NCBI GenBank assembly: GCA_947374865.1
Contig: CANCDR010000001.1
Location: forward strand, 1 to 64,000
Length of the DNA: 64,000 nucleotides
Source of the DNA: Oxalobacteraceae bacterium
Lineage (GTDB): Bacteria; Pseudomonadota; Gammaproteobacteria; Burkholderiales; Burkholderiaceae_D
Direction: 5' to 3'
Part shown: positions 1-64,000 of the stretch, one piece after another
Layout: each line of letters starts with the position of its first letter
Position numbering within the stretch: position 1 is the stretch's first letter
The notes under the pieces: generated by a model
Databases searched by the model: none
Told to the model about the DNA's origin: nothing
What the model saw: the letters and a program-made list of their open reading frames with translations, nothing else
Translations under genes and position numbers: made by a program

Positions 1-15
1 TAGCTCAAGTTTTGC

Positions 16-91
16 TGGGGTCAGGTCTGGGGTCAGGTCTTGACATGACAGATTCGAAGCTGAAAAACCGTCATGTCAAGACCTGACCCCA
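16..91. repeat. Family A palindromic repeat, copy 1
   Basis: Inverted repeat with arms built on TGGGGTCAGGTCTTGACATG, the left arm at 28-51 and the right arm at 70-91. The outer 12 bases of the left arm are duplicated directly in front of it (16-27). The same palindrome recurs at 1556-1620 and 11906-12000. The right arm enters the 3' end of the aldo/keto reductase gene and provides its last codons and stop. The form (long perfect arms, variable loop, several copies between genes) resembles REP/BIME-type elements moved by RAYT transposases; that link is inferred and no such transposase is in the window. Confidence 0.85.
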
Positions 92-1084
92 CTCTTCGGT
101 ATCGATCTCAGACTGCGTTGAAGCGTTGTAGCGAGGTGCTATGACTGACTGTTGATTGATTAAGGCGTCAAGCTGAGTGATGAGCGCGGGTGGCAGAACG
201 ACGTCCGCAGCTGCCATGTCTTCTTCCAGATGGGAGATGCTGGTAGTACCGGGAATCGGCACGATATGATCGCCTTTAGCCAGCAGCCAGGCCAATGCAC
301 ATTGCGCCGGCGTGCAGCCCGCTTCTTCGGCTAACTGAACATACGCGTCGAGCAAGGGCACATTCGCAGCAAAGTTCGCGGCCTCGAAACGCGGCATACC
401 GCGGCGAATATCTTTTTCGACCAGTTCAGCGACATCCCGTAAGGTCGCAGATAAAAAACCCCTTCCCAGCGGGCTGAAAGCGACGAAGGTGATGCCAAGT
501 TCCTTGCATGTGTCGAGCACGGCAATTTCAGGATTGCGCGTCCACAGGGAATACTCGGTCTGCAATGCCATGATGGGATGCACGGCATGCGCGCGACGCA
601 AGGTGGCGGCGGATACCTCGGAGAGGCCAATGCCGCGAATTTTTCCTTCCCGGACCAAATCGGCGAGCGCGCCGACGCTCTCTTCGATCGGCACCGTTTT
701 ATCCCAGCGATGAAGGTAGTACAAATCGATGACATCGGTATTGAGGCGCTTGAGGCTATCCTCGCAGGTCTTTTTGATCGTCGCCGGACGACCATCGATA
801 GTACGTTTGCCGTCCTGCTGAAAAATGCCGCATTTACTGGTGAGCGTGATGCGCTGACGGTGGGCCGGCAATACGCGTCCAAGCAAGGTTTCATTGGAAC
901 CAAAGCCGTACAGCGCGGCCGTATCAAAAAGTGTCACGCCAAGATCCAGTGCGCGAAGCAGAACCGCCTGCGCCTGTTCAAATGAGGGCGGGATACCATA
1001 GGCATGATTAAGATTCATGCATCCAAGGCCGATCGCCGATACCTTAAAGGGGCCACACTGACGCTGCTTCATAGACATTTCCAT
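71..1084 (-). CDS. Aldo/keto reductase
   Basis: Cytosolic NADPH-dependent oxidoreductase of the aldo/keto reductase fold. The tetrad is visible: Asp54 and Tyr59 in FDTAALYG, Lys84 in TSKCG and His125 in LYYLHRWD. The C-terminal half carries the GIGLSEV, SPLGRG and PIPGTTS elements of the cofactor site. It is full length for the AKR13/YakC-like group. A start at Met5 (position 1072) has GGA seven bases upstream and may be the real one. The final residues WGQVLT and the TGA stop are encoded by the arm of a family A palindrome, so the native end has been replaced. The substrate is unknown; the nearby polyuronide locus makes a sugar-acid or keto-sugar possible, but nothing proves it. Confidence 0.9.
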   Translation of the reverse strand: MEMSMKQRQCGPFKVSAIGLGCMNLNHAYGIPPSFEQAQAVLLRALDLGVTLFDTAALYGFGSNETLLGRVLPAHRQRITLTSKCGIFQQDGKRTIDGRPATIKKTCEDSLKRLNTDVIDLYYLHRWDKTVPIEESVGALADLVREGKIRGIGLSEVSAATLRRAHAVHPIMALQTEYSLWTRNPEIAVLDTCKELGITFVAFSPLGRGFLSATLRDVAELVEKDIRRGMPRFEAANFAANVPLLDAYVQLAEEAGCTPAQCALAWLLAKGDHIVPIPGTTSISHLEEDMAAADVVLPPALITQLDALINQQSVIAPRYNASTQSEIDTEEWGQVLT

Positions 1085-1167
1085 TGCGAAAATGTGAGAT
1101 TACCATAAGGGCATTTCTATGCTGCTGAACATCACCTATTTATCGGCCTGACGCATAAAGTTCGGCA

Positions 1168-1533
1168 TCACTGCAGATTGATCACCGCTTTGGTAAAACC
1201 AGTTCGCTCGATTTCCAAAATCTCCACACACATTTGTACATCTAAGTCCGTATTACCGGCCAATGCTTGACTCAATACAGTTAACAATAACTGTGACATC
1301 TGCACTTTGACAGCGGAATCCCGGCCGCTCAAGAGGGCCAATTTTAGGTGTACGAATCCACGTCCTTGCGGGGTAAGTCCGACCACGAAATCATCAAAGG
1401 CGACCGAGCGGGCTTTGACATCGCGCTCCCCAACATGACCGGCATCGACTAATGCAGCATTCATTTTATGCAAAATGGCGCTGCCCTTCAGCGCACTTAA
1501 ATTCGCAGAGTATTCCAGTGTTAAATGAGGCAT
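1168..1533 (-). CDS. 5-carboxymethyl-2-hydroxymuconate delta-isomerase-like protein
   Basis: Small 121-residue member of the tautomerase superfamily, similar in length and sequence to HpaF/CHMI. Family members use the amino-terminal proline exposed after methionine removal as catalytic base; this protein begins MPHLTLEYSANL, which keeps Pro2 and the typical first strand. In homoprotocatechuate degradation the enzyme isomerises 5-carboxymethyl-2-hydroxymuconate. No other hpa gene is in the window, so the substrate here is uncertain. It lies between two family A palindromes and reads in the same direction as the aldo/keto reductase 84 bases downstream, possibly as a two-gene unit. Confidence 0.8.
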   Translation of the reverse strand: MPHLTLEYSANLSALKGSAILHKMNAALVDAGHVGERDVKARSVAFDDFVVGLTPQGRGFVHLKLALLSGRDSAVKVQMSQLLLTVLSQALAGNTDLDVQMCVEILEIERTGFTKAVINLQ

Positions 1534-1555
1534 GGTAATTCAACTTTCCAAAATG

Positions 1556-1620
1556 CTGGGGTCAGGTCTTGACATGACAGTTTTTGCGTCGACAACTGTC
1601 ATGTCAAGACCTGACCCCAG
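1556..1620. repeat. Family A palindromic repeat, copy 2
   Basis: Perfect inverted repeat: 27-base arms (1556-1582 and 1594-1620) around an 11-base loop. It sits 8 bases downstream of the lyase-like gene that ends at 1629 and 22 bases upstream of the isomerase start. As RNA it would form a very stable hairpin on either strand, so it may act as a terminator or 3' stabiliser for the lyase transcript. It marks the left edge of the polyuronide locus. Confidence 0.95.
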
Positions 1621-1628
1621 GGGTTTTT

Positions 1629-3551
1629 TTAGTGGTAACGCAGGGTCCACTTGATGATGAGGGGGTCTTTTAGGGTGAGTTTGGTGGCGATGCACTGGAC
1701 ATGCGTTTGCATGGGGCCGGTGGGGGCTTGGAAGTCGGGGTTGCCGTTGGTTTTTTCGACCGTGCAGCTGGACAAACCGCTGACTTCAAATGCATCGACC
1801 GTACCCTTGGCAAATTTCACCTTGTTGCCGACGATGCTGGCATCGCTGGAAAAAGAGCCGAACTCTAGACTGACTTTGTCAATCGCCTGCGGCTGCTTGG
1901 AGGTGTATTTATCGGTCCGCGTAATCACGCCGGATGCCAGGGCATAGCTGGTTTCGAGCTGTATGCGGGTGTCCTTGATCGGTCCCTTGGCACCCAGGCG
2001 CGTTAAGGCATCTTGCTGGTAATCGATGCGCTGCGTTGCACCGTCTTTCTTTACGCGGATATTTTTAATGTAGGCCGTGCCGAGCAATTCACTGCCGTCG
2101 GCCATGGTGAACTTGGGCAGTAATTGTGGATGGCCGGCGCCACTATCGGCCACACCCGCAATCATGTTGGGCGAAAACGGTAAGGGATAGTACGGGCTAT
2201 TATCGTGCTGGCTTGAACCGCCATTGACCATCAGCAGATTAAACACATGGTTCTTATCGCGAAAAGTCGCCAATGCACGGTCGTACTCGCCTTTGGCAAA
2301 CCAGGTCATTGTGAAGGGTGCGCGGGTTTTATCCAACCAGGCCTGGAAATCTTTTTTAGGCGCCTGATCAGCGAAGCCAATCTTGTTCCAGATCGCGTTG
2401 GTGTAAATAAGCTGATGGAGCAGTGAAAAATTTTCGCCTAAAATCCGGTGTTTGCCACGATAGGCATCCGTTCTGCGACCCTTGCCCCACATGTCGACCG
2501 AATGGATCGCAGGGTCATACCAAAAGTCGGCATATTTAGCGACGATGGTCGTGGCATAAGCATAGGCGTATGGTTTTTCTTCAGCCGTCAAGACGTTCAA
2601 TTCTGCCGATACAGCGAGAATTTCCAGCGCTGCGGTTTCACCGTAAGGTCCCAGACTGCGACCATAACTAAAACCATCACCGGAAGTATTGGCCATGTTC
2701 AGCGCTACTTCGGCGGCTTTACGCAGCAGGCCTTTTAATTCGGGCGTGACGGTCAGACCGGTTTCCATGAAGCGCTGGCAAATTTCAGCGATCAGCAGGA
2801 TGCTGTAACGATCGAAGCGCCCCTCCCCATCGGTCTCATCAGAAAAGCCAAATGTGCCCGAGTAGGTTTCATAATGACGCAGCATTTTATCAAGCAGAAT
2901 TTTGCTGTCCGCTTCATCTTCCCAGCCCATGAGCATACGCAGTCGGGCAATACTGAAGGCCACACCGTAATAATTTGTCGGCAGGTTGATCAGTTTGAAA
3001 TCGGGCGTGGTGACGAAGGTTTTCCAGTCGAGCTTTTTTTTCAGCAGCGCCAAGGTCTGCGGCGTGACAGCCTGCTCAAGCATGCCGGCTTTTTTCAACT
3101 GATACAGCGTCAGAATGTAATAGTAGATACCCCAGGTATGGTTATCCATGTCGATGGTCATATCGGCGATGTCGCGGTAGTCGCTCAGATACTGCGCCCG
3201 CTTCGGGTCATTGGCCGGCATGTTGAGCAGCAGATGGCCCAATCCTGCCGCAATTTTCCCCGGTAAAAATTTGTCCTTGCCATTGAAGGCTGGCTCGCCA
3301 TCGAGCGCCAGCGTGGTTTTCTCCTTACGTAATTTCTGGAAAAGATAGTCGATCTGTGGCACCAGCGCATTTTGCACGATGTGATTCATCGGTGTGGCAG
3401 CCAGCGGCGGTACATAGGCCTTTTCTGCATTTGCGGCAGCTGCCTGGGGTCCACTCAAGAAAGACAGCCCAAGGCTCAGTAAAACCATCATCAAGGATTT
3501 GTTGGAGATCCTTGTGATGCCAAAAGTTGACTGCTTTGAATGAATACCCAT
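1629..3551 (-). CDS. Exported helical protein, probable polysaccharide lyase of unassigned family
   Basis: 640 residues from the ATG at 3551, which has AAGG nine bases upstream; a longer reading to a TTG at 3587 is less likely. An amino-terminal hydrophobic stretch ending near QAAAANA looks like a Sec signal peptide, so the protein is probably periplasmic. Residues about 50-430 are helical with conserved-looking aromatic motifs (NHTWGIYYYIL, LPTNYYGVAF, DGFSYGRSLGPYGE, MWGKGRRTDAY), as in alpha/alpha-toroid lyases; the last 200 residues look beta-rich. I cannot name the family. Context (LacI regulator, sulfatases, PL6 lyase, uronate dehydrogenase) supports a role in depolymerising a uronate polysaccharide. 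Two operator-like sites and a 9-base tandem repeat lie upstream. Confidence 0.75.
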   Translation of the reverse strand: MGIHSKQSTFGITRISNKSLMMVLLSLGLSFLSGPQAAAANAEKAYVPPLAATPMNHIVQNALVPQIDYLFQKLRKEKTTLALDGEPAFNGKDKFLPGKIAAGLGHLLLNMPANDPKRAQYLSDYRDIADMTIDMDNHTWGIYYYILTLYQLKKAGMLEQAVTPQTLALLKKKLDWKTFVTTPDFKLINLPTNYYGVAFSIARLRMLMGWEDEADSKILLDKMLRHYETYSGTFGFSDETDGEGRFDRYSILLIAEICQRFMETGLTVTPELKGLLRKAAEVALNMANTSGDGFSYGRSLGPYGETAALEILAVSAELNVLTAEEKPYAYAYATTIVAKYADFWYDPAIHSVDMWGKGRRTDAYRGKHRILGENFSLLHQLIYTNAIWNKIGFADQAPKKDFQAWLDKTRAPFTMTWFAKGEYDRALATFRDKNHVFNLLMVNGGSSQHDNSPYYPLPFSPNMIAGVADSGAGHPQLLPKFTMADGSELLGTAYIKNIRVKKDGATQRIDYQQDALTRLGAKGPIKDTRIQLETSYALASGVITRTDKYTSKQPQAIDKVSLEFGSFSSDASIVGNKVKFAKGTVDAFEVSGLSSCTVEKTNGNPDFQAPTGPMQTHVQCIATKLTLKDPLIIKWTLRYH

Positions 3552-3623
3552 GGTAATTGCCTTTGATGAAGATGTCAGTGTGTGCAAGTTTAAACGCCGC
3601 TAGATGATTGCCCTGGGTGAACA

Positions 3624-3659
3624 TTGGCACTATTAGCACTATTGGCACCATTAGCACTT
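3624..3659. repeat. Four tandem 9-base units
   Basis: Four consecutive copies of TTRGCACTA with one or two changes (TTGGCACTA, TTAGCACTA, TTGGCACCA, TTAGCACTT). They begin 73 bases upstream of the ATG at 3551, between it and the operator-like site at 3675, so they probably fall in the promoter or 5' untranslated region of the lyase-like gene. Confidence 0.85.
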
Positions 3660-3674
3660 ACAGCGCATATAGGA

Positions 3675-3682
3675 AAACGTTT
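3675..3682. promoter_or_regulatory. LacI-type operator-like palindrome 1
   Basis: Core AAACGTTT within GGAAAACGTTTAAC. LacI-family proteins bind even-centred palindromes with a central CG. It lies upstream of the lyase-like gene and close to its regulator gene. The same core with nearly the same flanks occurs at 3953 and 9069. Confidence 0.6.
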
Positions 3683-3952
3683 AACTTTGAATTTTATGTT
3701 ATTTATTTCCATGCGTAAAGTCAAAGAGCAGTCTGCCGCAATAACAAAACCGCAATCTAGCAAAAGCTTGCACTCTTAATTAACCGCCCAGCCATCCGCC
3801 ATAGCTCATTACTATAAAAGGTGCTAAGCACAAATTGAGGGAAATATTTAAGCGATTCGAGTGACGGCAGGCGGAAAGCCTGACGACCATGGCATGCACA
3901 CGTACACCAGACGTCAAAGCATCGGCGCAGAATTGAAAGACGAATATAAGGA

Positions 3953-3960
3953 AAACGTTT
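3953..3960. promoter_or_regulatory. LacI-type operator-like palindrome 2
   Basis: Core AAACGTTT within AAGGAAAACGTTTATTAA, 278 bases from site 1 in the same intergenic region. Two spaced sites upstream of one gene would allow looping by a tetrameric LacI-family repressor, but most family members are dimers, so this is only a possibility. Confidence 0.55.
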
Positions 3961-4013
3961 ATTAAGTCGCCATTCGCACGCTCAACTGAGATAGCCTGCG
4001 CACTGCTATGACA

Positions 4014-5009
4014 TCAGGCATGACGGCTGATCGTCGATCCGCGCAAAATCAATTGCGGCTCAATGACGGTGAAGTCGGGCTTGGTATCGCCGTTAATGGT
4101 CGCCAGCAGTTTTTCCATGGCCGCGCCACCCATGCGTTCACTTTGCAAGTCGACGCTGGTGAGCGAAGGCGTCGTATAGCGACCGAATTCAATATTATCG
4201 AAACCCGCCACAGAGATCGCTTCAGGCAGACGAAAACCGAGCGTTTGCGCTTCTTTCATGAAGCCCAGCGCCATCAAATCGTTATAACAAATCAGCGCAT
4301 CCGGATGCTCTGAACCGAGCATGATGGCCGAGCAGCGTCGTTCTGCCTCCGATCCCGAAGGTGACGCCACATCGTAGACGGCCAGCGGTAAATCGTGCGC
4401 TGTCAGGCACTCCTTGATGCCGCCCAGACGTTCCGCATTCCGGCGCGAATTGGAAAAACCAAGATAGGCAATTTTTCGATGACCTTGGGTTACCAGATGC
4501 TGCGCCAGCATGTAACCACCGCGATGATCATCACTGGCGACGCTCGGTAGCTTGAGATGCGATAGACGGCCAAAAAAGACCAGTGGCTTGCCAATCTTGA
4601 GCATCCACTCGCTTTCCTGTTCAGGGATGCGCGAGAAAACGATCATGCCATCGACCCGGCGACTGAGTGCCTCGAGCAGCGGTCTTTCGCGACTGGGATT
4701 TTCATCCGTATCGACCAGCAAAAGCGTATAGCCGTGTTCTACGGCGATGCGATTGGCACCTTTGACGATGCTGGAAAAATGCGGATTACTGATATCGAGC
4801 ACGGCCAAACCAATTGAGCGTGTTTTACCGGTGATCATGGACTGCGCCAGCGGGTTGGAACGGTAACCCAGCTCCTCGATGACGCTTTTAATTTTGGCTT
4901 CCACGCCTGGCGAGAAGCGCTGCGCACCATTGATAAATTTCGAGATGGTGGCGGTTGAGACTTCAGCGGCAGCGGCAACATCGCGAATGGTGGGAACTTT
5001 TGTTTTCAT
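4014..5009 (-). CDS. LacI family transcriptional regulator
   Basis: 331 residues from the ATG at 5009, where the protein starts MKTKVPTIRDVA as LacI-family proteins do; a longer reading to 5078 adds 23 atypical residues. The amino-terminal helix-turn-helix (VAAAAEVSTATISKFING) and hinge helix are followed by a periplasmic-binding-protein-like effector domain with typical GLAVLDISNPHFSSI and VDGMIVFS strands. It sits among a polyuronide lyase-like gene and a sulfatase operon, all with AAACGTTT sites upstream, so it is the likely local repressor. The inducer is probably a uronate-containing sugar, which is inferred from context. Confidence 0.92.
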   Translation of the reverse strand: MKTKVPTIRDVAAAAEVSTATISKFINGAQRFSPGVEAKIKSVIEELGYRSNPLAQSMITGKTRSIGLAVLDISNPHFSSIVKGANRIAVEHGYTLLLVDTDENPSRERPLLEALSRRVDGMIVFSRIPEQESEWMLKIGKPLVFFGRLSHLKLPSVASDDHRGGYMLAQHLVTQGHRKIAYLGFSNSRRNAERLGGIKECLTAHDLPLAVYDVASPSGSEAERRCSAIMLGSEHPDALICYNDLMALGFMKEAQTLGFRLPEAISVAGFDNIEFGRYTTPSLTSVDLQSERMGGAAMEKLLATINGDTKPDFTVIEPQLILRGSTISRHA

Positions 5010-5166
5010 TAACTTGGAAAAACCTCGCCGTAATATCGCACCCGAATACATCAACTGTGCTGGCGCATTTTTTGTCAAAAAAAGGCCAACAGTTGATTAT
5101 GAGCTCACAGCTTAAGTAATTCACCGTACAAAGTAAAGCAAGGGCGCACTTTTGCCCTCTACATGC

Positions 5167-6615
5167 TTAATTTTTACGCTGTTTGGCGATGCCGTTAATC
5201 GCTCGCTCGATGTCGTCTGCATAACTTTTTTCCTTATCGAGATCACTTTGGCGGACCGACTTCCAGGCTGGCGGCTTCATTTCCTGATTCCAGGCGCTCC
5301 ATAGCGTACGCATGGCCTGCATCCGCTGCGGCTGCATTTGCGCTTGATCATGCCGCTCACCGATGTCCTGCGCCAGATTAAACAGATGCCACACATCGCC
5401 GTTCTTGAGCAGCTTCCAGTCGCCCTGACGAACAGCGCCCTGCTCGCCTGCACGCCAATACAGTGCGTCATGGATCGCGGTCGTTTTTTTACCTGTCAGC
5501 CAGGGCATGAGATCCACCCCATCCAGGGGCTTGGCCGGCAATGCGTCTGCCAGCGCCAGCACTGTGGCGGTAATATCAAAGCCCATGGCAGGTAATTCAA
5601 TCACGCCACCCTTTGGCAGCTTGCCCTTCCACTGCATCATGGCCGGCACACGGATTCCGCCCTCCAGTAACAAGGTTTTTTCACCGTTCAGAGGGCCATT
5701 GGATGATTTGTTCTGATGCGTTGGTCCGCCATTGTCACTGGCAAAAATAACCAGCGTATTGTCTTCCAGTCCCTCGGCTTTGAGTAGCGCCATAATGCGT
5801 CCTATCTGGTCATCCATGGCCGCATTCATGGCCAGATGGATGCGTCGGTCGCCATCTTGAATATGCTTGAACTGATCAAAATAGGCTTGCGTGGTCTGCA
5901 TGGGCACATGTGGCGCATTGAACGCAAGATGCAGATAAAAGGGCTGCGCTTTATTAGCCTTGATGAAGCGCATCGCCTCTTCGCCTAACTGCTCGGTCAA
6001 ATGCGCTGGCATGTCGGTCGGTGCTGTGCCACGCTGGAGTCGGAAGGTGACGGCGTCTTCACCATCCGTGGCGCTCAGACTGGTCACGCCATCCGCGCCG
6101 GTGTAAGGGTGAGTACCACCAAGGAAACCATAAAAGGTATCAAAGCCACGCAATGTCGGATGCATTTCGGGCCGATAGCCCATGTGCCATTTACCGAACA
6201 TGGCGGTTTGATAGCCCTGCTTTTTTAAACGATCCGGCAAAGTCTCCACGCCTGCAGCGAGGCCATAATTCGGCCCTGCACCGGCCGGATTAAATTCGAA
6301 TCCCAGACGGTGCTGGTAATTCCCCGTAATCATGGCCGCCCGGCTCGGCGCGCATACCGGATGATTGGCATAAAAATTCGTGAAACGAACGCCGCCGGCT
6401 GCAATGCGGTCGATATTGGGCGTGCGCGCCTCTGCGTCACCCTGCACACCGAGATCGCCATAGCCCATGTCATCGGCAAGTAAAAAAATGATATTGGGCT
6501 TGCGTTCTGGCGCTACCGCGCTGCTCTTGGCTGCCGGTGCTGACTGCGCGCTGACGTTTAAGCTGCACAGCAGTAAGCTCAACGCGAGTATTTTGCGCGA
6601 TTTATTGAAGGGCAT
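5167..6615 (-). CDS. Exported arylsulfatase-like sulfatase
   Basis: 482-residue type I (formylglycine) sulfatase. A signal peptide (residues 1-23, ending VSAQS) exports it. Metal ligands Asp48-Asp49 lie in LLADDMGYGD; Cys88 in CAPSR is the residue converted to formylglycine; GKWHMG (141-146) and ASDNGGPT supply further active-site residues. The Cys-type motif needs an FGE or anaerobic maturase, neither in this window. GAGG seven bases before the ATG supports the start. It is the last gene of a minus-strand unit behind the PL6 lyase and DUF1961 genes, so it presumably removes sulfate esters from the same polymer or its oligosaccharides. Confidence 0.93.
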   Translation of the reverse strand: MPFNKSRKILALSLLLCSLNVSAQSAPAAKSSAVAPERKPNIIFLLADDMGYGDLGVQGDAEARTPNIDRIAAGGVRFTNFYANHPVCAPSRAAMITGNYQHRLGFEFNPAGAGPNYGLAAGVETLPDRLKKQGYQTAMFGKWHMGYRPEMHPTLRGFDTFYGFLGGTHPYTGADGVTSLSATDGEDAVTFRLQRGTAPTDMPAHLTEQLGEEAMRFIKANKAQPFYLHLAFNAPHVPMQTTQAYFDQFKHIQDGDRRIHLAMNAAMDDQIGRIMALLKAEGLEDNTLVIFASDNGGPTHQNKSSNGPLNGEKTLLLEGGIRVPAMMQWKGKLPKGGVIELPAMGFDITATVLALADALPAKPLDGVDLMPWLTGKKTTAIHDALYWRAGEQGAVRQGDWKLLKNGDVWHLFNLAQDIGERHDQAQMQPQRMQAMRTLWSAWNQEMKPPAWKSVRQSDLDKEKSYADDIERAINGIAKQRKN

Positions 6616-6651
6616 TATTTATTCCTCAAGAGTTTGATGTGCTTATTTTTA

Positions 6652-6676
6652 GTGGTCCGTATTGGTCGGACCTAAT
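6652..6676. other. Intercistronic inverted repeat
   Basis: GGTCCG at 6654-6659 pairs with CGGACC at 6667-6672, and TTAG can pair with CTAA outside with a small bulge. It lies between the DUF1961 stop and the sulfatase start. There is no U-tract, so it is more likely an mRNA processing or stability hairpin, or a protein site, than a terminator. Confidence 0.4.
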
Positions 6677-6698
6677 TTATTTTATGCTATTGACTACT

Positions 6699-7493
6699 TC
6701 AAGCTAACAGACTCACCACTTCCAAATCGCTATACAAACCTTCCAGCGGCGCCATCTGACGAAAGCCGATGCAGCCACTGCCTGCCGTTGCGTGCGGCGT
6801 CTCGTCGTCACCGCTAAAGATCAACAAATCGTTGATAAAAAAGCGTACATTGCGTGCACGCTTTTGAATCCGGATCCGATACGGCGGTGTCGCATCCTCG
6901 ACATTCGGAATCGGATCCGCGCCTTGGGCTAACAAGGTAAATCCTGGCGCGCGGCGCAAAATCGCTAAATGAAATGCCCGCTCAGATGGATAACGTCGGC
7001 GGAAATACGCGATCTGCAACGCCGACACATCCGATTTGGTGTACTGGTCATACAAACCCTGGCGCGGTTTAAGACGCGGATCAAATACGGAGACTTCCTT
7101 GCCTTCAAATAGCCCTTGGGCGGCGAAGAAAAAAACGCACAGACCGGGCTCGGCGACGGGCGTAAAATTCCAGCGGATTTCTATCTGGTCAGGGAACACC
7201 TCAGGGCACCACAGGACAAAATTGGATTCCTGTCCTAACTCAGGCGGCTTGTCATTTTTTAGACGCATGCCCAACGGACTGGCAGTCACCTGCGCCGATC
7301 CTTCCAGCCGAAAGCCGGCCAAATCGGCGGTCGACCTGAGTGGATTAAAGTACAGCCGTTTGCCGACCGATTTGGATGCTGCGGGCGTCGCCGCTTGCAC
7401 GGCCAATGGCGCGAGCGCTCCGGCACTACCCAGTAGCGATGTCAGGAGTAATGTGCGCCGCGCTGGCGAAGAAAGCTTAGGATCAGCGTCCAT
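6699..7493 (-). CDS. DUF1961 (YesU-like) exported protein
   Basis: 264 residues with a twin-arginine-like leader (ARRTLLLTSLLGSAGALAPL, residues 11-30) ending near VQAA. The body matches the DUF1961 family, whose structures are concanavalin-A-like beta sandwiches: the strand FFFAAQG (121-127), then SVFDPRLKPRQGLYDQY (135-151) and a terminal LEGLYSDLEVV. Bacillus subtilis YesU belongs to this family and lies in a rhamnogalacturonan-use cluster, so a carbohydrate-binding or cleaving role is likely though unproved. It overlaps the PL6 lyase gene by 11 bases, which implies co-transcription and coupled translation. Confidence 0.8.
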   Translation of the reverse strand: MDADPKLSSPARRTLLLTSLLGSAGALAPLAVQAATPAASKSVGKRLYFNPLRSTADLAGFRLEGSAQVTASPLGMRLKNDKPPELGQESNFVLWCPEVFPDQIEIRWNFTPVAEPGLCVFFFAAQGLFEGKEVSVFDPRLKPRQGLYDQYTKSDVSALQIAYFRRRYPSERAFHLAILRRAPGFTLLAQGADPIPNVEDATPPYRIRIQKRARNVRFFINDLLIFSGDDETPHATAGSGCIGFRQMAPLEGLYSDLEVVSLLA

Positions 7494-8874
7494 ACGATGG
7501 TCCTACGTCTTTGCGCTCAAATGGTGCTTTGGTCATGCTTGAACCTACGCCAAATTCAGACTTCAGCAGTGGCATACCCCAGGCATCAAATTGGGTCGGT
7601 GCTTCCATCGCTTTGACGGTGAGGCCAAAATTTTTCCCTGGTAAAGTCGGCCCATTACTCAGATTGCCTGAGAAGGTGATGCCCTCAACCGAACTCTTGA
7701 CGATGAACGACGACGGCGGGCAATTGATCAGCAGATTATTACGGAACAGGGAATCACGCGGCGCCTGAACGCGCTCGCCATCAGCATGTAAGCCGAAGGT
7801 GAAAGCACTGACATCATAGAAAGTATTATTTTCTACCAGCCCGCGCAGGACCGGACCATACGATGCAACGGTACGGTTTGGCACCCCGTTCATGAAGGAC
7901 AGGCCGCTGTGCATCTCCGTGCCGCGCAAACTCACGAACACATTATTGCGCACGGTTTGGTCGGTGTTGATGATGCGAACACCGCCCGCATCGGCCTCAC
8001 CGCTACCGACGAACAAATTGCCCTCCACCAGATTAAAGCGCCCCTGGCGGAAAGTGACCGTACCAGCGGAACGCAGAAAAATATTCCCCCGGATGATATT
8101 GCCCCAGGTTTTAATCGAAATAATTTCCAGCTCACCACTGCAGCCTTCGAACAGATTATTTTCTACCAGCGTCGCCGACGTCAGGGTTGAAAAAGCCCCG
8201 GTACCAATACGAATCGATTCCGCACCATTGGCGTTAAAGGGTGCCCGCGGCCCGAAATAATTGTGATCGATGCTGTGATGATTTTCATCGCTATTGAGGA
8301 GTTCGAAGCGCACGGCGACGGTGACGCCCTTATTGGTCTTTCCCTCGAAGTGACAATGATCGACGCGGTTATGTCGGCCATGTAAATTGACCCAACATCC
8401 ATCAGTCGTTTTGTCGGGCTCATTGAAATTGAGAATCGTGCATTCAGTGACGCGGCAGTGATTCGATGGTGCGGACTTTTTGCCACCAGCGAAACTGATT
8501 ACTTCGCTATCAGGTGAATAGCCATCGCGGAAAACCAGCCCGCTCACGACCAGGTGCTCACCGATGATGTTGAGCTTGGATTTTCCATTCAAAAGAACCT
8601 GTCCTGCAGTCTGGGCTGCCAGGGTAATCGGCGTACCGGGCAATCCCTGACCGGCGAACACGATCTGCGTATCCTTCCAGCTGCCATTGGCCATGACAAT
8701 GGTATCGCCGGGACGGGCTTTGGCGATCGCATTTTCCAGCTCAGCAGGCGTGCGCACGAAAGTTCCGGCCAATACGCCCGCCGCCTGGGAAGGATTGACC
8801 CGACTGAGCAGGGCGCCAGAAACACCGGCAAACATGGCGAGGGAAATGGCACGGCGGGAAATCGTAGGAGTCAT
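7483..8874 (-). CDS. PL6-family polysaccharide lyase (alginate lyase/chondroitinase-B fold)
   Basis: 463-residue exported right-handed beta-helix lyase. The leader SRRAISLAMFAGVSGALLS is twin-arginine-like. The repeated N-x-hydrophobic coils (NNLFEGC, GNIFLRS, GNLFVGS, NNVFVS) mark the helix. Calcium-site acids Glu248 and Glu250, catalytic base Lys255 (in GELEIISIKT) and Arg276 (in FRQGR) match the conserved PL6 set. PL6 enzymes cleave alginate or dermatan sulfate at uronate linkages by beta-elimination. The neighbouring sulfatases favour a sulfated polymer here, but specificity cannot be read from sequence. First gene of the unit PL6-DUF1961-sulfatase, divergent from the uronate dehydrogenase gene, with an operator-like site between them. 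Confidence 0.9.
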   Translation of the reverse strand: MTPTISRRAISLAMFAGVSGALLSRVNPSQAAGVLAGTFVRTPAELENAIAKARPGDTIVMANGSWKDTQIVFAGQGLPGTPITLAAQTAGQVLLNGKSKLNIIGEHLVVSGLVFRDGYSPDSEVISFAGGKKSAPSNHCRVTECTILNFNEPDKTTDGCWVNLHGRHNRVDHCHFEGKTNKGVTVAVRFELLNSDENHHSIDHNYFGPRAPFNANGAESIRIGTGAFSTLTSATLVENNLFEGCSGELEIISIKTWGNIIRGNIFLRSAGTVTFRQGRFNLVEGNLFVGSGEADAGGVRIINTDQTVRNNVFVSLRGTEMHSGLSFMNGVPNRTVASYGPVLRGLVENNTFYDVSAFTFGLHADGERVQAPRDSLFRNNLLINCPPSSFIVKSSVEGITFSGNLSNGPTLPGKNFGLTVKAMEAPTQFDAWGMPLLKSEFGVGSSMTKAPFERKDVGPSYGR

Positions 8875-9415
8875 GTTAGAAAGTGTCTTTCATCTAGTTA
8901 AAAATCCCCGCAGGCTCGGAGCAGGGACCGCATGGCATTACTACCGCCCTACACACAATTTGCGCCAGTTGGACCAGCAGGACGGGTTGAACATTATTGC
9001 TGTTAATTTTTGACGTTTTTTATATCGCACTCATGGAAAGTAAGCCTTTTACCTGAGGAAAAAGAAGAAAACGTTTAACCATAATCGTACATTAAAATTA
9101 TATTTACGTACTTAAATTTTATGCATTAATTTAATTCTTTACATTGAAGCGATGCGTGTTTTCACTAAGTAATTATCAAAATCGTCGAATCAAATGCGAC
9201 GAAATAGGCGCATTTTTATAGCAAGGTTTTTGAAATGCCCTGCGTTTGTCACCCTCCACCTTAATCAATCGCTCCTTACCATCAAATAAAAAGTTGCCTT
9301 AACACTATAGAAATCGCTATACTTGATCAATCGTTTAACTAGCCTGGTCATCACAGCTACCGCAGGCGCGATGCACGACTTCTTAAATCTACTCACTTTA
9401 CCTTTTGATACCAAC
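8875..9415. promoter_or_regulatory. Divergent promoter region of the polyuronide locus
   Basis: This 541-base A+T-rich gap separates the minus-strand PL6 unit from the plus-strand uronate dehydrogenase unit. It contains one AAACGTTT palindrome (9069-9076) and no convincing gene. Both promoters should lie here; I could not fix their -10 and -35 boxes by eye. Confidence 0.65.
9069..9076. promoter_or_regulatory. LacI-type operator-like palindrome 3
   Basis: Core AAACGTTT within GAAGAAAACGTTTAACC, sharing flanks with the sites at 3675 and 3953. It is placed between the two divergent units and could control both. Confidence 0.6.
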
Positions 9416-10234
9416 ATGACTTCTTCTGTTACCAACAAGCCCTTCAAGCGACTACTTCTCACCGGAGCTGCAGGTGGCCTGGGTCGCGTTCTACGTGAAC
9501 GCATCAAGCCGTGGGCGGAGATTGTTCGACTGAGCGACATGAGCGACATGGGGTCTGCGTCTGAGGGCGAAGAAATCGTCCGCTGCGATCTGGCCGATAA
9601 AGCGGCCGTGCTCGATTTGCTTGAGGGCGTGGATGCGGTTTTACATTTTGGTGGTATCTCGGTCGAGGAGCGTTTTGAGCCCATCATGCAGGCCAATATT
9701 CTTGGACTAGCCAATCTGTATGAGGCGGTACACAAGAGCGGCGTCAAGCGGGTTCTTTATGCGAGCTCGAATCACGTGAATGGCTACTATCCGGTGACGC
9801 AATTAGTCGACGCCGATATGCCGATGCGGCCAGATGGCTTTTACGGTATCAGTAAATGTTTTGGTGAAGCGCTGTCGCGTTTTTACTTCGACCGTTTTGG
9901 TATTGAGACGGTGTGTATGCGCATCGGTTCGTGCTTTCCCGAGCCGCTGAACGCACGCATGATGAAGACTTTTCTGAGCTATAACGATCTTATGGAGTTG
10001 ATCCGCTGCGCTTTATTTACGCCGCGCGTAGGCCATACGATCATCTTTGGCGTATCCGATAATGATGCATGCTGGGTCGACAACAGTCAGGCGGCGCATC
10101 TGGGATATCGTCCCAAGGATAGCTCAAGACAATTCGCCGATCGGTTTCCTGATACGGCAGAACGCCCGCCCATGGATGATCCAGCAACGACGTTTCAGGG
10201 CGGACCTTTCGTGGTCGCCGGTCCAAAATATTAA
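9416..10234 (+). CDS. udh: NAD-dependent uronate dehydrogenase
   Basis: 272 residues from the ATG at 9416; in-frame upstream starts (9371, 9323) would add residues that known Udh proteins lack. The sequence follows Agrobacterium Udh closely: TGAAGGLGR Rossmann motif (16-24), HFGGISVEE, SSNHVNGYYP, catalytic Tyr143 and Lys147 in YGISKCFGE, then RIGSCFPEP and NDACWVDNS. Udh oxidises D-glucuronate or D-galacturonate to the aldarolactone, the first step of the oxidative uronate route. It would consume monosaccharides released by the neighbouring lyases and sulfatases. No downstream aldarate genes are in the window. A hairpin separates it from the following sulfatase gene. Confidence 0.92.
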   Translation: MTSSVTNKPFKRLLLTGAAGGLGRVLRERIKPWAEIVRLSDMSDMGSASEGEEIVRCDLADKAAVLDLLEGVDAVLHFGGISVEERFEPIMQANILGLANLYEAVHKSGVKRVLYASSNHVNGYYPVTQLVDADMPMRPDGFYGISKCFGEALSRFYFDRFGIETVCMRIGSCFPEPLNARMMKTFLSYNDLMELIRCALFTPRVGHTIIFGVSDNDACWVDNSQAAHLGYRPKDSSRQFADRFPDTAERPPMDDPATTFQGGPFVVAGPKY

Positions 10235-10252
10235 ACGCGGCGATCTAGCAGG

Positions 10253-10294
10253 ACCAAATTTACCGTTGACTTAATCGACATGGTGAAATTTGGT
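10253..10294 (+). other. Hairpin between udh and sulfatase gene
   Basis: ACCAAATTT at 10253-10261 pairs with AAATTTGGT at 10286-10294, and inner ACC/GGT and GTTGAC-like segments can extend the stem. No clean U-tract follows. It lies in the udh to sulfatase intergenic space and may limit read-through or protect the udh transcript. Confidence 0.4.
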
Positions 10295-10345
10295 ATCTCG
10301 TTTTCCTCAACCTTGTACACAGTCCTGTATTACAAAGGGATCACC

Positions 10346-11881
10346 ATGAAAAAACTTACCTGCCTGCTCGCTATCCTGTCGATCACCTTGGGCGCGTCGA
10401 CCCAGGCGGCGGACCGTCCGAATATTCTTTTCATTGCAGTCGACGATTTACGGCCGGAACTCGGCGTGTATGGTCAAAAGCATATCAAGAGTCCCAATAT
10501 TGATGCGCTGGCCCGCACAGGCGTGACGTTTGATCGGGCTTATTGTCAGCAGGCGGTATGCTCCCCTACCCGTTCGAGTCTCATGACTGGCACGCGGCCG
10601 GACACCACCAAGGTATGGGATCTAGTGACACATTTCCGTGTTGCGCTGCCTGACGTGGTCACACTGAGCCAGCACTTTAAACAAAATGGTTATTTCGTCC
10701 AAGGGATGGGGAAGCTCTATCACGGTGGTCTCAATGACGAACCTAGCTGGTCTGTCGCCTGGCAGTCGCCCAAGGCACCAACCTATGCTTTAGCAGAAAA
10801 CATTGCGCTCAATGCGCGCGTTTTTGAAGAAGAGCCTGACGATGTGCTCGAACCCAAAGCCAAGAGCGGAAATGCGCTAAAAGCGGCCCAAGCCGCTGGC
10901 GAGCGACGTCGTTGGCGCGGCCCGGCATTTGAAGGTGCGGATGTGCCAGATAATTATTTCACCGACGGCAAAGTGGCTGAACTGGCAGTCGAAACATTGG
11001 GCACCTTGAGCAAGAAAAAAGAACCCTTCTTTCTCGCCATCGGCTTCATCAAACCGCATTTGCCGTTCGTCGCTCCGAAGAAGTACTGGGACATGTATGA
11101 TCCGGCCAAAATTGTGCTGGCGCCGAATAAATTCTTTCCGATCGATGCGCCGGCCTACGCTATTCGTAAAGAGGGTAGCGAGCTGGGTAACTACTATGGC
11201 ATTCCCGATGGTTCAGTACCGGACGACGTAGCGCGTCAGCTCAAGCATGGCTATTTTTCAGCGATCAGCTATATGGATGCGCAGTTGGGTAAGGTCATGG
11301 CCGAATTGGATCGGCTTGATTTACGCAAAAATACCATCGTTATTTTATGGGGCGATCATGGCTGGAAACTGGGGGAGCATGACGCTTGGGCCAAGCATTC
11401 CAATACCGAAAATGATACCAATGTTCCGCTTATCATTTCTGTACCGGGCATGAAGAACGCCAACGCACATACAAATGCCCTGGTTGAATTTGTCGACATC
11501 TATCCGAGTCTGAGTGAGCTGGCCGGACTCCCCTTACCCAAGCATTTGGAGGGCACCAGCTTCAAGCCGCTGCTGGATAATCTACAGCGGCCATGGAAGC
11601 AGGCTGCGTTCAGTCAGTATCATCGAAATGTGGCCGAAACGCATTCCGAAGCCTTGATGGGCTACACCATGCGCACCGATCGCTATCGTTTCACAGTCTG
11701 GGTAGCGCGCAATAATCACGACAAAGTCGATGCCATCGAACTCTACGATCATCAGACAGATCCGCAAGAGAATAGAAACATCGCCAAACTCCCGGCTAAC
11801 GCCGCTTTAGTCGCAAAACTCATGGCACAGTGGCGCGGTGGCTGGCAGGCTGCTGTACCGAAAAATACCGCAGCGCGTTAA
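10346..11881 (+). CDS. Exported iduronate-2-sulfatase-like sulfatase
   Basis: 511 residues from the ATG at 10346, preceded by AAAGGGA at good spacing and followed by a clear signal peptide (MKKLTCLLAILSITLGAS...AA). An upstream in-frame ATG at 10280 is less likely. It is a formylglycine sulfatase of the iduronate-2-sulfatase subgroup: Asp33-Asp34 in AVDDLRPELG, Cys72 in CSPTR, GKLYH near 119 and WGDHGWKLGEH. Members act on 2-O-sulfated uronates, but also on other sulfated sugars. It follows udh in the same direction and ends 25 bases before a family A palindrome, which may serve as its terminator. Confidence 0.92.
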   Translation: MKKLTCLLAILSITLGASTQAADRPNILFIAVDDLRPELGVYGQKHIKSPNIDALARTGVTFDRAYCQQAVCSPTRSSLMTGTRPDTTKVWDLVTHFRVALPDVVTLSQHFKQNGYFVQGMGKLYHGGLNDEPSWSVAWQSPKAPTYALAENIALNARVFEEEPDDVLEPKAKSGNALKAAQAAGERRRWRGPAFEGADVPDNYFTDGKVAELAVETLGTLSKKKEPFFLAIGFIKPHLPFVAPKKYWDMYDPAKIVLAPNKFFPIDAPAYAIRKEGSELGNYYGIPDGSVPDDVARQLKHGYFSAISYMDAQLGKVMAELDRLDLRKNTIVILWGDHGWKLGEHDAWAKHSNTENDTNVPLIISVPGMKNANAHTNALVEFVDIYPSLSELAGLPLPKHLEGTSFKPLLDNLQRPWKQAAFSQYHRNVAETHSEALMGYTMRTDRYRFTVWVARNNHDKVDAIELYDHQTDPQENRNIAKLPANAALVAKLMAQWRGGWQAAVPKNTAAR

Positions 11882-11905
11882 ATAAGCGCGTGAGCACCGC
11901 ATGCG

Positions 11906-12000
11906 TGGGGTCAGGTCTTGACATGACAGTTTTTAAACATGAAATCAAAAAGTAGTACGCGATCAATTGTTAAAATGTGTCATGTCAAGACCTGACCCCA
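11906..12000. repeat. Family A palindromic repeat, copy 3
   Basis: Perfect 23-base arms (11906-11928 and 11978-12000) identical to the other family A arms, around a longer 49-base A+T-rich loop. A degenerate fragment (ATGACCCCAGGGGCAGGGG) follows at 12006-12024. It sits between the convergent sulfatase and glutathione transferase genes and marks the right edge of the polyuronide locus. Confidence 0.95.
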
Positions 12001-12024
12001 TGGGCATGACCCCAGGGGCAGGGG

Positions 12025-12666
12025 TTAGCGATTTTTCATTAACGCCTGATTTGCCCGACGATCGTTATTGATCGTTTGCACATGCGGCCGCTGGCTCATC
12101 ATCCGGACGTATTCACGCACCGGCACATCGGCCAGCACATCTTCACCCAGGACATTTTTCGATGCCATACTAACGAGCGGCAAATGTGCTAACGCCACAC
12201 AGTCAGCCAGACCGAATTCAGCACCCGCGACGTAAGGTGAAAACTTCGCCAGACTCGCAAAAGCTGCAACATTGCGTTTTAATAGCTTCAGCGTTTTCGC
12301 TTTCACATCATCGGCAATGCTGCCACCAAAAAAAGCCTCCGCATACAATTCGCGGGCGACTAATTCCAGATGCAATTCCATAAAGGTGATCAACTCGCGC
12401 ACCTTGGCCGCGGCAAACGGATCGGCTGGCAGCAGCGGCACGGCTGGATAAGCGTCTTCAAGATACTCCACCATCACCTGCGATTCGCACACCACGCCCT
12501 GCTCGGTTTCCAGATAGGGCAGCTTGCCCAAAGGAGAGCTTTGCAACAGCGACGGTGCACGATCCGGCCAGACCAACACTTCCTCAAACGCTACACCTTT
12601 TTCCAGCAGGGCCAGTTTGACTTTATTATGATAATTGCTCGTGGCAAAGCCGCAGAGTTTTAACAT
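12025..12666 (-). CDS. Glutathione S-transferase family protein
   Basis: 213-residue cytosolic GST. The amino-terminal thioredoxin-fold domain (1-80) shows LCGFATSNYHNKVKLALLEKG, the cis-proline segment GKLPYLET and the glutathione-binding VCESQVMVEYLED. The helical domain follows with the N-capping FGLADCVALAHLP. AAGGATG precedes the start at usual spacing. Substrate unknown; GSTs of this kind conjugate or reduce electrophiles, or act in thiol-dependent stress defence. It is divergent from the acyl-CoA gene group that starts at 12909. Confidence 0.88.
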   Translation of the reverse strand: MLKLCGFATSNYHNKVKLALLEKGVAFEEVLVWPDRAPSLLQSSPLGKLPYLETEQGVVCESQVMVEYLEDAYPAVPLLPADPFAAAKVRELITFMELHLELVARELYAEAFFGGSIADDVKAKTLKLLKRNVAAFASLAKFSPYVAGAEFGLADCVALAHLPLVSMASKNVLGEDVLADVPVREYVRMMSQRPHVQTINNDRRANQALMKNR

Positions 12667-12908
12667 CGTTCATCCTTCAAAAAAATAGACAAAAATCGCG
12701 CACAGCGCGCTACGTTTAGGCAATATCAAATTCGGCCAAACCCAATACCGAACGGATGGCTTGCGCAGCTGCCTAAATCATACCTCAGCAAAGCATCCAG
12801 TCAGGCAAGGGCCAAATTCATCGACCGGTTCAGCATTGAAATAGTACGTCCGTGCGATTCTATACGGTAAAATAGATCTTCGTTTCAGCGTCCACGACAG
12901 GAGAGCCA

Positions 12909-13973
12909 ATGTTCGAAGAATTTATGGGCACCAAGCCGGTGTCTGAACGCCAGAAATTCGATGTGGGCGCCTTACAGGATTACATGCAAACGCATGTGCC
13001 AGGATTTTCGGGCGCATTAGCGATCGAACAATTCAAGGGCGGCCAATCCAATCCGACCTTCAAGCTGACCGCCAACGGCCAATCCTATGTCCTGCGCACC
13101 AAGCCAGGCCCGGCCGCCAAACTGCTCGCCTCGGCACACGCCATTGATCGTGAATTTCGTGTCATGGATGCGCTGAGTAAGGCTGGCTTTCCGGCGGCAC
13201 AGCAGTATGCCCTGTGCACCGACGAAGACGTCATCGGCCGGGCGTTCTACATCATGGAGTATGTCGAAGGACGGGTACTGTGGGATCAATCCCTGCCCGG
13301 CATGACACCAGCCGAACGCGCACTCTACTACGACGAAATGAACCGCGTGATCGCGCAGCTGCACATGGTCGACTATGCCGCGATCGGGCTGGCTGATTAC
13401 GGCAAGCCGGGTAATTATTTTGGTCGGCAGATTGACCGCTGGACGCGCCAGTATCAAGCCTCCGAAACCGAAAAAATTGATGCCATGGATCAGCTCATCG
13501 CCTGGCTGCCGCAAAATATTCCGCCGGGTGACGATACCAGCATCGTGCACGGCGATTTCCGCCTCGATAACGTGATGTTCCACCCCACCGAGCCGCGCAT
13601 CCTGGCGATCCTCGACTGGGAGCTGTCTACCCTGGGCCATCCGCTGGCCGACTTTTCTTACCACTGCATGAGCTGGTACATCCCGCCCGGTCAATTTCGT
13701 GGTATCGAAGGACTCGATCATCAAGCGCTGGGTATTCCCAGCGCGGCAGATTACATCGCATCGTACTGCGCACGTACCGGCAAGACCATCCGCAAAGAAG
13801 ATTTTGCGTTTTATCTGGTCTATAACATGTTCCGCATGGCGGGTATTTTGCAAGGCATCATGAAACGCTTCGTCGACGGCACCGCCGCCAGCGAGCAAGC
13901 TAAAAAAGCCGGCCTGGCCGCGCGTCCCATGGCCGAAATGGGCTGGGCCTACGCCGCTGGCCGACAAGTATAA
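12909..13973 (+). CDS. Aminoglycoside-phosphotransferase-like kinase (ACAD10/11-type)
   Basis: 354-residue kinase of the APH/choline kinase fold. The nucleotide loop GGQSNPTF (47-54), the catalytic loop HGDFRLDNVMF and the metal-binding DWELSTLGHPLADF are intact. This subgroup is the bacterial counterpart of the kinase domain of eukaryotic ACAD10 and ACAD11, which helps degrade 4-hydroxy acids by phosphorylating the 4-hydroxyl of the CoA ester. The next gene, 25 bases on, encodes an acyl-CoA dehydrogenase of the matching type, so the two probably act in sequence. GGAGAG seven bases upstream supports the start. Substrate inferred. Confidence 0.88.
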   Translation: MFEEFMGTKPVSERQKFDVGALQDYMQTHVPGFSGALAIEQFKGGQSNPTFKLTANGQSYVLRTKPGPAAKLLASAHAIDREFRVMDALSKAGFPAAQQYALCTDEDVIGRAFYIMEYVEGRVLWDQSLPGMTPAERALYYDEMNRVIAQLHMVDYAAIGLADYGKPGNYFGRQIDRWTRQYQASETEKIDAMDQLIAWLPQNIPPGDDTSIVHGDFRLDNVMFHPTEPRILAILDWELSTLGHPLADFSYHCMSWYIPPGQFRGIEGLDHQALGIPSAADYIASYCARTGKTIRKEDFAFYLVYNMFRMAGILQGIMKRFVDGTAASEQAKKAGLAARPMAEMGWAYAAGRQV

Positions 13974-13998
13974 TTTATCCTCATGATCAGGAGACTGT

Positions 13999-15261
13999 AT
14001 GGAATTTGACTATTCAGACCGCTGCAAAGAATTGCAGGGCAAACTGCTGGCATTCATGGATGCCCATATTTATCCGAATGAAAAAGCCTATAACGAAGAG
14101 ATCGATCGTAATGGCCGGGAAAAAGGGAATCGCTGGCTGGCCAGTCAAATCATTGAAGATTTAAAACCACTCGCGCGTGAGCAAGGCCTGTGGAATCTGT
14201 TCCTGCCCAAATCGGATCGCGCGCCGCAGGGCCTGTCGAATCTCGATTACGCGCCCTTGTGTGAAATCATGGGTCGCGTTGGCTGGGCGCCGGAAGTCTT
14301 TAACTGTGCCGCACCCGATACCGGCAACATGGAAACCATCGAACGCTACGGCACTGAAGAACATAAACGCCAGTGGCTAGAACCGCTGCTGCGCGGTGAA
14401 ATTCGCTCTTCCTTTGCCATGACCGAACCTGCCGTCGCCTCCTCCGATGCGACCAACATCGAAACCCGCATCGAACGTGATGGTGACGACTACGTCATCA
14501 ACGGCCACAAATGGTGGATCTCTGGCGCAGGTAATCCGAACTGCGCGATTTTCATTTTGATGGGTAAGACCAATCCCGATGCGCCGCGCCATGCGCAGCA
14601 GTCGATGATCCTGATCCCGGCCAAAACCCCCGGCGTGAACATCAAGCGTCCCTTGCCGGTTTTCGGCTACGACGACGCGCCGCACGGTCACTGCGAAATC
14701 CTGTTTGAAAATGTCCGCGTTCCGGTTTCGAACCTGCTGCTCGGCGAAGGACGTGGTTTTGAAATTGCCCAGGGTCGTCTGGGGCCGGGGCGCATCCATC
14801 ATTGTATGCGCGCCATTGGCGTGGCGGAGCGGGCACTGGAATTCATGTGCCAACGTCTGAGTTCGCGGGTCGCCTTTGGTAAGAAAATTTCCGAGCAAAG
14901 CGTCTGGCATGAACGGATTGCCGAATCACGCATCATGATCGACACGTCCCGTTTGTTGACGCTCAAAGCAGCCTACATGATGGACACGGTCGGTAATAAG
15001 CATGCGAAGGCAGAAATCGCTATGATCAAAGTGCTCGCACCGACCATGTTGCAGCAGATTCTTGACTGGTCGATTCAGGCGCACGGTGCCGGCGGTGTTT
15101 CAGACGACTTCCCCCTGGCCGCCATGTGGGCTGGAAACCGGACCCTGCGCTTTGCCGATGGCCCGGATGAAGTCCACCGCAGCGCGATCGCTAAACTCGA
15201 ACTGGCCAAGCACATCTCGATCCCGAAGGCCGAGCTGGAAATGCCGATTACGCGTTTTTGA
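13999..15261 (+). CDS. Acyl-CoA dehydrogenase, ACAD10/11-like
   Basis: 420-residue FAD-dependent acyl-CoA dehydrogenase. Residues 140-175 hold the FAD-contacting [18 protein letters not shown] and the WWISGAGNP segment; [21 protein letters not shown] lies near 255; the [21 protein letters not shown] stretch near the end carries the Arg and catalytic-base region. It forms a transcription unit with the upstream kinase-like gene; ACAD10/11 combine both domains in one chain, which supports action on a phosphorylated 4-hydroxyacyl-CoA or a branched substrate. AGGAGA lies eight bases before the ATG. Electrons would pass through ETF to the ETF-ubiquinone oxidoreductase encoded at 40349. Confidence 0.9.
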
Positions 15262-15338
15262 TCAAGCCTATGGCATACTGAAGTCCGAACCGAATAGACC
15301 GATATTGAGATCTTTTTAATCCATTTTGAAAGCCTGCC

Positions 15339-16031
15339 ATGATTGACGTCTACTCCACCGCTACACCAAACGGCCACAAAGTACACATCATGCTGGAGGA
15401 ATGCGGCCTGAGCTACCGCGCGCACCACGTCAACATTGGCACCGGCGATCAGTTCAAGCCCGATTTTCTGGCAATTTCACCGAATAATAAAATCCCGGCC
15501 ATCGTGGATGCAGAAGGTCCCGACGGCAAACCAATTTCGCTCTTTGAGTCGGGGGCAATTTTGGTTTATCTGGCCAGCAAAGTGGGCAAGTTTCTCGGTA
15601 CGACAGATCGAGAAAAATTCACCGTATTGCAGTGGCTGATGTTTCAGATGGGTGGTGTAGGACCGATGCTAGGACAGGCGCATCATTTTCGTATCTATGC
15701 ACCAGAAAAAATCGACTATGCCATCAATCGCTACACCAACGAAGCCAAGCGCCTATATGGCGTGATCGACAAACGATTAGCCGACAACGCCTACCTGGCC
15801 GGCGACGCCTACACAGTCGCCGACATCGCCACCTATCCGTGGCTGCGTTCGTGGAAAAATCAGGGCATCGAATTGAGCGACTACCCGAACGTCAAACGCT
15901 GGTTCGACGACATCAGCGATCGCCCGGCAGTGCAACGCGGCGTATTGGTATTGGCCGACCTGCGCAAGCCCCTGCTCGACGCCAAAGCCACCGAAACACT
16001 CTTCGGCGCCACCCAATACATTAAACGCTAA
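15339..16031 (+). CDS. Glutathione S-transferase, YfcG/Nu-class-like
   Basis: 230 residues. The opening IDVYSTATPNGHKVHIMLEECGL and the following HHVNIGTGDQFKPDFLAISPNNKIPAIVD match the YfcG/YghU (Nu-class) group, which has disulfide-bond oxidoreductase and peroxidase activity rather than strong conjugation. The helical domain holds YTVADIATYPWLRSW, the usual N-cap. It reads in the same direction as the acyl-CoA dehydrogenase gene 77 bases upstream and may share its transcript, or only its location. Role in thiol redox defence is inferred from the family. Confidence 0.88.
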   Translation: MIDVYSTATPNGHKVHIMLEECGLSYRAHHVNIGTGDQFKPDFLAISPNNKIPAIVDAEGPDGKPISLFESGAILVYLASKVGKFLGTTDREKFTVLQWLMFQMGGVGPMLGQAHHFRIYAPEKIDYAINRYTNEAKRLYGVIDKRLADNAYLAGDAYTVADIATYPWLRSWKNQGIELSDYPNVKRWFDDISDRPAVQRGVLVLADLRKPLLDAKATETLFGATQYIKR

Positions 16032-16094
16032 AAACCCCGGACACCACAAAAAAACCTGGGGTCTGCACCGCCTCAAGTTGCATGCTGATTTGCG

Positions 16095-17237
16095 TTACTC
16101 TGCAAAGCTTTTAAAATCCGGCTGCGCTACAAAGCGCGCCAGGTGATGGTCGGTATCGCCGAGCGTCAGTTCGATGATGCTCAAACGCTTAAAATGATGC
16201 GCCGCCGGTAGCTCATTGGTCACACCCATCCCGCCATGCAGCTGCACCGCCTGTTGGCCCACATATTTCAGTGCCTGTCCAATCCGTGCCTTGGCTGCCG
16301 ATACTGTGCGCCGGCGTTCCTGTACATCCGGCGACGCCATCTTAACCGCCGCCAGCGTGGCCATTGAACGGGCCTGCTCGAGCTGCATATACATTTCTGC
16401 CATGCGATGCTGCAGGGCCTGGAATTTACCGATCGGGACGCCAAACTGCTGCCGCGTTTTCATATAATCGAGCGTCGCCGTATTCAAGGCCTCCATTGCA
16501 CCGACTGCTTCCGCACACAGCAAGGTTGCACCATAATCGGCCACCGCATCGAGCACATCCCAGCCAGCGCCCACTTGACCGAGCAGTGCAGAAGCCGTCA
16601 CCTGCACATTCACAAAATCGATATCCGCCGCGCGCTGGCAGTCGATGGTGCGGTAATCACGCAGCGTCACGCCAGGCGCATCAGCCTTGATCAGGAACAG
16701 AGAAATGCCCTGTGTATCGCGCGTACTGCCCGATGACCGCGCCGAAACAATGAGCGCATCGGCCTGCCCACCATGGACGACGACCGTCTTGGTGCCGTTC
16801 AGGACAAAGCCATTCGCCTGCACTGTTGCAGTGGTCTGAATATCGAATAAATCGTAGCGCGCCTGCCGCTCGCCCAAGGCACAGGCCAGCTTGATCGTGC
16901 CTTGGCCGACCTGCTCGAGAACGTCGTCATGACCGGGACAACGTTTTAAAAACTCAGCCCCCATGACGGTCGCCAAATACGGCTCTACCACCAGGCCCCG
17001 ACCGATTTCTCCCATGACCACCATCATATCGACAGCGTTGCCATTAAATCCACCCTGGGCCTCGGGGACCGGCAAAGCCGTCATGCCCAACTCCACCAGC
17101 GTTGCCCAGGCCGCGTTCGATACGCTGCCCTGCTCGTGGATGATTTTCTTGCGCTGATCGAAGCTGTAGTCCTTGGCCATCCAGCGGCGCATGGCATCGG
17201 CAAATTGTTGCTGTTGTTCTGATAAATCGAAATTCAT
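16095..17237 (-). CDS. Acyl-CoA dehydrogenase, pimeloyl-CoA dehydrogenase small-subunit-like
   Basis: 380 residues with the acyl-CoA dehydrogenase fold (helical domain 1-110, beta domain to about 225, C-terminal helices). The sequence style (MNFDLSEQQQQFADAMRRWM, LGMTALPVPEAQGGF, MGEIGRGLVVEPYLATV) matches small subunits such as PimD. Where active family members have the catalytic Glu near the C-terminus (as in the neighbour's SNEIQKN), this chain reads TLGDTDHH, so it is probably the non-catalytic partner. It follows the large-subunit gene on the same strand, and the two should form a heteromer acting on a dicarboxyl- or branched acyl-CoA. GGGAG precedes the start. Confidence 0.85.
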   Translation of the reverse strand: MNFDLSEQQQQFADAMRRWMAKDYSFDQRKKIIHEQGSVSNAAWATLVELGMTALPVPEAQGGFNGNAVDMMVVMGEIGRGLVVEPYLATVMGAEFLKRCPGHDDVLEQVGQGTIKLACALGERQARYDLFDIQTTATVQANGFVLNGTKTVVVHGGQADALIVSARSSGSTRDTQGISLFLIKADAPGVTLRDYRTIDCQRAADIDFVNVQVTASALLGQVGAGWDVLDAVADYGATLLCAEAVGAMEALNTATLDYMKTRQQFGVPIGKFQALQHRMAEMYMQLEQARSMATLAAVKMASPDVQERRRTVSAAKARIGQALKYVGQQAVQLHGGMGVTNELPAAHHFKRLSIIELTLGDTDHHLARFVAQPDFKSFAE

Positions 17238-17362
17238 TTTCTTCTCCCGAATCCGTCAAACAGGGCGCTTTAACATTACTTAAGCAACGTTCTGCCGTCA
17301 AAGACCGTCATTAAAGTCCGCAATTAACGTTTGCAAATAAAGTTCGCAATGAAAGCCCGCTT

Positions 17363-18559
17363 TTAAAGTCCCAAAATCATTTGCGTAATGATGTTTTTTT
17401 GAATCTCGTTCGAGCCGCCATAAATTGAGGTCTTACGATAATTGAAGTAGTAGGAGGCCAAAGGGGCAGCGTCATCTTCAGCGGTCTGGGTATGTGCTTG
17501 CGCCCCGCTTAAATAGTCTGGTTCAAACGGCATTCCGTACGGGCCGACTGCCTCGAGCATCAATTCGGTGAGCGCCTGCTGCACTTCGGTGCCTTTAACT
17601 TTCAGCATCGACGCCTCCGGTCCCGGGCCACGCTGCTTACTCTCCATCGAAATCACGCGTAACACCGTCATCTCTAACGCCATGATTTCGATTTCCAGAC
17701 TCGCTAATTTGGCGGCAAAAACCGGATCATCAATCAAGGGCAGACCATTTTTGCGCTGCTCGCTGGCGATTTTTTTTAAAAATTTGAGTTCGCGTTTGGA
17801 ATGACCGACCGATGCAATATTGGTGCGCTCGTGACCCAGCAGATATTTGGCGTAGGTCCAGCCCTTGTTTTCTTCGCCGATCAGATTCGCCACCGGTACC
17901 TTGACGTTATCGAAGAAGATTTCATTCACCTCATGGTCTTCATCAAGCATGATGATGGGGCGCACCGTGATGCCGGGGCTATGCATATCGATCAGCAGAA
18001 AAGAAATTCCCTCTTGTTTGCGCACAGTCGTATCGGTACGTACCAGACAGAAAATCATGTCGGCGTACTGGCCAAGCGTGGTCCAGGTTTTCTGGCCGTT
18101 GACCAGGTAATGATCACCTTCACGCAAAGCGCTGGTTTTAAGTGAAGCCAGATCCGATCCGGCGCCAGGTTCAGAATAGCCCTGACACCACCAGTCGTCG
18201 CAATTGAGAATCCGCGGCAGGTAATAGCGTTTCTGCGCCTCGTTACCAAAGGCCATGATGACCGGCGCCACCATACTGACACCGAAGGGCAAGATACGCG
18301 GGGTGCCGGCGGTGGCGCACTCCTCCTCCCAGATATGTCGCTGCACGGCGCTCCAGCCAGTGCCACCGTATTCAATCGGCCATCCCGTGCCGACCCAGCC
18401 TTGTTTGGCCAGGATCTTATGCCAGCGCACCAAATCGTCTTTAGACAGACGTTTGTGATGCAATACCTTTTCCTGTAGATCCTGCGGCAGATGGGTCGCC
18501 AGATAGGCGCGCACCGTATCGCGAAACGCCAAATCCTCTGAGGTGTAATTTAATTCCAT
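17363..18559 (-). CDS. Acyl-CoA dehydrogenase, pimeloyl-CoA dehydrogenase large-subunit-like
   Basis: 398 residues from the ATG at 18559, which has AGGAG six bases upstream; a longer reading to 18580 lacks this support. Typical motifs are WWCQGYSEPGAGSDLASLKT (FAD and substrate contacts), GQKTWTTLGQYAD and the C-terminal SIYGGSNEIQKNIITQMILGL with a candidate catalytic Glu. Length and sequence match PimC-like large subunits. The small-subunit gene follows 125 bases downstream. In Rhodopseudomonas palustris, PimC and PimD oxidise dicarboxylic acyl-CoAs; the actual substrate here cannot be told from sequence. Confidence 0.88.
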   Translation of the reverse strand: MELNYTSEDLAFRDTVRAYLATHLPQDLQEKVLHHKRLSKDDLVRWHKILAKQGWVGTGWPIEYGGTGWSAVQRHIWEEECATAGTPRILPFGVSMVAPVIMAFGNEAQKRYYLPRILNCDDWWCQGYSEPGAGSDLASLKTSALREGDHYLVNGQKTWTTLGQYADMIFCLVRTDTTVRKQEGISFLLIDMHSPGITVRPIIMLDEDHEVNEIFFDNVKVPVANLIGEENKGWTYAKYLLGHERTNIASVGHSKRELKFLKKIASEQRKNGLPLIDDPVFAAKLASLEIEIMALEMTVLRVISMESKQRGPGPEASMLKVKGTEVQQALTELMLEAVGPYGMPFEPDYLSGAQAHTQTAEDDAAPLASYYFNYRKTSIYGGSNEIQKNIITQMILGL

Positions 18560-18855
18560 GCTGACTCCTGGTGAGGGCATTAAAAAGCACGATCGTTCTA
18601 AGAATTATTATACAGCGTGTCTAACAATCAAGGTGATGTGGAGAAAGGGAAGTCTGGAGGAGGTGCTATCTCGGCGATGCAAACTGATGGCAGTCTTCAT
18701 CATCGGCTAAAATGGGACCTATACGGTCTCGTTCCATCGTTGGCTTTTTGAGGCTCATTCTCCTGAGCAGGGAGCTTGGTCGCGAGATAGCCGAAAGTGG
18801 CACGCGCGGAAAAGGACTTCGCCGAAGTCGGCATTGATCACATCAAGGAAATTAT

Positions 18856-19113
18856 ATGCGCTCCACCAGAGCCGCCGCGGCGATCGCCCGCTTGAAGTCC
18901 CGCAGTGCGAATGATGATTATTCGATGTTACTCGATGCCGCTGGCAATTTTTATCTGACCCAAGTCACTGCCAGTGGCGATAATGAACGATTAAGTGACC
19001 CGCTGGAATTGGACGCCTTCGTCACCTTCGTCAACGCCTACGGCCCGCAAACGCCTAAACGTATCAGTAAGCTCGATGTGAAATTCGAAGCGCAGCTAAA
19101 CAGAAAAAAATAA
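18856..19113 (+). CDS. Small hypothetical protein (85 aa)
   Basis: Unrecognised 85-residue protein. The start has AAGGA eight bases upstream. It opens with an Ala/Arg-rich basic stretch (MRSTRAAAAIARLKSRSAN), has an acidic-hydrophobic middle with LLDAAGNFYLTQV and ELDAFVTFVNAYGPQ, and ends basic (LNRKK). No signal peptide or membrane segment is seen. The 296 bases upstream of it hold no other clear gene. Codon use resembles the neighbours, so it is likely real; function unknown. Confidence 0.65.
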   Translation: MRSTRAAAAIARLKSRSANDDYSMLLDAAGNFYLTQVTASGDNERLSDPLELDAFVTFVNAYGPQTPKRISKLDVKFEAQLNRKK

Positions 19114-19196
19114 TCTCGCGCGTAAAAAAACCGCACACACCCCACGCCATCATAGGGTGTGCGCGGCGTCATGTGCACACATACTTCCGCATGACT

Positions 19197-19508
19197 TTAC
19201 GCACTGATACCGGTGGTTCCGGACATACGCTGCGGATCCGAAACATTGTCTTGTTTGAGAATGTTAAAACGCAGCCAGTCTGGTGAAACGTCCAGCCATT
19301 TTGCAATGGTAAGCAGCTTCTCTTCGGTAGGAAATGTTTCTGCAGCCAGCCATTTTCGTGCTGCCTCACTTGAAATAGGCGGCCCAGGAAATCGCGAGTT
19401 GAATTGACGGGCTAACTGCGATGGACTATTTGGGGAATAGTTTGCATTTTGCAGGGATTGCTTCAAACGATCGCTGAAACTTTTCTTTTCAATTGTTGTA
19501 CGAGCCAT
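19197..19508 (-). CDS. Helix-turn-helix (Cro/CI-type) DNA-binding protein
   Basis: 103 residues from the ATG at 19508, which has AAGGAG eight bases upstream. An in-frame extension to 19745 remains open but lacks such a site. The middle (SPSQLARQFNSRFPGPPISSEAARKWLAAE...EEKLLTIAKWLDVSPDWLRF) resembles XRE-type regulators in which the SEAARKWL helix would recognise DNA. Similar small regulators occur in many betaproteobacteria, often phage-derived, but there are no phage genes nearby. Its target is unknown. Confidence 0.75.
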   Translation of the reverse strand: MARTTIEKKSFSDRLKQSLQNANYSPNSPSQLARQFNSRFPGPPISSEAARKWLAAETFPTEEKLLTIAKWLDVSPDWLRFNILKQDNVSDPQRMSGTTGISA

Positions 19509-20345
19509 GTTGTATTCTCCTTGGGATTGACGATCAAAAATCATGTATCTCGCATGCTTCTCGCTGCTTACATGACGGGCTAAAAATTTTTCCTCACACG
19601 CTTGGTGTTCTTGCGGCAGATTCCCACCGTTAAACACCCTAAGCCACCTCGTCGACGCCGCATTAATCACCAGCACTTCGGATAAATTTTCACTCTCAAA
19701 ATCCCGTGTCCATCTATTCGAATCCAACACCAGCTTGCTGATCAAGGTGTCGTCTACTTGTGTAAAAGCGTAACGTGGAGGAACTTACAAATGGCATACG
19801 GATACGCCACTCACGCGAATCGTCAGTCCGGTCGGAGGAAGAAAATGTGGCTTGCCATTGCGCTAGTGAAGCACTAGCAAAAGCCCTGGGGAATGGATGT
19901 CGTGCGGGAATTCAGAAATTTCTTGCGCTCTCATTCAAGCGCGCTAGACACCATCCGATGGCCGCCCTGCGATCGTTTTTTAGAGGATAAATGCCGTTTT
20001 CTTCCGACCAGTCAGGAAATCGATTTTTCTCGCTTGTCGCTCAAAATATGCGATTACACAGGCCAAAAAATAAATCATGTACGGCTGAAAAAATTGAATT
20101 TATAATAAAAATGTAAGTGTTAGTTGTTGCAATAAAAATACATTAAGTCGTGAATAAATTATTATTCATGATGATTCCTGCGTTATTTTTCGTACCGGCA
20201 GCTTTATTTTTTACGGATCACATACTTATTCAAATTTTTTCAAAATAAATATGTATTTTGCAACGCACTTAACACAAAAACTTCCCGAAAAACGTCTTAT
20301 TTGCCGCTCAACCCTCGCTCAATGATCCTTTAGACCCAAAAAACC
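19509..20345. other. Long A+T-rich region without a firm gene
   Basis: 837 bases between the HTH gene and the BTAD regulator. The frame upstream of the HTH start is open for 79 codons without recognisable content. A 28-codon reading frame with a strong ribosome site lies at 19791-19877, and its stop falls in a small hairpin (GCTAGTG/CACTAGC, 19862-19878). The last 250 bases are strongly A+T-rich and probably hold the promoter of the 20346 gene. Confidence 0.5.
19791..19877 (+). CDS. Possible 28-residue small protein
   Basis: ATG at 19791 with GGAGG nine bases upstream, a near-ideal ribosome site, then 28 codons to a TAG at 19875. The peptide starts MAYGYATHANRQSGRRKK and ends in a short hydrophobic run (MWLAIALVKH). 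No family recognised. The case rests on the ribosome site alone. Confidence 0.25.
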   Translation: MAYGYATHANRQSGRRKKMWLAIALVKH

Positions 20346-23300
20346 GTGAGTTACGTCAAACTTTCACCGCCGCGCCTGCATCAAACCTTGATTCGTCCCC
20401 GACTGGTCGATCAGTTCGATAGCTTGCTTGAAGCACACCCTGTGTTGTGGATAGCCGGCCCGCCCGGTGCAGGTAAGACTACGCTGGTCGCCGGCTACCT
20501 GCAGGCGTATAAGGCACCCGTATTCTGGCTCAGGGTGGATCAGAGTGATAATGATCCGGCTACCCTATTCCTGTATCTGTCGCGCATGCTGCCTGAACAG
20601 GCACTCCCCCTGCCGGTCACTACACCAAGCGCTGACAGCGCCCTTGCCGACATAGCGCTGTCAGACTTTGCACGACATTTTTTTCGTGAATTTTATGCCG
20701 CACTCAGCGCCGGATCGCTACTGGTTCTCGATAACGTGCATCTTTTGAATACCCCGACCGGCACACTCCTGCTTGAAATTGCGTTTGAAGAAGTGCCCGC
20801 CAATTTGCATGTGGTTGCCCTCAGTCGCACTGATCTTCCAGCGCGCCTAGCAAGGCAAAGCCTCAACGGCAGCATTGCCACCCTGGGATGGGAAGCGCTG
20901 CGTTTTAATGGGGAAGAAACGAAAACACTGCTCAGAATTGACGGGCCACCCAACAGCAAGGAACAAGCCTGGCTCGATAAGCTGCAAGGCTGGGCCACCG
21001 GCGCGGTGCTGTTAAGTCAGTCACCCAAAACACCCATAGACCAATGGCCAAGTCAGGAACAGCAGGAGGCTTGTTGGCGCTATTTTTCTGGCGAGATTTT
21101 TGATCGCCTCTCCTCAGAGGATCAACAGGCGCTGTTGAAGTTATCCTTCCTGCCTGAATTTAGCCCAGCCGATGCCAGCCATATTTCTGACAATCCTGCC
21201 GCCATCAGCTTGATCAGGCAGATGGTGCAGGATCATCAATTCATCGAACGTCGCCCACAGAGCGCCGACCGCTATGCGTTTCACGCTTTGTTTCGAGAAT
21301 TCCTGCAAGCTGAATCGCGCAATCGATTCACAGAGCAACAGCGCACGCAGGTCTTGCAATGCGCCGCAGCCATGTTGGAGGCGCGGGATGAATTGTCATC
21401 GGCCGTACAAATGCAGCGTGAAGCAGGCGCGTATCATGATTTGGCCGAGCTGCTCAAGCGAAGTGCTGACAAGATGTTCGAGCTTGGCCGTGAACAGGAC
21501 TGGCGCAAATGGGCCGCCAGCCTGCCTGCCCCGATATTGGAGGAGGAACCCTGGCTGCTGTACTGGATGGGCATGTCGCAGCGTCAGGACGCGCCACAGT
21601 CAGCGCTGCAGGACTTAGCGCGCGCAAAAAATATTTTTGACTCGCGCACTGATCGCATTGCCAGCCTGATGACGATGGCCGCTATTCTTGATACCTATTA
21701 TGTGGGCATGTCCGACTTGGCTGGACTGGCGCCCTGGATTGAGGCCATCACGTCGCAACTCTCAGAGCTGGATGCAAGCGAGCTCGATGCTGAAGCCGCA
21801 CTCTTTATTTATTCAAGGCTGACGGTTGCCAACATGCTGGCGTATCCGGATTCCCCTGCCATCGCCAGTTATGCAAAACAAACCGCCCATCTCATCGCCG
21901 AGGTGAACAAACCCTCAGCCACGATGTCTGCCGGGGCTATTTTGCTACATTGTATGGAATGGCTGGACGCCGATACCTGCCAGTGGCTAGCCGCCGAATT
22001 GGGCGAGCAGATTGACGATGCCTCGATCAGCCCCACCGTGCGTGGCTGGTGGTGCGTTCGCGCAGCGCTTTGGCATGTCTACTTTGATGGAAACTTGCAT
22101 CAAGCTTTAGCGATCAATGAAAAAGGTCTGCAGTTAGCCGTGCAACAAAATCTCACAAGATTGCAGTTTCAGTCCATGTATAACAAGGCGCTGATTTTAT
22201 TGGCGATGTGCGATCTGGAAGCGACTCTGCCACTCCTCAATACCCTCAAGCCGCACATTTCTCCTCTGCGCAAACTCGACATTGCCCGCTTCGCCACCCT
22301 GGAGGCAAACTATTGCATTCAATTGGGTGATATTGATAAAGGTCTGAGTATTGCCAATGAAGCCGCTAAACTGACCACCAGGGCCGGACTACCCGGCAAT
22401 GCGAGTCCGCGTTTTGATCGCTATATTGCCACCTGTTTTGCGCAAAGTGCGCAATACGATCTGGCCGATGCCTGGTATCAACGCGCCTTAGCCCACGAGG
22501 GCAGCCAGCATGTGCATGAAAGCCGGCAGGAGCGTGATCTGGTGCGCGCTTTGGCAGCAGCGCAGTCGGGGCATGTGCATGAGGCCATGCCGCTTTTACA
22601 AGCCGCGCTCGCCACCCACCGGCAGCAGGGGCGCATGGCTTTTTTTGTACGCTTCCCAATGCTCGCAGCCAATATCGCAGCACTGGCTCTGGATAAAGAG
22701 ATTGAAAAAGACCATGTGCGCAGCATCATCAAGCGCCAGGGCTTACAGGCCCCGGGACCCTTCTGCACCCACTGGCCATGGCCAGTGGCCGTACGAACTC
22801 TGGGCAAGATCAGCCTGAGTCTGAATGGCGATCTGTTGGCATTTTCAGGCAAGGTGCAGCAAAAGCCGCTGGTGCTGTTGAAGGCACTGCTATTGGCGCC
22901 GGACTCCGGTCAAACATTACAGCAAATTGCCGATTATCTCTGGCCCGATGTGGCCGATGCGCGTGCTTCGCTCAACGTTACCATTCATCGCCTGCGCAAA
23001 CTATTGGGTAATGATGATGCCTTGACAGTGACTGCCGGGAAACTGTCGCTTAACCGTGACCTGGTATGGACCGACATCGATGCTTTAAGTGATCTATGCA
23101 AACGGATTTATCAGCTCGAACCCACGGTCGCGCCGGAGGAACTTAACCGGCTTGCCTCGCGCTTGCTCGGCTTATATCGCGGGCCATTTGCAGATGGGAA
23201 TGATGAAAGCTGGTTACTGTCGGGACGCCATTTATGGAGTAATCGCTTCCTCGAAGCGGCCACGCATCTCGGTCAAAGACTGGAAAAGCAGCAGCAGCTA

Positions 23301-23522
23301 CCGATGGCCAATACACTTTATCTGCGCGCACTGGAAGTCGAACCGCTAGCTGAAACCCTGTACCGCAGTCTGATGCGCTGCGCTCATGCAGGCAACGATC
23401 CATCGGCAGCTTTTTCCGCCTACCGACGTTGTCGCGAAACACTCTCTGTCATCTTGGGTAAAAGGCCGTCGGCAGAAACAGAAAAACTGGCTGTCTCGAT
23501 TGGCTTGATTGATCTGCGCTAA
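20346..23522 (+). CDS. Large ATPase/TPR transcriptional regulator with C-terminal BTAD domain
   Basis: 1058 residues, GTG start. The amino-terminal part resembles the MalT-type STAND NTPase: Walker A GPPGAGKTT (38-46), a Walker-B-like LLVLDNVHLL near 121, then helical repeats of the TPR kind to about 830. The C-terminus (about 815-1058) has a winged-helix segment (LWPDVADARASLNVTIHRLRK) followed by a bacterial transcriptional activator domain. SARP/AfsR proteins carry these DNA-binding parts at the other end, so the order is reversed. No LuxR-type HTH is seen. It stands alone after a long A+T-rich gap; target genes and signal unknown. Confidence 0.82.
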   Translation: MSYVKLSPPRLHQTLIRPRLVDQFDSLLEAHPVLWIAGPPGAGKTTLVAGYLQAYKAPVFWLRVDQSDNDPATLFLYLSRMLPEQALPLPVTTPSADSALADIALSDFARHFFREFYAALSAGSLLVLDNVHLLNTPTGTLLLEIAFEEVPANLHVVALSRTDLPARLARQSLNGSIATLGWEALRFNGEETKTLLRIDGPPNSKEQAWLDKLQGWATGAVLLSQSPKTPIDQWPSQEQQEACWRYFSGEIFDRLSSEDQQALLKLSFLPEFSPADASHISDNPAAISLIRQMVQDHQFIERRPQSADRYAFHALFREFLQAESRNRFTEQQRTQVLQCAAAMLEARDELSSAVQMQREAGAYHDLAELLKRSADKMFELGREQDWRKWAASLPAPILEEEPWLLYWMGMSQRQDAPQSALQDLARAKNIFDSRTDRIASLMTMAAILDTYYVGMSDLAGLAPWIEAITSQLSELDASELDAEAALFIYSRLTVANMLAYPDSPAIASYAKQTAHLIAEVNKPSATMSAGAILLHCMEWLDADTCQWLAAELGEQIDDASISPTVRGWWCVRAALWHVYFDGNLHQALAINEKGLQLAVQQNLTRLQFQSMYNKALILLAMCDLEATLPLLNTLKPHISPLRKLDIARFATLEANYCIQLGDIDKGLSIANEAAKLTTRAGLPGNASPRFDRYIATCFAQSAQYDLADAWYQRALAHEGSQHVHESRQERDLVRALAAAQSGHVHEAMPLLQAALATHRQQGRMAFFVRFPMLAANIAALALDKEIEKDHVRSIIKRQGLQAPGPFCTHWPWPVAVRTLGKISLSLNGDLLAFSGKVQQKPLVLLKALLLAPDSGQTLQQIADYLWPDVADARASLNVTIHRLRKLLGNDDALTVTAGKLSLNRDLVWTDIDALSDLCKRIYQLEPTVAPEELNRLASRLLGLYRGPFADGNDESWLLSGRHLWSNRFLEAATHLGQRLEKQQQLPMANTLYLRALEVEPLAETLYRSLMRCAHAGNDPSAAFSAYRRCRETLSVILGKRPSAETEKLAVSIGLIDLR

Positions 23523-23541
23523 CGCAGAAACGCAGCCGGCT

Positions 23542-23943
23542 TTAACGCTTGAGTAAATCCAGAATACTACTCAGCTCTGCGCGCAGGAACTGCATGTCCG
23601 GCATGCCGTCCGCCAAGGATGGCGCGCTGTCAGCGCCGTTATCAGCACCTTTGTCTGCGCCACCCAAACGACTGTCAAGACGATTACGCGCGCCGCTGAT
23701 CGTGAAGCCTTCTTCATACAAAAGTTGGCGAATACGGCGGATCAGTAATACCTCGTGATGTTGATAATAGCGTCGATTGCCGCGCCGTTTAACCGGCTTG
23801 AGTTGCGTGAATTCCTGTTCCCAATAGCGCAGCACATGTGGCTTGACGCCGCATAGCTCACTGACTTCACCGATCGTGAAATAGCGCTTGGCCGGAATCG
23901 GCGGCAAGGCAATCAGCTCGGGCTTGGGGGGACGATCACTCAT
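23542..23943 (-). CDS. MerR family regulator downstream of ihfA
   Basis: 133-residue MerR-type protein. Residues 20-90 hold the winged helix (YFTIGEVSELCGVKPHVLRYWEQ, RRGNRRYYQHHEVLLIRRI). The tail is short and Asp/Gly-rich with no metal-binding cysteines beyond Cys31, so it is unlikely to be a metal sensor. A MerR-like gene following ihfA is usual in Burkholderiales. It begins 33 bases after the ihfA stop and is probably the last gene of the thrS-pheST-ihfA operon. Effector unknown. It converges with the BTAD regulator gene, 20 bases apart. Confidence 0.9.
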   Translation of the reverse strand: MSDRPPKPELIALPPIPAKRYFTIGEVSELCGVKPHVLRYWEQEFTQLKPVKRRGNRRYYQHHEVLLIRRIRQLLYEEGFTISGARNRLDSRLGGADKGADNGADSAPSLADGMPDMQFLRAELSSILDLLKR

Positions 23944-23975
23944 TTAGTGGGCACAGGTCGATTGAAGAACGCATC

Positions 23976-24404
23976 TCACATCACAGAAACAGTCGGCGCC
24001 GAATTCGGCGTATCGACCATATTCTTTAATTTTTGGCTGGCGTGGAAGGTCACGACGCGACGTGCTGAGATCGGAATCTCTTCACCGGTTTTAGGATTTC
24101 GACCCGGACGCTGCGGTTTATCGCGCAGCTGAAAATTACCGAAGCCGGACAGCTTGACGGATTCGCCGCGCTCGAGCGAATCACGGATTTCACCGAAGAA
24201 GGTTTCCACCATATCTTTGGCTTCGCGCTTGTTTAAGCCCACCTGCTCGAACAGCAGTTCAGCCAGCTCGGCTTTGGTCAGAGTGGGGAGATTTTTTTCC
24301 GCTTGCGAGCGCACCTTGGCCTCGATCATGGCACGACTTAGATCAGCGGCGAGCACGGATTGTAATTCTGCAGAATTCACGTCATTCATCTTGGTCGTAT
24401 CCAC
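23976..24404 (-). CDS. ihfA: Integration host factor subunit alpha
   Basis: DNA-bending nucleoid protein subunit that works with IhfB in recombination, replication and sigma-54 transcription. The core matches E. coli IhfA strongly: [62 protein letters not shown], with the intercalating proline in the GRNPKTG arm. Compared with the 99-residue E. coli protein there are about 40 extra residues at the front; the GTG at 24404 and an ATG at 24389 are both possible starts, and neither gives the short form. It begins 6 bases after the pheT stop. Confidence 0.95.
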
Positions 24405-24409
24405 CTGCT

Positions 24410-26836
24410 TTAGGCGCGTTGTCGCGCAGCGTTTTTATTCTTTGCTGCGGCAACGAGTGCATCGACGGCAGCATCAACAACATCATCTTGCAGGGTCGCT
24501 TGAGTATCTTGCAAGGTGAAACGGAATGCAAGACTTTTTTCGCCAGACTCCAGTCCCTTCCCGCGATATTCATCAAATAAAACAATGGCTTGCACGATCT
24601 TGCATGCGGCATTGGCGTGCTGCTCTGCAGCGAAGGTATCCAGCAGATCCTGTACTGGCACTGCCTGCGCGACGATCAGTGCCACATCGCGCGTCACGGC
24701 CGGGAACTTAGCAATTTCCTGGTACTGCGGCAGCTGGCGTGATTGCATCGCGGCGGCATCGACTTCAAACATGACGGGTGCCAAAGGCAGATCATATTTT
24801 TGCTGCCAGCGCGGATGCAGTTCGCCGATCAGACCGATCGTTTGGCCATCGAGCTGCACCAAAGCGGCACGGCCGGGATGCAGGGCCGGATGTTCGCACT
24901 GCACAAAACGCAGCGTGCGTGGCGCAAACAAGGCCTCCAGATCAGCCTTGATATCAAAATAATCGACATTACGCAGCGGCTGTCCCCATTGTTCAGGGAC
25001 CACCGGACCATACGCCAGTGCCGCGATGCGTTTAGGCTGGTGATAGCCTTGCACCGTCAAGGGTCCGTCGCTGACCTGCGCATCCCGCACATAAATAGCA
25101 CCCACTTCAAACACCCGCACCCGGGTCAGTTTGCGATTGAGGTTATAGCGCACATTGGCGATCAGACTTCCCAACAGCGTCGAGCGCATCACGCTCATCT
25201 GACTGGCGATCGGATTGACGACCTTGATCGGCTTGGTGTTGGCCGCAAAATCGACTTCCCAGGCTTCATCGACGAAGCTGTAATTGACCACTTCCTGATA
25301 ATCCAGATCGGCGATCTGACGCCGGATCGTGAATAAGGACCTGATCCGCTCATCGTCAATCCGCATGGCGCTCGCCGCGACCGGCGGCAAGGCAGGGATA
25401 TTTTCAAAGCCATAGACGCGGGCGATTTCTTCGATCAGGTCTTCCTCGATCTCGATATCAAAACGGTAGGATGGCGGTGTCACATGAAACAGTCCCGGCT
25501 CCTGGACAAACGACAAACCCAGGCGGGTGAAGATATCGGCAATCTGTGCATCGTCGAGCGCAACGCCGATGACCTTGACTGCGCGCGCAGTGCGAACGCT
25601 GACCGGTAAGCGTTGTGGCAAATTGACGCTCTGGTCGTCAATCGGTCCGATGCGGGTAGCGGGCGTACCGCAGATGTCGATGAGCAGCGCTGTAATGCGC
25701 TCGAGATCTTCCACAGTGGTGGCAAAATCGACCCCGCGCTCGAAGCGGTGCGCTGCATCGGTCGAAAAATTAAAACGCCGGGCCCGCCCCTGAATCGCCG
25801 AGGGCCACCAAAACGCAGCCTCCAGATAGATGTCGGTGGTCTCGAGCGACACCGCGGTTGAATCGCCGCCCATGATGCCGGCCAGGGATTCGATTTGCTG
25901 TGCATCGGCGATCACGCCAATCCAGTCGTCGACCTCAACGGTATTTCCATTCAAGAGTTTGAGTGATTCACCCTTGTGCGCCCAGCGCACAGTCAGGTCA
26001 CCATGAATTTTGGCCAGATCAAACACATGTGAGGGACGACCCAGTTCCAGCATCACGTAATTGGAAATATCGACCAGCGCAGAAATTGGTCGTTGACCGC
26101 TGCGTTCAAGCCGCTGTTTCATCCAGTCTGGCGTAGCCGCCTGCGCATTCAAGCCGCGAATGATGCGACCAGAAAAGCGGCCGCATAAATCGGGGGCCGC
26201 AATGGTGACCGGCAGCGTGTCTGCACAGTTGACGCCAGCCGCTGTGAATGTCGGACGCACCAAGGGCGTGCCAGTCAGGGCCGCGACTTCGCGCGCCACA
26301 CCCAGCACCGATAAACAGTCGGCTTTATTCGGCGTGAGTTTGATGGTGAATTTGACGTCGTCGAGCAAAAGATAGTCGCGCACATTGACGCCGACCGGCG
26401 CATCCGCCGGCAAATCCATCAGGCCGGCATGATCTTCAGAGAGTTTTAATTCGCGTGCCGAACACAGCATGCCCTGCGACTCCACACCGCGCAATTGACC
26501 AACTTTGATCTCGAAAGGTTTGCCATCCGCACCCGGTGGCAGCACTGCACCCGCCAAGGCACACACCACTTTCATCCCGGCGCGTACATTCGGCGCACCA
26601 CAGACGACGGACAAAGGAACGCCGCTACCGACATCCACTTCACAGACATTCAAACGATCTGCATTTGGATGACGCGCCAGTGAGAGCACATGACCGATCA
26701 CCACTTTAGAAAAAGGCGGCGCGACCGGTTCGACTTCTTCGACTTCCAGACCCGACATGGTGAGCAGATGCGCCAGCGCCTCCGATGACAGGGACGGATT
26801 GACAAAGCTACGTAGCCAGTTTTCAGAGAATTGCAT
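24410..26836 (-). CDS. pheT: Phenylalanine-tRNA ligase beta subunit
   Basis: 808 residues, the usual length of bacterial PheT. The amino-terminal EMAP/tRNA-binding domain (about 40-150; [35 protein letters not shown]) is followed by the B3/B4 editing domain ([22 protein letters not shown]), the B5 domain and a C-terminal ferredoxin-fold anticodon-binding domain ([12 protein letters not shown]). With PheS it forms the alpha2-beta2 enzyme that charges tRNA-Phe and hydrolyses Tyr-tRNA-Phe. AAGG nine bases before the ATG supports the start. It lies 77 bases after pheS. Confidence 0.98.
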
Positions 26837-26913
26837 AAGGATGACCTTGAGCGACTAAGGCTTACGGCAATGTGACCCGCCGATCAGGCAGGTCAGGCAC
26901 CGGGCCCGGTGAG

Positions 26914-27930
26914 TTAATTGAATTGTTTGAGAAAGCGCAGATCGCCCTCATAAAACAGACGCAAGTCGTTGATCCCGTAACGCAGCATCGTCAGGCGCTC
27001 AAGGCCGGAGCCGAACGCAAAGCCAATATACTGCTCAGGGTCCAGACCCATATTGCGTACGACCGTCGGATGGACCTGACCGGCGCCAGAGACTTCCAGC
27101 CAGCGGCCTTTGAGCGGTCCGCTGCCAAAGGCAATATCGATCTCTGCCGAAGGTTCGGTGAACGGAAAATAAGAGGGCCGAAAGCGTACCTGCAAATCAT
27201 CGGTTTCGAAAAACGCCTTAACGAAATTAAGGTACACGCCTTTTAAGTCGGCGAAGCTGATGTCTTCTGCGATCCATAGTCCTTCGACCTGATGGAACAT
27301 GGGCGAATGGGTCGCGTCACTGTCCACCCGATAAGTACGTCCGGGGGCAATGACTTTGATGGGTGGCTTGTGCATGCGCGCGTAACGCACCTGCATCGGA
27401 CTGGTGTGCGTTCGCAGCAGCAGTGGTTTGCCCTGCGAATCGGCACCATCGATATAAAAGGTATCCTGCATCGAACGGGCCGGATGATTTTCCGGGCTGT
27501 TGAGCGCCGTGAAATTGGTCCAGTCGGTCTCGATTTCCGGGCCGTCGGCAACATCAAAGCCAATGGATGCAAAAATTTCTTCGACCCGCTGCCAGGTACG
27601 CATGACAGGATGAATACCACCCATGCCACGCCCACGACCGGGCAGGCTCACGTCGATCGCTTCAGCATTCAGACGCGTCTGCATTTGCGCATCCGCCAGC
27701 GCGTCGCGCCGCGCTGTGAGCGCTGCCTCAATCTGCTCTTTGGCAGCATTGATGATGGCGCCCTGCACCTTGCGCGCATCGGGGTCGAGTTTGCCCAGGC
27801 CTTTCATTTGCTCGGTGATTTTGCCGGTCTTGCCCAGGTAAAGTGCCTTGGCATTTTCCAGGGCCGCGGCATCTTCAGCGGCGACAAAATCGGTATGGGC
27901 TTGAAGTACGAGTTGGTCTAGGGGATTCAT
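26914..27930 (-). CDS. pheS: Phenylalanine-tRNA ligase alpha subunit
   Basis: 338-residue class II aminoacyl-tRNA synthetase catalytic subunit. An amino-terminal coiled-coil (1-90) binds tRNA-Phe. Motif 2 ([20 protein letters not shown]) and motif 3 ([19 protein letters not shown]) are present, as is the [15 protein letters not shown] phenylalanine-pocket stretch. GGGA precedes the start. A terminator-like hairpin stands between rplT and this gene, so pheST expression may be set partly by read-through. Confidence 0.98.
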
Positions 27931-27985
27931 GCGATTTTTTCCCGCGCCGCAGTGGGCTGCCGAAAATCGAAAATAGAAAAAAATA

Positions 27986-28014
27986 ACGGGGCCAGGTAAT
28001 CACCTCTGCCCCGT
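27986..28014 (-). terminator. Terminator-like hairpin upstream of pheS
   Basis: On the minus strand ACGGGGC pairs with GCCCCGT, with AGGT/ACCT pairing inside and a small bulge, followed at once by a T-rich tail (TTATTTTTTT). It lies 55 bases upstream of pheS in the rplT-pheS gap. A second perfect 18-base palindrome (28027-28044) precedes it. This is an intrinsic terminator or attenuator inside the operon. Confidence 0.75.
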
Positions 28015-28064
28015 CGGGATACCACACAGCGCCCATGGGCGCTGCCAGACTTTACAGGCTTTGC

Positions 28065-28424
28065 TTAGGCGGCAAGAACGGTTTTCACGCGATTGACGAT
28101 GGCAGCAAATGCCGGTTTATCCATCACCGCCATGTCGGCCAGAACCTTACGGTCCAGTTCGATCATTGCGCGCTTGAGGCCGTTCATGAATACGCTGTAG
28201 GTCATGCCGTGTGAACGCGAAGCCGCGTTGATACGGGTGATCCACAGAGCACGGAAAACGCGCTTCTTGTTGCGACGGTCACGATAAGCGTATTGACCAG
28301 CGCGCATGACTGCTTGCTTGGCAATACGATAGACGGTACTGCGACGTCCGCGATAGCCTTTGGCTTGGACGAGGACTTTCTTATGACGGGCCCGTGCTGT
28401 GACCCCACGTTTTACTCTAGGCAT
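28065..28424 (-). CDS. rplT: 50S ribosomal protein L20
   Basis: 119 residues, standard length. [37 protein letters not shown] is the usual highly basic amino-terminal extension that threads 23S rRNA during early 50S assembly; the globular end binds rRNA. AAGGAG at 7 bases supports the start. It lies 26 bases after rpmI. In E. coli, L20 represses rpmI-rplT translation by binding an upstream pseudoknot; the altered infC-rpmI spacer here (palindromes) makes it unclear whether the same control exists. Confidence 0.99.
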
Positions 28425-28450
28425 AGTATCTCCTTAAATAGTGAGTAGGG

Positions 28451-28648
28451 TTAAGCGTTCGGCATCATGGATTTAACAGAGACCATATTGGATGCATGGA
28501 CTGCTGTTGAACCGCGTAATTGACGTTTGGTTTTGGTCGTTTTTTTCGTCAGAATGTGGCGCTTGAAAGCCTGACCACGTTTGACGGTACCACCTGGGCG
28601 TACACGAAAGCGCTTTTTAGCACTGCTTTTCGTTTTCATTTTAGGCAT
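28451..28648 (-). CDS. rpmI: 50S ribosomal protein L35
   Basis: 65 residues from the ATG at 28648 ([20 protein letters not shown]), the standard L35 start, with AAGGA 11 bases upstream. The frame stays open to 28861, but the extra residues are translation of the spacer and a family B palindrome and match no L35. Very basic small protein of the 50S subunit, part of the conserved infC-rpmI-rplT cassette. Confidence 0.98.
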
Positions 28649-28807
28649 GACACTATCTGTCCTTGGGGACAGCTCCTTTTTTAGATGATCACAGGTGGCA
28701 ACAATGACGTTACGCTTGGATGCCTGCTCACACTTATTAACAGTCGAATCAGATTCGCTGTTATTTTGCTTTTCCGACATTGCTGACGGGGGAAGCAAAA
28801 TTTTTGT

Positions 28808-28856
28808 GGGGACAGAGTAATTCGTCGCGCTGCGGCGCCTCTTAAACACTGTCCCC
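28808..28856. repeat. Family B palindromic repeat, copy 1
   Basis: Outer arms GGGGACAG and CTGTCCCC-like (ACACTGTCCCC) enclose an inner G+C hairpin (CGCGCTGCGGCGCC). It lies in the infC-rpmI spacer, 20 bases from copy 2. A third copy lies at 49886-49933. Confidence 0.9.
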
Positions 28857-28875
28857 ATCATTCTTAATCAGTCAA

Positions 28876-28921
28876 GGACAGAGTAATTCGTCGCGCTGCG
28901 GCGCCTCTTAAACTCTGTCCC
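28876..28921. repeat. Family B palindromic repeat, copy 2
   Basis: GGACAGAGT pairs with ACTCTGTCC around the same inner G+C hairpin as copy 1, in the same orientation. It starts 7 bases downstream of the infC stop codon. Copies 1 and 2 share an identical stretch from AGAGTAATTCGTCGC through CGGCGCCTCTTAAAC. Confidence 0.9.
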
Positions 28922-28928
28922 TGAATTG

Positions 28929-29450
28929 TTACTTTTTCTTTTTCGGTGAAAGGACCATGATCATCTGGCGACCTTCCATCTTGGGAAACTGCTCGACCTG
29001 GCCGTAGGGTTCCAAGTCCGCTTTCAAACGTTCCAGCATACGTACGCCAATGTCCTGATGGGCCATCTCGCGACCACGGAAACGCAGCGTGATCTTGGTT
29101 TTGTCGCCGTCATCGAGGAACTTGATCAAATTGCGCAGTTTGATGTTGTAATCACCATCATCTGTACCTGGGCGGAATTTAACTTCCTTCACCAGGATGA
29201 TCTTCTGCTTCAATTTGGCTTCGTGCGCCTTTTTCTGCTCCTGGTACTTGAATTTACCGTAGTCCATCAAACGAGCGACGGGAGGCTGGGCCGTTGGTGC
29301 GATTTCCACCAGATCGACATTGGCCTCTTCAGCCATGCGGAACGCGTCCGCCAAACTCACGATCCCGAGTGCCTCGTTATCGACGCCTGATAAACGTAAT
29401 TCAGGGGCAGTAATTTCGCCATTAATGCGATGCGACTTGTCCGTAGCTAT
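28929..29450 (-). CDS. infC: Translation initiation factor IF-3, AUA start
   Basis: IF-3 keeps 30S subunits free and checks initiator tRNA and start-codon choice. The full amino-terminal domain is encoded only if translation begins at an ATA at 29450: the product then reads (M)[12 protein letters not shown]...LRLSG, matching IF-3 family starts, and AAAGGA lies seven bases upstream. No ATG, GTG or TTG lies in frame between the TGA seven codons upstream and this ATA. The first standard codon, a GTG at 29360, would remove 30 conserved residues. The C-terminal domain ends SPKKKK. E. coli infC uses AUU for self-regulation, so a rare start here fits the family. Total 173 residues. Confidence 0.93.
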
Positions 29451-29509
29451 TGCAGTTTCCTTTAAAAATCAAATGACTAAGCCGTGCTCTTGCGCTCAGG
29501 GTTATCCCT

Positions 29510-31417
29510 TCAGGCTTTGGTGTCGAGATCGTTTTTTAAACGCTCCACCAGAACATCGATTGACATCACGCCAAGATCGACATTGCCCCGCGCACGCACG
29601 GCCACTGTGTTTGCATCCCGTTCCTTATCGCCCAATACCAATAGATACGGCAGCTTCTGAACTGAATGCTCACGTATTTTATAGGTTATTTTTTCATTGC
29701 GCAAATCTGTTATCACCCTAAACCCTTGTTTTTTCAGGATTTGTGCGATATTTCCTGCATATTCGGCCTGCGCGTCGGAGATATTCAGGATAGCGACCTG
29801 AACCGGCGCAAGCCACAGGGGCATCGCCCCAGCATGATTTTCGATCAAGATGCCGACAAATCGTTCCATCGAACCGACGATCGCCCGATGCAGCATCACC
29901 GGCGTTTTACGCGCGTTATCATCCGATACATACTCTGCCTTGAGACGTTCGGGCATGAAGAAATCGACCTGCATGGTGCCGACTTGCCACGGACGACCGA
30001 GCGAATCCTTTAGATGATATTCGATCTTCGGACCGTAAAAAGCACCCTCGCCTGGCAGCTCTTCCCAGGTCACGCCACATTCAGTCAGGGCGGTACGCAG
30101 CGTGTCTTCGGCGCGATCCCAGGTTTCATCGGTGCCGATACGGTTATCCGGGCGCAGGGCCAGCTTGACCGAGATATGTTCAAACGCGAAATCTTGATAC
30201 ACCTGCATAGCTTGCCGGTGGAAGGCTGTGACTTCTTCCTGAATCTGTTCTTCGGTACAGAAAATATGGCCGTCATCCTGGGTAAAACCGCGTACGCGCA
30301 TGATGCCGTGCAGTGCACCGGAGGGTTCATTGCGATGGCACTGGCCGAATTCGCCGTAGCGCATTGGCAGATCGCGGTAGCTGCGCATATTGGAATTAAA
30401 AATCTGCACATGCCCCGGACAATTCATCGGCTTTAAGGCGTAATGGCGGTTTTCGGATTCGGTGACAAACATGTTGTCGCGGTAGTTTTCCCAGTGACCG
30501 GTACGCTCCCACAGGCTGCGGTCGAGAATCTGCGGCGCCTTGACTTCCTGGTAGCCGTTGTCCTGATACACACGACGCATATATTGTTCGACCTGCTGCC
30601 AGATGGTCCAGCCCTTCGGATGCCAGAACACCAGTCCTGGTGCTTCGTCCTGAAAATGAAACAGATCGAGCGCGCGTCCGAGTTTGCGATGATCGCGCTT
30701 CTCAGCTTCTTCGAGCATGTGCAGGTACTGCTCCTGATCTTCCTTGCGCGCCCAGGCGGTGCCGTACACACGCTGCAGCATTTCATTTTTGGAGTCGCCA
30801 CGCCAGTAAGCGCCGGCCAGCTTCATGAGCTTGAAAACTTTCAGCTTGCCCGTGGAAGGCACATGCGGTCCGCGACACAGGTCGGTGAAGCTGCCTTCGG
30901 TGTACAGCGAGACGACCTGATCAGCGGGAATCGAGGCGATGATTTCGGCCTTATAGGCTTCGCCGATCGAGGTGAAATAAGCCACTGCCTCATCGCGCGC
31001 TAAAACTTTGCGCGTGACCGGCTCATCTTTCTTGGCCAGCTCGGCCATCTTCTTTTCGATCGCCAGCAAGTCTTCCGGCGTAAAGGGACGCTTATAGGAA
31101 AAATCGTAGAAAAAGCCGTTCTCAATCACCGGACCGATCGTGACCTGCGCGTCCGGGTAAAGTTCTTTGACGGCATAGGCCAGCAAATGGGCGGTGGAGT
31201 GACGAATCACGTCCAGACCTTCGGGATCCTTGTCGGTGATGATGGCCAGTTCGGCATCCTGGGCGATCAGATGCGAGGTATCGACGACTTTGCCGTCGAC
31301 CTTGCCTGCCAGCGCAGCCTTGGCTAGTCCGGCGCCAATATTGGCCGCCACCTGGGCGACCGTGACCGGTGCATCAAACTGACGTTGAGAACCATCGGGA
31401 AGTCGGATTGTTACCAT
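29510..31417 (-). CDS. thrS: Threonine-tRNA ligase
   Basis: 635 residues from the ATG at 31417 ([11 protein letters not shown]), where GGAG has nine-base spacing; an ATG two codons earlier is too close to it. Domains in order: TGS (1-62), editing domain with HSTAHLL, class II catalytic core with the zinc ligand Cys in MNCPGH, and the anticodon-binding domain from about 535. It charges tRNA-Thr and clears Ser-tRNA-Thr. First gene of the operon thrS-infC-rpmI-rplT-pheS-pheT-ihfA-merR. A hairpin with a T-run lies 52 bases upstream. Confidence 0.98.
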
Positions 31418-31469
31418 CGTCATTTACTCCAGCCTGAACATATGCCAGGACATCATTAATATTCAACGC

Positions 31470-31499
31470 AAAAAACGCGACCCGCAAGCCGCGCTTTTT
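31470..31499 (-). terminator. Attenuator-like hairpin in the thrS leader
   Basis: On the minus strand AAAAAGCGCG pairs over ten positions (one G-T) with CGCGTTTTTT around a ten-base loop, so the stem ends in a six-T run as in an intrinsic terminator. It precedes thrS and so the whole translation operon. It may be an attenuator, or the end of an upstream transcript. Confidence 0.6.
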
Positions 31500-31693
31500 C
31501 CACATCTTGTGCAGACAAAGAACCCTGATTAGCATCGTTTGGGCAGCAACATCGAGACCATGTACAGAAATATCCGCATGGTTTCCCGCATTAGCAGGAA
31601 GATGTTGAAGAAATTACCAGTCTGTGACAGGCGCCATCATAACAGACAACCCCGACCGGCTCCAAGGCTTGCGCCCGGAGGGTGCCTGATAAA

Positions 31694-31864
31694 TCAGGGA
31701 TCGATCACCGCTGCGCAGGCATCGGTCGGCAGCGCCGCGGCATGACCGATGACGGGCACGACCTTGATCACGGCAGAGGCAACGCGGCACGGCGCTGCGA
31801 CGACCCCGCAGCCACCTAGTAACATGCTCAACAGCAGCAACATCGTTTTTTTCACGCTCATCAT
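31694..31864 (-). CDS. Small lipoprotein (DUF6726-like)
   Basis: 56 residues from the ATG at 31864 (a second ATG follows directly), with AAGGA about ten bases upstream. The chain is MMSVKKTMLLLLSMLLGGCG..., a lipoprotein signal peptide with lipobox LGGC (lipidated Cys19), then VVAAPCRVASAVIKVVPVIG and a short tail with two further cysteines (Cys26, Cys50) that could pair. This resembles the short betaproteobacterial lipoproteins grouped as DUF6726; that assignment is from memory of the pattern. Function unknown. It probably resides in the cell envelope. Confidence 0.75.
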   Translation of the reverse strand: MMSVKKTMLLLLSMLLGGCGVVAAPCRVASAVIKVVPVIGHAAALPTDACAAVIDP

Positions 31865-32014
31865 AAAATTGCTTTCCTTGCCTTCTCTTGCCTTAACTTA
31901 CTCAGATGCTATTTTATGCTGCGTAGCCAGTCAGAGAAATTTTAATTTGAGGAAAGTGATCGTGCACTGACGGCGGGATGTCGGGGACAGCAGGATCGAA
32001 TAAACGAATCCGCT

Positions 32015-32048
32015 AAAAAAAAGGGGCGCGCCAAGACTTGCTTGGCGC
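32015..32048 (-). terminator. Intrinsic terminator after the small-protein operon
   Basis: On the minus strand GCGCCAAG and CTTGGCGC form a perfect 8-base stem with a 5-base loop, followed by GCCCC and eight Ts. It lies 18 bases downstream of the 37-residue gene. Confidence 0.8.
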
Positions 32049-32065
32049 TATTTGAGTCATGGCGT

Positions 32066-32179
32066 TCAGATACGCCGAATCTCTTGCTTGATCGCGTTGA
32101 TGGCAGCAATCAGGGGGGCGAAATAACCTCTTGGGGTATCTCTGGCAGCTTTCCAAAATTCTTCGAAAAAGATTTTCAT
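32066..32179 (-). CDS. 37-residue small protein, coupled to upstream membrane protein
   Basis: ATG at 32179 overlaps the TGA stop of the preceding membrane-protein gene (ATGA), with AAAGGA nine to ten bases upstream, so translation is probably coupled. The peptide begins MKIFFEEFWKAARDTPRG, continues with a hydrophobic helix (YFAPLIAAINAI) and ends basic (KQEIRRI): an amphipathic, possibly membrane-associated chain. An intrinsic terminator follows. I do not recognise a named family. Confidence 0.6.
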   Translation of the reverse strand: MKIFFEEFWKAARDTPRGYFAPLIAAINAIKQEIRRI

Positions 32180-32436
32180 TTCATCATGTCCTTTATGAGT
32201 CCAATACCCGATATAAAAATCCAGCTCAAGTAAAGCACGGTGTCAGCGAGCAGGATGACTTGTTCAACGAACGACAGCGTTTGCAGCGTCAACTCGGGCA
32301 ATCGAATACTGCTAAGACATTGCACCAGTAACGCGAGCCCCACGGAGAGTCCGCCAAATATTAAAAAAATGCCTGTGCCAATAAACAGATGACCCGCAAA
32401 ATGCGCGACGGGTCTATTAATGGCATGGACATTCAA
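32176..32436 (-). CDS. Small membrane protein, TTG start
   Basis: 86 residues with two to three hydrophobic segments (about 14-40 and 58-80: HLFIGTGIFLIFGGLSVGLALLV and VILLADTVLYLSWIFISGIGL). The only plausible start is TTG at 32436, with GGGAG six bases upstream. No family recognised; the length and layout suit a small inner-membrane protein. The stop overlaps the start of a 37-residue gene and a terminator follows that, giving a two-gene micro-operon. It lies between the tRNA-Val gene and the DUF6726-like lipoprotein gene. Confidence 0.65.
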   Translation of the reverse strand: MNVHAINRPVAHFAGHLFIGTGIFLIFGGLSVGLALLVQCLSSIRLPELTLQTLSFVEQVILLADTVLYLSWIFISGIGLIKDMMK

Positions 32437-32565
32437 GCTTGACTCCCGAAGAGGATTTGAACTCGATGGTGCCTTTTTGATAATTTAAATGCAAGAGAAA
32501 TATGGTGGATCTCGGCGAAAGCGCAACAGATAGGCAGATAAAAAATAAGGGGGAAATTTTGGACG

Positions 32566-32592
32566 AAAAAAAACCCGCTAAGGCACGGGTTT
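32566..32592 (-). terminator. Terminator of the tRNA-Val gene
   Basis: On the minus strand AAACCCG and CGGGTTT pair around an 8-base loop and run into eight Ts. It lies 120 bases past the tRNA 3' end. Confidence 0.85.
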
Positions 32593-32711
32593 CTGGATAG
32601 CGAGCAGCGCGTAAAACTGGCTGCTGGCGAACAACATGGAAACAATGAAGGCTTCATTCTTCTTTAGAAAAGCCAATTCGATCGTGAACAAAACATCTGC
32701 AACGAAAAAAT

Positions 32712-32788
32712 TGGTAGGCACGATTGGACTCGAACCAACGACCCCTACCATGTCAAGGTAGTGCTCTAACCAGCTGAGCTACGCGCCT
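32712..32788 (-). tRNA. tRNA-Val (anticodon GAC)
   Basis: 77 bases including an encoded CCA end. The acceptor stem pairs AGGCGCG with CGTGCCT (one G-T). The anticodon arm CTACC-TTGACAT-GGTAG gives anticodon GAC (valine, codons GUC/GUU). The T arm has GGTTCGAGTCC. An intrinsic terminator lies downstream. Confidence 0.97.
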
Positions 32789-32897
32789 AAAGAGCCGAGA
32801 TTATAGCGAACAATCTTCTTCTGCGCCACAAGCATTTTTAATTACCGTCTTCGTTATCGCCAGCGAGTGTCATGCACCCTGCCAAAGGCCGCAAGAC

Positions 32898-35177
32898 TCA
32901 GGCGCGGCGCACTTCCAGAACACCATCAACCTCGCGAATGACCTGCAAGGCTTTGTTGAGCTGCGCCGTCGAGCCGATTTCAGCAGTAAAGCCCATGCGT
33001 GCCTGGCCCTTGATGCTCTGCGTACTCACGCCGATGACATTGATTTTTTCGCGTAATAGAATTTCCGAGATATCGCGCAGCAGACCCTGACGGTCGCTCG
33101 CCAGAACAAAAATATCGACCGGATAAACGGTGTCTGGAGCCTGGCTGCCCCAGGCAGTCTGGATCATGCGCTCCGGTGATCTGGCGACCATTTCGCGCAT
33201 ATTGCTGCAGTTAGCGCGGTGGATGGAGACCCCTTTGCCGCGCGTAACAAAGCCGACGATCTCGTCTGGCGGTGCAGGCTTACAGCATTTGGCCAACTGT
33301 GTGAGCAGGCCGTCGGTACCGACTACCAGTACACCTGATTTAGCGCCCAGCTCAACGCTGGAGGTACGGCTCTTGCGCACGACATGATCATCGTCGGGCA
33401 GGACTGCGGCCTCTGGCTCACCGCGCAAAACGTGTTCGACCTGGCGCAGACTGAAAATTTCTTTGCCGACGGCGACAAACAAATCTTCCGACTTGGGAAA
33501 GCCGAGCTTATGCGCCAACTCTTCGAGGTTGACCGACGTCTTGCCTTCGCGTTGTAGCGTTTTTTCGATCAGCGCACGACCGCTTGAAAGCGTCTCTTCC
33601 AGTTCGATGGCATTAAACCAGCTGCGAATTTTGGCCCGTGTACGCGGGCTGACGGCATAGTCGGGACTGAGCCAGTCACGCGACGGACCTGCCAAACCAG
33701 CCGCGACACTACCGCCTTTAGCGGTGATCACTTCTACGGTCTGGCCGTTTTTTAAAACCGTATTAAGCGGCACCATGATGCCATCCACCTTGGCGCCGCG
33801 GCAGCGATGACCGACGTCGCTATGCAGATGGTAAGCAAAGTCAATCGGCGTTGCACCGCTGGGTAATTCCAGCACCCGCGCCTGCGGCGTGAGAACATAA
33901 ATCCGGTCATCGAGGGTGGCGGCTTTGAGCTGTTCGACGCGATCGCGCCGTAAGTCATCTTGCCCCACCACGGTGTCGGTAACTTCGTTTTTCCAGGCCA
34001 GCAGCTGCCTGAGCCAGGCGATTTTTTCGTCATACTTTTGCGCGGAAAAATTCGACCCGCCGGATTCCTTGTAGCGCCAGTGCGCGGCGACACCATACTC
34101 GGCGAAGTGATGCATTTCTGTGGTGCGGATCTGCACTTCAAATGCCCGTCCTTCATCGTCCTGCACGACGGTATGTAGTGAACGATAGCCATTTGATTTG
34201 GGCCGCGAAATGTAGTCGTCGAATTCGGCGGGAATTGGCGTCCAGAGATTGTGTACCAGTCCCAGTACCGTATAGCAGGCCTTGATATCAGCGACCACGA
34301 CGCGAAAGGCGCGCACATCGTAAAGCGCATTAAAGTCGAGCACTTTGCCGCGCATTTTGTTCCAGATGCTGTAGATGTGCTTGGGGCGGCCAGTGACGTC
34401 GGCCTTGATGCCTGCCTGCATCAGTTCAGTGGTCAGACGGGTGATCGCCTGTTCGACAAAGCTTTCGCGCTCAATGCGTTTTTCTTCCAACATTTTGGCG
34501 ATCCGTTTGTAGCTGACCGGATCGAGAAAGCGGAAGGACAAATCTTCCAACTCCCATTTGAGCTGCCAGATGCCCAAACGGTTTGCCAGCGGCGCATACA
34601 GGTCGAGCGTCTCGCGCGCGAACTGCTGTGTCTCTTCATTTTCCAGCCGACATTCAGCGAAATGACGCAGCGTCGTCACGCGCGCACTCAGTCTTACCAG
34701 CACGACCCGCATATCGACGGCCATGGCTAACAGCATTTTGCGCAGAGCTTCCATTTGCGCGGCAGCCTGCGGAGCGGCGTTCTTGCCGCGCGCCTGATCC
34801 TGCTGAGAAAACGTCAGGTCGTGCAGGCGCTGAATCTGACGGATTCCCTTCACCAGTTCAGCAGTGTCCTTGCCGTAGCGGTCTTCGATGGTTTCAGCCG
34901 CTTCTGGTGCGAGCAGCATGAGTTCAAACAGCAGGCCGGCAATGCGCGTATCGGCATCACTTTCAAGCATCGCCAGAGACGTGGCGACAGCGACCGAAAA
35001 AATGCGCGCATCCTGTCCGCCACGAACGGTATGCCCGACGTAAAAGGGCGTGACATAGCTCAGTGCATCGAGCACCCGCGCACTATCCTGCGGGTTGAGT
35101 CCGGCAGTGATGTGCGTTTGAAATGTGCGTTCTTGTGCGCTATTTTGTTCGCTGTTAGGTTCTGCGCTTGAAACCAT
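32898..35177 (-). CDS. relA: GTP pyrophosphokinase RelA
   Basis: 759 residues from the ATG at 35177 (a TTG six codons upstream is possible). Makes (p)ppGpp on amino-acid starvation at the ribosome. The hydrolase-like domain (about 25-180) lacks the HD pair: the segment reads LLFELML where SpoT has an His-Asp, so it should not degrade (p)ppGpp. The synthetase domain has the acidic EFDD (about 318-321) followed by YISRPKSNGYRSLHT, the RelA signature rather than RXKD of bifunctional enzymes. TGS (VLTPQARVLELPSGATPIDFAYHLHSDVG), zinc-finger (CCKPAPPDEI, HRANC) and ACT domains follow. Confidence 0.95.
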   Translation of the reverse strand: MVSSAEPNSEQNSAQERTFQTHITAGLNPQDSARVLDALSYVTPFYVGHTVRGGQDARIFSVAVATSLAMLESDADTRIAGLLFELMLLAPEAAETIEDRYGKDTAELVKGIRQIQRLHDLTFSQQDQARGKNAAPQAAAQMEALRKMLLAMAVDMRVVLVRLSARVTTLRHFAECRLENEETQQFARETLDLYAPLANRLGIWQLKWELEDLSFRFLDPVSYKRIAKMLEEKRIERESFVEQAITRLTTELMQAGIKADVTGRPKHIYSIWNKMRGKVLDFNALYDVRAFRVVVADIKACYTVLGLVHNLWTPIPAEFDDYISRPKSNGYRSLHTVVQDDEGRAFEVQIRTTEMHHFAEYGVAAHWRYKESGGSNFSAQKYDEKIAWLRQLLAWKNEVTDTVVGQDDLRRDRVEQLKAATLDDRIYVLTPQARVLELPSGATPIDFAYHLHSDVGHRCRGAKVDGIMVPLNTVLKNGQTVEVITAKGGSVAAGLAGPSRDWLSPDYAVSPRTRAKIRSWFNAIELEETLSSGRALIEKTLQREGKTSVNLEELAHKLGFPKSEDLFVAVGKEIFSLRQVEHVLRGEPEAAVLPDDDHVVRKSRTSSVELGAKSGVLVVGTDGLLTQLAKCCKPAPPDEIVGFVTRGKGVSIHRANCSNMREMVARSPERMIQTAWGSQAPDTVYPVDIFVLASDRQGLLRDISEILLREKINVIGVSTQSIKGQARMGFTAEIGSTAQLNKALQVIREVDGVLEVRRA

Positions 35178-35315
35178 GTGCCTGACAATTCTCAAAAAAT
35201 AAAGGCCGTGCCGCGATCGGCAATTCCGTAGTATCGGACGAACGAATAGACGAACGAACTAACGGACTAACTTAGAGCGCCATTCTTGCCTCTGCAATCG
35301 CCTCATCATGAATGC

Positions 35316-36182
35316 CTAACTGAGGAGGAATTCTCCCGCAATCGCGATCTGATCTTCGTGCATAAAGGTCGGCGCATGTCCTACACCGGCCAATTCCACC
35401 AGCTTGGCTTTCGGACCGCGCTGGGTCATGGCCAACGCGGTTTCGCTGCTGAGCAGATCAGACTGACTACCGCGCACGACCAACACCGGACAGCGAATCG
35501 CATCATAAGCCATCCAGAGTAGCGCCTCGCCCTGTTTCAAGCTCTCCGGCGTGCTCGCCTTGAAAGGCACAGCCAGCGCCAGATCGTAATGCCGTATCCA
35601 TTGACCATCCACATCCTGGCGCAGTACATCACTCGCCAGTTTATGCCATTCGGCTTCCGTATGCGAACCGAAGCTGGCTGAAATGCTGCGAATGTAGGCG
35701 ACCCCTTCTGCCAGGCTGGCAAAGCGCACCGGTTCTCCCACATACTCACCGATACGGGCCAGTGCCACCGCGTTCAGGCTCGGGCCGATGTCGTTGAGGA
35801 TGAGTTTTTTGACCGGACTCTCCGGCAGCGCAGCCACGCCCATGCCGATCATGCCGCCCATTGAGGTGCCGAACCAGTGCACCGTTTCTGCATTCAGACG
35901 CGCGAGCAGGGTAACCATGTCACTCACGTACTGGCCCACCTGATAATGCTGGGGATTGCTCAGCCAGCCGGATGCGCCGCGGCCCACCACATCGGGGCAG
36001 ACCACGCGGTAGGTCGAACAAAGCGCTTGAGCGAGCGCATCGAAGTCGGACGATACTCGGGTAAGCCCGTGCACACAGACCAGCACCTTGGGATTGGCTG
36101 GATCACCCCATTCTTTGTAGGCCAGTTTGTGCAACCCCCCTGGTGACAGGCATTGGACAACATTCAACCGCGGCTGGTGCAT
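35316..36182 (-). CDS. Alpha/beta hydrolase
   Basis: 288 residues from the ATG at 36182 (MHQPRLNVVQ), with AAAGGA six to seven bases upstream; a reading to 36239 adds an atypical lead. The fold's signatures are seen: oxyanion VCVHGLT, nucleophile Ser in FGTSMGGM, and late VGHAPTF with the catalytic His. No signal peptide, so cytosolic. Sequence style (VVCPDVVGRGASGWL) fits the large esterase/epoxide-hydrolase-like group; the substrate is unknown. It is divergent from the 3-hydroxybutyrate dehydrogenase gene 99 bases away. Confidence 0.88.
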   Translation of the reverse strand: MHQPRLNVVQCLSPGGLHKLAYKEWGDPANPKVLVCVHGLTRVSSDFDALAQALCSTYRVVCPDVVGRGASGWLSNPQHYQVGQYVSDMVTLLARLNAETVHWFGTSMGGMIGMGVAALPESPVKKLILNDIGPSLNAVALARIGEYVGEPVRFASLAEGVAYIRSISASFGSHTEAEWHKLASDVLRQDVDGQWIRHYDLALAVPFKASTPESLKQGEALLWMAYDAIRCPVLVVRGSQSDLLSSETALAMTQRGPKAKLVELAGVGHAPTFMHEDQIAIAGEFLLS

Positions 36183-36281
36183 ATTTTTCCTTTGCTTGAT
36201 CTTGCCGACCATTTTACCGGCCGTTGCGCTTAAAATCATACCAGACGAACTATCCCCACCAAATTAATCAACGAGGACATT

Positions 36282-37076
36282 ATGCAATCGCACACACTCA
36301 AAGGAAAAACGGCGCTGGTCACGGGATCGACTTCCGGCATTGGGCTGGGGATCGCGACGGCACTGGCCGAACAAGGGGCAAATATTGTCCTCAATGGCTT
36401 TGGCGACGCGCAGCAAATCGCCCAGCTGCAAAGTTCGCTCGCCAGCCAGTTCGATGTGCAGGTGATTTACCATCCGGCCGATATGTCCAAGGCGGCCGAA
36501 ATTGAAGCGCTCATGCAGGTGGCGGCCCTGCGCTTTGGCATGCTTGATATCGTGGTCAATAATGCGGGCATTCAGCATGTGGCCAATATTGAAGATTTTC
36601 CGGTTGAAAAATGGGATGCCATCCTGTCGATCAATCTGAGCTCGGCCTTTCATACCTCGCGTCTCGCTTTGCCGGCCATGAAGGCTAAAAACTGGGGCCG
36701 CATTATTAATATCGCCTCGGCCCATGGCCTGGTGGCATCGGCGCAGAAATCTGCTTATGTGGCGGCCAAACACGGTCTGGTCGGGCTGACCAAGGTGACG
36801 GCACTGGAGACGGCGCAAACGGGCGTGACCTGTAATGCGATCTGTCCGGGCTGGGTACTCACGCCGCTGGTGCAGCAGCAGGTCAATGCGCGGGCCGAAA
36901 GAGAAGGCACGACGATCGATCAGGCCAAACGGGCGCTGCTGGCAGAGAAACAGCCGTCGGGTGAATTCGTCACGCCTGAGCAGCTCGGGGCGCTGGCCGT
37001 ATTCATGTGCAGCGAAGCGGCCAGTCAGGTGCGTGGTGTAGCGTGGAATATGGATGGCGGATGGGTGGCGCAGTAA
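36282..37076 (+). CDS. 3-hydroxybutyrate dehydrogenase
   Basis: 264-residue SDR. The NAD motif TGSTSGIG (14-21) and the catalytic Ser-Tyr-Lys in IASAHGLVASAQKSAYVAAKHG are complete; VLNGFGD after the second strand and the long C-terminal WVLTPLVQQQ...GEFVTPEQLGALAVFMCSE are typical of D-3-hydroxybutyrate dehydrogenase (BdhA). It interconverts 3-hydroxybutyrate and acetoacetate in PHB or ketone-body use. The convergent genes beyond the terminator encode the CoA-transferase that would activate acetoacetate, so the three form a functional set. Confidence 0.93.
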   Translation: MQSHTLKGKTALVTGSTSGIGLGIATALAEQGANIVLNGFGDAQQIAQLQSSLASQFDVQVIYHPADMSKAAEIEALMQVAALRFGMLDIVVNNAGIQHVANIEDFPVEKWDAILSINLSSAFHTSRLALPAMKAKNWGRIINIASAHGLVASAQKSAYVAAKHGLVGLTKVTALETAQTGVTCNAICPGWVLTPLVQQQVNARAEREGTTIDQAKRALLAEKQPSGEFVTPEQLGALAVFMCSEAASQVRGVAWNMDGGWVAQ

Positions 37077-37146
37077 TCAAGGCCTTGGGATCTTGATTGA
37101 TACCTTGCTTGATGCATTGCTTGAGGCGGCGATAAAAAATCGATAC

Positions 37147-37187
37147 AAAAAAGCGCTTGATTCAGATCTTGAATCAAGCGCTTTTTT
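37147..37187. terminator. Bidirectional terminator between hydroxybutyrate dehydrogenase and CoA-transferase genes
   Basis: AAAAAAGCGCTTGATTCA pairs fully with TGAATCAAGCGCTTTTTT-type sequence around a very short loop. A-run and T-run flank the stem, so it works on both strands, as expected between convergent genes. Confidence 0.92.
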
Positions 37188-37284
37188 ACTTTAACTGCAG
37201 CCGATTTAAGGCAGCCGAATTTGACTTAACTGAATTTCACGTAACTGAGTTTCACATAACTTCGCACCGTCTTTGTATGGCAGA

Positions 37285-37935
37285 TCAGACTGCGCTGGTG
37301 TCGAGTTCAGGTTCGGTATGGTCAATCACTTCCTGCTTGGTGACGCCGGGTGCCAGCTCGACCAGTTTCAAGCCGGTCGGCGTAATATCGATCACGCACA
37401 GGTCGGTGATGATGCGGTCAATAACCCCAACGCCGGTGAGTGGCAGATTACATTTCTTGAGGATCTTGAACGAGGTCGTGCCATCTTTGGCGCGCGCCAC
37501 ATGTTCCATCAAGACCACCACCCGCTTCACGCCGGCCACCAGATCCATGGCGCCACCCATACCCTTAACCATTTTCCCTGGAATCATCCAGTTCGCCAGA
37601 TCACCCTGCTCGGAGACCTGCATGGCGCCTAAAAGGGCAATGTTGATTTTTCCACCGCGGATCATGGCGAACGAATCGGCCGAGCTGAAATACGCTGCGC
37701 CCGGCAAGGCCGTGACGGTTTGTTTGCCAGCGTTGATCAGATCAGGATCGACCTGATCTTCGGTGGGAAATGGGCCGATACCGAGTAAGCCGTTTTCCGA
37801 TTGCAGAAAGACTTCAATATCTTTCGGAACGTAATTCGCCACCATGGTCGGCAAGCCGATGCCCAGGTTGACGTAAAAACCATCTTGCAATTCCTTTGCT
37901 GCCCGCGCAGCCATTTCTTCACGAGTCCATGCCAT
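37285..37935 (-). CDS. scoB: 3-oxoacid CoA-transferase subunit B
   Basis: 216 residues. Subunit B carries the catalytic glutamate, here in the [10 protein letters not shown] segment, and the [13 protein letters not shown] opening of the family. Motifs [36 protein letters not shown] are typical of succinyl-CoA:acetoacetate CoA-transferase subunit B. With subunit A it moves CoA from succinyl-CoA to acetoacetate. GGAGA lies seven bases upstream of the ATG. It begins 24 bases after scoA. Confidence 0.95.
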
Positions 37936-37959
37936 GTCTTTATCTCCGCTGTCTGTCGA

Positions 37960-38658
37960 TTAGGTTGGACGCACTGTGCGCTGTTCGATACGCTTTTCCG
38001 GCTTCGCATTCACGACAATGCGGTGCACGAAAATGCTCGGCGTATGGACCTGGTCCGGATCGATTTCACCAATTTCCACCAGCTCCTCGACTTCGACGAT
38101 GGTGATCTTGCCTGCCATGGCGACATTCGGATTAAAGTTACGCGCCGTTTTGTTGTAGACCAGATTACCGGCCTTATCGGCCTTCCAGGCTTTGACCAGT
38201 GAAACATCGGCCACCAGTGAACGCTCCATGACATATTGTTCGCCATCAAACTCGCGCACTTCCTTGCCTTCGGCGACGATGGTACCAACGCCGGTCTTGG
38301 TAAAGAAGGCCGGGATGCCGGAACCACCGGCGCGCAGTTTTTCGGCCAGCGTGCCTTGTGGCGTGAATTCGAGCTGTAATTCACCGGCCAGATATTGCCG
38401 CTCAAATTCCTTGTTTTCACCGACGTACGAGGCGATCATTTTTTTAACCTGACGTGTCGCCAGAAGCTGCCCCAGGCCAAAGCCATCGACGCCGGCATTA
38501 TTAGAAATGGCCGTCAGATTTTGTACACCACTATCGCGCAGGGCGGCGATCAGGGCTTCAGGAATACCGCATAAGCCAAAACCACCGACAGCAATGGTCT
38601 GACCATCTTTGACAACGCCGGCGAGGGCACTGGCGGCGTCGGGATAAACTTTTTTCAT
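37960..38658 (-). CDS. scoA: 3-oxoacid CoA-transferase subunit A
   Basis: 232 residues, standard for the alpha subunit. It opens MKKVYPDAASALAGVVKDGQTIAVGGFGLCGIPE, with the glycine-rich GGFGLCGIPE family motif, and contains RGGSGIPAFFTKTGVGT and YNKTARNFNP. Forms the CoA-transferase with ScoB. AAGGCTCCGT lies ahead of the ATG. First gene of the minus-strand pair; divergent from a PAS-LuxR regulator gene 153 bases away, which could control it. Confidence 0.95.
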   Translation of the reverse strand: MKKVYPDAASALAGVVKDGQTIAVGGFGLCGIPEALIAALRDSGVQNLTAISNNAGVDGFGLGQLLATRQVKKMIASYVGENKEFERQYLAGELQLEFTPQGTLAEKLRAGGSGIPAFFTKTGVGTIVAEGKEVREFDGEQYVMERSLVADVSLVKAWKADKAGNLVYNKTARNFNPNVAMAGKITIVEVEELVEIGEIDPDQVHTPSIFVHRIVVNAKPEKRIEQRTVRPT

Positions 38659-38811
38659 ACGGAGCCTTATTATTTAGATAATCTAGCGTACACCAAAAAA
38701 CTGCCATTCTGCGCGAGTAGGATAAGATGCCGCTAATACCGAAGCAATACCGTAAAAATACGCGTTTTCAGCAGACATCGAAGAATGCCAATCCGAGCAT
38801 AGGAGCCGACC

Positions 38812-39372
38812 ATGGCCGGAAACGAAAAGATCGACTATGAGACTATCTTCCAGTATGCCCCTGTCGGCATGTGTATTTCGCAAAATCGCGTTATTCAGGC
38901 CTGCAATACCACCCTCAGCCTGATGTTTGGCTACGCGCCCGACGAACTGGCAGGCCAGTCTTTTATGATGCTCTATCCAACCTCGGACGAATTTGAACGC
39001 ACCGGTGCGCGGATCGTGCCGATCATGAGCGCCAAGGGCAGCTACTCGGACGAACGCATCATGAAGCGACGCAATAAGGAATTATTCTGGTGCCATGTCA
39101 GCGGCCGCGCACTGGTCGCGACCGACGGCCTGGGCGCCGGTGTCTGGACCTTCGAAGACTTGAGTGAAAAACGGGCCGTCAGTGCAGAACTGACCGCCCG
39201 CGAACGCGAAATTGCGGCGCTGCTCGTCGAGGGCCATACCAGCAAACAGATTGCGCGCTTAATCGGCTTAAGCCCGCGAACGGTGGAGATGCATCGCGCC
39301 AGACTGATGCGCAAATTTTCATCGGCCACCTCCAGCGAGCTGGTACATCGACTCATGGGCGCGCGTAGCTGA
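38812..39372 (+). CDS. PAS-LuxR transcriptional regulator
   Basis: 186 residues. A PAS domain (about 8-120; YAPVGMCISQNRVIQACNTTLSLMFGYAPDEL, ERIMKRRNKELFWCHVSGRAL) senses an unknown signal. A LuxR-type helix-turn-helix follows (LTAREREIAALLVEGHTSKQIARLIGLSPRTVEMHRARLMRKF, about 127-170). There is no receiver or kinase domain, so it probably responds directly or through partner contact. AGGAG at eight bases supports the start. It is divergent from scoAB, which makes that operon one candidate target. Confidence 0.92.
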   Translation: MAGNEKIDYETIFQYAPVGMCISQNRVIQACNTTLSLMFGYAPDELAGQSFMMLYPTSDEFERTGARIVPIMSAKGSYSDERIMKRRNKELFWCHVSGRALVATDGLGAGVWTFEDLSEKRAVSAELTAREREIAALLVEGHTSKQIARLIGLSPRTVEMHRARLMRKFSSATSSELVHRLMGARS

Positions 39373-39407
39373 ACACACGCATCTGAACACACGCATCTTA
39401 ACTCACC

Positions 39408-40184
39408 TTACTGCACGCTCAATCCATCATCAGCTGAAATGATCGAGCCGTTAATAAAACCCGACTCTTCCGATGCCAGCAGCAGTAACAAGCCATCCAG
39501 ATCTTCCGGTACGCCGAGTCGTTTGCGCGGCAACATGTCCATGAGTTTTTTACCCTGTTCGGAACGAAAGTACTCCTGATTGATTTCGGTGCTGATGTAG
39601 CCTGGACAAATAGCGTTCGTATTAATCCCATATTTACCCCACTCAATCGCCATGGATTTCGTCATGTGCACGACAGCGGCCTTGCTCATGCAATAGATGC
39701 CAATTTGCGGCAACACGCGCAGACCCGCGACCGACGCAATATTGATGATGCGGTGCTTAATTTTGGGATCGCCCTTGGCGCGGGCAATCATGCGTTTGGC
39801 GACTTCCTGCGCGACAAAGAAGGCACCACGCTGATTGGTATCAACGACGAAGGCGTATTCTTCTGGGGTCACATCGATCAGCCTTTGGGTACTGGATACG
39901 CCCGAATTATTGACCAGAATATCAATCGGTCCGGCTTCGGTTTCGGCATGGGCGATGGCAGATTTGATGCTGGCGTAATCCGTCACATCCAATGCGACGA
40001 CATGCGCTGCCCCGCCATTGGCTTCGATCTCGGCGCGCAGTTCCTTGAGCCGCTCGACCCGGCGCGATGCCAGCACGACCTGCGCGCCGGCCTGCGCTAA
40101 AATTTTGGCGAAGCGGGCACCGAGCCCGCTGGAGGCGCCGGTGACGAGCGCGATTTTTCCTTCAAAATTAACTTCGATACCCAT
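39408..40184 (-). CDS. SDR family oxidoreductase
   Basis: 258-residue short-chain dehydrogenase. TGASSGLGARF (15-25) binds NAD(P); LVNNSGVSS and the catalytic Ser-Tyr-Lys (IINIASVAG, IYCMSKAAV) are present; CPGYISTEINQEYFRSEQGKKLMDMLPRKRLGVPEDLDG is the usual substrate-loop region. Substrate not determinable; relatives in Burkholderiales act on 3-hydroxyacyl thioesters or small ketones. AAAGGGA precedes the start. It is divergent from the ETF-ubiquinone oxidoreductase gene. Confidence 0.9.
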   Translation of the reverse strand: MGIEVNFEGKIALVTGASSGLGARFAKILAQAGAQVVLASRRVERLKELRAEIEANGGAAHVVALDVTDYASIKSAIAHAETEAGPIDILVNNSGVSSTQRLIDVTPEEYAFVVDTNQRGAFFVAQEVAKRMIARAKGDPKIKHRIINIASVAGLRVLPQIGIYCMSKAAVVHMTKSMAIEWGKYGINTNAICPGYISTEINQEYFRSEQGKKLMDMLPRKRLGVPEDLDGLLLLLASEESGFINGSIISADDGLSVQ

Positions 40185-40348
40185 GCTAGTCCCTTTGGCT
40201 TAGTAAATTAGTAAATGGATAATTTCCATCACCATTGCATGTCCATCATTGCATGAAAACGCTGTGAATATCGCGAGAATTGTCTGACAAAGTACCTGAA
40301 AGTTTGACCATTCGATTAAAATAAGCCAACACTTTTTACGATAAGCTT

Positions 40349-42019
40349 ATGACCAATTCTCTCCTAGAACAATTCGGCCCACGCGATGCGATGGAATATG
40401 ATGTGGTGATTGTTGGTGGTGGACCTGCAGGATTATCCGCAGCCATCCGCATCAAACAACGCGCTGCTGAACAAGGCAAGGAAATCAGCGTCTGTGTGCT
40501 GGAAAAAGGCAGCGAAATTGGTGCGCATATTTTATCTGGCGCAGTGATGGACCCGAATGCCATCACCGAACTTTTTCCCGACTGGAAAGAACGCGGCGCA
40601 CCGCTCAATACGCCCGTCAGCGAAGATCGTTTCCTCTTCCTCACCGAGACGTCGGCCATCAAAACGCCGAACTGGATGCTGCCCGGCTGCTTTCAGAATC
40701 ACGGCAATTACGTTATCTCCTTAGCGAATGTCGTGCGCTGGTTAGGCCAGCAAGCCGAAAACCTTGGTGTGGAAATTTTCCCTGGCTTTGCTGCGGCAGA
40801 AATTTTATATACCGAGGATGGCGCAGTCAGAGGTATCGCGACGGGCAATATGGGCATCGACCGGCATGGTGAACCGACTGCCGCCTTCCAGCTTGGGATG
40901 GAACTGCATGCAAAGTACACCTTGTTTGCCGAAGGCGCGCGCGGCCATCTGGGCAAACAGTTAATGGCCAAATTTGATCTGACCAAAGACCGCGATCCGC
41001 AGACCTATGCCATCGGTCTTAAGGAAGTCTGGGAAATTGATCCCGCATTACATAAGCCCGGGCTAGTGGTGCACACTGCCGGCTGGCCGCTGGCCAGTGA
41101 TACCTATGGCGGCTCCTTCCTTTATCACCTCGAAAATAATCAGGTAGCGGTCGGTTATGTGGTGGGGCTGGCGTATGAGAATCCGTATCTGTCGCCGTAT
41201 GAAGAATTCCAGCGCTACAAAACGCATCCGGAAATCCGCAAGTTTTTTGTGGGAGGCAAGCGTCTTTCTTATGGCGCTCGTGCCATTACCGCGGGCGGCT
41301 TACAGTCCCTGCCCAAACTGACGTTTGCCGGTGGCGCGCTGATCGGCTGCGAAGCTGGTTTTCTCAATGCCAGCCGCATCAAAGGCAGTCATGCCGCCAT
41401 CAAGAGCGGCATGCTGGCGGCGGATGCGGCAGTCGATGCCTTGGGCGCTGAACGCCAGCATGACGAGTTAAGCGCCTATTCGGCAGCCTTTGAAGCATCC
41501 TGGCTGCACGAAGAATTGCATCGGGCGCGTAACTTCAAGCCGTGGATGAGCAAAGGTCTTTATCTGGGCACCCTGATGGTCGGTATTGATCAAGTCCTGT
41601 TGCGCGGCAAGGCGCCATGGACCTTACGGCATACCCATGCCGACCATACCTGTCTGCGACCGGCAGCTGAATGCACACCCATCATCTATCCCAAGCCGGA
41701 TGGCACGCTGACCTTTGACCGGCTGTCGTCAGTCTTTATTTCGAACACCAATCATGCCGAAGAACAGCCGGCGCATCTGACCTTGAAAGATGGGAGTGTG
41801 CCGGTCAATGTTAACCTGGCCAAGTATGCCGGACCGGAGTCACGCTATTGTCCGGCAGGGGTGTATGAATACGTCAAAACCGAAGCCGGTGAGGATCGCT
41901 TACAGATCAATGCGCAAAATTGTGTGCATTGCAAAACCTGCGACATCAAGGATCCCACACAAAATATCGTCTGGGTGACACCAGAGGGCGGCGGCGGACC
42001 GAATTACGCCAATATGTAA
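40349..42019 (+). CDS. Electron transfer flavoprotein-ubiquinone oxidoreductase
   Basis: 556 residues. Membrane-surface enzyme that takes electrons from ETF, reduced by acyl-CoA dehydrogenases, to ubiquinone. FAD motif [15 protein letters not shown] near 20; [19 protein letters not shown]; a [17 protein letters not shown] segment; and the C-terminal [4Fe-4S] domain with CPAGVYEY and [18 protein letters not shown] cysteines. The three acyl-CoA dehydrogenases at 13999-18559 are likely sources of its electrons. It stands alone, converging with the Nudix gene. Confidence 0.97.
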
Positions 42020-42056
42020 GCAACACAGGTAAGCAAGGCATGGGAATTGGCAGCGA

Positions 42057-42611
42057 TCACAGCTGCCATTCACCACGCACGATTTTGTCAAGCCAGAAGG
42101 TGCCGATGACGGTTTTCACGTCCGTTACTTTGCCTTCTCTGATCCAGGTCAACATATCGGCCAGCGGCGCGGTGAAGGTTTCCAGGAACTCGCCGTCGTC
42201 GAGCTTGGACGGACCGGCTGTCAGGCCGCGGGCCAAATAAATTTCGAGGTGCTCGTCGGAATAGGCGATGGCATTGTGGATGGTGCAGACAAACTGCCAG
42301 TCCGTGGCGGTGTAACCGGTTTCCTCCTGCAGCTCGCGCTTGGCACAGGCCAGCGGGTCTTCACCTGGGTCGATTTTTCCGGCGGGGTATTCGATGAAGA
42401 CGCGATCAAGCGGGTAGCGGAACTGGCGCTCCAGCAGTACACGGCCATCGTCAAAAAGCGGCAGGACCACCACGGCACCAGGATGTCGAATGTATTCGCG
42501 TTGCGTGGTTTGCCCATCCGGCAGACGAATGGTGTCTTTTTGCACCGAGAGAAAATGGCCCTGGTAGGCGATCTGGCTATCGACCTGCACTTCGATCAGA
42601 TGTTCATCCAT
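42057..42611 (-). CDS. nudF: Nudix hydrolase, ADP-ribose pyrophosphatase-like
   Basis: 184 residues with a complete Nudix box (GEDPLACAKRELQEETGY; Gly, Glu and REUXEE positions all present, near residues 90-110). The preceding EYPAGKIDPGE is typical of ADP-ribose/ADP-sugar pyrophosphatases, which clear reactive ADP-ribose to AMP and ribose 5-phosphate. This gene regularly follows nuoN and the DUF2818 gene in Burkholderiales. It starts 30 bases after the DUF2818 stop and is probably the last gene of the nuo transcript. Confidence 0.9.
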   Translation of the reverse strand: MDEHLIEVQVDSQIAYQGHFLSVQKDTIRLPDGQTTQREYIRHPGAVVVLPLFDDGRVLLERQFRYPLDRVFIEYPAGKIDPGEDPLACAKRELQEETGYTATDWQFVCTIHNAIAYSDEHLEIYLARGLTAGPSKLDDGEFLETFTAPLADMLTWIREGKVTDVKTVIGTFWLDKIVRGEWQL

Positions 42612-42641
42612 GCACGGATCTCTTGAAGAAAAGGAGAAGTC

Positions 42642-42962
42642 TTAGTCGGTGTGCTCGTGGATGGCGCTTTTACGTAAATAACGGAACACGAAACCAGGGT
42701 ACGCCAGCACCACAAACAGGCAGCCTGTGACGGCGTAAAATTCCCAGCCCTGCGGTGCGACATTCCCAATCCGTGCTTCCAAGCCCATGGCCACAGCGCC
42801 GACCACGAAGTAGAGAATCAGTAGTTCGAGCAGGCGCATCCAAAATGCTTTATTTCTCGATTTTAAGGCGATCAAACCCAGAAAACGCTCGTTTAAAAAA
42901 GGCAGACTGGCAGCAGCGAGCGCGAGTACGATCACGAACCAGCTAGCCATTGTCACGTCCAT
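42642..42962 (-). CDS. DUF2818 family membrane protein
   Basis: 106 residues with three hydrophobic segments (about 5-25, 45-62, 75-95: WFVIVLALAAASLPFL, LLELLILYFVVGAVAMGL, FYAVTGCLFVVLAYPGFVF). Matches the DUF2818 proteins that follow nuoN in Burkholderiales. Function unknown; the fixed place behind complex I genes suggests a link to that complex or its membrane assembly. Start lies 9 bases after the nuoN stop, so translation is probably coupled. Confidence 0.88.
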   Translation of the reverse strand: MDVTMASWFVIVLALAAASLPFLNERFLGLIALKSRNKAFWMRLLELLILYFVVGAVAMGLEARIGNVAPQGWEFYAVTGCLFVVLAYPGFVFRYLRKSAIHEHTD

Positions 42963-42971
42963 GACAGCGGA

Positions 42972-44447
42972 TCAGGAAGCGAGCGTCTTGACGATCGCCG
43001 TAGCGCAGGCCGTCATCAGATCACCCGGCATCAGGCCCAGGACTAATACGGCCGCACCATTAATCGACAGCACAACGCTCATATCTTTATTCACCACGAT
43101 CGGTGAGGTATCCACGGCATCGTCAAAATACATATGCCAGATCACGCGCAAATAGTAGAAGGCGCCGATCAGTGACAGCAAGACCGCCAGCACTGCCAGC
43201 CAGATCTGCCCCGTACCCATTACCGCCTGCAGCACTGACAGCTTGGCATAGAAGCCAACCGTCGGTGGAACACCCGCCAGTGACAACATCAGCAGCAGCA
43301 TGATGAAAGCGTGCAAGGGACTACGCTGATTCAGACCTTTGAAATCTTCCAGGTTTTCCGCTTCAAAGCCATTCCGCGCTAACAGCATGATGATGCCGAA
43401 ACTGCCTAAGGTCGTGATCACATAGGTGATGGTGTAAAACATGGCAGAGCTATACGCGTTCGCCGCTGAAAACACATTGCCATTCACGACCCCGGACATC
43501 AGCCCCAGGAGCATGAAGCCCATTTGTGCGATGGTGGAATACGCTAGCATGCGTTTGATATTCGTCTGCGCGACAGCGGCGACGTTACCGACCAACATCG
43601 ACAGGATAGACAGCGCCATCAGCATCTGCTGCCAATCCACCGCGACCGGCAGCAGGCCTTCGACCAGCAAGCGGATACAAATCGCAAAGGCAGCCAGTTT
43701 TGGCGCGCCGCCCAGCAGCAGTGTGACCGCTGTTGGTGCGCCTTGATACACGTCCGGCACCCACATATGAAACGGTACGGCGCCCAATTTGAAACCCAGG
43801 CCAGCGACCAGAAATACCAGACCAAACACCAATACTGTTTTATTGACGGTGCCAGAGGCAGCAGCCCGGGCGACTTCGATCAGATCCAGCGACCCCGTTG
43901 CGCCGTACAGCATCGAAATACCGTACAACAGAAAACCGGAAGCCAGCGCACCAAGAATAAAATACTTCATCGCCGCTTCGGTCGACTGCGCATGGTTACG
44001 ACGCAGCGCGACTAAGGCATACAGTGCCAAGGACATCAGTTCCAGACCGAGATAAATCATCAGGAAGTTATTCCCTGAAATCATGACCATCTGCCCGAGT
44101 AGGGAAAACAGCGCCAAGACATAAAACTCACCACCCAAAAACCCGCTCTGCATACCACGATCCGTGATGTACTGACGCGAGTAGATCAGCGTCATCGCCA
44201 CAGCAATATAGGAAAACACCTTGAGCAGATTCGACATCGGGTCCGAGACGAACATGTTATTCAGGGCATACACGGTCGACCCGGCGTTAAAATCCGCCAG
44301 ACTCAAGGCCGTCAGGATGGCTAGGGTTGCCAAGCTCAAAACGTAAGTCAGGTTACGCTGAGCATCCTTGACGAACAGATCGATCAGCAAAATGGCTGAG
44401 GCCGCGATGGACAGAAAAATTTCAGGCAGTACTGGAATCAGATTCAT
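42972..44447 (-). CDS. nuoN: NADH-quinone oxidoreductase subunit N
   Basis: 491 residues from the ATG at 44447 ([13 protein letters not shown]), the usual NuoN opening; longer readings to 44474 are possible and no strong ribosome site decides. About 14 membrane helices; antiporter-like subunit of complex I, the one next to the small membrane subunits. Proton-path lysines lie in helices around [24 protein letters not shown] and [16 protein letters not shown], both clear. Last of the fourteen nuo genes. Confidence 0.97.
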
Positions 44448-44532
44448 GGTGTGCATTCTGTCGGTGCTAAGCATCGACTCAATTTATTCAGGCTAATGGT
44501 CCTACACAAGTCAATTCAAACTCTCTGCACTG

Positions 44533-46023
44533 TTAGGGCAATTTCGATTTCGCCACATGCACTAACAGATCGCTCACGGAATTCTGCATCGCATCGATGA
44601 ACGGCGCCGGATACAAACCCATCCCGATCACGGCAATAGCCAGTACGCCCAACATGAAGAATTCGCGTGCATTGAGATCAACCAGTTCTGCTACATGGTG
44701 ATTGGCGACTGCGCCAAAGATCACCCGCTTGACCAGCCACAACGAGTAGGCCGCGCCAAAAATCAATGCCGTTGCTGCTAACAGACCGATCCAGAAATTA
44801 AACTTGACCGCGCCGAGAATGACGAGGAATTCGCCGACAAATCCGGAAGTGGCAGGCAAGCCGCAATTCGCCAGTGAGAAGAGTACGAACAAGGCGGCAA
44901 ACTTAGGCATCTTGTTGACCACCCCACCGTAATCGGCGATCTGGCGTGAATGCATGCGGTCGTACATGACGCCGATACAAAGGAACATCGCACCCGATAC
45001 AAAGCCGTGCGAGATCATCTGCATCAAGCCGCCCTGCACTGCCACGTCATTAAAGACGAACAGTCCCAGGGTCACAAAGCCCATGTGCGCGATCGATGAA
45101 TAGGCGACCAGTTTTTTCATGTCCGCCTGCACCAGCGCCACCAAGCCGATGTAGATCACGGCGACCAGAGAAAGCGTAATCATGAAGCCAGCCAGATAAT
45201 GGCTGGCATCTGGCGTGACCGGTAAGGAAAACCGCAAAAAGCCGTAACCGCCTAGCTTGAGCATGATCGCCGCCAGTACCACGGAGCCACCGGTCGGCGC
45301 CTCGACGTGCGCATCCGGTAACCAGGTATGTACCGGCCACATAGGCACCTTGACGGCGAAGGCCATCAGGAAAGCAAAGAAAAGATAGATTTGGGTTGAC
45401 AGCGACAAGGGCAAACGATGCCAGACCAGGATGTCAAAGCTGCCGCCCGAGGTGAAATACAGATAGACCAGGGCGACTAACATCAGCAGCGAGCCGAAGA
45501 AGGTATAGAGGAAAAACTTGATCGCCGCATAAATACGGTTTGCGCCACCCCAGACACCGATAATGATAAACATCGGCACCAGCGTCGCTTCAAAGAACAC
45601 ATAAAACAACATGCCGTCGAGCGCACAAAACACACCGATCATCAAGCCAGACAGGATCAGGAAAGCGCCCATATATTGCGCAACGCGTTTTTGAATCACT
45701 TCCCAGGCGGAGATCACCACGATCACGGTGATGAACGCCGTTAAAGGGATGAACCACAGCGACAGTCCATCGATACCGAGGTAGTAATGAATATTGAAGC
45801 GTTCGATCCAGGCGAAGCGTTCGACAAACTGCATGCCGTGTGCCGCATTACTGAACTGTTCAATAATCGGGAAGGTCGCCAGAAAACTGGCAAGGCTGCC
45901 GATTAAGGCCGTCCCGCGCACAATACCCGGATTGGCATCACGGCCAAAAGCGAGGATAAACAAACCAAACACGATCGGCATCCAGATCGCGATTGAGAGG
46001 AGAGGAAAAGTTGACTGCATCAT
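44533..46023 (-). CDS. nuoM: NADH-quinone oxidoreductase subunit M
   Basis: 496 residues, about 14 membrane helices. Antiporter-like proton-pumping subunit. Conserved elements: YLGIDGLSLWFIPLTAF, the glutamate-bearing FYVFFEATLVPMFIIIGVWGG, FAVKVPMWPVHTWLPDAHVEAPT with the key lysine, and DMKKLVAYSSIAHMGFV. Lies 58 bases before nuoN reading direction and 27 bases after nuoL. Full length, nothing unusual seen. Confidence 0.98.
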   Translation of the reverse strand: MMQSTFPLLSIAIWMPIVFGLFILAFGRDANPGIVRGTALIGSLASFLATFPIIEQFSNAAHGMQFVERFAWIERFNIHYYLGIDGLSLWFIPLTAFITVIVVISAWEVIQKRVAQYMGAFLILSGLMIGVFCALDGMLFYVFFEATLVPMFIIIGVWGGANRIYAAIKFFLYTFFGSLLMLVALVYLYFTSGGSFDILVWHRLPLSLSTQIYLFFAFLMAFAVKVPMWPVHTWLPDAHVEAPTGGSVVLAAIMLKLGGYGFLRFSLPVTPDASHYLAGFMITLSLVAVIYIGLVALVQADMKKLVAYSSIAHMGFVTLGLFVFNDVAVQGGLMQMISHGFVSGAMFLCIGVMYDRMHSRQIADYGGVVNKMPKFAALFVLFSLANCGLPATSGFVGEFLVILGAVKFNFWIGLLAATALIFGAAYSLWLVKRVIFGAVANHHVAELVDLNAREFFMLGVLAIAVIGMGLYPAPFIDAMQNSVSDLLVHVAKSKLP

Positions 46024-46050
46024 GGTTATTCTTTGCTCAACGTTGCCATC

Positions 46051-48129
46051 TTATTTGACAAATGGAAGTGGCATGAACCACACCAGGAAACCCAGCACAC
46101 CGAGGATCATCACAAACGCATAGTGATAGATGTACCCGGTCTGGAAATGACGTACCACATTCGAAAACCAGCCGACCAATCGCGCACTGCCATTGACGAT
46201 CAAGCCATCAATCAGATTACGATCTCCGACATTCCACAAACCACGCCCTGTAGCCACGGCGCCATTGGCAAATACCGCCTGATTGAATTTATCCAGGTAG
46301 TACTTGTTATCGAGCAGTGTATAGAGGAACTGGAAGCGAGCAAAAAACCAGGCTGGGACGCGCGGATTGATCAGATAGCAGTAGTAGGCACTGACGACAC
46401 CGGCCACTGCCAGGAAGAAGGGCAGCGAGGTCAAGGCATGGATCGCCATGGCGACCGGTCCGTGGAATTCGTGGCGCAGTTCTTCCATCGCATGATGGCC
46501 TTCGGCGACAAAAATAACGTTTTTGAAGAACTCGCCAAACAGCATCGGTTCGATCGTAATGAAGCCGATCACGACTGAAGGAATCGCTAACAGCATGAGG
46601 GGAATTGTCACGACCCACGGCGCTTCATGCGGTTTCTCACCTGGGGCGAGGCCGTGGTGCTCATGGACGTCGTCATGGGCGTCGTCATGCGCATCGGCGT
46701 GAGCATCGGCATGCACATCGGCGTGATGGGCAGCGTGTGCGTCCACTTTACCAAAGCGCTCAGCGCCATGGAACACCAGGAAGTACATCCGGAACGAATA
46801 GAAGGCCGTCACAAAAACGCCCGCTAATACCGCAAATGAAGCAAACCCGGCACCCGGCAAACTGCTGGCCTGTACCGCCTCGATAATGCTGTCTTTGGAA
46901 TAGAAGCCGGCAAAGAATGGCGTACCGATCAAGGCCAGTGAACCGAGCAGCGAAGTCAGCCAGGTGATCGGCATGTATTTACGCAGACCGCCCATGTTAC
47001 GAATATCTTGATCGTGGTGCATGCCGATGATGACCGCGCCGGCCGCTAAAAACAGCAGCGCCTTAAAGAAGGCATGTGTCATCAAATGGAATACCGCCAC
47101 CGAGTAGGACGAGGCGCCCAGGGCGACCGTCATGTAACCCAGCTGCGACAGCGTGGAATAGGCGACCACACGCTTGATGTCGTTTTGGATAATGCCCAGA
47201 AAGCCCATGAACAAGGCCGTGATGGCACCGATCACCAGAATAAACGACAGCGCCATATCAGACAATTCAAACAGCGGCGACATGCGCGTGACCATAAAGA
47301 TCCCTGCAGTGACCATGGTCGCAGCGTGAATCAAGGCCGAAATTGGCGTTGGGCCTTCCATTGAATCAGGCAGCCAGACGTGCAGCGGAAACTGGGCTGA
47401 CTTACCCATCGCGCCGATAAAAAGACAAATACAGGCGACTGTGAGCAGCATCCAGTCGGTGCCAGGCAGGGATAACTGCGCCAGAGCTTCGCGCTTGGCG
47501 AATACTTCGGCGTAGTCCATCGAACCGGCATACGCCATCAGCAGACCAATGCCCAGAATGAAACCAAAGTCACCGACACGATTGACCAGAAACGCTTTCA
47601 TGTTGGCGAAGATCGCTGTTGGCCGGGTGTACCAGAAGCCGATCAGCAGATACGATACTAGACCCACTGCTTCCCAGCCGAAGAACAGCTGCAGGAAGTT
47701 ATTACTCATCACCAGCATGAGCATCGAAAACGTGAACAGCGAGATGTAGGAGAAGAAGCGGTTATAGCCCGCGTCGTCCTTCATGTAGCCGATGGTATAG
47801 ATATGCACCATGAGTGAGACGAAGGTCACCACACACATCATCATGGCAGTCAGGCTGTCGACCAGAAAGCCGACCTGAAACTTGAGCGTGCCGATGGTCA
47901 GCCAGGTATAGAGCGTCCCGTTGTAACTGGCACCGTCCATGACCGCGAATAAAGTCTGCAGCGAGATGATGAGCGCGACCAACACACCGAGAATGGTGAC
48001 CGTGTGCGAGGTGGCGCGACCCACTTTATTGCCAAAGAACTGCGTACCGAACAGGCCGGCAATGGCAGAGCCGACGAGCGGCGCCAAGGGTACAGCCAGT
48101 AAGATCTGTGGGTTAAGTTGCCCCGCCAT
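46051..48129 (-). CDS. nuoL: NADH-quinone oxidoreductase subunit L, with His/Asp-rich insert
   Basis: 692 residues, distal antiporter-like subunit with the long lateral helix at its C-terminus. Conserved stretches: FFGWEAVGLVSYLLIGFW, GKSAQFPLHVWLPDSMEGPTPISALIHAATMV and DIKRVVAYSTLSQLGYM. Between about residues 461 and 492 lies a low-complexity tract of His, Asp and Ala (VHADAHADAHDDAHDD and neighbours), longer than I expect for this loop. A 170-base spacer with strong hairpins separates it from nuoK. Confidence 0.98.
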   Translation of the reverse strand: MAGQLNPQILLAVPLAPLVGSAIAGLFGTQFFGNKVGRATSHTVTILGVLVALIISLQTLFAVMDGASYNGTLYTWLTIGTLKFQVGFLVDSLTAMMMCVVTFVSLMVHIYTIGYMKDDAGYNRFFSYISLFTFSMLMLVMSNNFLQLFFGWEAVGLVSYLLIGFWYTRPTAIFANMKAFLVNRVGDFGFILGIGLLMAYAGSMDYAEVFAKREALAQLSLPGTDWMLLTVACICLFIGAMGKSAQFPLHVWLPDSMEGPTPISALIHAATMVTAGIFMVTRMSPLFELSDMALSFILVIGAITALFMGFLGIIQNDIKRVVAYSTLSQLGYMTVALGASSYSVAVFHLMTHAFFKALLFLAAGAVIIGMHHDQDIRNMGGLRKYMPITWLTSLLGSLALIGTPFFAGFYSKDSIIEAVQASSLPGAGFASFAVLAGVFVTAFYSFRMYFLVFHGAERFGKVDAHAAHHADVHADAHADAHDDAHDDVHEHHGLAPGEKPHEAPWVVTIPLMLLAIPSVVIGFITIEPMLFGEFFKNVIFVAEGHHAMEELRHEFHGPVAMAIHALTSLPFFLAVAGVVSAYYCYLINPRVPAWFFARFQFLYTLLDNKYYLDKFNQAVFANGAVATGRGLWNVGDRNLIDGLIVNGSARLVGWFSNVVRHFQTGYIYHYAFVMILGVLGFLVWFMPLPFVK

Positions 48130-48243
48130 GTTGAACCTTATCTCGTTGAGTGTGTTGCGTTAATAACTTACATCACTAACCGCGGTGTTTGCGCGACGCT
48201 TGTGCGTCTCGAAAGTCTGTCACGGTCATTTATTTACCGACTC

Positions 48244-48304
48244 ATTCACGCGCGCCACACTGCGGCGCGGGTGAATCAGCTGGGCTAAGCTTTTCAGCTT
48301 AGCC
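48244..48304 (-). other. Two tandem hairpins between nuoK and nuoL
   Basis: First stem: ATTCAC-CGCGCC against GGCGCG-GTGAAT (48244-48276) with one mismatch and a 7-base loop. Second stem: GGCTAAGCT against AGCTTAGCC (48283-48304) with a 4-base loop, spanning the nuoK stop codon. Neither has a long T-run. They could mark RNA processing or lower nuoLMN expression relative to nuoA-K. Confidence 0.65.
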
Positions 48305-48607
48305 TTTGAGCGTATCCAGATCCTCGACATTAATGGTGTTCAGATTACGGAACAAGACCACCAGAATTGCCAGACCGATCGCTGATTCTGCTGCCGCGAC
48401 GGTGAGGATAAAAAATACAAAAATCTGTCCGGCAGCGTCGCCCAGGTAATACGAAAAGGCGATGAAATTCATGTTCACGGCCAGCAGCATGAGCTCAATG
48501 GCCATGAGCAGCACAATGATGTTTTTTCGGTTCAGAAAAATGCCGACGACAGAAATAGCGAACAGAATCGCGCCAAGAATCAGATAGTGTGCGAGCGTGA
48601 GGATCAT
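48299..48607 (-). CDS. nuoK: NADH-quinone oxidoreductase subunit K
   Basis: 102 residues, three membrane helices, standard length. Helix 2 carries the glutamate in [17 protein letters not shown], and [13 protein letters not shown] lies in helix 3; both are part of the proton-transfer E-channel region. Its ATG overlaps the nuoJ stop by four bases (ATGA), implying coupled translation. Its stop codon sits inside a stable hairpin. Confidence 0.98.
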
Positions 48608-49254
48608 ACCTTTCCCTCCTGCGTTGAAGTGGCTGCATCGGCAGCATCAGCCTGAGGGCGATTCGATTCCGACGCCATCTTGACGATGCGCAGACGGTCA
48701 CTGGCCTTGACCTTGACGGCCTCGCCCGGATCAAAATATTTGCTGTCCTTACGCGCACGCAGGGTCAGCGCCACCGCCGCGATGATCGCCACCAGCAAAA
48801 TCGAGCCGGCGATTTCAAACGCATAAACATACTTGGTATAAATCAGCATACCCAGCGCCTTGGTACCGCCGATATTGGCAGACACCGCCGGCACCTGTGC
48901 GTCCGTGGCCCAGAATCCGGTGAGCAGCACGGCCGACATTTCCAGCGCAATCACGACACCAATCGTTGCCGCAAGCGGAAAATAGCCCCAGAAGCCGTCG
49001 CGTAGTTTGCCAACGTTAATATCCAACATCATCACCACAAACAGGAATAACACCATCACCGCGCCGACATAGACCAGCACCAGAACAATGGCGAGAAATT
49101 CCGCTTTGAGCAATAACCAGATACCGGCTGCCGAAAAGAACGCCAGCACCAGAAACAAGGCGGCGTGAACCGGATTGCGATCGGTGATAACGCGCGTGGC
49201 GGCGAACACGAGGATCAGCGCAAAGGCGTAGAACAATGCAGTTTTAAATTCCAT
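48604..49254 (-). CDS. nuoJ: NADH-quinone oxidoreductase subunit J
   Basis: 216 residues, five membrane helices. The helix with [22 protein letters not shown] holds the conserved tyrosine and glycine whose rotation links quinone reduction to pumping. The C-terminal tail after about 175 is hydrophilic and acidic ([20 protein letters not shown]) and likely unstructured. Overlaps nuoK by four bases; 68 bases downstream of nuoI. Confidence 0.97.
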
Positions 49255-49322
49255 GATCGACCAAAAAATTCGGTCAGGCTCAGATACAAACCCAACCCGG
49301 ATTAACTAACTCAACTACCAAT

Positions 49323-49811
49323 TTATCGATATGCAGCATCTGCTTCACGATTGGCGGCAATTTCGGTTTCATACCGGTCGCCGACCGCTAACAGCATCTC
49401 TTTGGTGTAGTACAGGTCGCCCCGTTTTTCACCGTGATATTCCAGCACATGAGTCTCAACGATCGAATCGACCGGGCAAGACTCTTCGCAAAAGCCGCAA
49501 AAAATACATTTGGTGAGATCGATGTCGTAGCGCGTTGTGCGGCGGCTGCCGTCGTCGCGCTGCTCAGATTCGATCGTGATGGCCATCGCCGGGCATACGG
49601 CTTCGCACAGTTTGCAGGCGATGCAACGCTCTTCACCGTTCGGGTAGCGACGCAGGGCATGCAGTCCGCGAAAACGTGGTGACTGGGGCGTTTTCTCTTC
49701 CGGGAATTGGATGGTGATTTTGCGCGCAAACAGATAGCGGCCGGTCAGGGCCAGGCCCTTGAACAGTTCGCGCAGCAGCAGGCTGTTGAGAAAATCTTTA
49801 ATGGCTTCCAT
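49323..49811 (-). CDS. nuoI: NADH-quinone oxidoreductase subunit I
   Basis: 162 residues. Peripheral-arm subunit with two [4Fe-4S] clusters (N6a and N6b): [14 protein letters not shown] (about 61-74) and [14 protein letters not shown] (about 100-113) give all eight cysteines. The amino-terminal amphipathic helix ([18 protein letters not shown]) lies on the membrane. A family B palindrome occupies the 132-base gap between it and nuoH. Confidence 0.98.
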
Positions 49812-49885
49812 GGGGTGGTGCCTCTTTCTTGGTTCTTACTACTTTATTCTTTATGCACTGGTTCTTTGTGCACTTTTAGCTAGTT

Positions 49886-49933
49886 GGGGACAGAGTAATT
49901 CGGCGCGCTGCGGCGCCTCTTCAACTCTTTCCC
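49886..49933. repeat. Family B palindromic repeat, copy 3
   Basis: GGGGACAGAGTAATTCG followed by CGCGCTGCGGCGCC and an imperfect right arm (ACTCTTTCCC in place of ACTCTGTCCC). Same family as 28808-28856 and 28876-28921. It stands inside the nuo operon between nuoH and nuoI, so it is transcribed with it. Confidence 0.9.
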
Positions 49934-49943
49934 TCAAATTAAA

Positions 49944-51014
49944 TTATTTAAATATATTCCACGGACTATGAATCCAAGCTGCCACAATCACCAGATACCC
50001 CAGCGTGAGCGGAATAAAAATCTTCCAGCCTAATCGCATGATCTGGTCATAACGGTAACGCGGAAACGATGCGCGGGCCCAGATAAAAATCGTGACGACG
50101 CAGAAGGTTTTGGCGCCCAGCCAGATCCAGCCGGGGATGAAATCGAGCAGCGCAATCGGTGCCAGCCAGCCGCCCAGGAACATCAGCGAAGTCAGGCAGG
50201 AAATCAAAATCATGTTGGCGTATTCGGCCAGGAAGAACATCGCGAACGACATGCCGGAATATTCCACCATGTGACCAGCGACGATTTCTGATTCGCCTTC
50301 CACCACGTCAAACGGATGACGGTTAGTCTCGGCAATGCCGGAAATAACATAGACGAAGAACATCGGCAGCAATGGCAGCCAGTTCCAGGACAGGAAATTA
50401 AGTCCCATACCGGCAAAGGTGCCCTTTTGCTGGGCCATGACGATATCGCTGAAATTCAAACTACCTGACACCATCAACACGATGACCAGCACAAAGCCCA
50501 TTGGAATTTCATACGACACCATCTGCGCTGAAGCGCGCATCGCACCAAGGAATGCAAACTTGGAGTTGGATGCCCAGCCGGCCACGATCACGCCATACAC
50601 TTCCATCGACGTAATCGCCATCACGAACAAGAGGCCGGCATTCACATTTGCCAGCACGACTTCCGGCCCAAACGGGATCACAGCCCAGGCGGCCAGCGCC
50701 GGCATGATCGTCATCACCGGTGCGATCACAAACAAGGCCTTGCTGGCCTTGGCGGGAACGACGATTTCCTTGAGCAGTAATTTGAGCGCGTCAGCGATCG
50801 GCTGCAGCAAACCGGCCGGACCAACACGGTTCGGGCCCAAACGCACGTGCATCCAGCCGATGACCTTGCGCTCCCATAAAGTGAGGTAAGCCACCAGACC
50901 CATGATCGGCAAGACCATGCAGACAATTTTCGTCACATTCCAGACTAGCGGCCAGAAATAACCAAACCAGCTCAGACCAAGGGCCTGAATGGTCGATAAC
51001 GTGTTAGCAATCAT
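49944..51014 (-). CDS. nuoH: NADH-quinone oxidoreductase subunit H
   Basis: 356 residues, eight membrane helices; forms much of the quinone tunnel. Conserved loops: [28 protein letters not shown], the acidic [20 protein letters not shown] cluster, and [15 protein letters not shown] near the end. Its start overlaps the nuoG stop by four bases. Complete and typical. Confidence 0.98.
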
Positions 51015-53317
51015 GCTTTCTCCACAGAGATGGCGCCAAACATCGCACCCAGGGTCGAGGTCGCAAGCTGCGCTGCTGCCAGTCGAACGACTTGCGCCGG
51101 CTGACGGGCATCAATCGCGCATGGCAGCATGACACTGCCAGCGCCCTGCTTGACCAGTACAGTGTCGCCAGCATGCAGGCCGAGCAGCTGCGCTGCCGAC
51201 GCTGACAGCCATACTTTGGGACTCTGCGCATCACTGGTTTGTTGCAGCGATTCGGCGCGCCGTACGATGGCGTCGGTCGCATAAATCGGCACATCAGCAA
51301 TCCGCTCAAGGCCACTGGCAGCTGCCACGACCGCGGCCTGCGGCGCACGTGCACTCAGATTATTTAAACGGCTGGCAAAATCAGCGGCCAGTACTTCATC
51401 GCGAATCGCTTCTGAACTTTCATAGTCAAAGCCTGCCAGACCCAGCAAGTTACCCAGTACACGCAATACTTTCCAGGCCGGACGCGTCTCGCCCAGCGGA
51501 CGAGCACTTCCGTTAAAACTTTGCGCACGACCTTCAGCGTTGACGAAGGTGCCGGAGGTTTCCGAAAACGGTGCGATCGGCAGCAGCACATCGGCGTAAT
51601 CAAAGCCATGCTGGAAAGCCGACATGACGACTACCATCTCGGCTTGATTGAGCGCGGCACTCGCCTGCTGTGGATTGGCGCTGTCGAGTTTTGGTTCCGC
51701 TTGCAGCAATACATAGGCTTTACGTGGCGTGGCAAACAAAGCCTCGGCACTGGCGCCTGCGGCATTCGCCAGGTAGCCACCAACGGTATTGGCGGCTTCG
51801 GTCAGCGAGCCAAATTTGGCGCCGGTTTGTTGGGCGATCCATTCGGCAGCACTATGCAGCTGGCTTGCCTGCGGATGCTGACCTGCTGCATTCCCGAGGA
51901 ATACCGCCGCTTCACCAGCGTTCAGGCTGGCAGCGATCTGTTGTGCATTGGCTGAGGCGGTGATGGATGCAAAACCTTCCGGTGCGGGGATGCCCTTGGC
52001 TGTCGCCACGGCGGCGATAATCTCGCTCAAGCCAGCTAACCATGCCGAAGGCGGCAGAATCATTTTGTTTGCGACCGGCAGCAGCAAGTCGTCGTCGGTC
52101 GCATGCAGCAGACTGATCTTTGCACCGCGCTTGGCGATCTGACGCAAGCGCGCCGTCAGCAGCGGATGATCCTTGCGCAGGAAAGAGCCGATGACCAGTA
52201 CATTATTCAGGTGATCAACATCAGCGATCGGCATGCCTAACCAAGGCGTGACGACACCATCCAGACTGACGTCGGTTTGACGCAGGCGGAAATCGACATT
52301 ATTGGAGCCCATGCCGCGCACCAGCTTTTGCAGCAAGCTGAGCTCTTCGACAGTCGACGATGGCGCAGCGATCGCGGCGATGGCGTCAGCACCATGCTCA
52401 TGACGGATATTGCGCAAGCCGTGGGCCACGTATTCGAGCGCAGTCTGCCAGTCGGTCTCCTGCCATTGACCGTCCTGCTTAAGCATCGGCCGCGTCAAGC
52501 GTTCGCTGCTGTTCAAGCCTTCGTAGGCAAAGCGGTCTTTATCAGACAGCCAGCATTCGTTGGTCGCATCATTTTCACGCGGCAGAATGCGCATGACTTT
52601 ACTGTCTTTGACCTGAACCACCAGATTAGCGCCCAGACTATCGTGCGGGCTCACCGATTTGCGGCGGGAGAGTTCCCAGGTACGGGCGCTGTAACGGAAA
52701 GGCTTGGAAGTCAGGGCACCGACCGGGCACAGATCGATCATGTTGCCGGATAATTCAGAATCAACAGTCTTGCCGACAAAGGACGTGATCTCGGCGTGCT
52801 CGCCGCGACCTAACATACCGAATTCCATCACGCCGGCGATTTCCTGACCGAAGCGCACGCAACGGGTGCAGTGGATGCAACGGCTCATCTCTTGCATCGA
52901 GATCAACGGGCCGACATCTTTGCCGACCACAACGCGTTTTTCTTCTTCGTAGCGGGAGGCAGAACCACCATAGCCGACGGCCAGATCCTGCAGCTGACAT
53001 TCGCCGCCCTGATCACAGATCGGGCAATCGAGCGGGTGATTGATGAGCAAGAACTCCATCACGCCTTTTTGCGCCTTGACAGCTTTTTCGCTATTCGAGC
53101 GCACGATCATGCCGGCTGAAACCGGCGTCGCGCAGGCCGGCAAAGGCTTCGGGGCCTTTTCGACTTCGACCAGACACATACGGCAGTTCGCCGCAATGGA
53201 GAGTTTTTTGTGATAGCAAAAATGCGGGATATAGGTACCCAGTTTGTTGGCAGCGTCCATCACGGTGCTGCCCTCAAGGACCTCAACTTTTTTGCCGTCT
53301 ATTTCGATTTCGACCAT
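51011..53317 (-). CDS. nuoG: NADH-quinone oxidoreductase subunit G
   Basis: 768 residues; largest peripheral subunit. Residues 1-80 form the [2Fe-2S] ferredoxin domain ([21 protein letters not shown]). The His-Cys [4Fe-4S] cluster site is [20 protein letters not shown], and the next is [11 protein letters not shown] with a later [14 protein letters not shown] see no further CxxCxxxC group after residue 220, where E. coli NuoG holds cluster N7, so N7 is probably absent. The molybdopterin-oxidoreductase-like remainder has lost enzymatic function in this family. Confidence 0.97.
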
Positions 53318-53375
53318 GGCTATGCTTTTGCCTAAATTTTATCGTCTTGCAGACTAACGATTATCTCAATTCAAA

Positions 53376-54671
53376 TTACAAATAATTTGGTACCAGGCAG
53401 TGCTTGTGTTCGATGTGGTATTCAAATTCTTCACGATAGTTCTTGATGAATGCACGGACTGGCATCGCAGCAGCATCACCCAGCGCGCAGATGGTGCGGC
53501 CCTGAATGTTGTCGGCGATCGAGTTGAGCATATCGAGGTCATCCGCCCTGCCCTGTCCGTGTTCGATTCGGTGCACCATGCGATATAACCAGCCGGTACC
53601 TTCGCGGCATGGCGTACATTGGCCGCAGGACTCTTCGTAATAAAAATACGATAAGCGCAAAAGCGACTTGACCATGCATCGCGTTTCATCCATCACGATC
53701 ACGGCGCCCGAACCGAGCATCGAACCGGCTTTGGCGATCGAATCGTAGTCCATATCGGTGGCCATCATGACGTCACCGGTCAGCACCGGCATTGAGGATC
53801 CGCCTGGAATCACTGCCTTGATCTTTTTCCCATCACGCATGCCGCCTGCCAGTTCTAGCAAGGTCGCAAAAGGTGTACCGAGCGGGACTTCATAATTACC
53901 TGGCTTGGCCACGTCACCCGACATCGAGAAAATCTTCGTACCACCGTTGTTCGGCTTACCCAGCGCAGCATACGCTTCGCCACCCATTTGCATTACAAAC
54001 GGCACGGCAGCAAAGGTTTCGGTGTTATTGATCGTCGTTGGTTTGCCATACAGGCCAAAGCTGGCCGGGAATGGCGGCTTGTAGCGTGGCTGACCTTTTT
54101 TACCTTCAAGCGATTCCAGCAAGGCTGTTTCTTCGCCGCAGATATAGGCACCAAAACCGTGGAAGGCATGCAGCTGAAAATGAAAGCCCGAACCCATGAT
54201 GGCGTCACCGAGAAAGCCGGCCGCGCGGGCTTCTTCCAGCGCTTCTTCGAAACGATCGTAGTCGGCCCAGATCTCGCCGTGAATGTAGTTATAGCCGACC
54301 GTAATGCCCATGGCATAAGCGCCAATGGCCATGCCTTCAATCAGGGCGTGCGGGTTATAACGAATGATGTCACGATCCTTGAACGTGCCTGGTTCGCCTT
54401 CGTCGGTATTACAGACGAGGTATTTTTGACCGGGAAACTGACGCGGCATGAAGCTCCACTTTAAGCCCGTCGGAAAGCCGGCACCGCCACGACCACGCAG
54501 GGAGGAGGCCTTCAGTTCGGCGATCACCTGTTCGGGCGTAATTTTGTCGTTGAGGATGCGCTTGAGCGCTTCGTAGCCACCGCGCTTGACGTAATCGGCC
54601 AAGTGCCAGTTCTGGCCATCGAGACCCGCGAGAATCAGCGGTTTGATATGACGTGTATGCAGACTGGTCAT
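53376..54671 (-). CDS. nuoF: NADH-quinone oxidoreductase subunit F
   Basis: 431 residues; binds NADH, FMN and cluster N3. [18 protein letters not shown] and [15 protein letters not shown] are the nucleotide sites; [28 protein letters not shown] follows; the [4Fe-4S] ligands are in [15 protein letters not shown] with a fourth cysteine in [11 protein letters not shown]. Overlaps the nuoE stop by four bases. Confidence 0.98.
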
Positions 54672-55147
54672 TTGCTTAACTCCTCAACCAGCGCATCAAT
54701 TTTTGCATCCGACATCATGCTGCACATGCGTTTGTTATTCACTAGCATTACCGGCGCGTCACCACAGGCGCCCATGCATTCACCTTCAACCAGCGTGAAC
54801 TGATCGTCAGCCGTGGTCTGCTTGTAATCGATGCCCAATTTATGTTTCAGATAATGCGCTGCCTTCTCGCCGCCGGACAAGGCACAGGGCAGATTGGTGC
54901 AGACAGAGATCTTGAATTTGCCGACCGGTGTGGTGTGGTACATGTTGTAGAAAGTAGCGACTTCCTGCACCGCGACCGCAGGCATGCCGAGGTAATCGGC
55001 CACTTCCTGCATGACTTCCGGCATCAGCCAGCGGGTTTCATCCTGCGCAATAGCGAGCGCCGCCATCACCGCCGACTGCTTCTGGTCGGCAGGGAATTTG
55101 GCGACCTCGCGGTCTATTTTTTTATACGCTTGCTCTGATAACAGCAT
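54668..55147 (-). CDS. nuoE: NADH-quinone oxidoreductase subunit E
   Basis: 159 residues, thioredoxin-like fold with [2Fe-2S] cluster N1a. Ligands are in [11 protein letters not shown] (C-x4-C; about 92-97) and [11 protein letters not shown] (C-x3-C; about 133-137). [19 protein letters not shown] is the conserved amino-terminal helix region. A 92-base spacer with a short hexamer repeat (GCTTAY, 55183-55206) separates it from nuoD. Confidence 0.98.
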
Positions 55148-55239
55148 TATCGATGCCTCAATGAATGACTCTTGCGAATGACGCTTATGCTTACGCTTAC
55201 GCTTAACTTCTTTAACTTTTTACTGACCCAACCCTGCCT

Positions 55240-56493
55240 CTACCGATCAATCTCGCCGAACACGATGTCCTGGGTACCAATGATGGTCACGGCATCGGCG
55301 ATCATATGCCCCTTGGCCATTTCATCGAGTCCCTGCAGATGCGGAAAGCCCGGCGCACGGATCTTCAGACGATAAGGCTTATTGGCGCCATCCGACAGCA
55401 AATAAATACCAAACTCGCCTTTCGGATGCTCCACCGCAGCATACGCTTCACCGGGCGGCACGTGAAAGCCCTCGGTAAAGAGTTTGAAGTGGTGAATCAG
55501 TTCTTCCATGTTCGACTTCATGTCCACGCGTGACGGCGGCGCGACCTTGTGATTCGAGGTCATGACCGGACCCGGATTATTGCGTAGCCATTCAACGCAT
55601 TGCTTGATAATGCGATTGGACTGACGCATTTCTTCCACGCGCACCAGATAGCGGTCGTAACAGTCGCCGTTGGTGCCGACAGGGATATCAAAATCGAGTA
55701 AGTCGTAGACTTCATACGGCTGCTTCTTGCGTAAATCCCATTCAATGCCAGAACCACGCAACATGGCGCCGGTAAACCCCATCGCCTTGGCTCGCTCGGG
55801 AGATACCACGCCGATACCGACCAGACGCTGTTTCCAGATCCGGTTATCGGTCAGCAGCGTTTCATATTCGTCGACGTAGCCAGGGAAGCGATTGGTGAAG
55901 TCTTCGATAAAATCAAGCACCGAACCTTCGCGATTTTTGTTGAGCTCAGAAATCGCCTTGGCGTTACGGATTAGCGATGCTTTATGCTTAGGCATGGCAT
56001 CTGGCAGATCGCGGTAAACGCCACCTGGACGATAGTAGGCTGCGTGCAAACGTGCGCCAGACACAGCTTCGTAGACGTCCATCAAATCTTCACGCTCACG
56101 GAAAGCGTACAGAAACACCGCCATCGCGCCGACGTCAAGCGCATGCGCGCCAAGCCACAATAAATGATTCAGGATGCGCGTGATTTCATCGAACATCACA
56201 CGAATGTATTGCGCCCGCAGGGGTACTTCGAGCTGCAGTAATTTTTCAATCGCCATCACATAGGCATGCTCATTACACATCATCGACACGTAGTCGAGAC
56301 GATCCATGTACGGAACGGACTGCAGATAGGTTTTTTGTTCGGCCAGCTTTTCGGTGCCGCGATGGAGCAGACCGATGTGCGGATCGGCGCGCTGAATCAC
56401 TTCGCCGTCGAGTTCAAGCACGAGTCGTAACACACCATGCGCCGCCGGATGCTGCGGACCAAAGTTGAGGGTGTAGTTCTTAATTTGAGCCAT
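55240..56493 (-). CDS. nuoD: NADH-quinone oxidoreductase subunit D
   Basis: 417 residues, 49-kDa-type subunit forming the quinone site with NuoB. Conserved loop [22 protein letters not shown] with the quinone-contacting His, then [24 protein letters not shown] with the key tyrosine region nearby and DIVFGEIDR at the end. Its start overlaps the nuoC stop by one base. C and D are separate here, unlike the fused NuoCD of E. coli. Confidence 0.98.
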
Positions 56494-57089
56494 TATTTAA
56501 TCCCGTACTGTTCTTCACGAATCACGCGCGGCGTAATTTCACGCGGCTCGATCGTCACAGGTTGGTAAATGACGCGCTTTTGCTCGGGGTCGTAGCGCAT
56601 CTCGACATAGCCGGAAACCGGGAAATCCTTGCGGAACGGATGACCGATAAAACCGTAATCGGTGAGGATGCGCCGCAAATCGTTATGGCCATCAAACAGA
56701 ATGCCAAAGAAGTCGAAAGCTTCGCGCTCATACCAGTTTGCGCTCGACCACAGATCGGTCAGCGAGGCCAGCAAAGGCATCTCGTCATCCGCTGCAAAGA
56801 CCCGCACCCGCACGCGCCAGTTATGCTCAATCGACAGCAGATGGCACACCACTGCAAAGCGTGCGCCTTCCCAGCTACCGTCGCCGTAGGTGGAATAATC
56901 CACGCCGGCCAGATCGATCAGTTCTTCGAAGCGCAGATCAGCGTGATCACGCAAGACGCGCATGGCCGGCAGATAATTGGCCGCATCAACGATGACGGTG
57001 ACTTCGCCCAGGGCGACAGTCAGGCTTTTAATATGCGCACCCAAGGCATTGTGCAGGGCGGCTTCGAGGCGTTCTAGTTTGGTCATCAT
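56493..57089 (-). CDS. nuoC: NADH-quinone oxidoreductase subunit C
   Basis: 198 residues, 30-kDa-type subunit. Signature [39 protein letters not shown] is complete (about 120-160). Structural subunit next to NuoD; no cofactor. Begins 6 bases after the nuoB stop. Confidence 0.98.
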
Positions 57090-57095
57090 GGTCTG

Positions 57096-57572
57096 TTAGC
57101 GCGCAATGGTGTTGGTACGCTTGATCTTGTTTTGCAGCTGCATGATGCCGTACAAAAGCGCTTCCGCTGTTGGCGGACAGCCTGGCACATACACATCGAC
57201 TGGCACGATGCGGTCGCAGCCGCGCACCACCGAGTAAGAATAATGATAATAGCCGCCGCCATTAGCGCACGAACCCATCGACAAGACCCAGCGTGGCTCG
57301 GCCATCTGGTCATAGACTTTGCGTAATGCCGGGGCCATTTTGTTACACAGCGTGCCAGCCACGATCATCAGATCCGACTGCCGCGGTGAGGGGCGAAACA
57401 CCACGCCAAAACGATCCAGATCGTAACGCGAAGCGCCCGCATGCATCATCTCGACGGCGCAGCAGGCCAGACCAAAGGTCATTGGCCAGAGCGAACCTGT
57501 ACGTGTCCAGTTGATCAGCTTATCGGCTGTCGTGGTCACAAAACCTTCGTTTAATACGCCTTCAATTGACAT
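57096..57572 (-). CDS. nuoB: NADH-quinone oxidoreductase subunit B
   Basis: 158 residues; carries cluster N2, which passes electrons to quinone. Ligands: the vicinal pair in [11 protein letters not shown], then GSCANGGG and the C-terminal [37 protein letters not shown] is the typical core. Lies 3 bases after the nuoA stop. Confidence 0.98.
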
Positions 57573-57575
57573 AGC

Positions 57576-57935
57576 TCATTCCCAGTCAAGGGCACCTTTC
57601 TTCCAGATATACCAAAATCCCACGATGAACTCGGCAATGAAAGCGAGCATCACGAGCATGCCAGCCATTCCAAGGTCGCGCATGGCGACACCCCAGGGAA
57701 AGAAAAACGCCGTTTCAAGATCGAACAAAATAAACAGGATCGCCACGAGGTAGTAGCGCACGTCAAACTTCATCCGCGCATCTTCAAAGGCCTCAAAGCC
57801 GCATTCGTAGGGGGATAGCTTGGCATCGTCAGGATTATGCGGCGCGAGGATGCGGCCGAGAATTTGTGGCACCACACCGACGGCAATGCCAATGAGGATG
57901 AAGAGCAGGACTGGAAAATAATTTTCGAGGTTCAT
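57576..57935 (-). CDS. nuoA: NADH-quinone oxidoreductase subunit A
   Basis: 119 residues from the ATG at 57935 ([13 protein letters not shown]), the usual NuoA start; the open frame to 58031 adds 32 atypical residues. Three membrane helices with the family loop [22 protein letters not shown], including the Cys that moves during the active/deactive change in related enzymes. First nuo gene; its promoter should lie between it and the tRNA-Leu terminator at 58158. Confidence 0.98.
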
Positions 57936-58157
57936 CGCGTGAGCCAAATTGACCGGTAAATAATAAGATGGATCGGATAACTTTTTAATTCCGCCGCAGA
58001 TGGTACACCAGATACGCCTTTCCTGAATCAAACACAGGTAATCGATGCTGAAGCCGCTCTGCAGCGCCCTGCGCTAGGCCTTATTGGGGCGCACTCCGTA
58101 TTATTTAATACGATATAAGCACATGACAAACTGCGTTATTCATTGCGTTATTGCGGC

Positions 58158-58189
58158 AAAAAGCCAGCGCGGACTATCCTTTGCTGGCT
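58158..58189 (-). terminator. Terminator of the tRNA-Leu gene
   Basis: On the minus strand AGCCAGC and GCTGGCT pair around a 14-base loop and run into five Ts. It begins 12 bases after the tRNA end and separates it from the nuo promoter region. Confidence 0.8.
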
Positions 58190-58200
58190 CTTCTTACTTC

Positions 58201-58285
58201 TGGTGCCGACGGCGAGACTCGAACTCGCACAGCTTTCGCCACTACCCCCTCAAGATAGCGTGTCTACCAATTTCACCACGTCGGC
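58201..58285 (-). tRNA. tRNA-Leu (anticodon GAG)
   Basis: 85 bases with encoded CCA and a long class II variable arm (about GTGGCGAAAGCTGT). The acceptor stem pairs GCCGACG with CGTCGGC. The anticodon arm CTATC-TTGAGGG-GGTAG gives GAG (leucine, codons CUC/CUU). A tRNA-Leu between secG and nuoA is a common betaproteobacterial arrangement. Confidence 0.97.
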
Positions 58286-58369
58286 TTAAGTCGTCTATTT
58301 TAACCTGCTTTGACACCTTTGTTCAATGAACAATTGCAGTAATGAATGCACTTTACGTCGCAGACGGCG

Positions 58370-58747
58370 TTATTTCGGAATCTGATTTGGCGCCTCGGCT
58401 GCCTTCGTCTCGGCGGCGGGCTTTTCTGCACCAGGAATCACCGCGGCAGGGGCCGTAATGACAGCGGCTGCAGGCAGATTATCCATCACGCCGGAAGTCG
58501 ATGCCGTATGACGTCCGCCCAAAAATGCCAGGGCCAGCGTCGCGCCAAAGAAGATGGCGGCGGCAAAGCCGGTCGACTTGGACAGAAAGTTCGACGATCC
58601 GGTCGCACCAAACAGACTGCCCGAGGCGCCGGAACCGAATGCCGCGCCCATGTCGGCACCTTTACCGTGCTGAAGCAGAACCAGACCGATGATGGTGAGG
58701 GCCGATAAGACCTGGATGGCGACGATGATGGTGAGGATGGTATTCAT
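58370..58747 (-). CDS. secG: Protein-export membrane protein SecG
   Basis: 125 residues. Two membrane helices (about 5-24 and 50-72) with the family segment VLLQHGKGADMGAAFGSGASGSLFGATGSSNFLSK between them. Accessory subunit of the SecYEG channel. The Ala/Pro-rich tail (AAAVITAPAAVIPGAEKPAAETKAAEAP) is longer than the E. coli one but such tails are common in this order. AGGA precedes the start. Follows tpiA on the same strand. Confidence 0.96.
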   Translation of the reverse strand: MNTILTIIVAIQVLSALTIIGLVLLQHGKGADMGAAFGSGASGSLFGATGSSNFLSKSTGFAAAIFFGATLALAFLGGRHTASTSGVMDNLPAAAVITAPAAVIPGAEKPAAETKAAEAPNQIPK

Positions 58748-58900
58748 TTTTTATTTCCTAGTTTCAGATTCAAGCAGATTCAATAAAATTCAATAAAATT
58801 CGTGGGCGGCAGTATTTCGAGCGCCAAATTCGCTTAGTGTTTCATTCGGCGGCTGATTCAGTAGCGCACTTCCTCAATTACTTGATGCTCACCTCATTGT

Positions 58901-59698
58901 TCACTTCGTTACTGCCGAAGCTGCCGCAATGATGGCTAAAAAATCAGCCGCCTTGAGCGCCGCACCACCGATCAGACCACCGTCAATATCGGCCATGGCC
59001 ATCAGTTCGGCGGCATTTTCCGGCTTCATGCTGCCGCCGTACAAAATGCGGACTGTCATACCCTGCTGCGCATGGCGCGCGACCAGCATGGCGCGCAACA
59101 TGGCATGGACTTCCTGCGCCATCTCTGGCGTGGCTGTTTTGCCGGTGCCGATCGCCCACACAGGCTCGTAGGCCACGACCAGCTTACCGACTTGATCTGC
59201 CGGCAAAACGTCGAGCAGCGCAGCTAATTGCGTACCAACGATCGCATTGGTCTGGCCAGCCTCACGTTGTGCGAGCGTCTCGCCAACACAGATAATCGGT
59301 GTCAGGCCAGCAGCTAAAGCCTGCAGCGCCTTTTGCGCTACCTGCGCATTGGTCTCAGCATACCCGGCACGGCGTTCCGAATGGCCGACAATAACGTAAG
59401 CGCAGCCCAGTTCGTGCAACATGGATGCCGCAGTGTCACCCGTGAAGGCGCCGGCTGTTTGAGCCGACACATCCTGACCACCCAAGGCAATCGGGCCACC
59501 CGCCAGCAAAGCCTGACACTGTGCCAGATAGGGTGCCGGCACACAGACGGCGATATCGCAGTCTGCCTGAACAGACACAGCGGGAGTTTTCGACTGCATT
59601 GGCAACTGAATTGCCGACTGAATTTGCGACAGCAAGGCAGCATTAGCAGCCAGACTGCCATTCATTTTCCAGTTACCGGCGACAAATTTACGGCGCAT
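58901..59698 (-). CDS. tpiA: Triose-phosphate isomerase
   Basis: 265 residues from the ATG at 59698 ([15 protein letters not shown]); the open frame to 59746 adds unlikely residues. Interconverts dihydroxyacetone phosphate and glyceraldehyde 3-phosphate. Catalytic Lys in NWKMNG (about 11), His in GHSERR and Glu in [12 protein letters not shown], plus the phosphate loop GGSMKPENA. About 15 residues ([20 protein letters not shown]) after the first helix exceed the E. coli enzyme's loop. Upstream of secG on the same strand. Confidence 0.97.
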
Positions 59699-59822
59699 GC
59701 ATTTCCAATTGGGTATTGAGCCCGCTATTCTAGCCCGGCAGGCCAAGTACGGTCAAACTGCGGCGGCATTCAAGCCGCATTCAACCACTATATTTCTGGT
59801 GCTCGACGGTATCAAGTCGACT

Positions 59823-60803
59823 TTAAGCGACCGTGAGCACGATTTTACCCACATGTAAGCTACTCTCCATTAGCGTATGCGCTGCCGCAGCTTGCTCAAA
59901 TGGAAACGTTTTATAAATCACCGGCTTGATCTTACCGCTTTCGAGTAGCGGCCAGACATGTTTGATCAGCTTGGCCACGATGGCCGCCTTGAAAGCGATC
60001 GGCCTTGGGCGCAGCGTTGAACCGGTGACCGTCAGCCGGCGCCGCAGCAGCTGCCCCATATCGAGCTCGGCCCGGGCGCCGCCGAGCAAGGCGATGATCG
60101 CCAGCCGTCCGTCGTCAGCCAGACATTTGATCTCGCGCGGCAGATAATCGCCGCCCACCATATCGAGGATCACATCAACACCGCGTCCACCGGTCGCCTC
60201 TTTCACCACCGTGACGAAATCTTCCGTGCGGTAGTTAATGCCGCGCACCGCACCCAGCGTTTCACAGGCGCGGGCTTTTTCTTCTGAGCCGGCGGTAGCA
60301 AATACACGGTGACCCAATGCCGTCGCCAGCTGAATCGCCGTCACCCCAATGCCGGAGGTACCGCCTTGCACCAGCAAGGTTTCGTCGCCGCTTAATCCGA
60401 CGCGGTCGAACACATTGCTCCAGACCGTAAAAAATGTCTCTGGCAGCGAGGCGGCCTCCACCGCGCTCAGCCCCTTGGGAATCGGTAAGCACTGCGCCAG
60501 CGGGGCGGCGCAAAATTGTGCATAACCCCCGCCCTGCACCAGTGCACAGACCAGGTCGCCGCGCTTGAATGTACTACCGCTCAGATCGCCATCAACGATT
60601 TCGCCCGCCACTTCCAGCCCGGGCAAATCGGAGGCGCCTGGTGGTACCGGGTAATTTCCCGTGCGCTGTAAAACGTCCGGTCGGTTAATACCAGCCGCCT
60701 GCACCTTGATCAGTACTTCGCCTGGTTTGAGGGTCGGCATGGGTCGTTCACACAGGACCAGAACTTCTGGTGCGCCGGGATGGGTGATTTCAATGGCTTG
60801 CAT
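59823..60803 (-). CDS. NAD(P)H-quinone oxidoreductase (zinc-independent MDR family)
   Basis: 326 residues from the ATG at 60803 (MQAIEITHPGAPEV); a reading to 60857 is unlikely. Medium-chain dehydrogenase/reductase of the PIG3/QOR type: GVNRP-like AAGINRPDVLQRTG, then VQGGTSGIGVTAIQLATALG as the NADPH site, and no structural or catalytic zinc cysteines. Reduces quinones or enones in a detoxifying role. A gene of this type between pnp and tpiA is usual in Burkholderiales. Confidence 0.93.
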   Translation of the reverse strand: MQAIEITHPGAPEVLVLCERPMPTLKPGEVLIKVQAAGINRPDVLQRTGNYPVPPGASDLPGLEVAGEIVDGDLSGSTFKRGDLVCALVQGGGYAQFCAAPLAQCLPIPKGLSAVEAASLPETFFTVWSNVFDRVGLSGDETLLVQGGTSGIGVTAIQLATALGHRVFATAGSEEKARACETLGAVRGINYRTEDFVTVVKEATGGRGVDVILDMVGGDYLPREIKCLADDGRLAIIALLGGARAELDMGQLLRRRLTVTGSTLRPRPIAFKAAIVAKLIKHVWPLLESGKIKPVIYKTFPFEQAAAAHTLMESSLHVGKIVLTVA

Positions 60804-60879
60804 GGCATGATCCGAATGAAAAAAGGAAACCGCATTGTACGCCAGTGCCGGGCGCACCAGTCAAAGGCTGGCGGACATA

Positions 60880-60916
60880 AAAAAACCGCCCGGGCGAACG
60901 CCGCGGGCGGTTTTTT
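60880..60916 (-). terminator. Terminator after pnp
   Basis: On the minus strand CCGCCCG and CGGGCGG form a G+C stem, extended by A/T pairs, ending in a T-run; six to seven A/T pairs flank both sides so it may also work in the other direction. It lies 18 bases past the pnp stop. Confidence 0.92.
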
Positions 60917-60933
60917 AGGACTAACTCTGCTAC

Positions 60934-63063
60934 TTAGGCTGGCTGAACTGGCGCACCCGCTTCATCGGCAGCAGCGGCTTTCATCGACAGCTTCAAGCGA
61001 CCACGGTCATCGGTCTCAAGAACCTTGACGCGTACTGCCTGACCTTCTTTGAGGAAGTCAGCGACCGCATTCACGCGCTCATTGGCGATCTGGCTGATAT
61101 GCAGCAGACCGTCTTTGCCCGGAATGACTTGCACGATCGCGCCGAAGTCGAGCAGCTTGAGAACCACGCCGTCGTAGATCTTGCCTACTTCAACGGAGGC
61201 CGTCAGTTCTTCGATACGGCGTTTGGCTTCCTGGCCAGCGGCGGCATCTACCGACGCGATGGTCACGACGCCTTCGTCAGAGATATCGATCTGGGTACCG
61301 GTTTCTTCCGTCAGCGCACGAATCACCGCGCCGCCCTTGCCGATCACATCGCGGATTTTTTCCGGATTGATCTTGACCGTAATCAGACGTGGTGCGAAGT
61401 CCGACAGCTCGGTCTTCACATGCGGCATGGCTTCTTGCATTTTACCGAGGATATGAATACGGCCTTCTTTGGCTTGTGCCAAAGCGACCTGCATGATTTC
61501 CTTGGTGATGCCCTGGATTTTGATGTCCATCTGCAGCGCTGTAATACCATTTGCGGTACCCGCCACTTTAAAGTCCATGTCGCCCAGGTGATCTTCATCG
61601 CCAAGGATGTCGGACAAGACAGCGAACTTACCGCCTTCTTTAATCAGACCCATCGCGATACCGGCAACGTGCGACTTCATCGGCACGCCGGCATCCATCA
61701 GCGCCAGACAGCCACCGCAAACTGAGGCCATCGACGAAGAACCGTTCGACTCGGTGATTTCGGATACCAGACGCACGGAGTAGCTGAAATCTTCTGGTGC
61801 CGGCAAGGCAGCCAGCAAGGCCCGCTTGGCCAGACGGCCGTGACCGATTTCGCGCCGCTTTGGCGTACCAACGCGACCTGTTTCGCCAGTGGCAAACGGA
61901 GGCATATTGTAGTGCAGCATGAAGCGGTCACTGTACTCACCCATCAGGGCGTCGATCTTTTGCTCGTCACGTGCAGTACCGAGGGTCGCGATCACGAGCG
62001 CCTGTGTTTCACCACGGGTGAACAGGGCTGAGCCGTGGGTACGTGGCAGAACCGATGAACGAATCGAAATCGGCCGCACAGTGCGTGTATCACGACCATC
62101 GATACGCGGTTCGCCGTCGAGGATTTGTGAACGAACGATTTTGGCTTCCAGATCAAACATGATCGTGTTGACTTCTGCACTATCGACCGACGCAGCGCCA
62201 GTCGTGGCGGCATCGGCAGTCAGCGCAGCCATCACCGACGAGGTTGCTTCTTTCAGCTTGGCCGTACGTGCCTGTTTGTCTTTGGTCTGATACGCATCGC
62301 GCAGCTTGGCTTCGCCGAACTGGGTGACTTTGGCAATCAGGGCATCGTTCTTGGCAGGGGCTGTCCACTCAACTTCCGGCTTGCCACCATCGCGCACCAG
62401 TTCATGGATCGCATCAATGACCGCCTTCATTTGGGTATGACCAAATACCACGGCGCCGAGCATGATTTCTTCTGACAGTTCTTTGGCTTCCGATTCAACC
62501 ATCAGGACGGCTGCTTCAGTACCGGCGACGACCAGATCCATCTGCGAAGATTTGAGCTGGGTCGTGGTCGGGTTGAGCACAAACTGGCCATCGATATAAC
62601 CCACACGGGCTGCACCGACCGGGCCATCAAATGGAATACCGGCTACTGACAAAGCGGCAGATGCGCCAATCATGGCAGCGATATCCGGATCGATTTCCGG
62701 ATTGACTGACATGACATGAATGATGACCTGCACTTCGTTTAAATAACCTTCAGGGAACAAGGGACGGATCGGACGATCGATCAGTCGCGATGTCAGTGTT
62801 TCTTTTTCAGATGGACGGCCTTCACGCTTGAAGAAACCGCCGGGAATACGGCCTGCTGCATAGGTCTTTTCGAGATAATCGACTGTCAGGGGGAAGAAAT
62901 CCTGACCTGGCTTGGCATCCTTGCGAGCGACGACGGTCGCGAGCACGACGGTATCTTCAATCGATACCATTACGGCACCGGAAGCCTGGCGAGCGATTTC
63001 GCCGGTTTCAAGGGTGACCTGATGCTGGCCATATTGGAAGGTCTTGCTTACTTTATTGAACAC
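60934..63063 (-). CDS. pnp: Polyribonucleotide nucleotidyltransferase
   Basis: 709 residues, GTG start with AAGGA eight bases upstream. 3'-to-5' phosphorolytic exoribonuclease of the RNA degradosome and cold adaptation. Two RNase PH domains (about 1-220 and 310-550; [42 protein letters not shown]), then KH ([20 protein letters not shown]) and S1 ([32 protein letters not shown]). The gap to rpsO holds hairpins, as expected for the RNase III/PNPase autoregulated leader known in E. coli. Confidence 0.98.
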
Positions 63064-63182
63064 GGTGTTTCCTTTCTATTTTGCCGACAGATTTTCAGGA
63101 GCTGTCGTTCACCTCACAACAGATGGCAAAACCATCTCACTTCATTTGAACCGTACAAGGTGATACACGAATTACAAAAAAC

Positions 63183-63219
63183 AAAAAGCCCGTATCAGCA
63201 AGCTGACACAGGCATTTTT
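63183..63219 (-). terminator. Terminator between rpsO and pnp
   Basis: On the minus strand GCCTGTGTCAGC pairs over twelve positions (two wobble) with GCTGATACGGGC and runs into TTTTTGT. Equivalent to the rpsO t1 terminator of E. coli, with read-through into pnp. Confidence 0.85.
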
Positions 63220-63247
63220 GCGGTGCATAGCCAGAGGGCCAAGCAGA

Positions 63248-63517
63248 TTACTTACGCAAGCCGAGTTTTTCGATCAATGAACGATAGCGGGTCGCGTCTT
63301 TGCCCTTCAGATAGGACAATAAACTTTTACGACGATTGACCATCATGATCAGACCGCGACGTGAATGGTGATCCTTGGCGTGTGCCTTGAAATGGCCATT
63401 CAGTTCATTGATACGTGCAGTCAGCAGAGCGACTTGCACTTCAGGAGAGCCAGTGTCATTCAGACCACGTGCATTGTCCGCGATAATCGCGGCTTTGTTG
63501 ATTTGTTCGACAGTCAT
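63248..63517 (-). CDS. rpsO: 30S ribosomal protein S15
   Basis: 89 residues, standard length. Primary 16S rRNA binder needed for platform assembly. Family segments [53 protein letters not shown] are intact. AAAGG lies eight bases before the ATG. The conserved rpsO-pnp pair is complete. The 276 bases upstream carry no further gene that I can see. Confidence 0.99.
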
Positions 63518-63793
63518 AACAGCCTTTCACATGCGGTCAGCGGAGCGGTAAAACAGCCCCAATCACCGTGAGTTTGCATAATTGCAGTCCACCCTCAGAT
63601 AGGGCAGCACAAAATTATAGCGCAATTGCGTGGATAACTCAAACGGGCTGACGGACGAAATAAACAAGACTGCAGAATGAATCACTGTATGGCCAATAGA
63701 ATGCCCAAAAAAAACGGCGGCGCCATCACATTAATTTATGAAACGATCAATATACGATCAAGACCATGTAAAAATAACATGCTCAAAATGGCA

Positions 63794-64000
63794 TTATTTT
63801 TTTGCCAGCGAGGGTGATTTTGTCGGCTTGGGTAAAAATCGCACCAGCATCGCCAGGTAAGTCGTCAAGCACACCAGCGCAATGCCCTGCTTCTGCAGTT
63901 GGGTAAATTCAGCCTGGCTGGGCAGGCTGAAATACTGGAATTGCGACAGATTCTGCGTCTGCAAAACAGGCGCATGCCCCTGTTCCAATTCACGCAAGAG
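63794..64000 (-). CDS. C-terminal fragment of an unrecognised protein (runs off the window)
   Basis: The frame is open to the window edge, so the start lies beyond it. The visible 68 or so residues include a Gln-rich stretch (LQTQNLSQFQYF), one hydrophobic segment that could span the membrane (GIALVCLTTYLAMLVRFL) and a basic tail (PKPTKSPSLAKK). No family recognised. Confidence 0.5.
   Translation of the reverse strand, partial: LLRELEQGHAPVLQTQNLSQFQYFSLPSQAEFTQLQKQGIALVCLTTYLAMLVRFLPKPTKSPSLAKK

Follow-up and report, generated by a model that had tools for sequence, protein, structure and literature searches.

The window analyzed here, a 64,000-nucleotide stretch of an Oxalobacteraceae genome, encodes on its minus strand an apparently exported protein of 640 residues (P0001; positions 1629-3551, with the ATG at 3551 and the stop codon at 1629-1631), which is a candidate lyase by its ORF, predicted structure and residue conservation. 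The ORF agrees with the original prediction and contains each of the motifs given there (NHTWGIYYYIL, LPTNYYGVAF and DGFSYGRSLGPYGE), and export is suggested by a signal-peptide-like N-terminus (about residues 1-40, judged by eye). The host genome contains one P0001-type match. Judged from its sequence P0001 is a real gene, because homologues without internal stops recur in kin genomes (4 of 148; 5 of 399 at the level of the order and 3 of 398 at that of the phylum, the own genome being counted each time), in 5 plasmid records and at 174 places in genome contigs.

The genes around P0001 form the polyuronide locus that had been proposed from the DNA. Directly downstream lies an ORF for a CHMI-type tautomerase (1168-1533, minus strand; Pfam), which may act on unsaturated uronate products. 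On the other side, and likewise on the minus strand, lie a LacI-family regulator (4014-5078; Pfam and homologue loci), which is a conserved neighbor, a sulfatase (5167-6615; Pfam), a DUF1961 protein (6699-7493; ORF list and Pfam) and a PL6-type lyase (7483-8874; Pfam Chondroitinas_B, with AlyGC, 5gkd, as the closest PDB sequence), the last two genes overlapping by 11 bases. Genes for a uronate dehydrogenase (9323-10234; PDB sequence 3rft, E 4.8e-87) and a second sulfatase (10280-11881; Pfam) follow on the plus strand. The PL6-type lyase is a likely partner of P0001. KduI (PF04962) was considered as the next pathway step and set aside, there being no match in the host genome. The DUF1961 protein is worth testing as a polyuronide enzyme.

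Operator-like sites and a putative regulon

P0001 has its own pair of operator-like sites, as the original prediction had it. A pattern search located AAACGTTTTC upstream of P0001 (3673-3682, minus strand) and again in the LacI-P0001 intergenic region (3951-3960, minus strand), while a third site separates the PL6 gene from the divergently transcribed uronate dehydrogenase gene (9067-9076, minus strand). These three sites compare with 0.23 expected, a count of three being reached in 1 of 100 shuffles. A fuller operator pattern occurs five times in the 3.27-Mb host genome (reversed control, two), and four of these occurrences fall at P0001 (two), at the PL6/uronate dehydrogenase pair (one) and at a PL38-like lyase/sulfatase/TonB receptor group (one). 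The fifth (C2:174610) lies, by eye, inside phosphate-transport genes and was taken as chance. In the PL38-like group (host contig 27, locus L128, 7442-13423) the operator sits between the divergent PL38-like lyase and sulfatase genes, with the TonB receptor beyond, which suggests a second locus of the regulon and a sulfated polyuronide as substrate. The putative LacI-type operator would in this way link P0001 to both the PL6 and the PL38-like lyase in this host. Across homologue loci AAACGTTT occurs near the start of the P0001-family gene in 22 of the 30 that contain the LacI cluster and in 15 of the other 55, and in loci with LacI its density is 2.5 per kb near the gene start versus 0.12 per kb across whole loci.

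PL38-like lyases (PF05426; PDB 3nfv, 8bdq) are uronate lyases by family and recur as neighbors of P0001, with the operator in common; they belong to another family, however, and consist of the barrel only, without a β-domain, according to Table 3 of PMC12088678. Two further PF05426 lyase genes of the host (C2:51463-52272 and C25:233-1060) have no operator pattern nearby.

A sequence family outside the profiles searched

The original prediction could not match P0001 to a familiar polysaccharide lyase family, and the collections searched gave no such match either. No family was found in Pfam (E up to 10), and nothing usable in NCBIfam and PHROGs (E up to 1) or among PDB sequences (single-sequence phmmer and the A1 profile); nor did Pfam, NCBIfam or PDB sequences return a confident match to a non-lyase family, which would have spoken against a lyase. 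PDB sequence matches to an antibody chain (E 0.97) and a cysteine desulfurase (E 0.71) were dismissed as chance, as was a BRK domain (E 0.0093, one member), the top Pfam match among 49 family members. PF10022 is not among the nine Pfam families matched by any of these 49 members, and none was matched by P0001 itself. PL33 PDB sequences were retrieved neither with P0001 (phmmer) nor with the A1 profile at E up to 10, and solved members of PL35, PL8, PL12, PL15, PL17, PL21 and PL39 show no sequence similarity to P0001 (PDB sequences and Pfam). Comparison of the family with DUF2264 and with PL17/DUF4962-type proteins by hhalign and BLASTP gave nothing significant, the hhalign probability being 1.3 for DUF2264, and hhalign found no sequence link to three PL17/DUF4962-type proteins. 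The best hhalign links, to GH88 (probability 54 and 44, over 64-74 columns), are weak and were not accepted as homology.

Relatives were collected with the A1 profile in the scan of genome contigs that gave the 174 places; the best 80 of these were used, and all their titles name Proteobacteria. A scan of genome contigs with the P0001 sequence alone gave 12 pattern matches, none of them a relative, and a phage origin was rejected after 11 pattern matches in viral contigs likewise contained no relative. Hosts include Duganella, Massilia, Sphingomonas, Caulobacter, Halomonas and Burkholderia-type bacteria. In one annotated record the homologue is called a "hypothetical protein" and has a gene of the alginate lyase family on one side and a GH88 gene on the other. 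No publication on the family appeared among the papers that literature searches listed, which does not prove its absence from print.

Predicted structure of P0001

The AlphaFold2 model of P0001 (49 sequences; mean pLDDT 89.9, pTM 0.88) confirms with confidence the helical domain and β-rich end foreseen for the protein, and divides it into a helical toroid (residues 55-393) and a C-terminal antiparallel β-sandwich beginning at residue 413 and extending to 639. The twelve main helices are read as an (α/α)6 toroid, in which the inner helices start near residues 96, 139, 194, 248, 302 and 367. In a Foldseek search of the PDB with the whole model, rows 1-37 among the best 50 matches listed are polysaccharide lyases spanning both domains, in keeping with the α/α-toroid lyase plan of the original prediction. 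The best match is PL33 BT4410 (E 3.5e-12, 13% identity), followed by PL35, PL8, PL12, PL17 and PL39, while the toroid-only BcGDH and GH154 structures come after the lyases (E about 2e-6 to 4e-5, among the best 50 listed). VIA rows for the whole model mainly cover residues 51-395, that is, the toroid, and are headed by two tied matches, GH154 8oi4 (Z 21.6, rmsd 4.2, 342 aligned) and BcGDH 9o4u (Z 21.3, rmsd 4.4, 344 aligned); PL15, PL17 and PL33 are absent among the best 50 VIA matches listed, which excludes nothing.

Modeled alone, the β-domain reaches a pLDDT of 94.7. Foldseek again gives PL33 as its best match, with non-lyases (an NDH subunit, or sandwiches that belong to other enzymes) making up 10 of the 20 matches at E up to 0.001. 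In VIA rows 1-25 are lyases of PL12, PL33, PL15, PL17, PL21, PL35 and PL39, led by PL12 HepC (Z 15.2, rmsd 3.1, 197 aligned); row 26, an NDH subunit (Z 13.3), is tied with the lower lyase rows (PL17, PL35), and mutarotases appear at Z 11.5-12.0. The same comparison includes the epimerase DS-epi1 (6hzn; Z 12.5, rmsd 3.7, 207 aligned). P0001 could on this ground be a C5-uronate epimerase of DS-epi1 type with the same fold and Tyr, and a catalytic apparatus shared by such epimerases and lyases is described in PMC11848413. The locus and regulon are catabolic, however, and we consider an epimerase extremely improbable.

On the model, the fold of P0001 is that of the polysaccharide lyases in which a toroid is followed by a C-terminal antiparallel β-sandwich, in that order, as also found in PL33 (BT4410, PDB 8r6z), PL12, PL15, PL17, PL21, PL35 and PL39. 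What would be new is the sequence family; the structural class is known, and this is not a new kind of system.

Candidate active site

Conservation was counted over 87 aligned rows (P0001 and 86 homologues), and the smaller alignment used for the model, A2, has 49 rows chosen manually among the homologues collected up to that stage, with plasmid rows excluded. N193, Y249, R298, Y303 and Y454 are present in 87 of 87 rows, and H449 in 77 of 87. Many invariant polar residues cluster at the inner-helix starts of the model. The original prediction had looked to an Asn/His/Tyr/Arg cluster in a catalytic cleft as support for lyase action: its Asn, Tyr and Arg stand in every row and its His in the 77 only, and by spacing and helix position these residues may meet in one cleft. 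The predicted lyase fold and the conserved polar residues at the inner-helix starts would be compatible with a catalytic cleft.

The Asn193-Tyr249 spacing of 56 falls within the range of 53-57 given for PL12, PL17, PL35 and PL39 (59 in PL8 and 63 in PL23; PMC12088678), and PL33, with its catalytic set N238/Y291 and H444, has a spacing of 53 (PMC11848413). Table 4 of PMC12088678 lists the corresponding Asn/Tyr/His residues as N192/Y246/H401 in PL35, N240/Y294/H424 in PL12, N201/Y258/H413 in PL17 and N186/Y239/H405 in PL39. By spacing and helix start, without superposition, N193 and Y249 take the places of the Asn neutralizer and Tyr acid/base that mark the class. Counted from the VIA alignment starts, His449 comes at position 39 of the β-domain, though it is present in 77 of 87 rows only. 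With the same starts and the numbering of PMC12088678 the catalytic His lies at β-domain residue 36-42 in HepC, Atu3025, Alg17c, Dp0100, heparinase II and GAGases II and VII; PL33, whose numbering can be read in two ways, gives 33 or 41. Asn193, Tyr249 and His449 of the model therefore appear to fall about where toroid lyases carry their Asn/Tyr/His triad, as mapped by spacing and helix position, not by superposition. PL33-group lyases resemble P0001 in the toroid Asn and Tyr at similar spacing and perhaps in a His early in the β-domain, but have no detectable sequence similarity to it, and the P0001 family differs in a GRS..Y motif at inner helix 10 and in a His that is not universal. The Tyr249-His449 spacing is also long (200 versus 130-166 in known families).

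R298 and Y303 lie in this GRS..Y motif, which, like a D.Y motif, resembles BcGDH, where Y229, R285 and Y289 are proposed to be catalytic (PMC12269599). BcGDH and the former GH154 proteins (DUF2264; PDB 9o4u, 9nwf, 8oi4) provide the closest toroid to P0001 and share with its family both motifs and GH88/105 as a frequent neighbor. P0001 might accordingly be a non-reducing-end uronate 4,5-dehydratase like BcGDH, priming terminal glucuronate for GH88/GH105, with Tyr249 as base, Arg298 as stabilizer and Tyr303 as acid in the elimination of water from the terminal glucuronate. Its Tyr-to-Arg spacing of 49 is close to the 50 of the DUF2264 protein L095, whereas BcGDH has 56 (no residue-level superposition), and its Arg-Tyr spacing is 5 versus 4 in BcGDH and L095. 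No counterpart of BcGDH E74/R78 was recognized in P0001, neither PF10022 nor hhalign detects it as a member of the BcGDH/former GH154 group, and P0001 adds a lyase-like β-domain with His449 that BcGDH lacks, yet the DUF2264 proteins L095 and L096 (622 and 616 aa) do have a C-terminal part. In another dehydratase, the ulvan dehydratase P29_PDnc, the catalysis proposed in PMC8511951 is by Asp/Lys.

Acidic residues are conserved as well, D247, D362 and E373 being the same in every row of A2. This would suit a glycoside hydrolase (glucuronidase) whose product, saturated glucuronate, passes to uronate dehydrogenase or mannonate dehydratase, one or the other of which stands beside the gene; toroids are widespread among hydrolases, including GH88, to which the weak hhalign links also point. 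The lyases that fill the top of the Foldseek list match over both domains, however, and an Asn/Tyr/His set suits elimination, making a hydrolase very unlikely in our judgment.

Neighbors in 85 homologue loci

Neighbors were counted over 85 loci, excluding the own locus, after L001-L004, L042, L067, L070, L090 and L091 had been dropped (own copy, duplicates, short pieces or loci judged near-identical). Genes were chosen by a GC-codon heuristic in place of a gene caller, and each cluster was named after a single representative; some loci do not reach the requested flank length (L092-L094, under 6 kb), and partners may be missed there. A TonB receptor is found in 62 of 85 loci, GH88/105 in 44, uronate dehydrogenase in 34, a PL38/PL5-type lyase in 32, GH3 in 24, GH2 in 22 and mannonate dehydratase in 19. 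LacI is present as a cluster in 30 loci, a number that an HMM search at E up to 1e-15 raises to 35. The CHMI tautomerase is found in 13 loci by HMM; cluster 15 comprises 12 loci, and in 10 of them this Pfam family lies immediately downstream. PL6 occurs in one locus (L038), and 23 of 85 loci have neither an endolyase, GH88/105 nor uronate dehydrogenase or mannonate dehydratase (Udh/ManD). By our estimate, from 106 matches in 48 few-Mb genomes, GH88 would occur by chance in about 1% of 22-kb stretches. Mannonate arises from D-glucuronate, so the mannonate dehydratase neighbors indicate that the substrate probably contains D-glucuronate; in this host it is perhaps sulfated.

The frequent GH88/105 neighbors and the adjacent enzymes for saturated glucuronate are what a BcGDH-like dehydratase would lead one to expect. 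Against it, PF07470 (GH88/105) has no match in the host genome (93.5% complete) and, among 48 other carrier genomes, is over the cut-off in 31 and not over it in 17. Since dehydration of the BcGDH type needs GH88/105 to free the sugar, this absence from the host, together with the lyase-type β-domain, favors chain cleavage, and we regard the dehydratase as unlikely.

Proposed activity of P0001

P0001 is probably a β-eliminating lyase that founds a new family and acts on glucuronate-rich oligouronides, a reading that rests on the predicted structure and in which "new" refers to Pfam, NCBIfam and PDB sequences, CAZy families without a solved structure aside. In the proposed mechanism the uronate carboxylate would be bound in the toroid and neutralized by Asn193, aided by Arg298 and other Arg/Lys residues at helix starts; Tyr249, activated by His449 of the β-domain, would abstract the proton from C5; and protonation of the O4 leaving group, by Tyr249 or Tyr303, would yield a 4,5-unsaturated uronate. 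Endolyases of the PL6, PL38-like and PL5-like types would generate oligouronides that P0001 trims, comparable to PL15/PL17 on alginate. Exolytic trimming seems likelier than endo action because the locus or regulon includes candidate endolyases from other families (PL6, PL38-like). The suggestion that P0001 is the main depolymerizing enzyme has thereby become less certain: with PL6 nearby and the PL38-like lyase under the same operator, it may instead be an oligosaccharide trimmer.

Several observations stand against the lyase. The toroid taken alone is closest to GH154-type proteins and the GRS..Y motif resembles a dehydratase; GH88 is frequent, His449 is absent in 10 of 87 rows and far from Tyr249, and the 23 loci noted above are without partners. 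Unrelated sandwiches come near the lyases in the β-domain searches, and hhalign found no link to the three PL17/DUF4962-type proteins compared. Against a pure exolyase on a homopolymer, the Udh and mannonate dehydratase neighbors handle saturated glucuronate, which such an enzyme would not release.

A more far-reaching proposal, which we advance tentatively and hold to be rather doubtful, is that the new PL family combines the toroid-lyase Asn/Tyr/His triad with the GH154-type Arg/Tyr pair in one site, bridging in evolution the enzymes that cut chains and those that eliminate water, and that it alone converts glucuronate oligomers to unsaturated monomers in Proteobacteria without GH88/105. If the active site is indeed mixed, chain cutting versus water removal could be tested in one scaffold through a few residue changes. 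Naming the family would supply a missing piece of polyuronide breakdown in the carrier bacteria, and the number of PL families could grow by one.

The rows without His449 include Burkholderia-type homologues of about 34-37% identity (plasmid loci L006-L009, and L092 and L093), which possibly have a different specificity; those of L006-L009 have a lipoprotein-like N-terminus (by eye). The Roseateles MAG locus L054 carries two family copies (2264-4135 and 10001-11752) together with two LacI genes and a TonB receptor.
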